Assembly (NCBI GenBank): GCA_913009735.1
Contig: CAJVYU010000007.1
Location: forward strand, 1 to 51,048
Length of the DNA: 51,048 nucleotides
Direction: 5' to 3'
DNA from: an uncultured Fidelibacterota bacterium
GTDB lineage: Bacteria; Fidelibacterota; Marinisomatia; Marinisomatales; TCS55
The translations under genes were made by a program, and so were the position numbers. Of the stretch, positions 1-51,048 are shown piece after piece. The notes under the pieces were generated by a model that ran no database searches, was not told the origin of the DNA, and saw only the letters and a program-made list of their open reading frames with translations. Every line of letters begins with the position of its first letter. Position 1 is the stretch's first letter.

Positions 1-128
1 ATTCTCCCCTTTTACAGGGGAGAAAGCAACCGGACTATTGCCAAAATTTTTCCCCTGTAATAGGGGAAACACAAAGGGGTTAAAAACATATAATTAAATC
101 GTTTCGATAAACGTCTTGGACAGATATG
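1..128. repeat. Terminal dispersed repeat, left copy (inverted relative to right end)
   Basis: Bases 1-24 and 42-128 are matched on the opposite strand by 51003-51026 and 50900-50986. The 24-base block is identical and the 87-base block is the same length in both copies with scattered mismatches. Each copy holds two short hairpins, TTCTCCCC/GGGGAGAA and TTTCCCC/GGGGAAA. Because the repeat sits exactly at both window ends, it is most simply a dispersed intergenic repeat at which assembly stopped. Confidence 0.85.
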
Positions 129-214
129 ATTTCCGCTATTATAGCTTGAATTGGTCTTGCAAGGTGATAAAACAGAAAGCTAAATTTCGGGCTCGTAATT
201 CGACCAAATATTAA
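129..214 (+). other. Leader region upstream of nuoA
   Basis: Non-coding stretch between the terminal repeat and the first complex I gene. It must contain or adjoin the nuo operon promoter unless that promoter lies in the repeat. I see no convincing -35/-10 pair with proper spacing. Confidence 0.3.
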
Positions 215-655
215 ATGTATCGCGACTTCGGAACCATATTTCTCTTCATCCTCCTCGGAATTGTTTTGATATATATGGCGTTATTACTTTCAAAAATTGT
301 TGCTCCAAAGAAGGATACTCCAGACAAACTTTCCACTTATGAATGCGGCGAAGAATCAGAAGGTTCAGCCTGGGTTCAATTCAATATACGATTTTACGTC
401 ATTGCCCTCATTTTCCTCATTTTTGATGTAGAGGTGGTTTTACTATTTCCTTGGGCCGTTGTGTTTAAGGATCTGGGTCTGCTGGCCTTTGTGGAAATGG
501 CCATATTCCTGCTGATTTTAATTGTCGGTCTGGCTTATGTGTGGAAGAAAGGTGATCTGGATTGGGTGAAATACAGTGTGAAATATGGTCACGGACGATA
601 TAGGAAAATTGTCAGAAAAGAAGAAGGAACTTCCATTGGGTCTGCTCGAGAATAG
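215..655 (+). CDS. nuoA: NADH-quinone oxidoreductase subunit A
   Basis: Small membrane subunit of respiratory complex I, part of the junction between the hydrophilic arm and the proton-pumping arm. The 146-residue protein has three hydrophobic segments (about residues 7-27, 60-80 and 87-108). Between the first two it has the conserved quinone-site loop with the YECGEE motif (Cys44). It is slightly longer than typical NuoA because of a charged C-terminal tail that overlaps the start of nuoB by about 70 bases. It is the first gene of a collinear nuoABCDHIJKLMN operon. Confidence 0.96.
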
Positions 656-1127
656 ATTTCAGGATAATGTTGTCGTTGCCAGCATGGATAAATTACTGAG
701 CTGGGCACGATCTGCATCCCCCTGGTTTTTCCAATTCGGACTAGCATGCTGCGCCATTGAAATGATGGCTACGGCGGCCAGCCGCTATGACCTCATGCGT
801 ATTGGTATGCTTCCCCGCTCATCACCACGACAGGCCGATGTTATGATTGTTGCCGGAACCGTAACCATGAAAATGGCCTTGCGGATTAAAAAATTGTATG
901 AGCAAATGGCAGATCCGAAATACGTTATTGCCATGGGTAGCTGCGCCACCAGCGGCGGTCCTTACTGGCAGTATGGATACCATGTATTAAAAGGTGTCGA
1001 CCTGGTCATTCCGGTGGATGTATACATTCCCGGTTGTCCACCCAGACCCGAAGCATTGATTGAAGGACTGCTCAAACTTCAGGAAAAAATTAAAACAGAT
1101 CGCCCCCTGACAAAAAAGATCGCATGA
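585..1127 (+). CDS. nuoB: NADH-quinone oxidoreductase subunit B
   Basis: Carries the terminal [4Fe-4S] cluster N2, which passes electrons to quinone at the NuoB/NuoD interface. All four ligands are visible: the tandem Cys55-Cys56 in the GLACCAIEM context, Cys120 in GSCAT and Cys151 in PGCPP. At 180 residues it is of normal family length. The start used is the ATG inside the 3' end of nuoA; a later initiator would shorten a poorly conserved leader without touching the domain. It overlaps nuoC by ATGA. Confidence 0.96.
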
Positions 1128-2014
1128 GTGACGAACAAGCAAAGTTGATTCAGGAAGCAGTCGCTAAAGCCCTGGCGGGTGATATGGACATGATCAATAA
1201 TATTGAAGATCGTGTTACAAGATCTAAAGCAAAAGCTGCTCTGGTAAAAGCAAAGCGGGAAGCAAAAAAGTCTTCAGCTACTGAGAGTGAAAAGCCCACA
1301 TCAGCGCCACCTGTAAAACCGTCTGCGGGCGATGAAAAATTATCGTTCATTGACGAGGTTGTTGCAAAAGCCCTGGCCGGCGATATGGACGCCATCAATA
1401 ATATTGAAGATCGCATTACACGATCTAAAGCAAAAGCTGCACTGGTAAAAGCAAAACGGGAAGCGAAAAAAGCCGCTGTTACTTCTGAAGAAACACCTCA
1501 AGTTGAAAGTATCCCAGCGGAAAAATCATTGAATCAAAAAGTGGCTGAAGCCATTGAAAAGAAATTCCCCTCCTCATTGACCGGTGATGATGTTGATGGA
1601 CATATTCAACTTAAGGGTGACGATTGGTTTAACATTGCACACTATCTAAAAGACAACCCGGATTTTCTATTTGATTCATTGCAGTGCATTACCGGGTTTG
1701 ACTTAGGTTTAGAAAACGATTTGGAAGTACGCTATAATCTGCACTCCATGACTCATAACCACGCAATTGAAATTCGCATTCAAACGGATCGTAAAAATCC
1801 GAAAATTCCATCAGTTGAACAGGTATGGCGGATTGGCGATTGGTTCGAGCGTGAAACGTACGACATGTATGGAATCATTTTTGAGGGTCATCGCAATATG
1901 ACACGGATTTTACTTCCGGATGATTGGGAAGGATGGCCATTGCTGAAAGATTATGAAGCACAGGAAACATATCACGGCATCGTGGTACCAAAGGTGAAAG
2001 AGGGATGGGAGTAG
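1124..2014 (+). CDS. nuoC: NADH-quinone oxidoreductase subunit C with duplicated N-terminal cassette
   Basis: Hydrophilic 30 kDa-type subunit of complex I. The canonical NuoC domain occupies about residues 135-296 and ends with the family signature around [11 protein letters not shown] and the [17 protein letters not shown] region. The first ~130 residues are unusual: two near-identical 37-residue segments (about residues 13-49 and 80-116) rich in Ala, Lys and Arg, separated by a Ser/Pro/Thr-rich linker and predicted helical. Typical NuoC proteins lack this. The start overlaps the nuoB stop and there is no alternative start between the cassette and the domain that would better fit the operon spacing. 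Confidence 0.93.
1160..1471 (+). repeat. Direct repeat inside nuoC (two 111-base units, 201-base period)
   Basis: Units start at 1160 and 1361. By hand alignment they differ at about 14 of 111 bases, yet the encoded 37 residues differ at only two (Met to Ala, Val to Ile). Most differences are therefore synonymous, which suggests that both copies are kept by selection at the protein level. Confidence 0.85.
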
Positions 2015-3123
2015 TACACGGCGATTTAATGACACTGAATATTGGGCCTCAACATCCCAGTACGCATGGTGTTTTACGATTAAGAGTAAAAACGGATGGT
2101 GAAATCATTTCGGAAGTGGAACCGGTCATCGGTTACCTGCACCGCTGTTTTGAAAAGCATTGTGAGAATGTGACGTATGAGCAAGTGATCCCGTACACCG
2201 ACCGCTGCGATTATATTGCTGCCATGAATAACAATTTTGGCTATGCAGTTGCGGTGGAAGAACTCATGGATTTACATGTTCCGGATCGTGTTGAACATAT
2301 TCGGGTGATTGTTTCTGAGCTCAACCGCCTTGCCAGTCACTTATTAGCGCTGGGTACATTCGGGTTGGATGTCGGCGCCTTTACTCCTTTCTTATATATG
2401 TTCCGTGACCGGGAACGAATTTTAGATTTATTTGAAGTGCTATGCGGCGCAAGGCTATTATACAATTATATCTGGGTGGGTGGCCTTTCTCATGATTTTC
2501 CAAAAGGGTTTGAAGAAAAGATTATAGACTTTTTAGATTATTTTGAACCCCAGTTGGATGAATATAATGGTATTTTAACGTACAATAAAATTTTCATTGA
2601 ACGTACTGCTGATGTGGGTGTGTTACCCGCAGAAGTGGCCATCAGTTACGGAGTGACCGGTCCAAACTTGCGTGGTTCGGGAGTTAAGTGGGATTTACGT
2701 AAGGATGATACGTACTCCATCTATGAACAATTTGATTTTAACATTCCGGTTGGTACCGGCACCGTAGGCACGGTTGGCGATTGCTGGGACCGGTATTATG
2801 TGCGCATGCTGGAGATGACTGAAAGTATCAAGATTATCCGCCAGGCAGTAAAAGCACTTCCTTCCGGTGATGTGCATCAGGCATTGCCCAAAAAGATCCG
2901 ACCGCCTAAAGGTTCGGTGTATAAACGTACAGAATCACCCCGCGGGGATTTGGGATACTATATCGAAAGTGATGGTTCTCCGGTACCATATCGGTTGAAG
3001 ATGCGTTCACCTGCCTTCACTGCGTTGAGCGTTATGGGTGAAATTGCTTCAGGCTGGATGATGTCCGATGTCCTGGCTATTCTTGGAAGTTTGGATATTG
3101 TATTAGGTGAAATTGACCGATGA
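2005..3123 (+). CDS. nuoD: NADH-quinone oxidoreductase subunit D
   Basis: The 49 kDa-type subunit, related to the large subunit of [NiFe] hydrogenases, which forms the quinone-binding cavity with NuoB. The hallmark GPQHPSTHGVLRL is near the N-terminus and HRCFEKHCEN (loop lining the quinone site) follows; the C-terminus ends in the usual VLGEIDR. At 372 residues it is a stand-alone NuoD, not the NuoCD fusion of enterobacteria. The ATG at 2005 overlaps nuoC; an internal ATG at 2029 (MTLNIGPQHP) is an equally plausible start. Confidence 0.96.
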   Translation: MGVVHGDLMTLNIGPQHPSTHGVLRLRVKTDGEIISEVEPVIGYLHRCFEKHCENVTYEQVIPYTDRCDYIAAMNNNFGYAVAVEELMDLHVPDRVEHIRVIVSELNRLASHLLALGTFGLDVGAFTPFLYMFRDRERILDLFEVLCGARLLYNYIWVGGLSHDFPKGFEEKIIDFLDYFEPQLDEYNGILTYNKIFIERTADVGVLPAEVAISYGVTGPNLRGSGVKWDLRKDDTYSIYEQFDFNIPVGTGTVGTVGDCWDRYYVRMLEMTESIKIIRQAVKALPSGDVHQALPKKIRPPKGSVYKRTESPRGDLGYYIESDGSPVPYRLKMRSPAFTALSVMGEIASGWMMSDVLAILGSLDIVLGEIDR

Positions 3124-4196
3124 CCATAGATCAATTAATTAACTGGATACCCTTTGGCGCTGATTGGCCGGCAACGACCTTTTTTATCGCCGTACTGGTT
3201 TGTGCATTGATTATCTTTATATTTATTGCTGCCTATGCGTTGACGGCTATTTATGGTGAAGTAAAAATTTCATCATTTATGCAGGATAAAGTTGGACCTA
3301 TGGGGCAGGGTGTTGGTTTTCATACCGGCAAATTTGGTTTATTGCAACCGGTTGCTGATGCACTAAAACTTTTGTTAAAAGAAGATATTATTCCTGCCTT
3401 AGCAGATAAAAAATTATTTATTATGGCACCTTTTGTTGTATTCATTGGTGCCTTTATTTCCTTTGCTGCATTACCTTTTAATCAACATACTATCGTAGCC
3501 GATTTAAATATTGGTATTTTTTATATTTTGGCTGTGGGTTCTTTGAGTGTCATCGGTATTATTCTGGCAGGCTGGGGTTCCAATAATAAATGGTCGCTAT
3601 ATGGCGGAATGCGTTCGGCGGCGCAAATAGTGAGTTATGAAATTCCGGCAGGACTGTCCATTGTTACTGTTATTATGCTCACCGGAACGCTGAGTATGCA
3701 GGGGATTATTGAGTTTCAAACCGGAACTATTTGGGGTATTTTTCCCAATTGGATTATTTTTAATAATCCGTTCTCGTTTATTGCTTTTTTCCTCTTTTTC
3801 ATCAGCGGAGTGGCGGAATGTAACCGAACACCATTTGATATTCCTGAAGCGGAATCGGAATTGGTTGCCGGGGCTTTTACTGAATATTCCGGGTTACGCT
3901 ATGCCTTTTTCTTTTTGAGTGAATATGCTGAAATGTTTGTCGTTAGCGCTGTTGCCACAACTGCGTTCTTAGGCGGATGGCTCAGTCCGGTTTCAGGATA
4001 TTTTGAAGGTCCGGTCTGGGGGTTGTTTTGGTTTATGGGTAAATCGTTATTTTTGGTATTTGTTATGCTGTGGTTCCGCTGGACATTCCCGCGCTTACGT
4101 GTGGATCAGCTCATGAGCGTATGTTGGAAAGTATTTTTACCTTTTACATTAGTAAACATTTTTGGTGTGGCCATCTGGAGCCTGATTGTAGGATAA
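3120..4196 (+). CDS. nuoH: NADH-quinone oxidoreductase subunit H
   Basis: Membrane subunit that docks the quinone-reducing arm onto the proton pump and contains part of the quinone tunnel and the E-channel. It has about eight or nine transmembrane segments, and the conserved acidic loop is present as ECNRTPFDIPEAESELVAG, followed by TEYSGLRYAFFFLSEYA. The 358-residue length is normal. It overlaps the nuoD stop by four bases. No nuoE, F or G lies between nuoD and nuoH, where they sit in NADH-type operons. Confidence 0.97.
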   Translation: MTIDQLINWIPFGADWPATTFFIAVLVCALIIFIFIAAYALTAIYGEVKISSFMQDKVGPMGQGVGFHTGKFGLLQPVADALKLLLKEDIIPALADKKLFIMAPFVVFIGAFISFAALPFNQHTIVADLNIGIFYILAVGSLSVIGIILAGWGSNNKWSLYGGMRSAAQIVSYEIPAGLSIVTVIMLTGTLSMQGIIEFQTGTIWGIFPNWIIFNNPFSFIAFFLFFISGVAECNRTPFDIPEAESELVAGAFTEYSGLRYAFFFLSEYAEMFVVSAVATTAFLGGWLSPVSGYFEGPVWGLFWFMGKSLFLVFVMLWFRWTFPRLRVDQLMSVCWKVFLPFTLVNIFGVAIWSLIVG

Positions 4197-4197
4197 T

Positions 4198-4782
4198 ATG
4201 TCAAAATACTTTCGTAATATATTTGAATCGATCTCCACCATGCTGACCGGGATGGGAATTACCTGGTGGCATATGATGAAAATTCGTAAGAACAATGTGA
4301 CGTTACAATATCCCGAAGAACGCTGGCCCCGCCCGGAACGTAATATCGGTTTTGATTTCAGCGAATACAATATCATTCGTTCCCGTTTGCAGGTGGATAT
4401 CGATGATTGCATCGGTTGCATGAAATGCGAACGTGCTTGTCCGGTTCAATGTATTAAAATTCAAACGGTCAAGTCCGGAGCCAGAGGGGAAGATCTGCAG
4501 GATATTAGCCACACCGGACTGACGTCCAACGGAACGAAAAAAGCACTGATTGTGCTTCGGTTTGACATTGATTTGAGCGAGTGCTGTTATTGCAATTTGT
4601 GCACCTATCCATGTCCGGAGGATTGTATCTATATGACCGGCGGACCCAATTCGAATAAACATCCCATCGACTATGAATTTTCACAATACGATCGAAATGA
4701 ATTAATTTTCAAATTTGCCAAGGAAGTCGAAGAAGAAAAAATGGCGAAATACTTACCCAAAAAAGAGAAGGTTGAAGCCTAA
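4198..4782 (+). CDS. nuoI: NADH-quinone oxidoreductase subunit I (2x[4Fe-4S] ferredoxin-like)
   Basis: Peripheral subunit carrying clusters N6a and N6b that feed electrons to NuoB. Two CxxCxxCxxxCP motifs are complete: Cys71, 74, 77 and 81 (CIGCMKCERACP), and Cys129, 132, 135 and 139 (CCYCNLCTYPCP), with further Cys after each motif. The linker between the two motifs is about 45 residues. The N-terminus has an amphipathic segment that lies on the membrane. It starts right after nuoH and its stop overlaps the nuoJ start. Confidence 0.96.
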   Translation: MSKYFRNIFESISTMLTGMGITWWHMMKIRKNNVTLQYPEERWPRPERNIGFDFSEYNIIRSRLQVDIDDCIGCMKCERACPVQCIKIQTVKSGARGEDLQDISHTGLTSNGTKKALIVLRFDIDLSECCYCNLCTYPCPEDCIYMTGGPNSNKHPIDYEFSQYDRNELIFKFAKEVEEEKMAKYLPKKEKVEA

Positions 4783-5270
4783 TGGCTGATTTGGCATTTT
4801 GGATGATTGTTTTGTTAACGATCGGTTCAGCTGCAACCGTCGTGCTCAATCGAAAATTGGTATATTCGGCAATTGCGCTGCTATTTACATTCTTTGGAAT
4901 TGCCGGGTTGTATGTGTTCCTTTGGGCTGATTTCTTAGCCGGTGTCCAAGTGATTATTTATGTGGGCGGTATCCTGGTATTGATCATTTTTGGCATCATG
5001 CTCACAAACCGAATTACGTCTGTTAATATTTCCCACACCAGTGTCCAGCGTGGATTAGGTGCCTTTGTTGTATTGGGGCTTCTAGCCATTTTGGTTACTA
5101 TGATTAATACAACTCCATGGCTTCAAGCCGAAGCAGTGGAGCCGGTTCAGACAGTCGGCAAAGTTGGATATTTATTAATGATGGATTATTTGCTTCCCTT
5201 TGAAGTTGCATCCCTTTTGCTGCTTGCGGCTTTGATGGGTGCGGCCATGTTATCAAGGAAATCAAATTGA
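4782..5270 (+). CDS. nuoJ: NADH-quinone oxidoreductase subunit J
   Basis: Membrane subunit at the heel of the pump. The 162-residue protein has five hydrophobic segments, including the conserved third helix region around YVGGILVLIIFGIML, which carries the pi-bulge linked to conformational coupling. It overlaps nuoI by one base and nuoK by four, consistent with translational coupling through the operon. Confidence 0.95.
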   Translation: MADLAFWMIVLLTIGSAATVVLNRKLVYSAIALLFTFFGIAGLYVFLWADFLAGVQVIIYVGGILVLIIFGIMLTNRITSVNISHTSVQRGLGAFVVLGLLAILVTMINTTPWLQAEAVEPVQTVGKVGYLLMMDYLLPFEVASLLLLAALMGAAMLSRKSN

Positions 5271-5575
5271 TGGATAATCTAAATACATATTTATCCATAG
5301 CTGCGATACTATTTTCCCTGGGTATGTTCGGTGTCATCACCCGTCGCAATGCAATCGCCGTGCTCATGGGGATCGAATTAATTTTAAATTCGGCAAATTT
5401 AAATTTTCTCGCTTTTGCAAAATTTGGCGGAATGAATATGTCCGGACACATTTTTGCTCTTTTCGTTATTATCATGGCAGCAGCGGAAGCAGCGGTAGCA
5501 TTAGCGATTATTATTAATATTTATAATAATTACAAAACCATTAATGTGGATGACGTGAGGGAACTCCGGCAATGA
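5267..5575 (+). CDS. nuoK: NADH-quinone oxidoreductase subunit K
   Basis: Small three-helix membrane subunit (102 residues), homologous to MrpC. The two membrane-embedded glutamates needed for proton translocation are visible: one in the MGIELILNSANLN segment and one in AAAEAAVALAI. It overlaps the neighbouring genes at both ends by four bases. Confidence 0.96.
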   Translation: MMDNLNTYLSIAAILFSLGMFGVITRRNAIAVLMGIELILNSANLNFLAFAKFGGMNMSGHIFALFVIIMAAAEAAVALAIIINIYNNYKTINVDDVRELRQ

Positions 5576-7623
5576 CAGGAAATATGTTTATCAATTATTC
5601 ATTATTGATCTTGTTTTTGCCCGTGGCAGCATTTACGATTCAGATTTTTATCGGCAAACGCCTGCCGAGGCAGGGTGACTGGGTATCCATTGGTGCGGTG
5701 ATCATTACTCTCGTCCTGGCGATTGCCATGTTTGCATCCATGTTGTTTGGACATGATCCGAATTTTTCACAAGAAGCTTCTTTTACGTGGCTGGATATGG
5801 GAGTATTTAAAATCGAGCTTGGCTTCCTGGTGGATAATATCACAATCACCATGCTTCTTGTGGTAGCTCTTATTTCAACCATGACGCACATTTTTTCATT
5901 GAAATACATGGAAGGTGATATTCGCTATTCCAGATATTATGCATACCTCGGACTATTTACATTCAGCATGAATGGCATCGTCCTGGCCAATAATCTTATT
6001 TCCATGTATATGTTTTGGGAATTGGTGGGAGTCAGTTCTTATCTGTTAATTGGCCATTGGTATGAAAAAGATTCTGCTTCCGATGCAGCTAAGAAAGCAT
6101 TTTTAACCAATCGCGTAGGTGACATTGGTTTTTTCATTGGCATCTTGCTGATTTTTTCATCGTTGGGTACATTTGTCTTTTCAGAAATTTATGATGGTAT
6201 TGCAGCCGGTCAATTGGGCGGCACAGTATTGACTTTTGCCGGTATTGGTTTGTTTTTAGGTGCTATGGGAAAATCATCCCAATTCCCGCTGCATATTTGG
6301 CTGCCGGACGCCATGGAAGGTCCCACACCTGTTTCCGCATTGATGCACGCTGCGACCATGGTAGCCGCCGGTGTGTATTTAGTCGTGCGTTTATTTCCGC
6401 TATTTACTCCGGATGCATTGCTTGTGATTGCCTATGTGGGTGGTTTTACGGCCCTGTTTGCTGCAACGATTGCCGTGACCCAGAATGATATTAAAAAAGT
6501 GCTGGCTTACTCCACGGTGAGTCAGTTGGGATATATGATACTGTCTGTGGGAACGGGAGCATATATTGCCGGTTTCTTCCACTTAGTGACTCATGCTATG
6601 TTTAAAGCGTGTTTATTTTATGGTTCCGGTTCGGTGATTCATTCCATGCATCATGCTCTGGATAAAAAACACGATCACAAAACCGATCCCCAGGATATGC
6701 GCAACATGGGCGGTTTTAAAAAGAAAATGCCCATTACCTATTGGGCAATGCTGATTTGTACATTGGCAATTTCCGGTGTGCCTTTATTTTCAGGATTCTT
6801 ATCAAAAGATGCCATATTAGCCGGAACATTATCATTTGCCAGTCAGAATCCCGGACATTTCTTGTTACCGGTGTTTGGTTTTGGAGCAGCGGCCATTACG
6901 GCGTTTTACATGTTCCGCTTAATGATTATGACGTTCCACGGTAAACCGCAAATGCCGGAAATTTATGATGACATCCACGAATCGCCGAAGGAAATGACTT
7001 TCCCGCTTGTTGTATTGAGCTCATTGAGCATTTTTATTTTCTACACGTTACCGTATTTCAATCCATTTTCTGATGAAGGCTGGTTTTCGGAAATGATTGT
7101 GGCAAGTGATTCGGTTGTCCCCGGCAATGAAACAGCGCATTACATTGCGGAAGGGATTCATCATGTACATTATTATGCAATGGCGCTGTCGTTAATTGTT
7201 GCAGCGCTGGGGATTTTTCTTTCCTGGACAATGTACTTTAAGAAAAAAATATCTGCTGACGGTTGGGCGAAAAAATTAAAGCCCATATACAATCTATCCT
7301 TCAACAAATACTTTTTCGACGAAAACTATAACCAATATTTATATCAACCATTTTTAAAACTTTCCAATCTGGTGGCATACATCGATTGGGACTTGTATGA
7401 TAAGTATTTCATTAATGGATTCGGTCGTGTAACAAAACTATTTTCATTTTTTACCGGCCGGTTAGATTATGATGGACTTGACCAAACAATAATCGACGGC
7501 ATTGGCCGCAGTACTCGCCGTGCAGGCGGAGTATTGAAGTATTTACAAACAGGACGACTGCAAAGTTATCTCTTGTTTGCCCTTTTAGGAGTCATTCTAT
7601 TGGTATTGTTTCAGTCATTTTAA
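5572..7623 (+). CDS. nuoL: NADH-quinone oxidoreductase subunit L
   Basis: Distal antiporter-like proton-pumping subunit, homologous to MrpA. The 683-residue protein has many transmembrane helices, the family motifs MYMFWELVGVSSYLLIG and GKSSQFPLHIWLPDAMEGPTPVSALMHAATMV, and the discontinuous-helix Lys/His residues around HAMFKACLFYGSGS. The C-terminal part includes the long lateral helix and a final anchor helix. It is longer than the E. coli protein, mostly after the conserved core (about residue 500 onward). It is followed by a 136-base gap, the only large gap inside the nuo operon. Confidence 0.96.
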   Translation: MTGNMFINYSLLILFLPVAAFTIQIFIGKRLPRQGDWVSIGAVIITLVLAIAMFASMLFGHDPNFSQEASFTWLDMGVFKIELGFLVDNITITMLLVVALISTMTHIFSLKYMEGDIRYSRYYAYLGLFTFSMNGIVLANNLISMYMFWELVGVSSYLLIGHWYEKDSASDAAKKAFLTNRVGDIGFFIGILLIFSSLGTFVFSEIYDGIAAGQLGGTVLTFAGIGLFLGAMGKSSQFPLHIWLPDAMEGPTPVSALMHAATMVAAGVYLVVRLFPLFTPDALLVIAYVGGFTALFAATIAVTQNDIKKVLAYSTVSQLGYMILSVGTGAYIAGFFHLVTHAMFKACLFYGSGSVIHSMHHALDKKHDHKTDPQDMRNMGGFKKKMPITYWAMLICTLAISGVPLFSGFLSKDAILAGTLSFASQNPGHFLLPVFGFGAAAITAFYMFRLMIMTFHGKPQMPEIYDDIHESPKEMTFPLVVLSSLSIFIFYTLPYFNPFSDEGWFSEMIVASDSVVPGNETAHYIAEGIHHVHYYAMALSLIVAALGIFLSWTMYFKKKISADGWAKKLKPIYNLSFNKYFFDENYNQYLYQPFLKLSNLVAYIDWDLYDKYFINGFGRVTKLFSFFTGRLDYDGLDQTIIDGIGRSTRRAGGVLKYLQTGRLQSYLLFALLGVILLVLFQSF

Positions 7624-7732
7624 GAATCCTTTGATAAACCGAATGTGTGAAGAAAAAAAAGTTAAAATTTTTAACTTGTCCGCTGTAGGAACGCAGGCGG
7701 GTTTGTGCAATAGGTTTTGCAAATGGATCTTT
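7622..7732. repeat. Degenerate MITE-like element between nuoL and nuoM
   Basis: The ends form an imperfect inverted repeat: AGAATCCTTTGATAAACC at the left, and the reverse complement of the right end reads AGATCCATTTGCAAAACC. The interior shares GAAGAAA...GTTAAAATTT on the left and TTTGTG..GGTTTTGCAAA on the right with the element at 50573-50784, so both look like one family. It contains the palindrome GTTAAAATTTTTAAC at 7661-7675 and no ORF. Confidence 0.5.
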
Positions 7733-7759
7733 TAGATTTGAAAGGTTAAAGGAAAAGGA

Positions 7760-9310
7760 ATGGAAACAAACATTCTAAGTTGGATTATTTGGATTCCCCT
7801 TTTGGGTATGGCGGCGATCGCCTTTGTTCCCAGGGGAAAAACAAAAGCAATCAAAATCATCACTGCTGTTGCAACGGGTGTCCAGTTTTTAGCGACCCTT
7901 GGACTATTGTCTCAGTTTGATTTGTCCACTGGCGGATTCCAGTTTATGGAAAGAGCAACTTGGATACCTTCATTTAATATTACCTATATTTTAGGCGTCG
8001 ATGGTTTGAGTTTACCCATGGTGATATTGACGGGATTGTTGTTTTTCCTGTCAACATTTGTTAGTTGGAATATCAACCGTGCAGTAAAGGGTTATTTCTC
8101 TTTGTTTTTATTATTGGATATTGGCATCATGGGTGTTTTTCTATCTCTTGATTTCTTTCTCTTTTATGTATTCTGGGAAGTGATGCTTTTACCCATGTTT
8201 TTCCTGATTGGTATGTGGGGCGGTCCGCAACGAGAATACGCTGCCATCAAGTTCTTCCTGTACACATTGGTTGGATCCGTATTGATGCTGATCGCCATCC
8301 TTGCGCTGTATTTCACCTGTGGTCGAACATTTGATATGTTGCTGCTCATGGAAACGGCTCCCACTGCCTTAAATGGAGTCATGTGGTGGGGGATGAGTGC
8401 CATCAAAGTTATATGGGTATTACTCTTTATTGGTTTTGCCATAAAAGTACCTGTTTTTCCATTCCATACGTGGCTTCCACTGGCACACGTAGAAGCACCC
8501 ACAGCCATTTCCGTTATTCTTGCCGGAATCCTTTTGAAACTTGGGATTTACGGTATGCTGCGAATAAATTATTCCATGTTACCAGGAGCCGTCTGGTGGT
8601 TTGCCGGAGCATTGGCAGTGCTGGGATTAATAAATGTTATATGGGGAGCCATGTGCGCTTTGGCACAAAAAGATCTAAAAAAGCTGGTGGCCTATTCCAG
8701 TGTGAATCACATGGGCTATATTTTGATTGGGATGTCCGCTGTCATTGCTGCCGGAGCAGCGAATGGAAATAATGTTTTAGCTGCACAAGCCGGTTTGGGC
8801 GGAGCAGTATTTCTGATGTTTAATCACGGAACGATATCAGCCATGCTGTTTATTTTGGTCGGTGTTATTTATGAACGTGCACATCATCGTGACATTGAAG
8901 GCTTCGGCGGGTTGGCAACCCGAATGCCGATTTATTCCGGTATTGTAGCCTTAGCATTTTTTGCCGGTCTTGGTTTACCGGGCTTTTCCGGGTTTATCAG
9001 TGAAGCCATGTGTTTCATCGGTGCATTCCCTGTTTTTAAAGGAATTGTTATTGCGTCAACCATTGGTATTTTATTGAATGCTACCTATTTCCTCTGGGCG
9101 TTTCAACGGATTTTCCTGGGGACCTTGAATGAAAAATATAAGGACCTGCCGGAAATAAACCGGATGGAACTTTTCACAGTGATTCCCCTGGCGGTTATCA
9201 CATTATTTTTGGGTATTTATCCCAAACCGTTTTTGGATTTGATCAGCAGTACTATGAATGTGATTATTGATACAGTGGCAAACGTTAGCAGTTTTGCAGG
9301 AGTTTTTTAA
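7760..9310 (+). CDS. nuoM: NADH-quinone oxidoreductase subunit M
   Basis: Central antiporter-like proton-pumping subunit, homologous to MrpD. The 516-residue polytopic protein contains the glutamate helix (FYVFWEVMLLPMFFLIG), the lysine helix (GFAIKVPVFPFHTWLPLAHVEAPTAISV) and the discontinuous helix around FNHGTISAMLFILVG. Length is normal. A good ribosome-binding site (AAAGGAAAAGG) precedes the ATG. It is separated from nuoL by the short repeat element and from nuoN by six bases. Confidence 0.96.
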   Translation: METNILSWIIWIPLLGMAAIAFVPRGKTKAIKIITAVATGVQFLATLGLLSQFDLSTGGFQFMERATWIPSFNITYILGVDGLSLPMVILTGLLFFLSTFVSWNINRAVKGYFSLFLLLDIGIMGVFLSLDFFLFYVFWEVMLLPMFFLIGMWGGPQREYAAIKFFLYTLVGSVLMLIAILALYFTCGRTFDMLLLMETAPTALNGVMWWGMSAIKVIWVLLFIGFAIKVPVFPFHTWLPLAHVEAPTAISVILAGILLKLGIYGMLRINYSMLPGAVWWFAGALAVLGLINVIWGAMCALAQKDLKKLVAYSSVNHMGYILIGMSAVIAAGAANGNNVLAAQAGLGGAVFLMFNHGTISAMLFILVGVIYERAHHRDIEGFGGLATRMPIYSGIVALAFFAGLGLPGFSGFISEAMCFIGAFPVFKGIVIASTIGILLNATYFLWAFQRIFLGTLNEKYKDLPEINRMELFTVIPLAVITLFLGIYPKPFLDLISSTMNVIIDTVANVSSFAGVF

Positions 9311-9316
9311 ACGAAC

Positions 9317-10810
9317 ATGAATAACCTTCAAAGCTTAAGCTATTACTGGCCGGAAATTATTCTGACCGTGACCGTATTGGTTGCAATCCTGGTCGATTTA
9401 TTTTATTCTGATAAAAATTCCGGAAAAACAGCTTTATGGGTTTTAGGTGGATTGATTTTGACTCAAATTGCCATATATGTTCAGGATAGTGAAATGACCA
9501 GAACACTTTTTATGGGCAATCTGGCATTTGATCCTTTTGCTTCTTTCTTTAAAACTTTGACAATTCTGTCGACGGTACTTGTTATTATTATTTCTCAAAA
9601 AACGAATGAACTTGATGGTCATCGTACAGGGGAATACTATTCGCTTATGGCCATTATGGTCTTTGGCATGTTTCTTATGGCTTCTGCCATTGATCTGATC
9701 ATGATCTATCTGGCCATTGAAATTGTATCCATCGTTTCTTTCATTTTAGCCGGCTATTTGAAAGGGGATCTTCGTTCCAATGAAGCGGCGCTGAAATATG
9801 TTATCTACGGTGCTTTCTCTTCGGGTATCATGTTGTTTGGAATGAGTATTGTTTTCGGTCTGGCCGGCTCGACTAAATATTTTGTCATCCAGGAAGCTAT
9901 GTGGAATTTACAGGGCAGTGCACATTTTGCATTTACACTCGCATCTATTTTTATTCTGGCTGGATTTGGCTACAAAATTTCTGCTGTGCCTTTTCATTTT
10001 TGGACTCCGGACGTTTATGAAGGAGCACCAACACCCATTACAGCTTATTTATCCGTGGCGCCCAAAGCGGTTGGTTTTGCAGTCATTATACGATTTTTCA
10101 ATACTGTTTTTGGGGATGGTGGAGCATTCATTGATCCGTCCATTTCTACATTTACGAATATTCCATGGCCGCAAATACTGGCAGTTCTTTCCGTGATCAC
10201 CATGACGTTGGGGAACCTTGTGGCTCTGCAGCAAAACAGTATTAAGCGCATGCTGGCCTATTCCAGTATCGCCCACGCCGGATATATGCTGATGGCTCTT
10301 CCCACATTATCATCCCAGGGCGCATACGCAATCATGCTCTATCTGTTCATGTATATATTCATGAACCTGGGTGCCTTTTTTGTAGTGATTTATGTGAAAT
10401 CCCAAGGTGGCGGCGAGTCGTTTGATGATTTTCGGGGACTGGGTTGGAAAATGCCAATTGTCGGCATTGTCATGACGGTGTTTATGCTGTCACTTACCGG
10501 CATTCCACCCACAGCCGGTTTTATCGGAAAATTTTATATCTTTGCGTCCGTAATTAAAGTAGGTCCGCAATTGTATTGGCTGGCCATTGTTGGGGCGATC
10601 AATAGTGTAATATCTCTGTATTATTATTTCAGGGTCGTGAAAGTGATGTTTCTGGAAGGTGAGCCCAGCGAAACAATCGTTGTACCGTCCGCGTCTGTAT
10701 TAGCGATATTATTTACCTTTGCAATTCCAACAATACTTTTTGGGATTTACTGGGTACCCATCGCGAATTGGGTTTCACAATCTTTAAAATTATTTATCAA
10801 GGTAATGTAA
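9317..10810 (+). CDS. nuoN: NADH-quinone oxidoreductase subunit N
   Basis: Proximal antiporter-like proton-pumping subunit. The 497-residue polytopic protein has the conserved helix with YLAIEIVSIVSFILAGYL, KISAVPFHFWTPDVYEGAPTPITAYL and the AYSSIAHAGYMLM segment. It is the last nuo gene. No terminator is visible between its stop and nqrA 30 bases later; only a weak TAGAAAATTCTA dyad lies there. Confidence 0.96.
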   Translation: MNNLQSLSYYWPEIILTVTVLVAILVDLFYSDKNSGKTALWVLGGLILTQIAIYVQDSEMTRTLFMGNLAFDPFASFFKTLTILSTVLVIIISQKTNELDGHRTGEYYSLMAIMVFGMFLMASAIDLIMIYLAIEIVSIVSFILAGYLKGDLRSNEAALKYVIYGAFSSGIMLFGMSIVFGLAGSTKYFVIQEAMWNLQGSAHFAFTLASIFILAGFGYKISAVPFHFWTPDVYEGAPTPITAYLSVAPKAVGFAVIIRFFNTVFGDGGAFIDPSISTFTNIPWPQILAVLSVITMTLGNLVALQQNSIKRMLAYSSIAHAGYMLMALPTLSSQGAYAIMLYLFMYIFMNLGAFFVVIYVKSQGGGESFDDFRGLGWKMPIVGIVMTVFMLSLTGIPPTAGFIGKFYIFASVIKVGPQLYWLAIVGAINSVISLYYYFRVVKVMFLEGEPSETIVVPSASVLAILFTFAIPTILFGIYWVPIANWVSQSLKLFIKVM

Positions 10811-10840
10811 TAGAAAATTCTATGGAGTATTAAAATCACA

Positions 10841-12193
10841 ATGTCTCAAATAAATATAAAAAAAGGTCACGATATCCAGATTGCCGGTGTACCCAAGAAG
10901 GAGCTGGAAATCCCGGAACGGACCCAGACTGTCGCAATCCATCCAACTGAATTTCGTTATGTCAAACCCAAGTTACTGGTTAAGGAAGGGGATAATGTAA
11001 AGATTGGAACTCCTCTCTTTTTTGACAAGCATCACCCGGATATCAAATGGGGATCTCCCGGAGGTGGGAAAGTCACGACAATTCATTACGGTCCGCGCCG
11101 TGTTATTGAAAAAATTATTATCGAAATCGACAAGAATGAAGAAACAATCCAATTACCGGTTTTGGAAATAACACAAATTCTTGAATCCTCCAAAGAAAAA
11201 ATTACTGAACAGATTTTGAACGCCGGCCTGTGGCCCATGATTCGACAGCGCCCCTTTAACAAAATAGCCGATCCGGCTGCGAAACCCAGTGCTGTTTTTG
11301 TTTCCTGTTATAATTCAGCGCCATTAACCGTAGACCTTGATGTTGCTTTAGACAATAAACGATCCGCATTCAATGCAGGAATTGCAGTATTATCACGATT
11401 AACGAATGGCGATGTTCATGTTGGAGTGAGTGAACAGTCGATTTCAGATACATTCATGGATATACCACATGCGAAAATCCATTCCATATCCGGCCCTCAT
11501 CCGGCTGGTAATGTCGGAATCCAAATTCACCATATTGATCCCCTGAAACCTGGTAAAATTATTTGGACAGTTGAAGCACAACATGTTGTGACATTGGGCA
11601 GATTATTTTTAGAAGGTGTTTTTGACCCCAGTATTGTCATGACGATTGGTGGCCCGGCCGTTAATAAACCTACACATTTGAAAACACGGATCGGTACAGC
11701 AATTCAGCCATTGATCAGTGATAAATTAAATAATGTACCTAATCGGATTATTTCCGGTGATGTATTAACAGGTAAAACCAATGATAAAGACGGGCACGTT
11801 TATTTTTATCATTCGAGTATATCCGTTCTACCTGAATCTGATAAGCGGGAATTTTTAAGTATGTTAAAACTTGGTTCAGGTAAAAGCCGGTACAGTTTAA
11901 CCAATGCGTTCAGTTCATTCCGTCGGTCTCTTTTTCCATTTAATACGAATAAAAACGGTGAAGAACGAGCCATGGTTCCTCTCAACTCTTGGGAAAATGT
12001 ATTGCCTATGGATATTTTCCCGAACCCATTGTTTCGTGCCATTTTGGCTAATGATATTGAAGAAATGGAGCAACTCGGGTTGCTCGAATGTGATGAAGAA
12101 GATTTTGCCTTATGCTCTTTCGCCGATGCCAGTAAGATAGACGTTGGGGCTGTGATTCGTCAGGGGCTGGATGTATTGGAGGCTGAAGGATAA
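10841..12193 (+). CDS. nqrA: Na+-translocating NADH:quinone reductase subunit A
   Basis: Cytoplasm-facing, cofactor-poor subunit of the sodium-pumping NADH:ubiquinone oxidoreductase, implicated in quinone binding. The N-terminal KKGHDIQIAG and the following barrel-sandwich hybrid-like region (residues about 30-100) match the family, as does MTIGGPAVNKPTHLKTRIG in the middle. At 450 residues it has the usual length. Ribosome-binding site TATGGAG is 12-15 bases upstream. It begins a six-gene nqrABCDEF set directly after nuoN. Confidence 0.95.
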   Translation: MSQINIKKGHDIQIAGVPKKELEIPERTQTVAIHPTEFRYVKPKLLVKEGDNVKIGTPLFFDKHHPDIKWGSPGGGKVTTIHYGPRRVIEKIIIEIDKNEETIQLPVLEITQILESSKEKITEQILNAGLWPMIRQRPFNKIADPAAKPSAVFVSCYNSAPLTVDLDVALDNKRSAFNAGIAVLSRLTNGDVHVGVSEQSISDTFMDIPHAKIHSISGPHPAGNVGIQIHHIDPLKPGKIIWTVEAQHVVTLGRLFLEGVFDPSIVMTIGGPAVNKPTHLKTRIGTAIQPLISDKLNNVPNRIISGDVLTGKTNDKDGHVYFYHSSISVLPESDKREFLSMLKLGSGKSRYSLTNAFSSFRRSLFPFNTNKNGEERAMVPLNSWENVLPMDIFPNPLFRAILANDIEEMEQLGLLECDEEDFALCSFADASKIDVGAVIRQGLDVLEAEG

Positions 12194-12195
12194 TT

Positions 12196-13371
12196 ATGAA
12201 ATTCATTCGTACTATTCTGGATAAAGTTGAACCTATTTTTGACAAGGGTGGTTTCCTGGAAAAATTCCATCCTGTATATGATGCGACGGATAGTATTTTA
12301 TATTCAACCAATGAAAAAACAGAATCAGGTCCGCACATAAGGGACAGTATTGATAACAAACGAGTCATGATCCTCGTGGTGATTGCTCTTATCCCATTAT
12401 ATATCTTTGGTGCGATTAATATTGGCTATCAGGCGGCAAGAGTATCTGGCATTGAACGTGCTGTCCTGGAGAATTTCTGGGTGGGTATGGGTTCCATTTT
12501 CCCAATTTTAATAACAGCATTTTTTGCCGGCGGATTCTGGGAGGTACTATTTGCTGTAGTCAGAAAACACCCTATCAATGAGGGATTTTTAGTGACATGG
12601 GCGCTGATTCCATTAATTATGCCACCCACTATTCCATTGTGGCAAGTGGCGGTTGCAACGTCTTTTGGCGTGGTCATTGGTAAAGAAATATTTGGTGGTG
12701 TTGGCATGAATATATTCAATCCGGCACTGGTGACAAGAGCGTTTATCTTTTTTGCATATCCGGGGCAAATATCCGGAGAAAAAGTTTGGGTCAATATTGA
12801 TGGAATTTCCGGTGCAACGGCATTATCCGTACCGGCGGCTGTTGAACATGGAAATGCTGTAGAATTATTATCAAACATTACCCAGTTTGATTATTCCTGG
12901 TCCAATATGTTCTGGGGATATATCCCCGGATCCATTGGCGAAACAAATAAATTCTTGATTATACTCGGTGCGTTGTTTTTGATATATACAGGAATTGTGA
13001 ATTGGCGTGTAATTGTTGGAGCGCTGACAGGGCTAATTGCAACAGCGATGTTAACCAATTTTATGGCTTCCTACTCTTCCAATACCATGCTCACGTTACC
13101 GGCTCATTATCATTTGGTGATGGGTGGCTTTTTGTTTGGTATTGCCTTTATGGCTACAGAACCTGTTACGGGGACTCATACGGACAAGGGAAGATGGATT
13201 TATGGCTTTATGATCGGGCTCATGACGGTCATTATTCGTTCCATTAACCCAGCCTATCCGGAAGGAACCATGCTGGCAATTTTACTTATGAATGCATTTG
13301 CACCCTTGATTGATTACTATGTTGTTCAGGGGAATATTAAACGACGGTTAAAAAGATATGCAACAGAGTAA
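12196..13371 (+). CDS. nqrB: Na+-translocating NADH:quinone reductase subunit B
   Basis: Polytopic membrane subunit that forms the sodium path and carries covalent FMN (and riboflavin in the known complexes). The flavinylation motif is DGISGATAL with Thr208 as the expected phosphoester attachment site. About ten transmembrane segments are visible, plus the NPALVTRAFIFFAYP segment and the TEPVTGTHTDKGRW loop. Length 391 is normal. It is two bases after nqrA and overlaps nqrC by 14. Confidence 0.96.
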   Translation: MKFIRTILDKVEPIFDKGGFLEKFHPVYDATDSILYSTNEKTESGPHIRDSIDNKRVMILVVIALIPLYIFGAINIGYQAARVSGIERAVLENFWVGMGSIFPILITAFFAGGFWEVLFAVVRKHPINEGFLVTWALIPLIMPPTIPLWQVAVATSFGVVIGKEIFGGVGMNIFNPALVTRAFIFFAYPGQISGEKVWVNIDGISGATALSVPAAVEHGNAVELLSNITQFDYSWSNMFWGYIPGSIGETNKFLIILGALFLIYTGIVNWRVIVGALTGLIATAMLTNFMASYSSNTMLTLPAHYHLVMGGFLFGIAFMATEPVTGTHTDKGRWIYGFMIGLMTVIIRSINPAYPEGTMLAILLMNAFAPLIDYYVVQGNIKRRLKRYATE

Positions 13372-14071
13372 TACATATACATTATTGTTCACGGCTATTG
13401 TCACCATTATCCTTGGATTTATGCTGTCCCTTGCCGCGACATCTCTAAAGGAACGGCAGGAGTTAAACATCACCATCGATATTAAGAAAAATATTTTACG
13501 TTCACTGGGTTTTTCTGAAAGTGATGATGAGCCATGGACACAGAATAATATTCAGGATATTTTCGAGCGTAATATTAAGAGTTTTGTTGTAGATAGTGGG
13601 GGAAGTAAAGTTCCCGGTGTGAGTGTTGATAATATCGTTCAAACGGATCAATACCCGGTATACTGCAGTCATATCTCCGAAGGCGTAATTGATGGTTATG
13701 CCATTCCCATTTCCGGAAAAGGACTATGGTCCACACTCTATGGGTATATTGCTTTAGAAGCTGATGGAATAACTGTAAAAGGAATTACCTTTTACAAGCA
13801 CGGGGAAACTCCCGGGCTTGGCGGTGAAGTGGAAAAAGAGTGGTTTACCAGCAATTTTGTTGGTAAAAGAATCGTTGATAATAATGGTAAGTTAGTCAGT
13901 ATTGAAATTATCAAGGGTGAAGTGGATGAACTTTCACCAGAGGCATATCACCAGGTTGATGGAATTTCCGGTGCAACAATGACTAGTAAAGGATTGAATG
14001 CATTTCTCAAGACCGATCTAGAAAAATATGAACCTTTCTTTCAACGAATTCGCAAGGAAAGAACTAATTAA
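13358..14071 (+). CDS. nqrC: Na+-translocating NADH:quinone reductase subunit C
   Basis: Periplasmic FMN-carrying subunit anchored by one N-terminal transmembrane helix (about residues 8-28). The flavinylation motif [10 protein letters not shown] is near the C-terminus, with Thr207 as the predicted FMN-linked residue installed by ApbE. The preceding [15 protein letters not shown] motif is also typical. Length 237 is normal. Confidence 0.96.
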
Positions 14072-14697
14072 TGTCTTTATTAAGTAAAAAATCTACCATA
14101 GTTCTGACAGATCCATTAATGAATAATAATCCCATTACTCTCCAGGTATTGGGAATATGCTCTGCTTTAGCTGTGACGGTGAAAGTGGATACAGCAATTG
14201 TCATGACAGTCGCAGTGGTTTTTGTGCTCAGTATGTCTAACACAATCATCTCTCTTTTGAGAAATTTAATCCCGGCCAGGGTTCGAATCATAGTTATGCT
14301 GACCATCATTGCATCATTGGTGATTTTAACGGATCAAGTTTTGAGAGCATACATGTATGACATGAGTAAACAGCTCTCCGTATTTGTTGGGCTTATTATT
14401 ACCAATTGTATTGTGATGGGTCGAGCAGAAGCCTTTGCCATGCAGAATAAACCAGGTAAATCGTTTTTGGATGGACTTGGAAATGGTCTCGGTTATGGAA
14501 TCATTCTTATTGTCGTGTCAATATTTAGAGAGCTTTTGGGAAGTGGATCTCTTTATGGATTTCAGATCATTCCGTCGGCTTTTTATGAAGCCGGCTATGT
14601 AAATAATGGTTTAATGGTTCTGTCTCCGGGTGCTTTTATCATTTTGGGATTAATTATCTGGGCACAAAGAACGATTACCAATGTGGAGGAGGACTGA
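14071..14697 (+). CDS. nqrD: Na+-translocating NADH:quinone reductase subunit D
   Basis: Membrane subunit with about six helices, paralogous to NqrE. Together they enclose an iron centre in the membrane. The signature [15 protein letters not shown] contains the Cys ligand region, and [24 protein letters not shown] follows. It starts at the last base of nqrC, giving a one-base stop/start overlap. Length 208 is normal. Confidence 0.95.
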
Positions 14698-14698
14698 T

Positions 14699-15310
14699 AT
14701 GCTTGAACATTATGTTAGTTTAGCCACTAAAGCAATTTTTGTAGAAAATATTCTTCTGGCATATTTCCTGGGGATGTGTTCGTTTCTGGCCATATCCAAA
14801 AAAGTAGAAACATCTATTGGACTGGGAATGGCTGTGACATTTGTATTAACAATTACCGCTCCGGTAAACTGGGCGATTCATCATTTCTTTTTGCAGGATG
14901 GAGCTTTGGCATGGGTAGGATTGCCGGACGTTGATTTAAGTTATTTGAATTTTATTGTATTCATAGCTGTCATCGCTGCTCTGGTTCAATTGGTCGAAAT
15001 GATTCTGGATCGTTTTTCACCCACACTGTATTATAACCTGGGAATTTTCTTGCCTCTCATTGCCGTAAACTGCGCCATTCTGGGAGGCTCACTGTTTCTC
15101 GTTGAACGAGATTATACTTTTATGGAATCAACGGTTTTCGGTTTCGGATCGGGATTAGGCTGGTTTCTGGCGATTGCATCCATGTCAGCCATCCGGCATC
15201 GTTTACGTTACTCTAATGTTCCACCAAAATTAAGGGGTTTGGGAATCACAATGTTATTAACGGGTCTGTTATCCATGGCATTCATGGCATTTTCGGGGAT
15301 AAATCTATAA
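14699..15310 (+). CDS. nqrE: Na+-translocating NADH:quinone reductase subunit E
   Basis: Membrane subunit paired with NqrD. The N-terminus [31 protein letters not shown] and the second Cys region [14 protein letters not shown] are the family hallmarks; each supplies Cys ligands to the shared iron centre. I chose the ATG at 14699 rather than the in-frame ATG at 14681 because a strong ribosome-binding site (GGAGGAGG, 14685-14692) sits correctly before it and the protein then starts as homologues do (203 residues). Confidence 0.95.
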
Positions 15311-16542
15311 TGATTTTTACAGCTATATCCGGTATGGTGATATTTACAGGGGTGATTTTATTGCTGGTAATTCTTTTGAATTATGCGCAATCAAAACTTT
15401 TGCCTCAGGGTGAAATTAAAATTGTTATTAATGATAATCCTGAAAATGACATTATTACAAAACCGGGATCAACACTACTTTCAACATTATCAGCTGAAAA
15501 TATCTTTCTTCCTTCTGCATGCGGCGGCGGCGGAACATGTGCCATGTGTAAATGTCAGGTCTTGGAAGGCGGCGGGGAAATCCTGCCAACGGAAACAGGC
15601 CATATTAGTCGAAATGAAGCCAAAGATCACTGGCGGTTGGCCTGTCAGCTGAAAGTAAAAGAGAATTTGAATATTCGGATTCCGGAAGAGATCTTCAATA
15701 TTCGAAAATGGGAATGCACCGTTAAATCGAATTACAATGTTGCAACATTCATCAAGGAATTGATTATGGAACTGCCTGAAGGCGAGCAATTGGATTTCCA
15801 AGCCGGCGGGTATATCCAGATTGATATTCCTGAGTATCATAATTTGTTATTTAAAAATTTCGATGTTGAAACCGAATATCATCCGGACTGGGACAAATAC
15901 AAAATTTGGGATTTAATCGCGAACAATGATGAAGCTATTTGTCGGGCGTATTCCATGGCGAACCATCCGGCAGAAGGAAACAGGGTTATGCTCAATGTTC
16001 GCATTGCCACGCCTCCTCCGCGACTCTGGAATGATGTGCCTCCGGGAAAGGCTTCCTCATATATTTTTAATTTGAAACCTGGCGACAAGGTCACCATCTC
16101 CGGGCCATACGGAGAATTTTTTATCAAAGATACTGATCGTGAAATGGTGTATATCGGCGGCGGCGCCGGAATGGCTCCCATGCGTTCTCATTTATATCAT
16201 CTTTTTAACACATTAAAGACAAATAGAAAAGTCTCCTTCTGGTACGGTGCCCGAAGCCTGCGGGAAATGTTTTACGATGATGAATTCAAGAAAATTGCAC
16301 AGGCGTTTCCTAATTTCAATTATAACGTTGCATTATCTGAGCCACTCCCGGAAGATAATTGGGAGGGTCCAACGGGTTTTATCCACCAGGTTTTACATGA
16401 TATATATCTAAAAAATCACGAAGATCCAACTGAAATTGAATATTATATGTGTGGGCCCCCACCCATGATTGCTGCTGTAGATAATATGCTTTATGAACTC
16501 GGTGTCGAAAAAGATATGATAGCCTACGACAGTTTTGGTTAA
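15310..16542 (+). CDS. nqrF: Na+-translocating NADH:quinone reductase subunit F (NADH dehydrogenase flavoprotein)
   Basis: Entry point for NADH electrons. One N-terminal anchor (about residues 5-25) is followed by a [2Fe-2S] ferredoxin domain with Cys71, Cys77, Cys80 and Cys112. Next come an FAD domain with the RAYSMANHP motif and an NADH-binding domain with GGGAGMAPMRSHL and the MCGPPPMIAA Cys loop. Length 410 is normal. It is the last structural gene of the operon; an intrinsic terminator begins 29 bases after its stop. Confidence 0.97.
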   Translation: MIFTAISGMVIFTGVILLLVILLNYAQSKLLPQGEIKIVINDNPENDIITKPGSTLLSTLSAENIFLPSACGGGGTCAMCKCQVLEGGGEILPTETGHISRNEAKDHWRLACQLKVKENLNIRIPEEIFNIRKWECTVKSNYNVATFIKELIMELPEGEQLDFQAGGYIQIDIPEYHNLLFKNFDVETEYHPDWDKYKIWDLIANNDEAICRAYSMANHPAEGNRVMLNVRIATPPPRLWNDVPPGKASSYIFNLKPGDKVTISGPYGEFFIKDTDREMVYIGGGAGMAPMRSHLYHLFNTLKTNRKVSFWYGARSLREMFYDDEFKKIAQAFPNFNYNVALSEPLPEDNWEGPTGFIHQVLHDIYLKNHEDPTEIEYYMCGPPPMIAAVDNMLYELGVEKDMIAYDSFG

Positions 16543-16546
16543 TGAT

Positions 16547-17572
16547 ATGATTAAAATTAAAATGATTAAAGCCCAACTTTTGTTGGGCTTTTTTATCTTA
16601 TTGGGGTTCAATGGATGCTCCCGTTCACCGAATGAAATTGACCTGCTCGGCCAAACCATGGGGACGACCTATTCAATAAAGATTGTTTCCGAGGAAAATA
16701 TTGAAGAAGAAAAAATTCAGCATGATATTGATTCTATTTTAGTGAGCATTAACAAGCAGATGTCAACTTATATAAATGACAGTGAAATCAATCAATTCAA
16801 TGCATATCAGGGAAGTGCCCCGTTTCAATTATCTCCGGAATTTTATCAAGTTGTGGAACGTGCATTCTATTGGACGCATCTGTCTGACGGTGCGTTTGAT
16901 ATAGCCATTATGCCATTATCAGCAGCTTGGGGTTTTGGTCCAAAGAGAGTTTCTTCATCTCCCTCCGAACTTGACATAAGATCAGCCTTGAAAAGTTCAG
17001 GGTATGAACAATTGATACTTCATTTATCTGGTCTGCAAAAATTGAATCCACATGTTCAACTGGATGTCAATGCCATCGCCAAAGGGTTTGGAGTGGATGT
17101 CGTTGCATCGTATTTGAGTCGTGTAAATATCTCAAATTATATGGTAGAAATCGGAGGGGAAGTCTATTGTCGCGGTGTTAACCAAAAAGGGGAGATCTGG
17201 AACATTGGTATTCAATCACCGAATAATGTCAACCGGGAGTTTTTAGGTATAGTGAGTCTGAATAATCAAGCTATAGCCACATCCGGTGATTATAGAAATT
17301 TTTATGTGTCGGAAGGGAAAACTATTTCTCATGTTATCGATCCACGCAGCGGCGAAACAGTTACAGATGTTTCTTCAGCGTCTGTTATTGCAGATAATTG
17401 TATGGATGCCGATGCCTTGGCCACAGGGCTCATGGTGATGGGGGAAGAAGATGGAATGAAACTGGTCGAATCTTTAAATGGAATAGAAGCGATGATGGTA
17501 ATTCGGAATGATGATGGCTCATATAAAGAAGTCATGAGCACAGGGTTTAAGTTTACTTCAGTTCAGGAGTGA
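16547..17572 (+). CDS. apbE: FAD:protein FMN transferase (flavin transferase ApbE), lipoprotein
   Basis: Attaches FMN covalently to the Thr in the (S/T)GAT motifs of NqrB and NqrC, outside the cytoplasmic membrane. The N-terminus is a lipoprotein signal (LLLGFFILLGFNGC lipobox). Family motifs follow: GQTMGTTYSI, AIAKGFGVDVV, EIGGEVYCRG, ATSGDYRNFY, SHVIDPRSGE and the metal/FAD region DNCMDADALATGLMVMG. I start at ATG 16547; ATG 16562 is also possible (336 residues). The signal-peptide codons coincide with a strong intrinsic terminator. The 3' end overlaps the convergent nqrM by 20 bases. Confidence 0.94.
   Translation: MIKIKMIKAQLLLGFFILLGFNGCSRSPNEIDLLGQTMGTTYSIKIVSEENIEEEKIQHDIDSILVSINKQMSTYINDSEINQFNAYQGSAPFQLSPEFYQVVERAFYWTHLSDGAFDIAIMPLSAAWGFGPKRVSSSPSELDIRSALKSSGYEQLILHLSGLQKLNPHVQLDVNAIAKGFGVDVVASYLSRVNISNYMVEIGGEVYCRGVNQKGEIWNIGIQSPNNVNREFLGIVSLNNQAIATSGDYRNFYVSEGKTISHVIDPRSGETVTDVSSASVIADNCMDADALATGLMVMGEEDGMKLVESLNGIEAMMVIRNDDGSYKEVMSTGFKFTSVQE
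16571..16594 (+). terminator. Intrinsic terminator of the nqr operon, embedded in apbE
   Basis: A perfect 7-bp stem, GCCCAAC at 16571-16577 and GTTGGGC at 16582-16588, with a TTTT loop, is followed by six T residues. It lies 29 bases after the nqrF stop but inside the apbE signal-peptide codons. Confidence 0.75.
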
Positions 17573-17759
17573 CTTTTTGAGATTTGCATTTCTCACTGTC
17601 GCCTCTACAACTCGGGCATGTCATTTCAACACCGCCGATGATCATTTTACCGTCTTGACCCCCACAGGATCCCTTTAAAGGTTTATTGTTTAAAATGACA
17701 CCGACAGCCATGCCCAATATCGCAAGAGCTATAATCCCAATACTCAAAATAATTTCCAT
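17553..17759 (-). CDS. nqrM: Na+-NQR maturation protein NqrM
   Basis: Small membrane protein needed for assembly of Na+-NQR, thought to deliver or help insert the iron of the NqrD/NqrE centre. The 68-residue product has one N-terminal transmembrane helix with the family signature GMAVGVILNNKPLKGSCGG, then a Cys pair CPSC, with cysteines at 32, 48, 51 and 58. It is on the strand opposite to nqr and apbE, tail-to-tail with apbE (20-base overlap), and head-to-head with nhaD. In many genomes nqrM follows apbE on the same strand, so this is a local inversion of the usual order. Confidence 0.93.
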   Translation of the reverse strand: MEIILSIGIIALAILGMAVGVILNNKPLKGSCGGQDGKMIIGGVEMTCPSCRGDSEKCKSQKVTPELK

Positions 17760-17886
17760 ACATAAAATTACGCCGTTTTATCAATTGAGTTCCAACCCAT
17801 TCAGTTTTACTTCAATAAATATTATAGACGTGTTAAACTCTTATCAATTATTTTAACACTATTCAACTTTTGAATTAAGGCAAACG
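17760..17886. promoter_or_regulatory. Divergent intergenic region between nqrM and nhaD
   Basis: On the minus strand, TATAAT (17821-17826) is preceded by TTGATA (17842-17847) with a 15-base spacer, a possible sigma70-type promoter about 60 bases before nqrM. The spacing is short, so this is tentative. No clear promoter is seen for nhaD. AT-rich throughout. Confidence 0.35.
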
Positions 17887-19320
17887 ATGAAAATATTATC
17901 TTTTAGAATCATTAAGACACTTATCTTTTTAAGTGGATTGTTAGCAACAGCATTTGGCTCTGAGAATATGCCCCATGGTACCCCCCATCTTGATGGAAGC
18001 GTTTTATCAATATTTTGGGTCATTCCGTTTGCCGGCATATTGCTTTCCATAGCACTCTTCCCATTAATAGCACCCCAATTCTGGCATCGTCATTTTGGAA
18101 AAGTGTCACTATTCTGGGCAGCAGTATTTATCATTCCGTTTTCGATAAAAGAAGGAATGGTGATAACCGTTTATGAATTAGTTCATGTATCTTTATTAGA
18201 ATACATTCCCTTTATCATTTTATTATTAGCTCTTTTTACGATTTCCGGAGGTGTTCGTTTAACCGGTTCGTTGGTCGGAAAACCTGTCACTAATCTATTG
18301 CTCATTCTTACCGGTACCCTATTTGCAAGTTGGATGGGAACGACTGGCGCCGCAATGTTATTAATTCGTCCAATAATCCGGGCAAATGCAGATCGGAAGT
18401 ATAAGGTACATACGATTGTTTTCTTTATTTTTCTCGTTGCAAATATAGGCGGTTCATTAACACCTCTTGGTGATCCTCCATTATTCTTAGGGTTTTTAAA
18501 GGGAGTAGATTTTTTCTGGACAACATTTGCCATGTTTAAACCGATGTTAGTCATGGTAGTATCTTTACTGACAATATATTATGTACTGGATTCCTATTTT
18601 TATAAAAAAGAAAACCAGATTGAAATTCCGGAAGGAAACCATAAAATTGGGCTGGAAGGGAAACTTAACCTTCTATTATTATTGGGTGTCATTTCATCAG
18701 TGTTATTAAGTGGATTTTGGAATCCGGGTATTCATTTCAAGGTATTTTATGTTAATGTGGAATTGCAGAATTTTGCCAGGGATTTTCTTTTACTATGTCT
18801 GACATTTATCAGCTGGAAAATAACGTCACAGGCTGTTCGTGAAGCTAATGAATATACGTGGTTCCCCATTGTTGAAGTTGCCAAGCTTTTTGCAGCTATA
18901 TTTGTCACTATTATTCCCGCCATCGCTATTTTGAAAGCAGGGACACACGGCGCATTGTCATCGGTAATAGAATCGGTTTCCAGGGATGGCGAACCGGTTA
19001 ACTACATGTATTTCTGGCTGACAGGAATGTTATCCAGTTTTCTTGATAATGCACCGACATATCTGGTATTTTTTAATACTGCCGGGGGAGATCCTATTAC
19101 ATTAATGACAGCTCAACATAACACATTGCTGGCTATTTCTGCCGGAGCAGTCTTTATGGGTGCTAATACGTATATTGGAAATGCACCCAATTTTATGGTC
19201 AAGTCCATTGCCGAGTCTTCCGGAATTAAAATGCCCAGTTTCTTTGGATATTTTCTTAAATATTCATTACCCATTTTATTTCCATTATATATTATTGTAA
19301 CCTATATTTTCTTTGTATGA
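17887..19320 (+). CDS. nhaD: Na+/H+ antiporter, NhaD family
   Basis: Inner-membrane antiporter of the ion transporter (ArsB/NhaD/CitM) superfamily that expels Na+ in exchange for protons. The 477-residue polytopic protein has the conserved half-repeat motifs WMGTTGAAMLLIRP and NIGGSLTPLGDPPLFLGF in the first half and SSFLDNAPTYLVFFN in the second. The N-terminus (residues 1-25) looks like a signal-like hydrophobic segment. Its place next to the Na+-NQR genes suggests a role in balancing sodium and proton gradients. It overlaps the next gene by ATGA. Confidence 0.88.
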   Translation: MKILSFRIIKTLIFLSGLLATAFGSENMPHGTPHLDGSVLSIFWVIPFAGILLSIALFPLIAPQFWHRHFGKVSLFWAAVFIIPFSIKEGMVITVYELVHVSLLEYIPFIILLLALFTISGGVRLTGSLVGKPVTNLLLILTGTLFASWMGTTGAAMLLIRPIIRANADRKYKVHTIVFFIFLVANIGGSLTPLGDPPLFLGFLKGVDFFWTTFAMFKPMLVMVVSLLTIYYVLDSYFYKKENQIEIPEGNHKIGLEGKLNLLLLLGVISSVLLSGFWNPGIHFKVFYVNVELQNFARDFLLLCLTFISWKITSQAVREANEYTWFPIVEVAKLFAAIFVTIIPAIAILKAGTHGALSSVIESVSRDGEPVNYMYFWLTGMLSSFLDNAPTYLVFFNTAGGDPITLMTAQHNTLLAISAGAVFMGANTYIGNAPNFMVKSIAESSGIKMPSFFGYFLKYSLPILFPLYIIVTYIFFV

Positions 19321-19859
19321 GGATTTCTAAAGTGACAACTCGCACAGGTGACCGGGGTGAAACCGGGTTGGGCGATGGCAGCAGAGTGCAGAAAGATGAC
19401 ATCCGTATCCAATGTCTTGGAGCAATTGATGAATTGAATTCATTTATTGGATTTGGGAAAGCAGTTGTAAAAAACGAAGCCATCATTTTGTTTCTGGATA
19501 GCATCCAACAGGACTTGTTTAACATTGGGGGTGAATTATCCATTCCGGGGAAAGAAATAATGGCTGTGGATGTTAATAGAATTGTGGAATTGGAAAGCAA
19601 AGTTTTGGAATGGAATGAAGATCTGCCTCCATTAAAAGAATTTATTTTACCGGGCGGGACTGAAACCTCCTCCAGAATGCATTTAGCACGGACATCTGCC
19701 CGAAGAGCAGAAAGGAAACTGATCCAACTGCATCGGTCAGAACCTGTTTCAGATCATTGCGTCATGTATTTTAACAGGTTATCAGATGTATTTTTTGTAT
19801 TAGCCAGGAAACTTCAAAGCGAAGAGGGTGTTAACGAAAAGCAATGGAAGCATGAATGA
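19317..19859 (+). CDS. pduO: ATP:cob(I)alamin adenosyltransferase, PduO/MMAB type
   Basis: Makes adenosylcobalamin from cob(I)alamin and ATP. The N-terminal P-loop-like motif TRTGDRGETGLGDG binds ATP; GAIDELNSFIG and the helical region with RRAERKL and FNRLSDVFFVLAR are family signatures. At 180 residues it is normal length. It probably serves the B12-dependent methylmalonyl-CoA mutase encoded at 28947-30605. Start ATG overlaps nhaD, suggesting co-transcription. The last 119 bases are duplicated at 20477-20595. Confidence 0.93.
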   Translation: MRISKVTTRTGDRGETGLGDGSRVQKDDIRIQCLGAIDELNSFIGFGKAVVKNEAIILFLDSIQQDLFNIGGELSIPGKEIMAVDVNRIVELESKVLEWNEDLPPLKEFILPGGTETSSRMHLARTSARRAERKLIQLHRSEPVSDHCVMYFNRLSDVFFVLARKLQSEEGVNEKQWKHE

Positions 19860-19881
19860 AAAAATGATTTCAATGTCCAAA
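19741..19881 (+). repeat. Source copy of duplicated pduO 3' end and downstream flank
   Basis: Bases 19741-19859 match 20477-20595 without gaps and with about 12 mismatches. Bases 19847-19881 (GAAGCATGAAT...GATTTCAATGTCCAAA) match 20372-20406 with about three mismatches. The second copies lie on the far side of hicAB, in swapped order. Confidence 0.85.
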
Positions 19882-19949
19882 AACGTAGCATAGGAACGGA
19901 CTATACGGGTACTTTGTGATTATATTTGATATTAAGTAAATTTATTCAA

Positions 19950-20135
19950 GTGAAAGTTCGTCAGATAATAAAAATGATTAAACAAGATGGTTGGTTTTTG
20001 ATTAGGACACGTGGAAGTCATCATCAATACAAACATTCCTTAAAAACAGGTTTAGTAACTATTCCTGGAAAACCAAACGATGAACTTGCACCCGGGACCT
20101 TAAACAGCATTCTAAAACAAGCAGGGTTAAAATAA
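19950..20135 (+). CDS. hicA: Type II toxin HicA (mRNA interferase)
   Basis: Small double-stranded-RNA-binding-fold toxin predicted to cleave mRNA. The GTG at 19950 gives the canonical 61-residue form starting MKVRQIIKMIKQDGW; an upstream in-frame TTG (19926) adds only a non-conserved leader. The catalytic His is in RGSHHQYKH (His24), and the C-terminal GTLNSILKQAGL is typical. Its stop overlaps the hicB start by one base, the standard toxin-antitoxin arrangement. Confidence 0.9.
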   Translation: MKVRQIIKMIKQDGWFLIRTRGSHHQYKHSLKTGLVTIPGKPNDELAPGTLNSILKQAGLK

Positions 20136-20347
20136 TGGACTACTTAATTGTCATTGAAGAAACAAAAACTGGTTTTTCAGCATATTCACCAGATATTACA
20201 GGTTGTATTTCTACCGGAAAATCAAAAGATGAAGTTGAAAAAAATATGAAAGAGGCAATCGAATTTCATCTGGATGGTTTGCGTGAAGAAGGATATAGTA
20301 TCCCCAAACCACATTCATACGCAGCCAATATTACAGTGCCTGTATAA
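20135..20347 (+). CDS. hicB: HicB-family antitoxin (short form)
   Basis: Partially degraded RNase H-fold antitoxin that neutralises HicA. The 70-residue product shows the family core: a first strand YLIVIEE, then GFSAYSPDITGCISTGKSKDEV and a helix with MKEAIEFHLDGLREEG. It lacks a C-terminal DNA-binding domain, so autoregulation, if any, would need another mechanism. Translationally coupled to hicA. Confidence 0.88.
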   Translation: MDYLIVIEETKTGFSAYSPDITGCISTGKSKDEVEKNMKEAIEFHLDGLREEGYSIPKPHSYAANITVPV

Positions 20348-20756
20348 TCTACCGGTCAACCGGAAACGATAGAAGCATGAATCATAAAACGATTTCAATG
20401 TCCAAAGGTGCATCAACGCGATATCCTTGTCCCGGCAGAAAACCTTAGAGATTTACTACATTAGGCCAAGATACTTAACCTGTTTCAGATTATTGCATCA
20501 TGTATTTTAACCGGTTATCAGATGTATTTTTTGTATTAGCCAAGAAACTTCAGAGCAAAGTGGGTGTTGATGAAGAACAATGGAAGCATGAGTGATTAAC
20601 CCTCCTTCATTATTTTGGTGTATTTTTTGAGCTGAATTATTATTAAACTTTTACTTTAACATGATCGAATGGACTATTCTCATATTTTTCAGCTAAAAAT
20701 GAAACAATCTCCTGATGCTAATAGCAGAGATATTATTATTCGTAGGATTAGATAAT
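20348..20756. other. Non-coding region with scrambled remnants of the pduO tail
   Basis: About 400 bases without an intact gene. It holds the 35-base flank repeat (20372-20406), unmatched sequence, and the pduO 3' fragment (20477-20595). The remainder (20596-20756) is AT-rich and probably carries the promoter of the next gene, but no clear promoter motif is seen. Confidence 0.7.
20477..20595 (+). pseudogene. Truncated adenosyltransferase gene fragment (3' end only)
   Basis: Encodes only the last ~38 codons of a PduO-type protein (SDYCIMYFNRLSDVFFVLAK, ending QWKHE) in an intact frame with stop. Differences from the full gene are mostly synonymous or conservative (His/Tyr, Val/Ile, Arg/Lys, Asn/Asp). 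This suggests it diverged while functional, for example in a related strain, before truncation. No start or upstream homology is present. Confidence 0.8.
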
Positions 20757-21698
20757 ATGAGCTATCAAAAACAAAAAAGATTACTACTACTTTATTTATT
20801 ATTTGTCTGTGTTTGTTTTGGTCAAGATTCTTTATGGCAAAATATCGTTTATCCAAAACAACCCACTACAAATATCGTCGTATTTGATAATGAGGACAGC
20901 ACTTTTGCTATGAATTTTTCTACCCGAGAAATATTTTTTAGGGGTGCACATAAAGAAACAGACATAATTTTATCTACACAAGGTAAATATTTCATCGTTT
21001 TTAAGAATGAAGAACCTTTTCTTTCATTATTTGATTATGAAGGAAGATTAATCAATTCATGGGAATTTTCAGAATTAAACGGAATTAAAGGTTCTATATT
21101 TCTTGTTTCTGATTTTGATGGCTCTATTATTATTATAAGTGATTTAAAAGGTATTATATCCCTAATTAATCATCAATCAAACACAATAACTCAACAATAT
21201 CTTACGGAGCCAGGGGGGAAATTTATTAATTGTGAATTATGGGGCTATTTGAATAAAGAAGGGGATATTTTATTTTTACCTGTGATGCGAGACTTTAAAA
21301 AGACTGTTGCTCCAAATGTTTCTTCTATAAGAGCATTTAAAATTCCGTCTTTAGAGATCATGTGGCATCAAGATTTTTCTGCAATTTTATCGGAAAATGA
21401 AGATGTTAGTGCAATATCCACTAAAAGTTCAGCAAGCGGGTTTTACACTTTTGTTAATTTGAATATTGAGAATATATCTGAAAATAAAAAAACGATTGTA
21501 TCATTATTATTAAATAATAAAGGTGAAATTATTGGCCGTTATGATGGGTTACAAACCGCATCAGATCTTGTATTTTTTAATGAAGAACAGAATCAACTTT
21601 ATATACAGTCTCATTTAGGTAAATATACGGGTGAAGTATTTATCGATTTAGATACCGGTAAAATAGTTGATTGGATCCATAGAAGAAATATTAAGTAG
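20757..21698 (+). CDS. Secreted protein of unknown function
   Basis: Not recognised. The 313-residue form from ATG 20757 begins with a clear signal peptide (basic MSYQKQKR, then a Leu/Val-rich core, cleavage likely after CFG). The body has repeated short hydrophobic strands interrupted by charged turns (SLFDYEGRLINSW, ISLINHQSN, FIDLDTGKIVDW), a pattern suggestive of a beta-propeller or other all-beta periplasmic protein. No catalytic motif or membrane anchor is evident. The gene is more AT-rich than its neighbours. An in-frame ATG at 20715 would bury the signal peptide. Confidence 0.7.
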   Translation: MSYQKQKRLLLLYLLFVCVCFGQDSLWQNIVYPKQPTTNIVVFDNEDSTFAMNFSTREIFFRGAHKETDIILSTQGKYFIVFKNEEPFLSLFDYEGRLINSWEFSELNGIKGSIFLVSDFDGSIIIISDLKGIISLINHQSNTITQQYLTEPGGKFINCELWGYLNKEGDILFLPVMRDFKKTVAPNVSSIRAFKIPSLEIMWHQDFSAILSENEDVSAISTKSSASGFYTFVNLNIENISENKKTIVSLLLNNKGEIIGRYDGLQTASDLVFFNEEQNQLYIQSHLGKYTGEVFIDLDTGKIVDWIHRRNIK

Positions 21699-21807
21699 AC
21701 GTTCTCTGTTCATTCTCCTAATTCATTAGGAATTAATTGTGTCTTTCCCACGTGTATTGTTAGCCTGAAATCGGCTAAATTCCAGACTTAAAAAAATTGT
21801 ATTAATC

Positions 21808-22803
21808 ATGGACTGGAAAAATATAAATAAAATCATTAGTGCGTCAAAGCGGATTTTATTGACGACGCATGAAAATCCTGACGGGGACGGATTGGGATCT
21901 GCGTCAGCCATGTATTATCATTTACAAGAAGAGGGGATAGATTGTAAAATTATTAATTGTGCACATCTTCAGGAAGAGTATGATTTTTTGAATAAAGATC
22001 AGATTTTTGAATTGTATAATTCAGATGAACACAATGAATGGCTGCGACAATGCGATTTAGCTATCATTTTCGATGTAGGGGATTTTAAACGGCTGCGAAA
22101 GATTAAAGATGTCATTGAAAAATACAATATTAAAACAATGAATATTGACCACCATCCCCATCCGGAAAATCATCCATTTACCTATAATATAGTCGACATT
22201 AAATCCGCCGCTACCGGTTCGATGCTTTTTGAATATTTCAAACAATATAGAAGTAGACCTTTAACGAAAAATATATGTGAAGGTATTTACACTGCAGTGA
22301 TGACGGATACCGGTTCGTTTCGGTATTCTAATACGGATAAAACATGCCATGAAATTGCCATTGCGTGTTTGGCTGTCGGTGTAGATACAAGTAAAATTTA
22401 TCAGAATGTTTATGAGTCAAAGCCCCAGAGCAGTGTGCGATTACTGGGGAAGATCATTGATAACTTGACATTTGAGAATGATGGCATTTTCGCCTGGTTT
22501 ACGATTGATAAAGCCATGCTCGATTCTGCCGGTGCGAGCCCGGCAGATGTAGACGGTTTTACTGATTTTGTTCGTACGATTAAGGGCGTCGAGGTTTCAG
22601 TGATGATTTTTGAAAATGGAAGTGACACGTGTAGAATAAATTTTCGATCTAAAGGAAAATATACTGTGAACGATGTCGCCAAAGCTATGGGCGGAGGCGG
22701 TCATAAATTTGCTGCAGGGGCAATAGTCCGGGGAGATAAAGAAACCATTATTCCTCAAGTTGTCAAAGCAGTAAAAGCATCTTTAAAAAAGCAATCTGTC
22801 TAA
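21808..22803 (+). CDS. nrnA: DHH-family phosphoesterase, NrnA-like (oligoribonuclease / pAp phosphatase)
   Basis: Predicted cytoplasmic Mn2+-dependent phosphoesterase that degrades nanoRNA and/or dephosphorylates pAp; in some organisms such enzymes also act on cyclic dinucleotide products such as pApA. Motif I HENPDGDGLGSA (residues 21-32), the DHH motif at 114-116, motif IV MTDTGSFRYSNT and the DHHA1-domain GGGGHKFAAGA near the C-terminus are all present. The 331-residue length fits. The c-di-AMP synthase gene at 43004 makes a role in pApA turnover possible but unproven. The ispH start follows its stop by one base. Confidence 0.85.
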   Translation: MDWKNINKIISASKRILLTTHENPDGDGLGSASAMYYHLQEEGIDCKIINCAHLQEEYDFLNKDQIFELYNSDEHNEWLRQCDLAIIFDVGDFKRLRKIKDVIEKYNIKTMNIDHHPHPENHPFTYNIVDIKSAATGSMLFEYFKQYRSRPLTKNICEGIYTAVMTDTGSFRYSNTDKTCHEIAIACLAVGVDTSKIYQNVYESKPQSSVRLLGKIIDNLTFENDGIFAWFTIDKAMLDSAGASPADVDGFTDFVRTIKGVEVSVMIFENGSDTCRINFRSKGKYTVNDVAKAMGGGGHKFAAGAIVRGDKETIIPQVVKAVKASLKKQSV

Positions 22804-22804
22804 A

Positions 22805-23668
22805 ATGAAAATCATTATAGCCAAAGATGCCGGTTATTGTTTTGGTGTTCGTGACGCCGTAAGCCTGGCTTATGATACAGCTCAAAAATATGGTGACGTT
22901 TATATGCTTGGCCATATCGTTCATAATGAGAATGTTGTAAAAAACCTCGATAAAGCCGGTGCAAAAGTGGTGCGAAAACTGGATGATGTTCCAGATGCAA
23001 AACCGATTCTTTTCCGTGCCCATGGTACCGCAACGAGCGTTTGGGATAATGCTCAACAAAAGAAAATGAATATTATTGATGCAACATGTCCCTTGGTGAA
23101 GGAAATCCATTATGAAGCCAGAACGCTTGAAAAGGAAGGGCGAAATATTATTATTATCGGGGATCATGGACATGATGAAGTTGTCGGAATAGCCAGTCAA
23201 GTCGAAAATCCTATTATTATTGCAAATCCGGATGAGGCGCGGCAATTACGAAAAATGAAAAAAGCAGGTGTTGTCAGCCAGTCAACACAAACCATCGAAA
23301 ATGTTCAGGAAATTATAAATATTCTCATGACAAAAGTATTTGACTTACGTTTTGTTAATACAATATGTTTTCCAACGAAACGAAATCAACAACAGTTAAA
23401 AGATTTATCGGAAAAATGCGATGTAATGATCATTATCGGTTCGTTCACTAGTGCAAATTCTATGCGATTAACTCAACTGGCAAAAGAACGAAATAAACGA
23501 TCGTACCAAGTAACGTGTGCGAATGATTTAGATAAAAATTGGTTCAACGATTCTGACGTTGTTGGTATTTCAGCCGGCGCATCCACTCCAAATAACATTA
23601 TTGAAAAAGTAACGATTCGTATTAAAAGTTTTACAAAAAATCTTGAAGAGGAATTAGTCTATGAGTAA
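22805..23668 (+). CDS. ispH: 4-hydroxy-3-methylbut-2-enyl diphosphate reductase
   Basis: Last enzyme of the MEP isoprenoid pathway; a [4Fe-4S] enzyme making IPP and DMAPP from HMBPP. The three cluster cysteines are Cys12 (AGYCFGV), Cys95 (DATCPLV) and Cys188 (NTICFPT). Substrate-binding histidines appear in [12 protein letters not shown] and DHGHDEV, with SANSMRL near the C-terminus. Length 287 is normal. Its 3' end overlaps pdxS by eight bases. Confidence 0.96.
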
Positions 23669-24542
23669 AGAACAATTTGAAGTAAAAATTGGTTTAGCAG
23701 AAATGCTGAAGGGGGGCGTCATTATGGACGTTATGAACCCGGAACAGGCACGCATTGCAGAAGATGCAGGTGCTGTGGCTGTTATGGCATTGGAACGCAT
23801 TCCCGCATTGATTCGTAAAGAAGGCGGTATTTCCCGCATGAGCGATCCAAAAATGATTAAAGATATTCAAAATGAAGTCTCTATTCCTGTGATGGCTAAA
23901 GTTCGCATTGGGCATTTTGCTGAAGCACAAATATTAGAAGCGTTAGAAGTGGATTTCATTGATGAGAGTGAAGTCCTGACACCAGCGGATGAACATAATC
24001 ATATCTGGAAACATGATTTTAAAGTACCATTTGTTTGCGGTTGCCGTGATCTGGGAGAAGCTCTGCGTCGTATCGGCGAAGGTGCGGCTATGATTCGAAC
24101 GAAAGGTGAGGCCGGTAGCGGCAATATTGTTGAAGCAGTACGTCATATGAGAAAAGTGATAAGTCAAATTAAAGAATTAACGGTCATGAATCAGGATCTA
24201 CTGATGGCGCGGGCGAAAGAATTAGGTGCACCGTTCACCCTGGTCCAACAGGTGGCGAAGTTGGGTAAATTGCCTGTACCAAATTTTGCGGCCGGAGGCA
24301 TAGCCACTCCTGCGGACGCGTCTCTCATGATGCAACTAGGTGCAGGAACTGTTTTCGTTGGATCGGGCATTTTTATGAGCGAAGATCCTTCTGCCAGAGC
24401 CAAAGCAATTGTTGAAGCTGTCGCATATTATGATGATCCGAAAAAATTGTCCGAAATTTCTTTTGGCTTAAAGAAAGCCATGGAAGGACTGGATATTGCT
24501 AAAATACCGGATGAAGAGCGCCTTCAGGAAAGAGGCTGGTGA
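23661..24542 (+). CDS. pdxS: Pyridoxal 5'-phosphate synthase, synthase subunit
   Basis: TIM-barrel subunit of the DXP-independent PLP synthase; condenses ribose 5-phosphate, glyceraldehyde 3-phosphate and ammonia. The catalytic residues are visible: Asp23 (MDVMNPEQA), Lys80 (VMAKVRIGH) and Lys148 ([10 protein letters not shown]). [12 protein letters not shown] and [12 protein letters not shown] form the phosphate site. Length 293 is normal. It partners with pdxT, separated here by 138 bases. Confidence 0.97.
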
Positions 24543-24680
24543 ATTGTGATTGGTACACAGGTAGAGCTGTAACTTTTCGGAAGTTAGAGTTTAGCAGAAA
24601 AAATTTGTGATGTTTGTTTACTTATGATATTATCTACTAATATTTCTGCAGAGATTTGATAATAAGAAGAAAGTGGTAAT
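24543..24680. other. Gap between pdxS and pdxT
   Basis: 138 bases without an ORF. AT-rich. No terminator or recognised riboswitch is seen. The pdxT ribosome-binding site (AAGAAGAAAG) is at its end. Confidence 0.4.
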
Positions 24681-25280
24681 ATGAAGATCGGTATTTTAGC
24701 TTTACAAGGCGACTATGAAAAGCATACTCAAATCTTGGATCAACTTGGATTAGACCCAATTTTAGTTCGATATCCTATTGAATTACTGGATATAGAAGGA
24801 CTTATCATCCCCGGAGGAGAATCGACCACATTAACCCATTTAATGAAACGAATGAATTTTTATGAAACAATGATTGATTTTGCAAAAGAAAAACCGATTC
24901 TTGGTACATGCGCGGGATTGATCATGATGGCAAAAGTAGCCAATCATAATCTTGTAAAGCCGTTGGAGTTACTTGATATTGAAGTGGATCGCAATGGATA
25001 TGGCCGACAAATTCATTCATTCATAGAATATTTACCTATTCAATTGAACAATCATATTGAAAACATACCCGCAACATTTATTCGTGCTCCCAAAATCTCA
25101 AAAATAGGTAAGGGAGTGGAAATATTAGCCGAATACAATGGGGAAATCTGTGCAGTTAAACAGGGTAAACACGTAGGTTTAGCATTTCACCCCGAATTAG
25201 ATGGAGTTTCTATTTTCCATAAATTTGCATTTATTTCAAATTCTATTTCTTCCAACAAGGAAAAACCACATGCAGCTTGA
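24681..25280 (+). CDS. pdxT: Pyridoxal 5'-phosphate synthase, glutaminase subunit
   Basis: Class I glutamine amidotransferase that supplies ammonia to PdxS. The PGGESTT motif (residues 45-50), nucleophile Cys77 in GTCAGL and the His/Glu pair in FHPEL are intact. Length 199 is normal. It overlaps the dxs start by 11 bases. Confidence 0.96.
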   Translation: MKIGILALQGDYEKHTQILDQLGLDPILVRYPIELLDIEGLIIPGGESTTLTHLMKRMNFYETMIDFAKEKPILGTCAGLIMMAKVANHNLVKPLELLDIEVDRNGYGRQIHSFIEYLPIQLNNHIENIPATFIRAPKISKIGKGVEILAEYNGEICAVKQGKHVGLAFHPELDGVSIFHKFAFISNSISSNKEKPHAA

Positions 25281-27165
25281 ATTACTACCCAATATAAAAT
25301 CACCACATGATATCAAAGAGTTTGATTTATCACACCTCAAGCAATTGTGTAGTGAAATTCGTCAATATACGATTGATGTTGTGACAAAAACCGGCGGACA
25401 TTTGGCTCCAACGTTAGGCGTTGTTGAATTGACCGTAGCACTTCATTATGTCTTTGATACACCCAATGATAAGCTGGTTTGGGATGTGGGACACCAGGGC
25501 TATGCCCATAAAATCATCACCGGTCGCTTTGAGGAGTTTAAAACCAACCGTCAGTACAAAGGCCTGAGCGGCTTTTTAAAACGGGCGGAAAGTGAATATG
25601 ATGTGTTTGGTGCCGGTCACGCATCCACCTCTATTTCTGCTGCATTGGGAATTGCGGCTGCCCGGGATCATCATAAGGATAATTTTCGAGTCTGCGCTAT
25701 TATCGGCGATGGGTCTATGACCGGAGGCCTGGCATACGAAGGCTTGAATAATGCAGGTCATCTTCGTAAGCAATTGCTCGTCATTTTAAATGACAATGCA
25801 ATGTCCATCAGCCCCAATTTGGGAGCTATGAGGACCTATTTAACACATGTGATTACCAATCCTCTTTATAACCGGGTCCGTGATGAAATCTGGAAATTGA
25901 CAGGACAAGTACCCGGCGGTAAAAAGATTATACGTTCTTTTTTAAAAAAAGTGGAAGAAGGATTAAAAAATATGATTGTTCCGGGTATAATTTTCGATGA
26001 ACTGGGCTTTCGATATTTCGGTCCTATTGATGGTCATAATATGGATGAAATAATCCGTACTCTCAATAATATTAAGGATATCAAAACGCCGGTCCTCCTT
26101 CATATTGTCACCAAAAAAGGGAAAGGTATGGATTTGGCAGAACAAGATCCGGTTAGTTATCATGGCGTGAAGGGGACACCCATTCCCAGTATTAATGGCC
26201 AGCAGGAATCATCATCTTCCGTACCGTCTTTTCAAACAGTGTTTGGTCATTTATCAAGAGAAGTCGCCCGGAATAATGATGAAGTGGTGTGTGTGACCGC
26301 TGCGATGCGTGAGGGGACAGGGTTGGTTCCTTATGCAAAAGAATTTCCGAATCGATTTTATGATGTAGGTATCGCTGAGGGGCATGCGGTAACATTTGCC
26401 GCCGGCCTTGCAGCCGAAGGTATGCGGCCGATCTGTGCCATCTATTCAACATTTTTACAGAGAGCATTTGATCACGTTGTGCACGATGTATCCATTCAGC
26501 ATTTGCCTGTGATTTTCTGCATGGACCGAGCCGGAATCGCCGGTGAAGATGGCCCCACTCATCACGGAGCTTTGGATATTTCCTATTTACGTTGTATTCA
26601 GGATATGATCGTTGCGTCACCTAAAAATGGTGATCAGTTCCGCAATCTTTTATATACGGCATTAAACTATAAGGATGGTCCATTTGCCATTCGTTATCCA
26701 AAAGCCGGTTCAGTTGTGTTCAATGAACATGGCCAAGCCGAGTTACTCCCCATAGGCAATTGGGAAATTGAAAGGCATGGAAAAGGTTTAGTTATTTTAG
26801 CAGTGGGCCCCTTTGTCTATGATGCTGTTCAAGCAGCAGAATATCTTGACTCACAAGGCATATCATGTGAGGTTGTGAATTGCCAATTCATCAAACCGAT
26901 GGATGAAGCATATTTAGAATCAATTATTGGGAAATTTTCGACAGTTGTGACGATTGAAGAAGGAGTCATTTCAGGAGGGTTTGGAGATGGAGTCGCTGCC
27001 TGGCTGTCAGAGAATGGATTTGGCGGTGTAGTTAAACGGCTGGGATTACCGGATGAATTTGTCGAACATGGGCCACGTCTTCTTCTTTTGGAAAAATTAG
27101 GTTTAGATAAAAACGGTCTCATAAAAACAGTAAAGAAACTAGTGTCCAATGTAACTATTCCCTGA
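25270..27165 (+). CDS. dxs: 1-deoxy-D-xylulose-5-phosphate synthase
   Basis: First enzyme of the MEP isoprenoid pathway; thiamine-diphosphate-dependent condensation of pyruvate and glyceraldehyde 3-phosphate. Motifs: VGHQGYAHKIITGR, the ThDP motif GDGSMTGG...NNAGH..LNDNAMSIS, the transketolase-like GIAEGHAV and DRAGIAGEDGPTHHG. The ATG at 25270 is chosen over ATG 25201 because it gives the usual 631-residue length, has AAGGA upstream and avoids a long overlap with pdxT. Confidence 0.96.
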   Translation: MQLELLPNIKSPHDIKEFDLSHLKQLCSEIRQYTIDVVTKTGGHLAPTLGVVELTVALHYVFDTPNDKLVWDVGHQGYAHKIITGRFEEFKTNRQYKGLSGFLKRAESEYDVFGAGHASTSISAALGIAAARDHHKDNFRVCAIIGDGSMTGGLAYEGLNNAGHLRKQLLVILNDNAMSISPNLGAMRTYLTHVITNPLYNRVRDEIWKLTGQVPGGKKIIRSFLKKVEEGLKNMIVPGIIFDELGFRYFGPIDGHNMDEIIRTLNNIKDIKTPVLLHIVTKKGKGMDLAEQDPVSYHGVKGTPIPSINGQQESSSSVPSFQTVFGHLSREVARNNDEVVCVTAAMREGTGLVPYAKEFPNRFYDVGIAEGHAVTFAAGLAAEGMRPICAIYSTFLQRAFDHVVHDVSIQHLPVIFCMDRAGIAGEDGPTHHGALDISYLRCIQDMIVASPKNGDQFRNLLYTALNYKDGPFAIRYPKAGSVVFNEHGQAELLPIGNWEIERHGKGLVILAVGPFVYDAVQAAEYLDSQGISCEVVNCQFIKPMDEAYLESIIGKFSTVVTIEEGVISGGFGDGVAAWLSENGFGGVVKRLGLPDEFVEHGPRLLLLEKLGLDKNGLIKTVKKLVSNVTIP

Positions 27166-27172
27166 CAGTAGT

Positions 27173-28888
27173 ATGAATTCCATTTCGCTTGCATTATTCG
27201 GTTTTATCGTATTTTTTCTGGGTTATAAATTTTATTCAAAATGGTTAAGTAAACGCATTTATGATCTTCAGGAAAAAATCTTAACACCGGCTCATGAGTT
27301 CCGCGACGACGTGGATTTTCTCCCCACTAGAAAACATATATTATTTGGTCATCATTTTACTTCAATCGCTGGTGCAGCGCCGATTATCGGTCCTTGTATA
27401 GCGGCTTATTGGGGATGGCTGCCGGCTATTTTATGGGTCGTATTAGGAACTGTATTTATGGGGGCGGTTCATGATTTCGGTGCTTTAGTTATTAGTGTAA
27501 AAGAAAAGGGAAAAAGTGTAGCGGATATTTCTGCAAAAATCCTGAATGGGCGTGTTCGAATTTTATTTCTTATTTTTATTATATTACTTATTTGGTTGGT
27601 ATTAGCTGTATTTGCTATGGCAATTGCAGATTTATTTGTTGCAATCCCAACGTCGGTTTTACCTGTAAATATAGCCATTATTATTGCCCTTGTTGTCGGT
27701 TGGATGATTTATAAAAAACAAGTAGGAGTTTTCTTTCCTTCACTTGCAGCCTTGATTTTGTTATACATTTTTGTTTGGGTTGGATCACAAACACCACTCA
27801 GTTTAGAGACTATAGGTTTTTCCAAAACCCAGGCGACAAATACATGGATCATTTTTCTATTTATTTATTCAGGTATCGCATCCGTGCTGCCTGTTTGGAT
27901 TTTATTACAACCGAGAGATTACATTAACAGTCACCTGCTCATTGTTGGTTTGGCATTATTGTATTTAGGTGTTTTTATTGCACGCCCGGAATTGGATGCT
28001 CCCATGTTACGAACCACATTGGACGGTCCTCCGATTTTTCCATTGTTATTTGTCACGATTGCCTGTGGAGCCATAAGCGGATTTCATGGGTTGGTCTCGT
28101 CAGGTACGTCATCAAAGCAACTCGATCAATTGTCCGATGCGAGGTTTGTGGGCTATGGAGGAATGATAGGTGAAGGAACCTTGGCGTTGGCGTCAACAAT
28201 TGCTGCTGTGGCTGGAATTTCACTGGTGACTCAGTGCAATCTTCCAGCGGTGGGAAATGTCGTTGATTTAAATTGGTCAGTATATTATGATTCATGGTCT
28301 CATGCCACCGGGAATAAAGCGGCAGCCTTTGTTCTGGGGGGAGGGGCATTAATTGAATCATTAGGGTTTTCGAAAAATTTGGCGACAACCCTCATGGCTG
28401 TTTTAGTGATTTCTTTCGCTGCAACGACTTTAGATACAGCCACACGAGTCCAAAGATTTATTTTGTCAGAATTGGGAAGTGTATTAAATATTAAGCCATT
28501 GAAAAATAAGCTTATCGCAACTTTAATTGCTGTAATTCCTGCCATGTTATTGGTCTTTACAAATGTTTCAGATCCGAGTACCGGAGTAGTCAAACAGACG
28601 GGTTGGGTATTATGGCCTATTTTTGGCGCCAGTAATCAAATGCTGGCTGCGTTGATACTGATGATTTTAACTTTGTATTTCTGGCAGCGTAAAAAACCGA
28701 TTTTTCCATTGTTAATTCCCATGTTATTCCTCATGGGAATTACCATTTTTTCTTTGATATATAAGGCCAAAGAATTTTTTGGATCTAATTTACTTTTATT
28801 TGCGTTAGACATATTCCTAATTGGTTTAATAATATGGATGATAATCGAAGGATTAGTGATCGTTTTTAATAAGGTAAAAAAGGTATGA
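27173..28888 (+). CDS. cstA: CstA-family carbon starvation / pyruvate-type transporter
   Basis: Polytopic inner-membrane carrier. In enterobacteria CstA and its paralogue BtsT take up peptides or pyruvate; the substrate here is unknown. Family motifs include HHFTSIAGAAPIIGPCIAAYWGW, MGAVHDFGALVIS, FHGLVSSGTSSKQL and GASNQMLAALILM. At 571 residues it is shorter than E. coli CstA but matches the compact members. Seven bases separate it from dxs, so the two may be co-transcribed. Confidence 0.87.
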   Translation: MNSISLALFGFIVFFLGYKFYSKWLSKRIYDLQEKILTPAHEFRDDVDFLPTRKHILFGHHFTSIAGAAPIIGPCIAAYWGWLPAILWVVLGTVFMGAVHDFGALVISVKEKGKSVADISAKILNGRVRILFLIFIILLIWLVLAVFAMAIADLFVAIPTSVLPVNIAIIIALVVGWMIYKKQVGVFFPSLAALILLYIFVWVGSQTPLSLETIGFSKTQATNTWIIFLFIYSGIASVLPVWILLQPRDYINSHLLIVGLALLYLGVFIARPELDAPMLRTTLDGPPIFPLLFVTIACGAISGFHGLVSSGTSSKQLDQLSDARFVGYGGMIGEGTLALASTIAAVAGISLVTQCNLPAVGNVVDLNWSVYYDSWSHATGNKAAAFVLGGGALIESLGFSKNLATTLMAVLVISFAATTLDTATRVQRFILSELGSVLNIKPLKNKLIATLIAVIPAMLLVFTNVSDPSTGVVKQTGWVLWPIFGASNQMLAALILMILTLYFWQRKKPIFPLLIPMLFLMGITIFSLIYKAKEFFGSNLLLFALDIFLIGLIIWMIIEGLVIVFNKVKKV

Positions 28889-28946
28889 ATAAGATTCCAA
28901 TATATCTTAATAAAGAATTAATTTGCGGTCTTGTATCTCATACAAA

Positions 28947-30605
28947 ATGAACAAACAACTCGACATTTTTAATGCCGCTAAATGTGCATGGCAGGAAGAC
29001 CTTAGCAAGTCAAAAACTCGCCAATATAGTTTTGATACTATAAGCGGTGAAACGCTGGATCCCCTCTATTATCCAAATGGAGATAAAGATGAATATATGG
29101 AAAAGCAGGGATTTCCCGGGCAGTATCCATTTACCCGAGGTATACATGCCAATATGTATCGCGGTAAACTCTGGACCATGCGTCAATTTGCCGGTTTTGG
29201 AACACCAGAGGAAACCAATGAAAGATATCATTATTTATTAAAAAGCGGGCAGACAGGACTTTCTGTTGCCTATGACATGCCCACCCTTATGGGCTATGAT
29301 CCGGATCATCCCTTTGCAGCAGGTGAAGTAGGAAAATGCGGGGTCAATGTTGCATCATTAAAAGACATGGAACGGTTATTTGACGGAATTCATTTGGCTG
29401 ATATTTCAGTTTCTCAAACGATCAACGGACCTGCAGTGATCCTGTTGGCATTTTACATAGCTGTTGCTGAAAATCAAGGTGTTCCTTTGGAGAATTTACA
29501 AGGAACGCTTCAGAATGATATTTTGAAAGAATTCATTGCTCAAAAAGAATGGATTTTCCCCCCGGATCCATCTATGCGCATTATTACAGATATGATGGCA
29601 TTTTGTTCAGACAACATGCCAAAGTTCAATACCATTTCCATTAGTGGTTACCATATTCGCGAAGCAGGTTCAACGGCTGTACAAGAATTAGCGTTTACAC
29701 TGGCGGATGGATTTAGTTATGTAGAATATGCCATAAAAGCCGGTCTGGATATAGATGATTTTGCACCCAGACTTTCATTCTTCTTTAATTCGCATCTGGA
29801 TTTTTTTGAAGAGATTGCCAAATTTCGAGCTGCCAGACGAATTTGGGCAAGACATATGAAAGAAAAATATGGTGCTAAAAATTCAAGATCATGGAAATTA
29901 CGTTTTCATACACAAACAGCCGGATGTTCTCTGACGGCACAGCAACCGGAGATCAACATAGCCAGAACCGCATTTCAAGCGATGGCCGGCGTGTTAGGCG
30001 GCACTCAATCCCTGCATACAAATTCCATGGATGAAACATTGGCATTACCATCAAAAAAAGCAGCTGAAATTGCATTGCGTACACAGCAGCTTATTGCTTT
30101 TGAGACTGGGGTGGCAAACATCGCAGACCCATTAGGCGGTTCTTGGTTTATCGAAAAATTAACGGATCGCATGGAAGAAAAAGCTGAAGAATATTTTAAA
30201 GAAATTGAAAAAATAGGTGGTGTTATTCCTGCAATTGAAATGGGATATTTTCAACGAGAAATTGCTCATTCAGCTTCAGATTATCAGCGAAAAGTGGACA
30301 GTAAGCAACGAATTGTTGTTGGGGTGAATGAATTTGTAAAAGAAGATGAAGAAATTGATATTCCTCTTTTGGAAATTGGAGAAGAAGCGGAAATACAGCA
30401 ACTTGAAGCATTAAATGAATTAAAAGCGAATAGAGATGAGGATGCGGTCCAACAAGCATTGTCTGAAATTATGAATGCTTGCGGAACGAACGAAAATTTA
30501 ATAGAACCAATCATAAAAGCGGCCAAAGCCTATGCGACATTGGGTGAAATTGTCACTTCATTGAAAGCAGAGTTCGGCGAATGGCAGGAAGCGGCGGTAT
30601 TTTAA
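28947..30605 (+). CDS. Methylmalonyl-CoA mutase, large (catalytic) subunit without B12-binding domain
   Basis: Catalytic TIM-barrel portion of the adenosylcobalamin-dependent isomerase converting methylmalonyl-CoA and succinyl-CoA. Recognisable segments are [78 protein letters not shown] and [15 protein letters not shown]. The 552-residue chain ends before the DxHxxG cobalamin domain, so it belongs to the split type needing a separate small subunit, which is not in this window. I start at ATG 28947; an upstream TTG (28923) is weaker. Confidence 0.9.
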
Positions 30606-31040
30606 ATGGAATCAAAAAATAAATTTTATTTTGCAATAACAATCATAGCATTAGTGGTAGTTTTTTGGATATGGTATGCATCGACCAATCCGAATAGTGA
30701 ACAAGCACTGGTCACATTCCTTTCCGTAGAGGAATTGATTGACGACGGATTTTCCGACCGGGTTCGATTAGGCGGCGTGGTAGAAGATGGATCCATTCAA
30801 GTTGATGAAAATAATTATATGACATGTCAATTTGAATTAAAAGAAGGCGACTATTTACTCCCGGTAGAATATACTGGTGTTCGACCTGATTTATTCAAAG
30901 ACGGGGCCGAAATCATTATAGAGGGTATATACAGGGATGGCGTTTTTAAAGCAGATATTTTGCAAACAAAATGTGCTTCGAAATATGAAGGTGATTTACG
31001 AGATGCTAACAATTATAATTTAGGAGAAGTTTCCATATGA
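30606..31040 (+). CDS. ccmE: Cytochrome c maturation protein CcmE, CxxxY variant
   Basis: Periplasmic membrane-anchored heme chaperone of cytochrome c maturation system I. One anchor helix (about residues 8-25) is followed by an OB-fold domain. In the classical protein heme is bound covalently by His in HxxxY; here that position is Cys123 in TKCASKY (Cys-x3-Tyr127). This is the variant described for archaea and some bacteria such as sulfate reducers. The start codon follows the mutase stop directly, and its end overlaps ccmF. Confidence 0.9.
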   Translation: MESKNKFYFAITIIALVVVFWIWYASTNPNSEQALVTFLSVEELIDDGFSDRVRLGGVVEDGSIQVDENNYMTCQFELKEGDYLLPVEYTGVRPDLFKDGAEIIIEGIYRDGVFKADILQTKCASKYEGDLRDANNYNLGEVSI

Positions 31041-33010
31041 TACCTGTAATCGGCGGCCTGGCTCTTAATTTAGCATTAGGTCTTTCTATCATCACTATTA
31101 TACTGCTTTCTTTTCATCTCCGCACCGGTGACAACCGTTTATACTTATCCGGACAACGAGCAGCGCTTGCAGTTTCCCTGGTCAGTTTTTTTGCAACATT
31201 TGTTTTAGCCCAATTGCTCTTGTCGAGCAATTTTGATGTGGATTATGTTGCGCATTACACCAGCCTGGAAACACCAACAATTTATAAACTAACTGCTCTT
31301 TGGGCCGGTCAAGCAGGGTCGCTATTGTTTTGGCTTTTTATACTGTCAATATATGGTGTCGTTGCCATACTGCAAAATCGGCGGTCACAGCAAAAATTGA
31401 TGCCATGGATAATGATTGTTATTGCAACAGTACAATTGTTTTTTCTTATCCTGGTCAATTTTGTATCTAATCCCTTTGTACCCACTGATGCGGATTTTAT
31501 TTTGGCCAACGGACTTGGACTTAACCCCCTCCTGCAAAATGCAACGATGGTTATTCATCCGCCCCTGTTGTATTTGGGCTATGTTGGATTTACAATTCCA
31601 TTTGCGTTTTCAATTGCTGCCATGGCCCAGCAGGAAATGAATGCATTGTGGATAAAGACGATTCGAACTTGGATACTTTTCGTATGGCTGATGTTAGGTA
31701 TTGGTATCATACTTGGCGGTTGGTGGGCATACCAGGAATTAGGCTGGGGAGGTTATTGGGCATGGGATCCGGTTGAAAATGCATCCTTTATGCCGTGGCT
31801 CACCGGTACGGCGTTGCTGCATTCAATTATGATCCAGGAAAAAAGAAATATGCTAAAAGTCTGGAACATGACTCTCATTATTATCACATTTACCCTGTGT
31901 ATTTTTGGTACGTTTTTAACTCGAAGCGGCATCATGTCTTCTGTCCATTCATTTTCAGCATCATCAGTGGGCCCGATTTTCCTTGGGTTTGTTTTTCTGA
32001 TATTGATTGTCTCATTTAGTCTTCTATTCTATCGTAGAGCATTTTTGTATTCAGGAAAAAGAATTGAATCATTTTCGTCAAGAGAAAGTGGATTTTTATT
32101 CAATAATGTTATTTTTGTTGTTATGTGTTTTGCCGTATTCTGGGGAACATTATTTCCAGTGATATCAGAAGCAATACGTGGAACAAAAATTACTGTTGGT
32201 GCACCGTTTTTTGATCAAATAAATATCCCCATCGGTCTCCTTCTGCTACTATTAACAGGTGTTGGACCTCTTCTGGTGTGGCGCCGGACATCAAAGCAGT
32301 GTGCTATTCGTAACTTTACGATCCCGGTCACGGTTGGTTTAGTGACTGCTTTGATTCTATTTTTATTGAAAATGCGTGGATATGTATTGATTTCATTTTC
32401 ATTATCTTCATTTGTATTGACAACAATTATAATCGAATTTGCAAAAGGTATTCGATCAAGGATGAGATCGCAGCATGAAAATATGCTTATTGCTTTTTGG
32501 CGTTTGATGCGAAAAAATCGCAGTCGATATGGCGGATATATTGTTCACATTGGGATTGTGCTGATGTTTGTCGGATTTACAGGACATGCCTTTGATAGTG
32601 AAAAGGAATTCGGACTCAAAGTCGGCGAAAAAGAACATTTAAACAATTATCAGTTTGAATTATTAAGAATAAGTGAACAAGAGCGCCCTAATCATTATGC
32701 CTGGATAGCGGATTTAAGACTGCAGGACAGCGAAGGGAAAACCATCACTATACTGCAGCCGGAAAAGAGAATATATTTCTTTCGCAGTCCTGACCCTGAT
32801 CGTCGTCAGCCGCACAGTGAACTGGATATATATAACTTTTTAAATAGTGATATTTATTCAATATTCAATGGCATTGATACCGATAAAGGTGTGGCGTATT
32901 TTAAAATAATGATTAACCCTCTAGTCAGTTGGGTGTGGATTGGCGGATACATTTTTGTTTTGGGTACGCTGATTTCTCTTTATCCATCCAGGAAGGAAAC
33001 GGTTATATGA
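31037..33010 (+). CDS. ccmF: Cytochrome c heme lyase subunit CcmF
   Basis: Large membrane protein that receives heme from CcmE and attaches it to apocytochrome c. The tryptophan-rich WWD domain is present as GWGGYWAWDPVENASFMPWL, with heme-ligand histidines expected in flanking loops such as VIHPPLLYLGY and HSIMIQ. The 657-residue length with many transmembrane helices is normal. Overlaps ccmE and the next small gene by four bases each. Confidence 0.95.
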   Translation: MIPVIGGLALNLALGLSIITIILLSFHLRTGDNRLYLSGQRAALAVSLVSFFATFVLAQLLLSSNFDVDYVAHYTSLETPTIYKLTALWAGQAGSLLFWLFILSIYGVVAILQNRRSQQKLMPWIMIVIATVQLFFLILVNFVSNPFVPTDADFILANGLGLNPLLQNATMVIHPPLLYLGYVGFTIPFAFSIAAMAQQEMNALWIKTIRTWILFVWLMLGIGIILGGWWAYQELGWGGYWAWDPVENASFMPWLTGTALLHSIMIQEKRNMLKVWNMTLIIITFTLCIFGTFLTRSGIMSSVHSFSASSVGPIFLGFVFLILIVSFSLLFYRRAFLYSGKRIESFSSRESGFLFNNVIFVVMCFAVFWGTLFPVISEAIRGTKITVGAPFFDQINIPIGLLLLLLTGVGPLLVWRRTSKQCAIRNFTIPVTVGLVTALILFLLKMRGYVLISFSLSSFVLTTIIIEFAKGIRSRMRSQHENMLIAFWRLMRKNRSRYGGYIVHIGIVLMFVGFTGHAFDSEKEFGLKVGEKEHLNNYQFELLRISEQERPNHYAWIADLRLQDSEGKTITILQPEKRIYFFRSPDPDRRQPHSELDIYNFLNSDIYSIFNGIDTDKGVAYFKIMINPLVSWVWIGGYIFVLGTLISLYPSRKETVI

Positions 33011-33276
33011 TTGGTTCAATAGTTTTTTTAATCATCTTTATTTTAGTAATAGTATATATAATACAACCAATGTTGTTGGAAAAAGATATCACGATTGAAA
33101 ATACCCAGAGTACAACAGAATCATTTTTGCAAAGAAAAAAAATTCTATACAAACAGATAAAAGAACTGGATATGGATTATCAACTTGGTAATGTGCTGGA
33201 ACAGGATTACATCAATACCCGAAATGATTTAAAAAGAGAAGTTTCTGAAGTATTGTCTGTCTTAAACAAAAAATAA
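33007..33276 (+). CDS. Small CcmI-like membrane protein of the ccm cluster
   Basis: 89 residues: one N-terminal transmembrane helix (about residues 3-22), then a charged, probably coiled-coil segment with KQIKELDMDYQLGNVLEQDY. That pattern (ELDxDYxxGxxxxxDY) is common in short proteins found next to ccm genes and resembles the N-terminal part of CcmI, without TPR repeats. ATG 33007 overlaps the ccmF stop as ATGA, which decides the start over an upstream GTG. Probable role: assembly factor in cytochrome c maturation, by context only. Confidence 0.7.
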   Translation: MIGSIVFLIIFILVIVYIIQPMLLEKDITIENTQSTTESFLQRKKILYKQIKELDMDYQLGNVLEQDYINTRNDLKREVSEVLSVLNKK

Positions 33277-33288
33277 CTATTTATTTCG

Positions 33289-33975
33289 TTGCTATCCGTT
33301 TCAAATATTGTAAAGTCATTTAATTATAAAAAAATATTAAATGATATTACTTTTTCTTTATCGAATGGGGATACAGTTGCTTTATTAGGTAAAAACGGTG
33401 TTGGAAAATCCACATTATTAAGAATAATAGCTAAAATAAATGCACCGGATAATGGGGATGTATTTTTTCAAAATAAGAATATTCTAAAAAGTAAATCATC
33501 CACCAGGCAAGGTATCTATTATTGTGGTCATGCCCCAGGTTTATATCCTTCATTAACTGCTGAAGAAAACCTGCATTATTTTTCCTTATTTCACCAATGC
33601 AATCCGTCATTAACTCTTATTCAAACGACATTAAAAGATTATGAATTATCCAATGCAATGAATAAACCGGTAAAAATCTTTTCCCAAGGGATGATGCAGC
33701 GTTTAAAATTGGCATTTATAGAAATAATTAACTGGAAACTGCTTTTGATTGATGAACCTTTTAGTGGGCTTGATATTTCTGGAAATGATTTTGTGCAACA
33801 AAAAATTTCATCATGGCAAAATGGTGAACGTGTCATTTTGTTTGTAGATCATAACTTGGATCGTGCTGTTGATATTAGCTCGCGAGTATTGCTGATGGAT
33901 AAGGGAAAAATCGCTATTGATGAAAAGTCCAATGCAAACGGTTTATTTGATAAAATCACTCGATTGATGCATTAA
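33289..33975 (+). CDS. ccmA: Heme exporter ATP-binding protein CcmA
   Basis: ABC ATPase that with CcmB releases holo-CcmE from CcmC. Walker A is GKNGVGKST (residues 34-42), the signature is FSQGMMQRLKLA and Walker B is LLLIDEPFSGLD, followed by the H-loop FVDHN. Start codon is probably TTG at 33289 (MLSVSNIVKSF). Length 228 is typical. Its stop abuts the ccmB ATG. Confidence 0.92.
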   Translation: MLSVSNIVKSFNYKKILNDITFSLSNGDTVALLGKNGVGKSTLLRIIAKINAPDNGDVFFQNKNILKSKSSTRQGIYYCGHAPGLYPSLTAEENLHYFSLFHQCNPSLTLIQTTLKDYELSNAMNKPVKIFSQGMMQRLKLAFIEIINWKLLLIDEPFSGLDISGNDFVQQKISSWQNGERVILFVDHNLDRAVDISSRVLLMDKGKIAIDEKSNANGLFDKITRLMH

Positions 33976-34638
33976 ATGTTAAGCGTATTAATCAAAAAAG
34001 AATTATTTGTCGAATTACGCAACAAGGAAGTTGTCTTCTCGATGTTGGCGTTTGGCGCATCTGTTTTACTTATTTTTTCATTTTCTTTTAATGGTAATCC
34101 CAAAACGATGCATGAAATTGCACCCGGATTGTTTTGGACATTAGTACTTTTAAGTTCTTCATTGGGGTTGCACAGAATGTTTGGACTTGAAAAAGATTTT
34201 GACGCTTTTTCCAGTTTAATTGCCAGCCCGGTTGACCGGAGTATCATCTTTTTATCAAAATGGATTAGTGGATTTATTTTCTTGTCAATTACAGAATTGC
34301 TCATTGTCGTTCCATTTTTTCTTTTTTTAGGATTATCTAAACCCATGAGTATTTTTCCGGGTTTATTTATTGTTTTGAGCGGTAATTTGGGAATTACAGC
34401 TGTAGGTGTGTTAATCTCCGGGTTGGCAATGCGGGCGCGGATGAGTGCCGTTTTATTACCTGTGCTGTTATTTCCGCTATTGACTCCCTTGTTGATTGCA
34501 TGCGTTAAATCTACTGCTGGCTGGTTCAATGCTAACCCACTTGAATTTTATCAAATTTGGGTAATGATTATGATAACGTATGTTGTAATTTTCGGCCTTG
34601 CAGGATTTACTTTATTTGATCAAATAACAGAAGAATGA
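33976..34638 (+). CDS. ccmB: Heme exporter membrane protein CcmB
   Basis: Permease partner of CcmA. The 220-residue protein has six hydrophobic segments, begins with the typical LIKKELFVELRNKEVVFSMLAFG and contains LGLHRMFGLEKDFDAFSSLIASPV, a family signature. It is directly downstream of ccmA and overlaps ccmC by four bases. Confidence 0.92.
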   Translation: MLSVLIKKELFVELRNKEVVFSMLAFGASVLLIFSFSFNGNPKTMHEIAPGLFWTLVLLSSSLGLHRMFGLEKDFDAFSSLIASPVDRSIIFLSKWISGFIFLSITELLIVVPFFLFLGLSKPMSIFPGLFIVLSGNLGITAVGVLISGLAMRARMSAVLLPVLLFPLLTPLLIACVKSTAGWFNANPLEFYQIWVMIMITYVVIFGLAGFTLFDQITEE

Positions 34639-35315
34639 TGTCAAATTTGCTTCCAGATAAAATTTCAAAAGCGCTATTTATTGTTACGGCAATATTAATG
34701 TCGGTAAATCTATACCTGATTTTTGCCGTAACACCGATGGTTCCTGAACAACATTGGGCCCAGAAAATCTTTTATGTGCATGTCCCAATTGCCTGGTCGG
34801 GTTTCTTATCCTATTTTATTGTTATGTTAGCCGGTATCATGTTTCTGATTAAAAAAGACAGTAAATGGGATAGAGTAGGGTTAGCAGCTGCTGAACTTGG
34901 AACAATGTTTGTCATTCTTGTATTAATTACAGGCCCAATTTGGGCAACACCGATTTGGGGCAAGCCGTGGATCTGGGAGCCTCGCCTGACGACAACATTG
35001 ATCTTATTTTTAATTTATGTTGGCTATTTTATGTTGAGAAAGTTTGGCGGACATCCCGAACGTGTGTCACGTATTGCAGCTGTAATAGGAATTATTGCAT
35101 TCCTGGATGTGCCGCTGATATTCTATTCAGTAAAATTATGGACACCTCAATTTCAACTCCATCCACAAGTAGAAATGAATCAACAACCCGATGGAATTTT
35201 ATTTCCGTTTCTATTTTCAATGTTTACATTTACTTTACTATACTTTCTAATGATCAGGATAAGGATTCATATATTAAACTTTAAACATAAATTGTTGACT
35301 GAAGAAAATGTATAA
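34635..35315 (+). CDS. ccmC: Heme exporter protein CcmC
   Basis: Membrane protein that loads heme onto CcmE. It has about six transmembrane segments, the WWD domain region PIWATPIWGKPWIWEPRLTTTLILF, and heme-site histidines in KIFYVHVPIAW. Length 226 is normal. The start is an ATGATG; the second ATG is equally possible. Confidence 0.93.
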   Translation: MMSNLLPDKISKALFIVTAILMSVNLYLIFAVTPMVPEQHWAQKIFYVHVPIAWSGFLSYFIVMLAGIMFLIKKDSKWDRVGLAAAELGTMFVILVLITGPIWATPIWGKPWIWEPRLTTTLILFLIYVGYFMLRKFGGHPERVSRIAAVIGIIAFLDVPLIFYSVKLWTPQFQLHPQVEMNQQPDGILFPFLFSMFTFTLLYFLMIRIRIHILNFKHKLLTEENV

Positions 35316-35421
35316 CTTTTTCACCTATTGCATTGCTGCGTACGCAATCGTATTTATTGCGTTGATCATATGGTTTGTAAAACAGCATAAAATCATCACT
35401 GATTTAAAGAAGAACAAATAA
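35308..35421 (+). CDS. ccmD: Small CcmD-like membrane protein
   Basis: A 37-codon gene overlapping the end of ccmC by eight bases in another frame. It encodes MYNFFTYCIAAYAIVFIALI, then IWFVKQHKIITDLKKNK: one transmembrane helix followed by a basic cytoplasmic tail with a short Lys-rich end. Size, topology, Tyr in the helix and position after ccmC all fit CcmD, which helps release holo-CcmE from CcmABC. Sequence conservation of CcmD is low, so the call rests on topology and context. Confidence 0.78.
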   Translation: MYNFFTYCIAAYAIVFIALIIWFVKQHKIITDLKKNK

Positions 35422-35446
35422 TTCAATCATTTTAGGAGAGTAATGC

Positions 35447-36514
35447 ATGAAGAGAAAAATTGTTCATGTTGTTGGAACTGGAACGATTGGAGAACCGCTT
35501 ATTGGTTTATTAACCGATTATAAAACACAATTAGGTATTGATGAAATTACGTTTCATAAAAATACACCATTAATAAGCGACAGTTCAAAAGTTTATGATT
35601 TACGGAAGCGGGGAGCCCGGCTGGCTGTCAATGAAGACCGGTTTCAGGATTTTAAAGATTTAGGTATGGATCCGGATTTTGAAACGGAAGATGCAATCAA
35701 GCGTTCTGTAGTGGTAATAGACTGCACACCAAAAGGGATCGGGCATAAGAATAAGGAACAGTATTATCAGAAATTTTCTTCTGATGTAAATGGTTTTTTA
35801 GCTCAAGGCAGTGAAGACGGTTTCGGAAAAAAATATGCCAGGGGAATCAATGATGCATTTTTAAATGATGAAGATCAATTTATTCAAATTGTTTCATGTA
35901 ACACACACAACTTGTCCTGTATTACCAATACACTGGCACTGAACAATTTTGATCCTGATAATTTAATTGAAGGAAAATTTGTTTGTATTCGCCGGGCAAA
36001 TGATATAAGTCAGCCCGGTGGATTTATTCCATCACCTCAAGTAGGCAGTCACTATTCTGAAGAATACGGCTCTCACCATGCAGAGGATGCTGCCGGATTA
36101 TTCAAAACAATGAATCTGAATCTGAATTTGTTTTCTTCCGCAATGAAAACAAACAGCCAATACATGCATATCATCTGGTTTAATTTGAAAGTCAGAGAAG
36201 CCGTAACATTACAAGATGTAAAAGATCGTTTAGTTGCCAATCCATTTGTGGCTATGACGCAAAAAGATATGACCAGTACAGTATTTTCATTTGGACGTGA
36301 TCATGGGCATTATGGACGTATCCTGAACCAAACAGTATTGGTAGAGCAAACGCTGAATGTTCGCAATGAACATGAGATTACCGGATTTTGTTTTACTCCT
36401 CAAGACGGTAATTCCATTTTGAGTAGTATTTCTGCAGCTGAACGATTTCTTTATCCACATGCCTACGAAGATAAAATTCAGTGCTTATCAGAACTCTTTT
36501 TTGCTGATATTTGA
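35447..36514 (+). CDS. Type II (archaeal-type) glyceraldehyde-3-phosphate dehydrogenase-like protein
   Basis: 355 residues with an N-terminal Rossmann segment (VVGTGTIGEPL). Features of the archaeal GapII family follow: DCTPKGIGHKNKEQYY, the catalytic Cys151 in VSCNTHNLSC, the phosphate/NADP region with CIRRAND, and GSHHAEDA resembling the PSHHGPD motif. In archaeal enzymes the Cys is followed by Asn-Thr-Thr-Gly; here it is Asn-Thr-His-Asn, so substrate or activity may differ. The ribosome-binding site is AGGAGAG. It overlaps the next gene by TTGA. Confidence 0.72.
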   Translation: MKRKIVHVVGTGTIGEPLIGLLTDYKTQLGIDEITFHKNTPLISDSSKVYDLRKRGARLAVNEDRFQDFKDLGMDPDFETEDAIKRSVVVIDCTPKGIGHKNKEQYYQKFSSDVNGFLAQGSEDGFGKKYARGINDAFLNDEDQFIQIVSCNTHNLSCITNTLALNNFDPDNLIEGKFVCIRRANDISQPGGFIPSPQVGSHYSEEYGSHHAEDAAGLFKTMNLNLNLFSSAMKTNSQYMHIIWFNLKVREAVTLQDVKDRLVANPFVAMTQKDMTSTVFSFGRDHGHYGRILNQTVLVEQTLNVRNEHEITGFCFTPQDGNSILSSISAAERFLYPHAYEDKIQCLSELFFADI

Positions 36515-37143
36515 GTATTCAAGTACAATCGGTCATTACGGGACCATTCAAGGAAAATACGTTTATTGTTTCTGATTCAGTCACGGGGGATGCTGTTTTT
36601 ATTGATCCCGGCGATGATTCAGCTATTCTGATATCTAAAATAAACCAGGACCATCTCCGCCCGCAGGCCATTATCAATACTCACGCGCATACAGATCATA
36701 TCGGCGCTGTATCTGCATTACAAAATGAGTGGGATATCCCTTTTTATCTTAATAAAAATGAACAGATGATTTTAGATGCAAATGAACAAACATGTCGTTT
36801 ATTCGGAATACAGGTTAGTGAAACACCGGAAGTAGATTGTTGGATCGATACAGAAAATGATTTATATATCGGTCCATTTCATTTCGAAGTTATGTTTACA
36901 CCCGGACATACGCCGGGTGGAATAACAATATTAATTGAAAATCATGTTTTTTCAGGAGATACATTATTTTATGGTTCTATCGGGAGAACAGATTTACCGG
37001 GAGGGGATTGGAATACATTAGAACGTTCTCTGAAGAAAATGATTGAGCAAATTAATCCGCAATTTATTATTCATGCAGGTCATGGACCTGATACAACAAT
37101 GGAACGAGAACGTAAAGAAAACCCCTTTTTAATTCGTTTATAA
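36511..37143 (+). CDS. MBL-fold metallohydrolase (glyoxalase II-like)
   Basis: Metallo-beta-lactamase-fold hydrolase with metal ligands HAHTDH (residues 58-63), TPGHTPGG, FSGDTLF and a terminal HAGHGPDT histidine. The 210-residue size and the GRTDLPGGDW segment match the short glyoxalase II / YcbL-type group. Substrate is uncertain: a thioester such as a glutathione or bacillithiol adduct is possible. Start is TTG 36511, overlapping the previous stop. Confidence 0.85.
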   Translation: MSIQVQSVITGPFKENTFIVSDSVTGDAVFIDPGDDSAILISKINQDHLRPQAIINTHAHTDHIGAVSALQNEWDIPFYLNKNEQMILDANEQTCRLFGIQVSETPEVDCWIDTENDLYIGPFHFEVMFTPGHTPGGITILIENHVFSGDTLFYGSIGRTDLPGGDWNTLERSLKKMIEQINPQFIIHAGHGPDTTMERERKENPFLIRL

Positions 37144-37163
37144 ATCGATCTAAATTGCAAGCT

Positions 37164-38111
37164 ATGAAAGTTACGAATATTATTAAAGATGCTGACAGGC
37201 CGTTATTCAGTTATGAAATAATGCCGCCGTTACGCGGAGGAAGTGCAGAGAAAATTTTTGGGCTGGTTGAAGAACTTATGCCCTATAATCCTCCCTTTAT
37301 CGATCTGACCAGTCGTTCTGCTGAAATTGAGTATTTTGATACACCAAGTGGAAAATTTGAGCGCCATGTTCGCAGGAAACGTCCGGGGACGATCGGTTTA
37401 AGCGCGGCGATCAAAAACCGTTTTAATGTTGAAACCGTTCCGCACCTTTTGTGTAATGGTTTTACTCGTGAAGAAACGGAAGATGCACTGATTGAATTGA
37501 ATTATTTGGATATTTTGAATGTGCTGGCAGTCAGGGGTGATGATTTACGCAGAAAGGTTGATACAAGACATAAAACGATAAACCTTTATGCCAAGGACCT
37601 GGTAAGTCAAATTGTGGAAATGAACGATGGGAAATATTTGGATGAACTTCTTGATGCAAGTGTCACTGATTTTTGTATTGGAGTGGGAGGATATCCTGAA
37701 AAACATTTTGAAGCGTCGGATTTGGAAACAGACTTAAAATATCTTAAGGAAAAAGTGGATGCCGGAGCTGATTATATTGTGACTCAAATGTTCTTTGAAA
37801 ATAAGAATTATTTTGAATTTGTTGATAAAGCAAGGGCAATCGGTATCGATATTCCAATTATACCTGGACTGAAAATCCTGGTATTAAAACGACATTTAGA
37901 CATTATTCCGGAAAACTTTTTCGTTAAGATACCTGATTCTCTTGTAAGTCAGGTTGAAAATGCTAAAACGGATAATGAAATAAAAAAAATTGGTTTGCAA
38001 TGGGCAGTTAACCAGACAATGGAATTATATGAAGCCAACGTTCCCTGCATTCATTTTTATATTATGCAATCAGCAACTCAAGTTGTCAATGTCGTGAAAG
38101 AATTCGTTTAA
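37164..38111 (+). CDS. metF: Methylenetetrahydrofolate reductase
   Basis: FAD-dependent TIM-barrel enzyme reducing 5,10-methylene-THF to 5-methyl-THF. Recognised by FSYEIMPPLRGGSAEKIF (active-site Glu), the NVLAVRGDDLRR loop and the DAGADYIVTQMFF FAD/substrate segment. Length 315 from ATG 37164. The variant PLRGG, without the usual P.R.G spacing, and the SAAIKNRFNVETVPHLLC segment fit FCB-group homologues. Overlaps tilS by one base. Confidence 0.9.
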   Translation: MKVTNIIKDADRPLFSYEIMPPLRGGSAEKIFGLVEELMPYNPPFIDLTSRSAEIEYFDTPSGKFERHVRRKRPGTIGLSAAIKNRFNVETVPHLLCNGFTREETEDALIELNYLDILNVLAVRGDDLRRKVDTRHKTINLYAKDLVSQIVEMNDGKYLDELLDASVTDFCIGVGGYPEKHFEASDLETDLKYLKEKVDAGADYIVTQMFFENKNYFEFVDKARAIGIDIPIIPGLKILVLKRHLDIIPENFFVKIPDSLVSQVENAKTDNEIKKIGLQWAVNQTMELYEANVPCIHFYIMQSATQVVNVVKEFV

Positions 38112-39460
38112 TGTTTTTACAACAATTCAAGGAACACATTTCAGAAAAAAAATTGATTACATTGGGTGACCATATTCTAATGGCTGTTTCTGGCGGTATA
38201 GACTCGATGGTGCTCTGTCACTTGATGATTCAATTGAAATCTGAATTCAATCTGAAATTATCTGTGATACATATTCAACATCATTTAAGAGAAGATGCTG
38301 AAGCAGATGCTCAATATGTAGAGTCATTTTGTAAAAAGAACAATATCTCATTTTTCAGAGAAGACATTGATCCATTATCCAAACAAAAGGATCAGAGTGT
38401 TGAAGCATGGGCTCGGGAAAATCGTTATAATCTTTTTTATAAATTAAAAGAGGAAATAGGTGCTGATAAAATTGTGACTGCCCATCATGGAGATGATCAA
38501 ATTGAAACAATCCTTTTACATATTGCTGATGGCTCCGGTGTGGATGGATTACGTGGCATTCATGAACAAATGAAAAGTATCGTTCGGCCAATGTTGCCAT
38601 TTTCACGAGAAGAAATTGAAGCGTTTGCTGCAGAAAATAAAATTCAATTTAGAGAAGACAGCACAAATGATGATCTTTCCCATCCACGGAATTTTTTGCG
38701 TAAAAAAGTTATTCCGTATTGGAAGAAACAAACTCCTCATTTGATATATTCAATTCAAAATTTGACAGAAAATGTAAATGAAACCAAAGAGGTCCTGGAC
38801 TTTTTAATCAATAAATCGATTAATGATTATGTTGAATTTGAAAGCAAGGAGAGAATGATAATTAAACTGGATGATTTTAGAGATGAACCTATTTCATTTC
38901 ACAGCTTTCTTATCCATTACCTGATTGGGAAAAATGATCTATGGCGTCGTCATGACTGGAACAATCTGAAGCGATTTATTCAACATGCTGAAACCGGTAC
39001 TGTTCTGTCTATTCGAAATTATACATTATTAAAAGATCGCGGGCGGATTATCATTCAAACAGACGTTCAGTCAGATGAGAAAGTGTATTCTGTCCATATG
39101 GGAGATGAACTTGCCACTGATCATTTCACTTTCTCATGGTCATCCACAAAATCTTTTCATATTCAATTATCGAATCATCGTCATGAAACAGTCGATGCTG
39201 AAAAGTTGGGTAAAAACGTACAATTACGTTTATGGCAAAGCAGCGACCGGTTTCAACCACTGGGAATGAAAGGACATAAGAAAATGAGTGATTTTCTCAT
39301 TGATAATAAAGTGGATCGTTTTCAAAAGAATGATCAATACGTTCTTGCAGAAAAGAATGAAGTCCTTTGGGTGTGTGGTCATAGAATCAGTGATCGAGTT
39401 AAAGTTACAGAAAGCACGAATCGTTTGGCGGAACTTTCATTTAGAAAGGTTGTAGGTTAG
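38111..39460 (+). CDS. tilS: tRNA(Ile)-lysidine synthase
   Basis: Converts C34 of the tRNA-Ile CAU anticodon to lysidine so that it reads AUA. The PP-loop SGGIDS (residues 27-32), HHLREDAEADA and TAHHGDDQIETILL are diagnostic, and the C-terminal TilS domain (RFQPLGMKGHKKMSDFLID) is present. Length 449 is normal. It begins the common tilS-hpt-ftsH gene order. Confidence 0.95.
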   Translation: MFLQQFKEHISEKKLITLGDHILMAVSGGIDSMVLCHLMIQLKSEFNLKLSVIHIQHHLREDAEADAQYVESFCKKNNISFFREDIDPLSKQKDQSVEAWARENRYNLFYKLKEEIGADKIVTAHHGDDQIETILLHIADGSGVDGLRGIHEQMKSIVRPMLPFSREEIEAFAAENKIQFREDSTNDDLSHPRNFLRKKVIPYWKKQTPHLIYSIQNLTENVNETKEVLDFLINKSINDYVEFESKERMIIKLDDFRDEPISFHSFLIHYLIGKNDLWRRHDWNNLKRFIQHAETGTVLSIRNYTLLKDRGRIIIQTDVQSDEKVYSVHMGDELATDHFTFSWSSTKSFHIQLSNHRHETVDAEKLGKNVQLRLWQSSDRFQPLGMKGHKKMSDFLIDNKVDRFQKNDQYVLAEKNEVLWVCGHRISDRVKVTESTNRLAELSFRKVVG

Positions 39461-39462
39461 TC

Positions 39463-39993
39463 ATGGAATTTCACGGTAATACATTAACTCCTGTTATCAC
39501 GAAGGAAGAAATCCAAAATCGCATTTCTGAAATTGCGACGGAACTTTCAGAAAAATTTAATGATGAAGTCCCTATCCTCGTTGGTATATTAAATGGTAGT
39601 TTTATTTTTATGGCTGATTTAATTCGTGCTTTGGATATTGAGTGTGAAATGGATTTCATTAAACTGGCCAGTTACCGAGGAGATAAATCAACGGGTACCG
39701 TTCGCTTACGGAAAGATATTTCTGCGGAAATTACAGGAAGACATGTCATTATCATAGAAGACATTATCGATTCCGGCTTAACCATAAAATTCATAAAAGA
39801 TCGAATGAATGATGCGAATCCTAAATCGTTAACCATTGTCACATTATTATTGAAGCCGGATGTTGTCACACTGGATTTTCCAATTGATATAGTAGGATTT
39901 GAAATTGCACCAGAATTTGTTGTAGGATATGGGTTGGATTATGACCAGAAAATGCGTCATTTACCAGCCATTTATCGATTAGAAAAGGAATAA
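39463..39993 (+). CDS. hpt: Hypoxanthine phosphoribosyltransferase
   Basis: Purine salvage enzyme forming IMP/GMP from hypoxanthine/guanine and PRPP. The PRPP-binding loop is VIIIEDIIDSGLT (residues 95-107), with LVGILNGSFIFMADL and the metal/base region VVGYGLDYDQKMRHLP near the C-terminus. Length 176 is normal. Sits between tilS and ftsH. Confidence 0.95.
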   Translation: MEFHGNTLTPVITKEEIQNRISEIATELSEKFNDEVPILVGILNGSFIFMADLIRALDIECEMDFIKLASYRGDKSTGTVRLRKDISAEITGRHVIIIEDIIDSGLTIKFIKDRMNDANPKSLTIVTLLLKPDVVTLDFPIDIVGFEIAPEFVVGYGLDYDQKMRHLPAIYRLEKE

Positions 39994-39994
39994 C

Positions 39995-42085
39995 ATGTAT
40001 TTCAAGAAACATACTTCGAATAAGAAGATAATTAAAAAGCCAAATCAGCAGAAAGGTAAAAAGCCTCTCCAGGGACAGAAAGGGGATAATAAGAAAAACG
40101 AATTTGAATGGAAGCGCGCCGGTAAAACGTCTATGATCTGGCTGTTGATTTTAATGGCAGCTATTTTCTTATCAGGTATATTTACATCAAGTGAACAGTC
40201 AGTCCAAATTCAATATTTTCAATATCAGGAATTTTTAGAACAGCGATTAATAGTCAGTGCTAATATCATTGAAAATGTTTTTTATGGCGAATTTTCCACC
40301 CCACAATCGATAAAAACAAAAGTGGGTGTTATGGAAAATGTATCCAAGTTTCATGTCATTCTCCCATTTATTGACAGGGAAGAGAAAGCTGAATGGGATA
40401 AATATGGTGTCAATTACAATTTTAAAACAAAAGCTATTGATTGGACCGGTTATTTTTTGAATATGCTGCCGTGGCTATTGCTGATAGGCATTTGGATATT
40501 TTTTATTCGCCGTATGCAAGGTGGCGGTGGCGGAATGAAAAATATTTTCAACTTTGGGAAAAGCAAAGCCAAAATTTGGACGTCTGATATGCAAAAAACC
40601 ACGTTTGATGATGTTGCCGGTTGTGTAGAAGCAAAAGAAGAATTGAAGGAAGTCATCGATTTTTTAAAAAAACCCAAACGGTTTCAAAAATTGGGAGCGA
40701 AGATCCCCAAAGGTGCATTATTAATCGGACCTCCGGGAACGGGAAAAACGCTTTTAGCCAGAGCGGTCGCCGGGGAAGCAGGTGTGCCTTTTTTCAATTT
40801 AAGTGGTGCGGATTTTGTGGAGATGTTTGTAGGTGTGGGCGCATCCCGTGTCCGGGATCTTTTCGAGCAGGGCAAGAAAAATACACCCTGTATTGTTTTT
40901 ATTGATGAGTTGGATGCTGTCGGTCGCCAGCGTGGCGCCGGTCTTGGCGGTGGTCATGATGAACGTGAGCAAACATTAAACCAGCTCTTGGTGGAAATGG
41001 ACGGTTTTAATTCAGATCAAATGGTCATTGTGTTGGCTGCAACAAACAGACCCGATGTATTAGACCCTGCGTTATTAAGACCTGGAAGATTTGACCGCCA
41101 GATTGTTGTTGATATTCCTGACCTGAATGGCAGACTGGGTATTCTCAAAGTTCACATCAAAAAAATTGTTATAAATAAACGTAAAGTGAATTTGGAAAAT
41201 TTAGCCAGGGGGACGCCGGGTCTTGTGGGTGCGGATTTAGCCAATTTAGTGAACGAAGCAGCATTATTGGCGGCAAGAAAGAGAAAATCCTCTGTGGATA
41301 TGGAAGATTTTGAGGATGCAAAAGATAAAGTACTTATGGGCATCCAGCGCAAAAGTATGATTCTTTCAGATGAAGAAAAGAAAGTTACGGCTTATCATGA
41401 ATCCGGACACGCCTTAGTCGCAACATTAATGCCTGGCGCAGACCCTATCCATAAAGTGTCTATTATTCCCCGGGGGCGGGCATTAGGTATCACAGCACAA
41501 TTACCGATTGATGAGAGGCATAATTACTCACACGATTATATAGAAGGTCGCTTGGCGATTTTGTTAGGCGGACGGGCAGCTGAACAACTCATTTTCAATG
41601 AACGCACTACCGGCGCCGGAGATGACATTGAAAAAGCCTCTGCCATAGCAAGAAAAATGGTTTGTGAATGGGGAATGAGTGAGGCACTTGGACCCATGAC
41701 CTTTGGCAAAAAGAATGAAGAAATTTTTCTGGGACGTGAGATTCAGACCCATCGTGATTTCAGCGAATCTACAGCCAGGATGATTGATGAAGAAATGGTG
41801 CGAATTATTCGCAAGGCTCAAAGTACCGCAGCGAGTATATTGGGAAAAAATATAATCACTCTCCACGCCATGGCTGAAGGTTTGTTGAAATATGAAACAT
41901 TAGATAGTAAAGACATCAAAAGAATCCTGGAAGGGAAGAAACCGATTCGTTCGAAAAATAGCAAACCTCGCAAAAGACTCACAAGACCGCGCAGAAAGCC
42001 GCAACCTCAAAAATCATTTTCAGAAAAAAGTTCAATTAAAGCAAATGATTCTGCGACTACAAAAAAAAATATTAACAAATCATAA
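39995..42085 (+). CDS. ftsH: ATP-dependent zinc metalloprotease FtsH
   Basis: Membrane-anchored AAA protease for quality control and regulated proteolysis. It has a Lys-rich N-terminus, two transmembrane helices (about 46-63 and 154-171), Walker A GPPGTGKT (245-252), Walker [14 protein letters not shown], the second-region arginine fingers LRPGRFDR and the zinc motif HESGH (468-472). The C-terminal ~60 residues are a basic low-complexity tail. Length 696. Confidence 0.97.
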
Positions 42086-42164
42086 TTTTGCTGAATAGGA
42101 ACCATCAGCGGATAGAATACTACACATGAAATCTCCAAAACGGATAGGGGATACTATTTAATTC
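42086..42164. other. Gap between ftsH and folP
   Basis: 79 bases without an ORF. The end (GGATAGGGGATACTATTTAATTC) supplies the folP ribosome-binding site. No terminator hairpin is visible. Confidence 0.4.
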
Positions 42165-43004
42165 ATGGCGCTTCCACCCAATTGGCAGAATTTACACATT
42201 CCGAATTCACCGACATTTATCATGGGTATTTTGAATGTGACTCCCGATTCGTTCAGCGATGGAGGACTGTTTATTAAAACGGATGCAGCTGTGAATCGTG
42301 CATTACAAATGACAGAAGAAGGTGCTGATATTATTGACATTGGCGGTGAATCCACCCGACCGGGAGCTAAACCGGTTTCCCCGGAAGACGAATTACACAG
42401 AGTGATACCGGTAATTGAATCTATTCGAGCATATTCTGATATATGCATTTCCATTGATACATATAAAGCTGACGTGGCTGAAAAAGCCATTACTTCCGGC
42501 GCTGACATTATTAATGACATTAGCGGACTGCAGTTTGATAATCGTATGAAAGACGTAGTCTGTACTGCGGGAGTTCCTGTGATTATTATGCATATAAACG
42601 GTTCCCCCAGGGACATGCAAAAGAATCCTCACTATGATGATTTGATGCAGGAAATGGTTGTATATTTTAAGGAACGTGTGGAGTTTTGCGATCTAAATGG
42701 GATTAAAAAAGAAAATATTATTCTCGATCCGGGAATTGGTTTTGGAAAAAGACGTCAGGATAATTTTGAATTGTTGCGAGAATTAGACAAAATTACGAAT
42801 CTTGGCTTTCCAGTTTTGACAGGACCTTCGCGAAAGTCGTTTATTGGCACTACACTGGATTTGCCTACTGAAGACCGCTTGGAAGGAACCATTGCCTCTG
42901 TAACAGCATCCATTTTAAATGGAGCGAAAATTGTACGTGTGCATGATATTAAAAAAATCAAACGAGCAGTAATAATTGCAGATGAGATTCGAGGGTTAGC
43001 CTGA
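42165..43004 (+). CDS. folP: Dihydropteroate synthase
   Basis: Folate biosynthesis enzyme joining p-aminobenzoate to dihydropterin pyrophosphate; target of sulfonamides. Signatures IMGILNVTPDSFSDGG, DIGGESTRPGAKPVSPEDEL, DINDISG-type ADIINDISGL and the LDPGIGFGK and TGPSRKSFIG segments are all present. Length 279 is normal. Its stop overlaps the cdaA ATG by one base. Confidence 0.96.
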   Translation: MALPPNWQNLHIPNSPTFIMGILNVTPDSFSDGGLFIKTDAAVNRALQMTEEGADIIDIGGESTRPGAKPVSPEDELHRVIPVIESIRAYSDICISIDTYKADVAEKAITSGADIINDISGLQFDNRMKDVVCTAGVPVIIMHINGSPRDMQKNPHYDDLMQEMVVYFKERVEFCDLNGIKKENIILDPGIGFGKRRQDNFELLRELDKITNLGFPVLTGPSRKSFIGTTLDLPTEDRLEGTIASVTASILNGAKIVRVHDIKKIKRAVIIADEIRGLA

Positions 43005-43780
43005 TGGATTTATTTAATATTGGTTTTCTAAAAGTAACACTTATCGACGTCATTGACTTGGTATTAGTGAGCTGGCTGTTTTTTAAAATCTATCAGTATT
43101 TTAAAGAAACCAGGGCGGGACAAATGCTCGTTGGACTTATTATCTTACTGATTGCATCTTTTATTTTTAATGCCATCGGTTTAAGTGCATCTTCTTGGTT
43201 GGTGAATCAATTTCAGACTGTTTGGGTAGTGGCTTTTGTTATTTTATTTCAGCCGGAATTACGCAGACTGCTTATATACATGGGACAAACACGTTTTTTT
43301 CAAACCATTTTTCGCATGGGAACATCAAAGTCCATAGAAGAGTTAGTGAATGCCATTAATCAGCTCATTGAAAACAAATGGGGAGCTCTGATTATCATTC
43401 AAAGAGAGACAGGAATGCGCTCTTATAAAGAAGCAGGAACGCAACTGAAAGCCAAAGTCTCCTCCGCATTAATACAATCTATTTTTAACCCAAAATCACC
43501 TCTTCATGATGGAGCAATCATTATCCAGAATGAAATCATTGAAGCAGCCGCTTGTATTTTACCTTTAACGGAAAGCAGTATGGTTGATCCGGCTATGGGA
43601 ACTCGCCACCGTGCAGCATTGGGTATCACGGAAGAAACGGACGCTATTGCGATAGTTGTATCAGAAGAAAAACAGCGTATATCTGTTGCGGAAGACGGCC
43701 GATTCATGAATATCGGGATGGATGAAATGGAACTGCGTCGTTTTCTAAATGAACAGCTGTTCATGTCGTCCGGGGATTAA
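43004..43780 (+). CDS. cdaA: Diadenylate cyclase CdaA (c-di-AMP synthase)
   Basis: Membrane-bound diadenylate cyclase making the second messenger c-di-AMP. Three N-terminal transmembrane helices (about residues 10-80) precede a DAC domain with the active-site motifs LHDGAIII and GTRHRAALGI, followed by TDAIAIVVSEE. Length 258 is normal. Directly downstream of folP, as in many Bacteroidota; no cdaR-like gene follows. Confidence 0.93.
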   Translation: MDLFNIGFLKVTLIDVIDLVLVSWLFFKIYQYFKETRAGQMLVGLIILLIASFIFNAIGLSASSWLVNQFQTVWVVAFVILFQPELRRLLIYMGQTRFFQTIFRMGTSKSIEELVNAINQLIENKWGALIIIQRETGMRSYKEAGTQLKAKVSSALIQSIFNPKSPLHDGAIIIQNEIIEAAACILPLTESSMVDPAMGTRHRAALGITEETDAIAIVVSEEKQRISVAEDGRFMNIGMDEMELRRFLNEQLFMSSGD

Positions 43781-44541
43781 TGCAAGCCATTACCAGCGAG
43801 ACATGGCTTTACGCCTTGTTGAGCGTATTAATCGTCAGCCTTATTTCTCTGGTCGGAGTAGTTACTTTATCCTTTTCCCGCAAATTTCTGAACCGCATTA
43901 TTCTTTTTTTAGTGAGTTTTGCTGTTGGCAGTCTTTTGGGTGGTGCATTTATTCATTTACTGCCGGAAGCTTTCGCTTCTGATTTGGACACTTTAACCGT
44001 TTCCGGTTCAGTTTTGTCCGGGATCGTACTTTTCTTTGTGTTAGAAAAATTCTTGCGCTGGCGACACTGCCATCACGAAACCACGGAAGATCACGTTCAT
44101 CCGGTGGTACCCATGAATATTTTTGGCGATGCCATGCATAATTTTATTGATGGTATTCTGATTGGTGTTTCCTATGCAGTGAGTATTCCAATGGGCTTCG
44201 CAACGACTGTGGCTGTCCTGCTTCATGAAATACCCCAGGAAATTGGTGATTTCGGTATTTTGGTTCATGGCGGATTGACAGTTCGTAAAGCATTAATATT
44301 TAATTTTGCTATTTCCCTTACATCATTTATCGGTGTTGTATTGGCGCTTATGATAGGCTCATCAGTGGAAAATTTTGCACTGTATTTATTACCACTCACA
44401 GCAGGAGGTTTTATTTACATTGCCGGATCAGACCTCATACCGGAACTGCATGATAATACGGATGTGACTTCGTCCATAATTCAATTATTGGCTTTGCTAT
44501 GCGGAATTGCAATTATGTTCGGATTGACGGCTTTATTTTAA
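43780..44541 (+). CDS. ZIP-family divalent metal transporter
   Basis: Inner-membrane uptake permease for Zn2+ or related metals. The 253-residue protein has about seven or eight helices, a His-rich cytoplasmic loop (WRHCHHETTEDHVHP), and the paired metal-binding helices with NIFGDAMHNFIDGILIG and VAVLLHEIPQEIGDFGILVH. It shares one base with the cdaA stop. Metal preference cannot be read from sequence. Confidence 0.9.
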   Translation: MQAITSETWLYALLSVLIVSLISLVGVVTLSFSRKFLNRIILFLVSFAVGSLLGGAFIHLLPEAFASDLDTLTVSGSVLSGIVLFFVLEKFLRWRHCHHETTEDHVHPVVPMNIFGDAMHNFIDGILIGVSYAVSIPMGFATTVAVLLHEIPQEIGDFGILVHGGLTVRKALIFNFAISLTSFIGVVLALMIGSSVENFALYLLPLTAGGFIYIAGSDLIPELHDNTDVTSSIIQLLALLCGIAIMFGLTALF

Positions 44542-44553
44542 ATAATCTGTTGT

Positions 44554-44625
44554 ATGGATGTATATTTTGTACGGTTGCAAAGTGGAAACTTTACAGCGAC
44601 TCAAACATTACTATTGTTAAAATAG
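44554..44625 (+). pseudogene. Remnant of a T9SS C-terminal sorting domain
   Basis: In the frame of 44554 the DNA reads MDVYFVRLQSGNFTATQTLL then LLK and stop, which is the terminal strand of a type A T9SS sorting domain. A stop codon lies just upstream (44539-44541), so only about 23 codons remain. At the DNA level 44559-44586 matches 46461-46488, in the sorting domain of the next gene, at about 23 of 28 positions. Confidence 0.75.
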
Positions 44626-44637
44626 GAGTTAACTATA

Positions 44638-46527
44638 ATGAAATCAAATAAAATGTACTTCGGAATATTGACAATTCTATTTAATTCGCTATTAATTTAT
44701 GGGGCAGAGAGGGAAATTGACTGCAATTATATCATCGTTTATCCTGATAGCTTTTTAACCCAAGCCAATGAAATGGCAGATTATAGAAGCGATGCTGGAT
44801 TTGATGTATGCACTGTTTCATGGGATTCGATTTTTGCAAACAATACGTATGACACACCTGATTCGTCATTAAAAAATTATTTACAGATAGTTTGGGATTC
44901 AAGTTCTGTTCCATTGGAATATATTGTTTTATTGGGAGATTGGGACATCATTACACCTCATGCACGATTTTTTAGTTCAGATAGTTCTTATTTATTTGAT
45001 GATAATTGGTATGCTGTTTTAGATACGTCACTCTTATACTCTGAAAGACCATCTGTGGGAATTGGCAGAATCCCTGTGGAAGATGTTCTTCAATTAGAAC
45101 ATTATTTAGACAGACTTTATTTATATGAAAATGGTCTACAGATTTTACCATGGCAGCAGAGAGTTATAGGGATTTCAGGGCAAACGTATCCTGAAGAACT
45201 TCAATGCCATTTTGACAATTTATTACTCGATTATAATGAAGTTTTTATAAATCAAAACTTGGAATATGAATTTCTATCAAATTGTAATGAATCTAATTAC
45301 TCTACGGAAAATGAAAATATCAGAAATAAGTTGATTGAAGGAAATGTATTTACATTATATAACGGTCGTTCTAACAATTATCAATGGGATATAGACACTT
45401 TATTAAATTTTGAAACAGTTCGTGATTTGAATTATTGGGAATATTCCCCAATAATGATTACCGCTACAGTAAATCAGTTTGCTCGAAGGGATTCATTATC
45501 TTCGATAGCAAAAGAATTATTTATTAAAGATATACATGGACCTGTAGCCATTTATTCTTCCAGTTGGATTTTAAGTGTGTCTCAAAATAATTTATTTTTT
45601 AATTTATTGCTTGAAGATTTATTGAGTAGTGACAAACCAACAATAGGAGAATCATTATTATATTATAAGAATAGTAATATAGTAAGTCCAGGACTTATGA
45701 GGTTTGTGCAAATTTTTGGTGATCCTGCAATCATTCCTCAAATGATAAGATCGGAATCGGATATACGTGAGCCATTGCAATTTGAAATGTCTATTAATAA
45801 TGAGAACATTTTCGTATCCATATTCCCGGATCAAGATTGGAATTATGTAAAATTACCTTTGTCTAATTATTCTCATGTATTTTCTGATTCTTTAGAGAAC
45901 CTAACAATCAATCAAATTAATCTTTTCCCCGATGGAGTATTTCAAGATGTGATTTCAGGGAATATATTAATAGATGATTTGTCCATTGGAGATAGTATCA
46001 TATTTAGTTTTGATGATATAGAAAATTGGAATGTATCAAATGGAATAAACAATCTTACAATTATGCAATCTAATGATACACCAGCAGGATCAGGCAATTC
46101 ACTAATCATTGAATTTGGAAATAGTAATAATGATTCTCCAAGATCATCAGTTTATTCGACATTCGATGATTCTTCTGAAATAGGTGAAGAAGACACGATT
46201 TCTTTTTGGATTAAACAAGGAGAATCATTTGTAGGAATAGATGACATAGTGGAAACTTTACCTAAAAAATATAAACTCTATCCGGCATATCCCAATCCCT
46301 TCAATCCAACCACCACCATCCGGTTTTCAGTAGAGATGTTGCATGCAACGTCTCTACAAATATTTGATATTACCGGGCGGCTGGTGGAAACGCTTCTTGA
46401 TGAATCCCTTACTCCCGGTGATCATGAGGTTACGTGGAATGCCGGTAATTTACCAAGCGGTGTGTATTTTGTACGGCTCCAAAGCGGTGAATATGTAGAA
46501 AGTCAGAAAGTTATCTTACTGAAATAA
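44638..46527 (+). CDS. Secreted gingipain-fold (peptidase C25-like) protein with T9SS sorting domain; catalytic dyad apparently lost
   Basis: Signal peptide (residues 1-23), then a caspase-like C25 domain: YIVLLGDWDIITPH, a DNWYAVLD segment and the RPSVGIGRIPVEDVLQLEHYLDRL strand-helix. Where active gingipains have Gly-His-Gly, this protein reads YNGRSN (241-246). Where they have the Ala-Cys-Leu nucleophile, it reads ITATVNQF (274-281). Both the His and the Cys thus seem replaced. The GPVAIYSSSW and FGDPAI segments match the end of the C25 fold. Residues about 543-629 are a type A sorting domain (YPAYPNPFNPTTTIRFS ... GVYFVRLQSG). The body is AT-rich while the sorting domain is more GC-rich, suggesting a mosaic. 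Confidence 0.8.
   Translation: MKSNKMYFGILTILFNSLLIYGAEREIDCNYIIVYPDSFLTQANEMADYRSDAGFDVCTVSWDSIFANNTYDTPDSSLKNYLQIVWDSSSVPLEYIVLLGDWDIITPHARFFSSDSSYLFDDNWYAVLDTSLLYSERPSVGIGRIPVEDVLQLEHYLDRLYLYENGLQILPWQQRVIGISGQTYPEELQCHFDNLLLDYNEVFINQNLEYEFLSNCNESNYSTENENIRNKLIEGNVFTLYNGRSNNYQWDIDTLLNFETVRDLNYWEYSPIMITATVNQFARRDSLSSIAKELFIKDIHGPVAIYSSSWILSVSQNNLFFNLLLEDLLSSDKPTIGESLLYYKNSNIVSPGLMRFVQIFGDPAIIPQMIRSESDIREPLQFEMSINNENIFVSIFPDQDWNYVKLPLSNYSHVFSDSLENLTINQINLFPDGVFQDVISGNILIDDLSIGDSIIFSFDDIENWNVSNGINNLTIMQSNDTPAGSGNSLIIEFGNSNNDSPRSSVYSTFDDSSEIGEEDTISFWIKQGESFVGIDDIVETLPKKYKLYPAYPNPFNPTTTIRFSVEMLHATSLQIFDITGRLVETLLDESLTPGDHEVTWNAGNLPSGVYFVRLQSGEYVESQKVILLK
46330..46357. repeat. Palindromic element inside the T9SS sorting-domain coding region
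   Basis: A 28-base near-perfect palindrome, GTAGAGA..GTTGCA/TGCAAC..TCTCTAC, with a single mismatched pair. It is translated in frame as VEMLHATSLQ, placed between the first strand and LQIFDITG of the sorting domain. Similar GTAGAGAC...GTCTCTAC palindromes are dispersed repeats in many bacteria. Confidence 0.75.
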
Positions 46528-46570
46528 TATTCGGTAATTAACGCACCTTTTAATCGTCTTAAATTAAATC

Positions 46571-47666
46571 ATGGAATTAACAGACTTAAAAGACCTCTTC
46601 GCATCAGCAGAAACAAAACATCACGAACTTCGGAGGCATCTTTGACCTTGAGTCAAAGAAAATAGAATTAGAAAAACTCCGCCTGAAGTCCGGCACTCCG
46701 GATTTCTGGAATGACAACAAAACCGCCCAGGTAACCCTGAAAAAAATATCCCTGTTCGAAAAAGAACTCGCTCTATGGACAGATCTGGAAACACGCCACG
46801 GTGATGTGGAAGTATTACTGGAGTTTGCTGAAACCGGCGATGCAGAATTGGAGGAAGTGGCAGAGGAACTTCAATCTTATACCAAAATCATTGAAGAAGT
46901 AGAATTAAAGATGATTCTGGGCGATGAACAGGATACCCTTGACGCCATTGTGACCATTCACCCGGGAGCCGGTGGCACAGAAAGCCAAGACTGGGCGGAA
47001 ATGCTCTACCGGATGTATTCCCGATGGGTGGAGCAGAAAGATTTTAAAAAAGTATTGATGGATTATCAGTCCGGGGATGAAGCAGGGCTGAAAGATGTAA
47101 CATTTGAGGTAAAAGGGGATTATGCTTATGGTTTATTGAAAGCAGAAGCAGGTATTCATCGATTAGTTCGTATTTCACCATTCGATTCCAATAGCCGCCG
47201 CCATACGTCTTTTGCATCCGTATTTGTTTACCCCAGCATTGATGAAGAGATCGAGGTTGAAATTGATACTAACGATCTGCGAATCGACACCTATCGATCC
47301 AGCGGCGCCGGTGGACAGCACGTAAATAAAACTGATTCAGCCATTCGAATTACCCATATTCCTACGGGTATAGTGGCGCAATGCCAGAATGAGCGCTCCC
47401 AGCATAAAAATAAGGCCACAGCCATGAAAGTACTGAAAGCACGTCTTTATCAATTAGAAGTGGAAAAAGAAAAAGAAGCTGCTCAGGAATTGGAAGATAC
47501 CAAATTAGATATTGGCTGGGGGAGTCAGATTCGGTCATACGTATTTCATCCTTACAATATGGTGAAGGATCATCGTACAAAAGAAGAAACAGGAAATATT
47601 TCAGCTGTAATGGACGGTGCCCTGGATAAGTTTATTCGAGCCTATTTACTGAGCCGGTTGAATTAA
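46571..47666 (+). CDS. prfB: Peptide chain release factor 2, programmed +1 frameshift
   Basis: Class I release factor for UAA and UGA stops. Translation starts at ATG 46571; after 24 codons the frame ends at CTT TGA C (46640-46646), preceded by the Shine-Dalgarno-like GGAGG (46632-46636). This is the conserved autoregulatory site: ribosomes shift +1 and continue with GAC at 46644. The joined product (46571-46642 plus 46644-47666) is 364 residues. It contains the stop-recognition SPF (about 202-204) and the peptidyl-hydrolysis GGQ (about 247-249). Low RF2 activity favours the shift, giving autoregulation. Confidence 0.95.
46632..46646 (+). promoter_or_regulatory. RF2 programmed +1 frameshift site
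   Basis: GGAGG, then CAT, then the slippery CTT TGA C. The in-frame UGA is the RF2 stop codon, and slippage on CUU resumes reading at GAC. Spacing and sequence match the classic prfB element. Confidence 0.95.
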
Positions 47667-47688
47667 AAAATACCATTGTTCCAGTTAT

Positions 47689-47718
47689 AAAAAACCCCTC
47701 GTTAACGAGGGGTTTTTT
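47689..47718. terminator. Bidirectional intrinsic terminator between prfB and the M16 gene
   Basis: A-run (47689-47694), stem CCCCTCG/CGAGGGG with TTAA loop (47695-47712), then T-run (47713-47718). It can terminate prfB on the plus strand and the convergent M16 peptidase gene on the minus strand. Confidence 0.93.
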
Positions 47719-47745
47719 ATGGATTATTATTATTCAGGTGTGGAT

Positions 47746-50562
47746 TTACTGGACAGGTATACCATTAGCGTCCAGCAATATTGGGTCACCAAACCCAAGG
47801 GATTTCATCCCTTCAAGTTGAGTGGCTGCATCGCCCACAACCAGGTAAATCATTTCGTTTGGACGAATGAGCTTTCGTGCCAATTCATTATGGCTCTCTA
47901 CAGTCATTTTCCTTACTATTTTTTCTTGATCTTTGATATAGTCAAAAGGAAAACCATAAGTTGCGATATTATCAATCATTCCACGAAGGGCGCCTAACGT
48001 TTCAAACCGGCGGGCATTGGATTTCAGCAAAACATTTTTTGTGAAATCCAAATCGTCTTCACTGATTGGATCTCCATAGACCGTCATCAGGTCTTTAAAG
48101 ATATTGAGTGATTCTTCGGTTGTATTTGACCGTACACCGGCAGAAGCTGTGAATTTTCCAGGGAATTTTGAACCGCTAAAACGCGTGCGGGCTCCGTATG
48201 TGTAGCCTTTTTCCTCACGTAGAACCAGGTTAACATCACCGCTGAAATTCCCACCCAGTTTCATATTCATCACTGTGGCTGGGTAGAAATCCGGATCGGT
48301 GCGGGCTAACCCCAAATATCCAATACGTATTTCAGATTGTTTAGCATTGGGTACATCAACAAAATACACTTTGGGTTTATTGTCAGGTGTTGGTATTTCG
48401 TATTCAGGAAAGATTACATCTTTGACTTCCCACTTGTCTACCAGACCTTTAAATGCTTTTACGGCCACACTGCGGTTAATATCGCCTACAATGCTTATCG
48501 TCGCGAGATCAGCTGAAAAATTGGCAGTATAGTAGTTTTTCAAATCATCCAATTCGATGGACTCCACGGATTCAACAGTACCTAATGTTGAATTAGCCAA
48601 AATGTGATCCCCGTAAATCAATTTGTTATAAACGTTGGATGCAATAGTCGAGGGAACGGCTCCGCGGCGTTTTATGGATTCGGCTGTTTCTCTTTTGATG
48701 CGGTCAAATTCCGTTTCATCCCATCGGGGTTCCAACAGGATTTCATTAACCAACGCCAGGGTAGCGCCGAAATTCCGTTTTAATGTTGTGGCTTCTATGT
48801 TGATGTTTTGTTTGCTTGTGTACATATAAATAGACGAACCAAGGGCATCAATTGCTTCTTCAAGTTCAATCGGTGTTTTATTGGCAGTCCCTTCCATCAT
48901 CATATCGGTAATTAGATTCGCAACGCCCACTTTTTCCGGATCATCCAAAAGCATTCCGCCACTAATTTGAATACCAAAATTGATCAACGGCAGTTCATCA
49001 TGTTTAGCGCCATAAAGAGAGATGCCTTTATTATAATTGTGCTGCCATATTTTTGGTAGTTTTAAACGCGGCTGGGGTCCATCCACCGGTTCAACTGAAC
49101 GGTCAAAGGAAGAGGGAATGTCGGCAATATCCATCCTGCCAGTTCCGACTTCTTTTGCTTCATTTTTAACAATTTTTTCATCTTTGATTGGAAAAAGGAC
49201 AGATCCTGTGGCTACCAGGTCGACTTTGCCCTTGGGTACGAAACTTGTCATTACATAATTCTGCCCTTTGATATATTTTTCGTACACTCGGTTTATGTCA
49301 TTCATATTTACATCAAGAACTTTTTGAAGTTCTTCGGTAATCGCATCCGGAGAACCATAGAATTCATTATAGTATGCGAGCTGAAATCCTTTTCCCAGAA
49401 CAGAGGAAATCCCCTGGTAGAAACCGGTTTCATATTTGGCTTTAAGGCGTTCCAGGTCCTCATCGGTGAAGCCATCACTTTCAAATCGGGCAAATGCTTC
49501 GTGAACAGCCGCTTCTACGTCCGTTAAGCTCGAGGTTGGAAATGCATCAATAACAATATTAAATGTGCCGGCGATTTCCTGTGTGCCGCTATAGGAATAC
49601 AGGTTTGGTGCTAATTTCTTCTCTTCTACAATAACTTTATACAGGGGCGCCTTTTTTCCATCGGCTAAAAGTTGGCTCAATAATTCAAGGGCAGATGCAT
49701 CAAAGTGCCTTTGATCTACCGTTGGGAAAACCATGGTTAAACGAGGTGACTTGGCAAAATTATCTTCGTGATATACTCTTTTGGTTTCAGTGAGTTGCAC
49801 CGGCATGGGTTCAGGATCATCATTGTCCGGGCTGGATTTTATTTCACCAAAATATTTTTTCACCAATTTTTTAACTTCACGTTTATTAATATCCCCGGCA
49901 ATTACCATAGTGGCGTTATTGGGGCCGTACCATTGTTCATAAAAATCACGAACGTCCTTCAATGTTGCATTTTGAAGGTCTTCTAATTCTCCAATAGTTG
50001 TCCAATTGTACGGATGATCTTCCGGGTACAGGTTTTTAATGATTATATAATTATTGTGGCCGTATGGACGATTATCCACCCGCTGGCGTTTTTCATTCTG
50101 GACAACTTCCTGCTGGTTTTCAAAAGCTGATTCAGTCACGGTTGATAGGAGCCATCCCATACGGTCAGATTCCATCCACAGGACAGTCTCTAATGCATTT
50201 TTGGGCACGATCTCATAATATACGGTACCATCCTTGTTGGTTCCGCCATTGAGCGTTCCGCCAACATTTTGAATCTTTTTGAAGAACTGGTCTTGTCCAA
50301 CGTGTTGAGATTCCTGGAACAGCATATGCTCAAACAGATGGGCAAATCCGGTTCTACCCGGAATTTCACGATTGGAACCAACGTGATATTGAATCGCGAC
50401 ACCAATGATGGGGTCTGATTTATCCTCGTGTAGAATGACGGTCAACCCATTATCCAACGAATATTTTTCATATTCAATTGTGAAGGGTGTTTTGGCTTCC
50501 AGATTACAACCAATCATAAAAATGGCTGCAAAAACGCTGATAATCAGTGATTTTTTAAACAT
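47746..50562 (-). CDS. M16-family zinc metalloprotease (two-domain, lipoprotein)
   Basis: Periplasmic or outer-membrane-attached insulinase/PqqL-type peptidase. The N-terminus is a lipoprotein signal (FAAIFMIGC, Cys19). The inverted zinc motif HLFEH is at residues 75-79, and the third ligand Glu is expected in the ENQQEVVQNEKR helix about 75 residues later. The second M16 half (about residues 490-930) lacks a zinc motif, as usual, but keeps the substrate-clamping R..Y region (GYTYGARTRF). At 938 residues it is a complete double-repeat protein. Its ribosome-binding site AGGAG (50569-50573) borders the inverted-repeat element, so the promoter must be in or beyond that element. Confidence 0.93.
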   Translation of the reverse strand: MFKKSLIISVFAAIFMIGCNLEAKTPFTIEYEKYSLDNGLTVILHEDKSDPIIGVAIQYHVGSNREIPGRTGFAHLFEHMLFQESQHVGQDQFFKKIQNVGGTLNGGTNKDGTVYYEIVPKNALETVLWMESDRMGWLLSTVTESAFENQQEVVQNEKRQRVDNRPYGHNNYIIIKNLYPEDHPYNWTTIGELEDLQNATLKDVRDFYEQWYGPNNATMVIAGDINKREVKKLVKKYFGEIKSSPDNDDPEPMPVQLTETKRVYHEDNFAKSPRLTMVFPTVDQRHFDASALELLSQLLADGKKAPLYKVIVEEKKLAPNLYSYSGTQEIAGTFNIVIDAFPTSSLTDVEAAVHEAFARFESDGFTDEDLERLKAKYETGFYQGISSVLGKGFQLAYYNEFYGSPDAITEELQKVLDVNMNDINRVYEKYIKGQNYVMTSFVPKGKVDLVATGSVLFPIKDEKIVKNEAKEVGTGRMDIADIPSSFDRSVEPVDGPQPRLKLPKIWQHNYNKGISLYGAKHDELPLINFGIQISGGMLLDDPEKVGVANLITDMMMEGTANKTPIELEEAIDALGSSIYMYTSKQNINIEATTLKRNFGATLALVNEILLEPRWDETEFDRIKRETAESIKRRGAVPSTIASNVYNKLIYGDHILANSTLGTVESVESIELDDLKNYYTANFSADLATISIVGDINRSVAVKAFKGLVDKWEVKDVIFPEYEIPTPDNKPKVYFVDVPNAKQSEIRIGYLGLARTDPDFYPATVMNMKLGGNFSGDVNLVLREEKGYTYGARTRFSGSKFPGKFTASAGVRSNTTEESLNIFKDLMTVYGDPISEDDLDFTKNVLLKSNARRFETLGALRGMIDNIATYGFPFDYIKDQEKIVRKMTVESHNELARKLIRPNEMIYLVVGDAATQLEGMKSLGFGDPILLDANGIPVQ

Positions 50563-50572
50563 AGAATTCTCC

Positions 50573-50784
50573 TATTAGAAGGCTTTGTAAAACCCTGTGC
50601 GTAAAGAAGAAAGAATTAAAATTTGGCTGGTTCCTGCCCGCCCCATATTTTTTATTATGATTGTGGCAGGCGGGAAGGCGGGAAATGCAGTCAATAATGG
50701 TATTATGGACAAATTTTCCAACGAAAAGCAGGCGAATTTTAAACTTTTTAATTTGTGTATTGGGTTTTGCAAAGCCTTCTATTA
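50573..50784. repeat. MITE-like element with terminal inverted repeats
   Basis: A ~212-base segment whose ends are inverted repeats: TATTAGAAGGCTTTGTAAAA on the left and, on the complement of the right end, TAATAGAAGGCTTTGCAAAA, both continuing CCC. The interior has a further partial dyad (CCCGCC ... GGCGGG). It encodes no transposase, and short ORFs in it are not credible. Related to 7622-7732. Confidence 0.7.
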
Positions 50785-50899
50785 CCAAAATGAATTGTGG
50801 TTGGTACAATAAACAGAATATCTGATTATTACATATCAACAAAAATTACACAAAATCGTTGCCGTATAATATGAATATTATAATTCACTGAGTTGATGA
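50785..50899. other. Intergenic sequence between the inverted-repeat element and the terminal repeat
   Basis: AT-rich, no ORF. It could hold the promoter of the minus-strand M16 gene, but no confident motif is seen. Confidence 0.3.
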
Positions 50900-51026
50900 C
50901 ATATCTGTACAAAACATTTATCGAAACCAATCAAATACATGTTTTTGACCCCTTTGTGTTTCCCCTATGACAGGGGAAAAATTTCGGATAAAACCATAGA
51001 TATTCTCCCCTGTAAAAGGGGAGAAT
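50900..51026. repeat. Terminal dispersed repeat, right copy (inverted relative to left end)
   Basis: Reverse complement of the left-end repeat: 50900-50986 pairs with 42-128, and 51003-51026 is the exact complement of 1-24. The same two small hairpins are present. About 22 further bases follow to the window end. Confidence 0.85.
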
Positions 51027-51048
51027 TGAAGTGGGGTTTATAAAATAG

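Follow-up and report, generated by a model that had tools for sequence, protein, structure and literature searches.

An orphan sorting-domain tail and probable turnover of T9SS cargo genes between ZIP and prfB in a Candidatus Neomarinimicrobiota genome

In a Candidatus Neomarinimicrobiota genome, a T9SS cargo gene lying between the genes for a ZIP family metal transporter and PrfB is preceded by an orphan sorting-domain tail. This orphan is most plausibly what is left of an earlier T9SS cargo that stood directly after ZIP, a wreck reduced to its decayed 3′ end, and the ZIP–prfB interval is best read as a hotspot of cargo turnover. Relatives differ in the occupancy of this site, they carry cargo remnants, and bodies and tails have been reassorted among them. 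The full explanation, which joins an orphan left from an earlier cargo, a turnover hotspot, and a homology-assisted separation of bodies from tails, is reasonably probable as a whole. Dozens of cargos per genome bear this one domain, which raises the question of how unrelated bodies gain the same export tag. Loci with a constant tag and flank and a changed body, or a constant body and a changed tag, make this question testable in strain collections.

Genomes and comparison set

The window is the whole stretch of DNA that was analyzed, 51,048 nucleotides in length. It belongs to a 3.42-Mb MAG (G000; 91% complete, 258 contigs). Among named database relatives of its ZIP protein, the top-scoring ones are Candidatus Neomarinimicrobiota. 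The relatives compared comprise G001, which belongs to the same genus, and several genomes from the same family, and the ortholog search covered 61 genomes; every assembly is a MAG or draft broken into many contigs. Cargos of G000 and G001 were compared over regions of 0.87 Mb and 0.56 Mb, covering nearly all detected sorting domains. The comparison with a second genus is less complete and comprises 3-kb loci and regions of G022. A sorting-domain HMM of 94 positions was built from the tails of G000 and G001. G000 holds about 95 matches to the sorting domain of the window cargo and encodes the T9SS translocon SprA/Sov (TIGR04189, 724 bits across a 2096-aa frame). Three of its contig ends (L241:1-60, L218:10500-10545, and L222:5780-5818) translate as CDWSSDVCSSDL, FSLHDALPIY, and FPTRRSSDL; untrimmed Illumina adapters are suggested because these peptides are typical of adapter sequence.

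The window cargo

The cargo gene starts at 44638; position 44554, with which the region originally described begins, opens the orphan ORF (Table 1). Its N-terminus (MKSNKMYFGILTILFNSLLIYGAE) looks by eye like a Sec signal peptide. Residues 31–365 are Peptidase_C25-like (Pfam E 1.6e-43), and residues 551–626 match Por_Secre_tail (TIGR04183 46.3 bits, cut-off 23; Pfam 47.2, cut-off 27). The window cargo and related products are predicted to be secreted.

Table 1. Features of the ZIP–prfB region of the window.
Feature	Position	Strand	Basis
CdaA, preceding ZIP	43004-43780		Pfam DAC E 2.6e-42
ZIP family metal transporter, upstream syntenic flank	43780..44541	+	Pfam Zip E 4.9e-48; orthologs in 20/61 genomes searched
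Orphan sorting-domain tail, 23-codon ORF (MDVYFVRLQSGNFTATQTLLLLK, then stop)	44554..44625	+	Tail HMM 73-94; DNA score 36 vs 17 shuffled
Leader GGAGTTAAC before cargo start codon	44625..44633	+	9-mer scan
T9SS cargo gene, 629 aa	44638..46527	+	Pfam, TIGRFAM matches
C25/PorU-like domain of AT-rich body	44728..45732	+	Pfam; PorU alignment; search of 60 genomes
Type A sorting domain (Por_Secre_tail)	46258..46524	+	Pfam, TIGR04183, tail HMM
28-bp GTAG...CTAC palindrome (REP-like) within sorting-domain coding DNA	46330..46357	+	Sequence
3′ spacer	46528..46570	.	First part TAATATTCGGTAATTAAC conserved in G001
prfB, downstream syntenic flank	46571..47666	+	Sequence; PrfB orthologs

The YAGHGG and ITATCDF motifs of PorU align with YNGRSN and ITATVNQF in the window cargo (GHG to NGR, TATC to TATV), and the catalytic His and Cys of an active C25 peptidase (gingipain/PorU) are absent in this alignment. 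The cargo is probably not a protease because both catalytic positions differ from PorU; its C25/PorU-like domain is probably an inactive pseudoenzyme related to PorU. The body has no close relative among 60 related genomes. Its matches there are distant, mostly PorU-sized proteins with 24–28% identity.

Composition sets this gene apart. An AT-rich body joined to a GC-richer tail had been noted originally, and this holds for the window gene (body 30.8% GC, tail 42.7%). Its body has the lowest GC among the 72 cargo bodies of G000 (mean 41.0, sd 3.6), and the leucine-rich repeat (LRR) cargo at the same site in G001 has the lowest among 31. Bodies at ZIP–prfB have probably been acquired horizontally. 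The same contrast does not extend genome-wide: tails average 38.7% GC and bodies 41.0%, with the tail richer in just 19 of 72 cargos, and GC-richer tails were dropped as a general signature of swapping.

The orphan tail

The frame at 44542–44625 translates as IICCMDVYFVRLQSGNFTATQTLLLLK up to a stop codon, and the final 22 codons of the orphan ORF are the end of a T9SS type A sorting domain. Positions 44557–44622 match the last stretch of the sorting-domain HMM (i-Evalue 0.012), and the orphan agrees with the window cargo's own tail at 59% over 22 residues. Chance similarity is ruled out because the best local DNA score of the orphan to any tail exceeds the maximum reached in 2000 shuffles (Table 1). 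The HMM match and this score confirm that a second sorting-domain tail lies directly before the gene. The match of 23 in 28 bases reported between the orphan and the gene's own tail also agrees with a by-eye reading (GTATATTTTGTACGGTTGCAAAGTGG against GTGTATTTTGTACGGCTCCAAAGCGG).

Only 12 bp separate the orphan tail from the cargo gene, and the TAG stop of the orphan overlaps the ribosome-binding site of the cargo (TAGGAG). The leader 9-mer also precedes the unrelated LRR cargo at the same locus in G001; combined with a nearby ATG, it has no further occurrence in the 1.43 Mb scanned, where about one chance match is expected. Such tight packing would be expected if the C25 cargo had come on a fragment of a tandem array, bringing the tail end of its upstream neighbor, so that the stub was never part of a local cargo. 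Tandem cargos in these genomes can indeed abut, some overlapping by 4 bp and others lying up to about 9 bp apart. This origin is nevertheless unlikely, given what G001 holds at the same post-ZIP position. There, a start codon and signal-peptide-like sequence run directly after ZIP into a stop-ridden, degenerate tail end, so that the remnant is a decayed gene with its own start, signal peptide, internal deletion, and tail end. The sequence immediately past the ZIP stop is moreover conserved up to the break.

Loss of an earlier cargo explains the orphan tail because the corresponding remnant in G001 is a decayed gene itself. The orphan had originally been attributed to the event that brought the C25 body; with the G001 remnant in view, a separate loss suffices and that attribution is not supported.

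Occupancy of the ZIP–prfB site in relatives

The gene order FolP-CdaA-ZIP-prfB is conserved in relatives, and the prfB +1 frameshift site CTT TGA (46640–46645; CGGAGGCATCTTTGAC) is also present in those read. Among 14 genomes with a readable junction, G000 included, the ZIP–prfB site is empty in 11, with about 20 bp between the genes in the three read directly. It is occupied in the other three: by the PorU-like C25 body in G000, by a 667-aa LRR protein in G001, and by a BNR-like body in G016 (another genus), where a separate ORF of about 190 codons precedes it. No mutual similarity was found when the C25, LRR, and BNR-like bodies were compared. Different cargo bodies at this locus in relatives had been anticipated, and the LRR and BNR-like occupants bear this out.

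Remnants lie on both sides of the G001 occupant. Between the LRR cargo and prfB stands a 12-codon tail end, followed by the conserved first part of the spacer; this tail end and the spacer align with the end of the window tail. At least two earlier cargos were once present at ZIP–prfB in the genus because G001 holds two remnants. No ORF of at least 60 aa lies between the window cargo and prfB.

One reading of these tails, that the window and G001 tails are one resident tail with two bodies, was dropped as proof of exchange. The tail tree places the G001 tail C146_15417 between them, and the C25 tail has its positional counterpart in the G001 stub adjacent to prfB rather than in the LRR tail. 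Given this stub, simple exchange of a body onto a retained tail is only a possibility at ZIP–prfB.

Remnants of this kind are not confined to the site. A scan for orphan tails near intact cargos, as had been proposed, found orphan, truncated, or body-less tails away from contig ends in 11 places within the regions searched (G000: C7, C43, C48, and C77; G001: C22, C25, C47 with two, C88, C146, and C148). For 7 of these, an intact cargo lies no more than about 1.5 kb away. The C146 wreck consists of a signal peptide and about 35 aa fused to tail positions 47–94, beside two intact cargos, and its N-terminal part derives from a gene that is intact on C17 of G000. The search looked for tails; wrecks that have lost theirs would escape detection because remnants were sought through them. 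The same body and tail in all relatives, with no other orphan tails, would have spoken against the prediction; alternative cargos and further orphan tails both exist.

Reassortment of bodies and tails at other loci

Conservation is the norm: among the 93 locus pairs whose downstream flank is orthologous, 63 retain the entire available body. A number of loci depart from it.

At C3/C119, the tail and the EamA flank are orthologous and the bodies are unrelated. Identity is 88% over the last 30 nt of the tail and the first 110 nt of the 3′ flank, and identity at the level of orthologs begins only about 90 nt inside the tail. On the opposite side, a serpin gene is found in both genomes (in G000 on contig C94). 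The end of C94 (L248) overlaps C3 (L234:9818-9944) by exactly 127 nt, just before the sorting domain. Two upstream contexts thus lead into one body end, tail, and EamA gene, perhaps through strain variation; such an overlap is typical of an assembly-graph branch.

At C41/C73, identity is 77% over the last 141 aa, the TonB-receptor neighbor is conserved, and the N-terminal body is different in G001. The body change is derived in G001 because G002, G009, G016, and G022 share the G000 type. At its N-terminus, the new G001 body shares 55% identity with the N-terminus of a second cargo in that genome, whose upstream gene is matched at 98.7% identity by the gene piece preceding the new body.

The converse is seen at C17_38418/C125 (C17/C125 below), where the body is 77% identical in nucleotides up to tail position +74 and continues into a 44%-identical tail of another subfamily; no matching flank was found downstream. 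At C17_6102/C146_15417, the body is 85% identical in protein sequence, yet the tail ranks only fifth, and the second part of the G000 tail is nearer to the tail of a neighboring cargo. The G001 cargo L175:8415-9671 is a three-part mosaic: its N-terminal domain is new, its body is orthologous to the G000 C17 cargo, and its tail is of the ZIP–prfB type.

Alignable tails and flanks with unrelated bodies also occur at C18/G002:C5, C82/G009:C45, and window/G016, where homology begins at tail +2 to +31. At these three loci, replacement of the whole cargo by one with a related tail may also have occurred. Homology among all tails lets such replacement mimic a junction at the start of the tail. For this reason, the argument that all junctions at the tail start prove tail recombination is weakened: paralogous tails align anyway. 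Tail divergence in orthologous cargos was likewise rejected as a sign of conversion, as in nearly all pairs the ortholog remained the closest tail of the partner genome.

Gain and loss of whole genes is the broadest alternative to the separation of bodies from tails. Complete cargos with their own tails would insert at favored intergenic sites, form arrays, and decay, and tails would never act as handles. Tandem cargo arrays are common, and the window remnants fit the decay of an array. The lack of positional correspondence between the LRR and C25 tails is in keeping with this alternative, as is an X-type body that several genomes carry between non-orthologous flanks, each time together with a related tail of its own. 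It has difficulty with C3/C119 and C41/C73, which retain tail and 3′ flank while the bodies differ, and with C17/C125, which retains the body while most of the tail differs. As a complete explanation, whole-gene gain and loss is possible but somewhat unlikely.

False joins of bodies to repeated tails in draft MAGs would produce similar patterns. All assemblies used are of this fragmented kind, and the C94/C3 joint is an exact overlap. Tails, however, are mostly 60–80% identical in DNA, too diverged for long shared words; the old C41/C73 body is present in five genomes; and ZIP–prfB is occupied in three separate assemblies with intact flanks. An assembly artifact is accordingly highly improbable as the source of the pattern.

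A route for the separation of bodies and tails

Homology-assisted recombination is, we infer, the most likely route by which bodies and tails come apart. ZIP–prfB would gain and lose cargos whose bodies are AT-rich and probably of horizontal origin. In this clade, bodies and sorting domains also part when a new body joins a resident tail or a body joins another tail. On one side, conserved DNA of the tail, from the YPNPFNPTTTI stretch onward, would pair, and the opposite end would join with little or no homology. Old cargos would then decay by deletion and leave short tail stubs.

Junction positions bear on the role of the tail. Two fall within it, at about +60 to +90, immediately past the most conserved DNA (YPNPFNPTTTI). 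Both are tail-side junctions, mapped at C17/C125 and C3/C119 in these draft genomes. Others lie in bodies: one replacement junction is 139 nt upstream of the tail, and at C19/C137 the difference is confined to the N-terminal ~200 residues. The predicted exchange of bodies around sorting domains is supported at C3/C119, C41/C73, and C17/C125; recombination between tails as its general route is not supported, given the predominance of conserved bodies and the junctions in bodies. The data fit a tail that is a frequent but non-exclusive anchor for recombination helped by local homology. Tails would be the cause of the exchange, and more than its visible landmark, if this is correct.

A broader extension is conceivable, though doubtful. 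Recombination in Neomarinimicrobiota might use sorting domains quite generally as handles: foreign AT-rich genes would gain a resident tail by way of the conserved 5′ stretch of that tail, possibly with help from an embedded REP palindrome that a RAYT cuts, in a cassette-like manner with a constant 3′ address tag. If true, foreign AT-rich genes would be turned into secreted proteins by tail capture.

Relation to known systems

In the T6SS effector-immunity modules of V. cholerae, genes at fixed sites are displaced by unrelated ones and remnants accumulate; the route proposed for these arrays is homology-facilitated illegitimate recombination, in which one junction is homologous and the other illegitimate (Kirchberger 2017, PMC5361080). 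Fixed-site replacement by unrelated genes is likewise seen here, and remnants of earlier occupants adjoin the current gene in the window and G001. The differences are that whole immunity genes are retained there, with a presumed benefit, whereas here the remnants are decayed stubs; that no immunity gene is found here; and that what stays constant is an export tag at the C-terminus.

Rhs/CdiA polymorphic toxins have a shared delivery part that recombines with variable parts, with orphan tips nearby (PMC3482391, PMC3150448). A shared delivery part, variable parts, and orphan fragments close by are common to both systems. Theirs is a constant N-terminus with a variable C-terminal toxin and immunity gene, whereas here the C-terminus is constant, the bodies are not recognizable toxins, and no immunity genes were seen. 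Cargo turnover here thus resembles gene displacement of a kind already known, with a constant C-terminal export tag at the opposite end from that in toxin-gene swapping.

As a type A cargo (TIGR04183/PF18962), the window gene has a sorting domain that exceeds the curated cut-off, and the genome encodes SprA. The literature found on such cargos treats the sorting domain as an export signal. Within a partial coverage of the literature, no paper was found on sorting domains as recombination sites or on body exchange around them.

The GTAG palindrome and the REP-associated transposase

Many sorting domains carry a REP-like GTAG palindrome, in frame and at the same fixed position. Among orthologous and paralogous tails, the arms of the palindrome vary with compensating changes. 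The exact form GTAGN7GCATGCN7CTAC occurs 7 times in the whole G000 genome: 5 copies are in sorting domains at one site, and 2 are in or beside a REP-associated transposase (RAYT) gene (C44:13614-14135; NF047646 E 9.5e-10, below the curated cut-off). The GTAG-ended copies match those at this gene, as for the GTAG REP of a RAYT. Further REP-like palindromes are at L249:13909-13942 and 14252-14279.

GTAG REPs inside genes are known (PMC3733652), and Rickettsia palindromic elements are cited in the same paper. Both resemble the present case: a GTAG-ended palindrome, a REP-associated transposase with matching copies, and a location in coding sequence. Copies here differ from GTAG REPs in being concentrated at one site of one protein domain instead of dispersed.

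This distribution invites the idea that the palindrome is a cut site at which a Y1 transposase mobilizes or breaks cargos, and the C17/C125 junction (+74) coincides with the palindrome site. Exchange driven in this way is very unlikely, as the bodies of C3/C119 and C41/C73 have changed in tails without a palindrome and the window stub begins well downstream of the palindrome position. The palindrome may be a passenger because two of the clearest body changes have tails that lack it. An integron-like site was also rejected, there being no cassette boundary at the palindrome.

At L254:2287-2607 and onward, the next gene after a T9SS cargo encodes a Y1-type transposase. Behind this transposase comes a tandem array of the 20-bp unit CGATTGAGCATTGACACAGT, which resembles the inverted repeats flanking the transposase.
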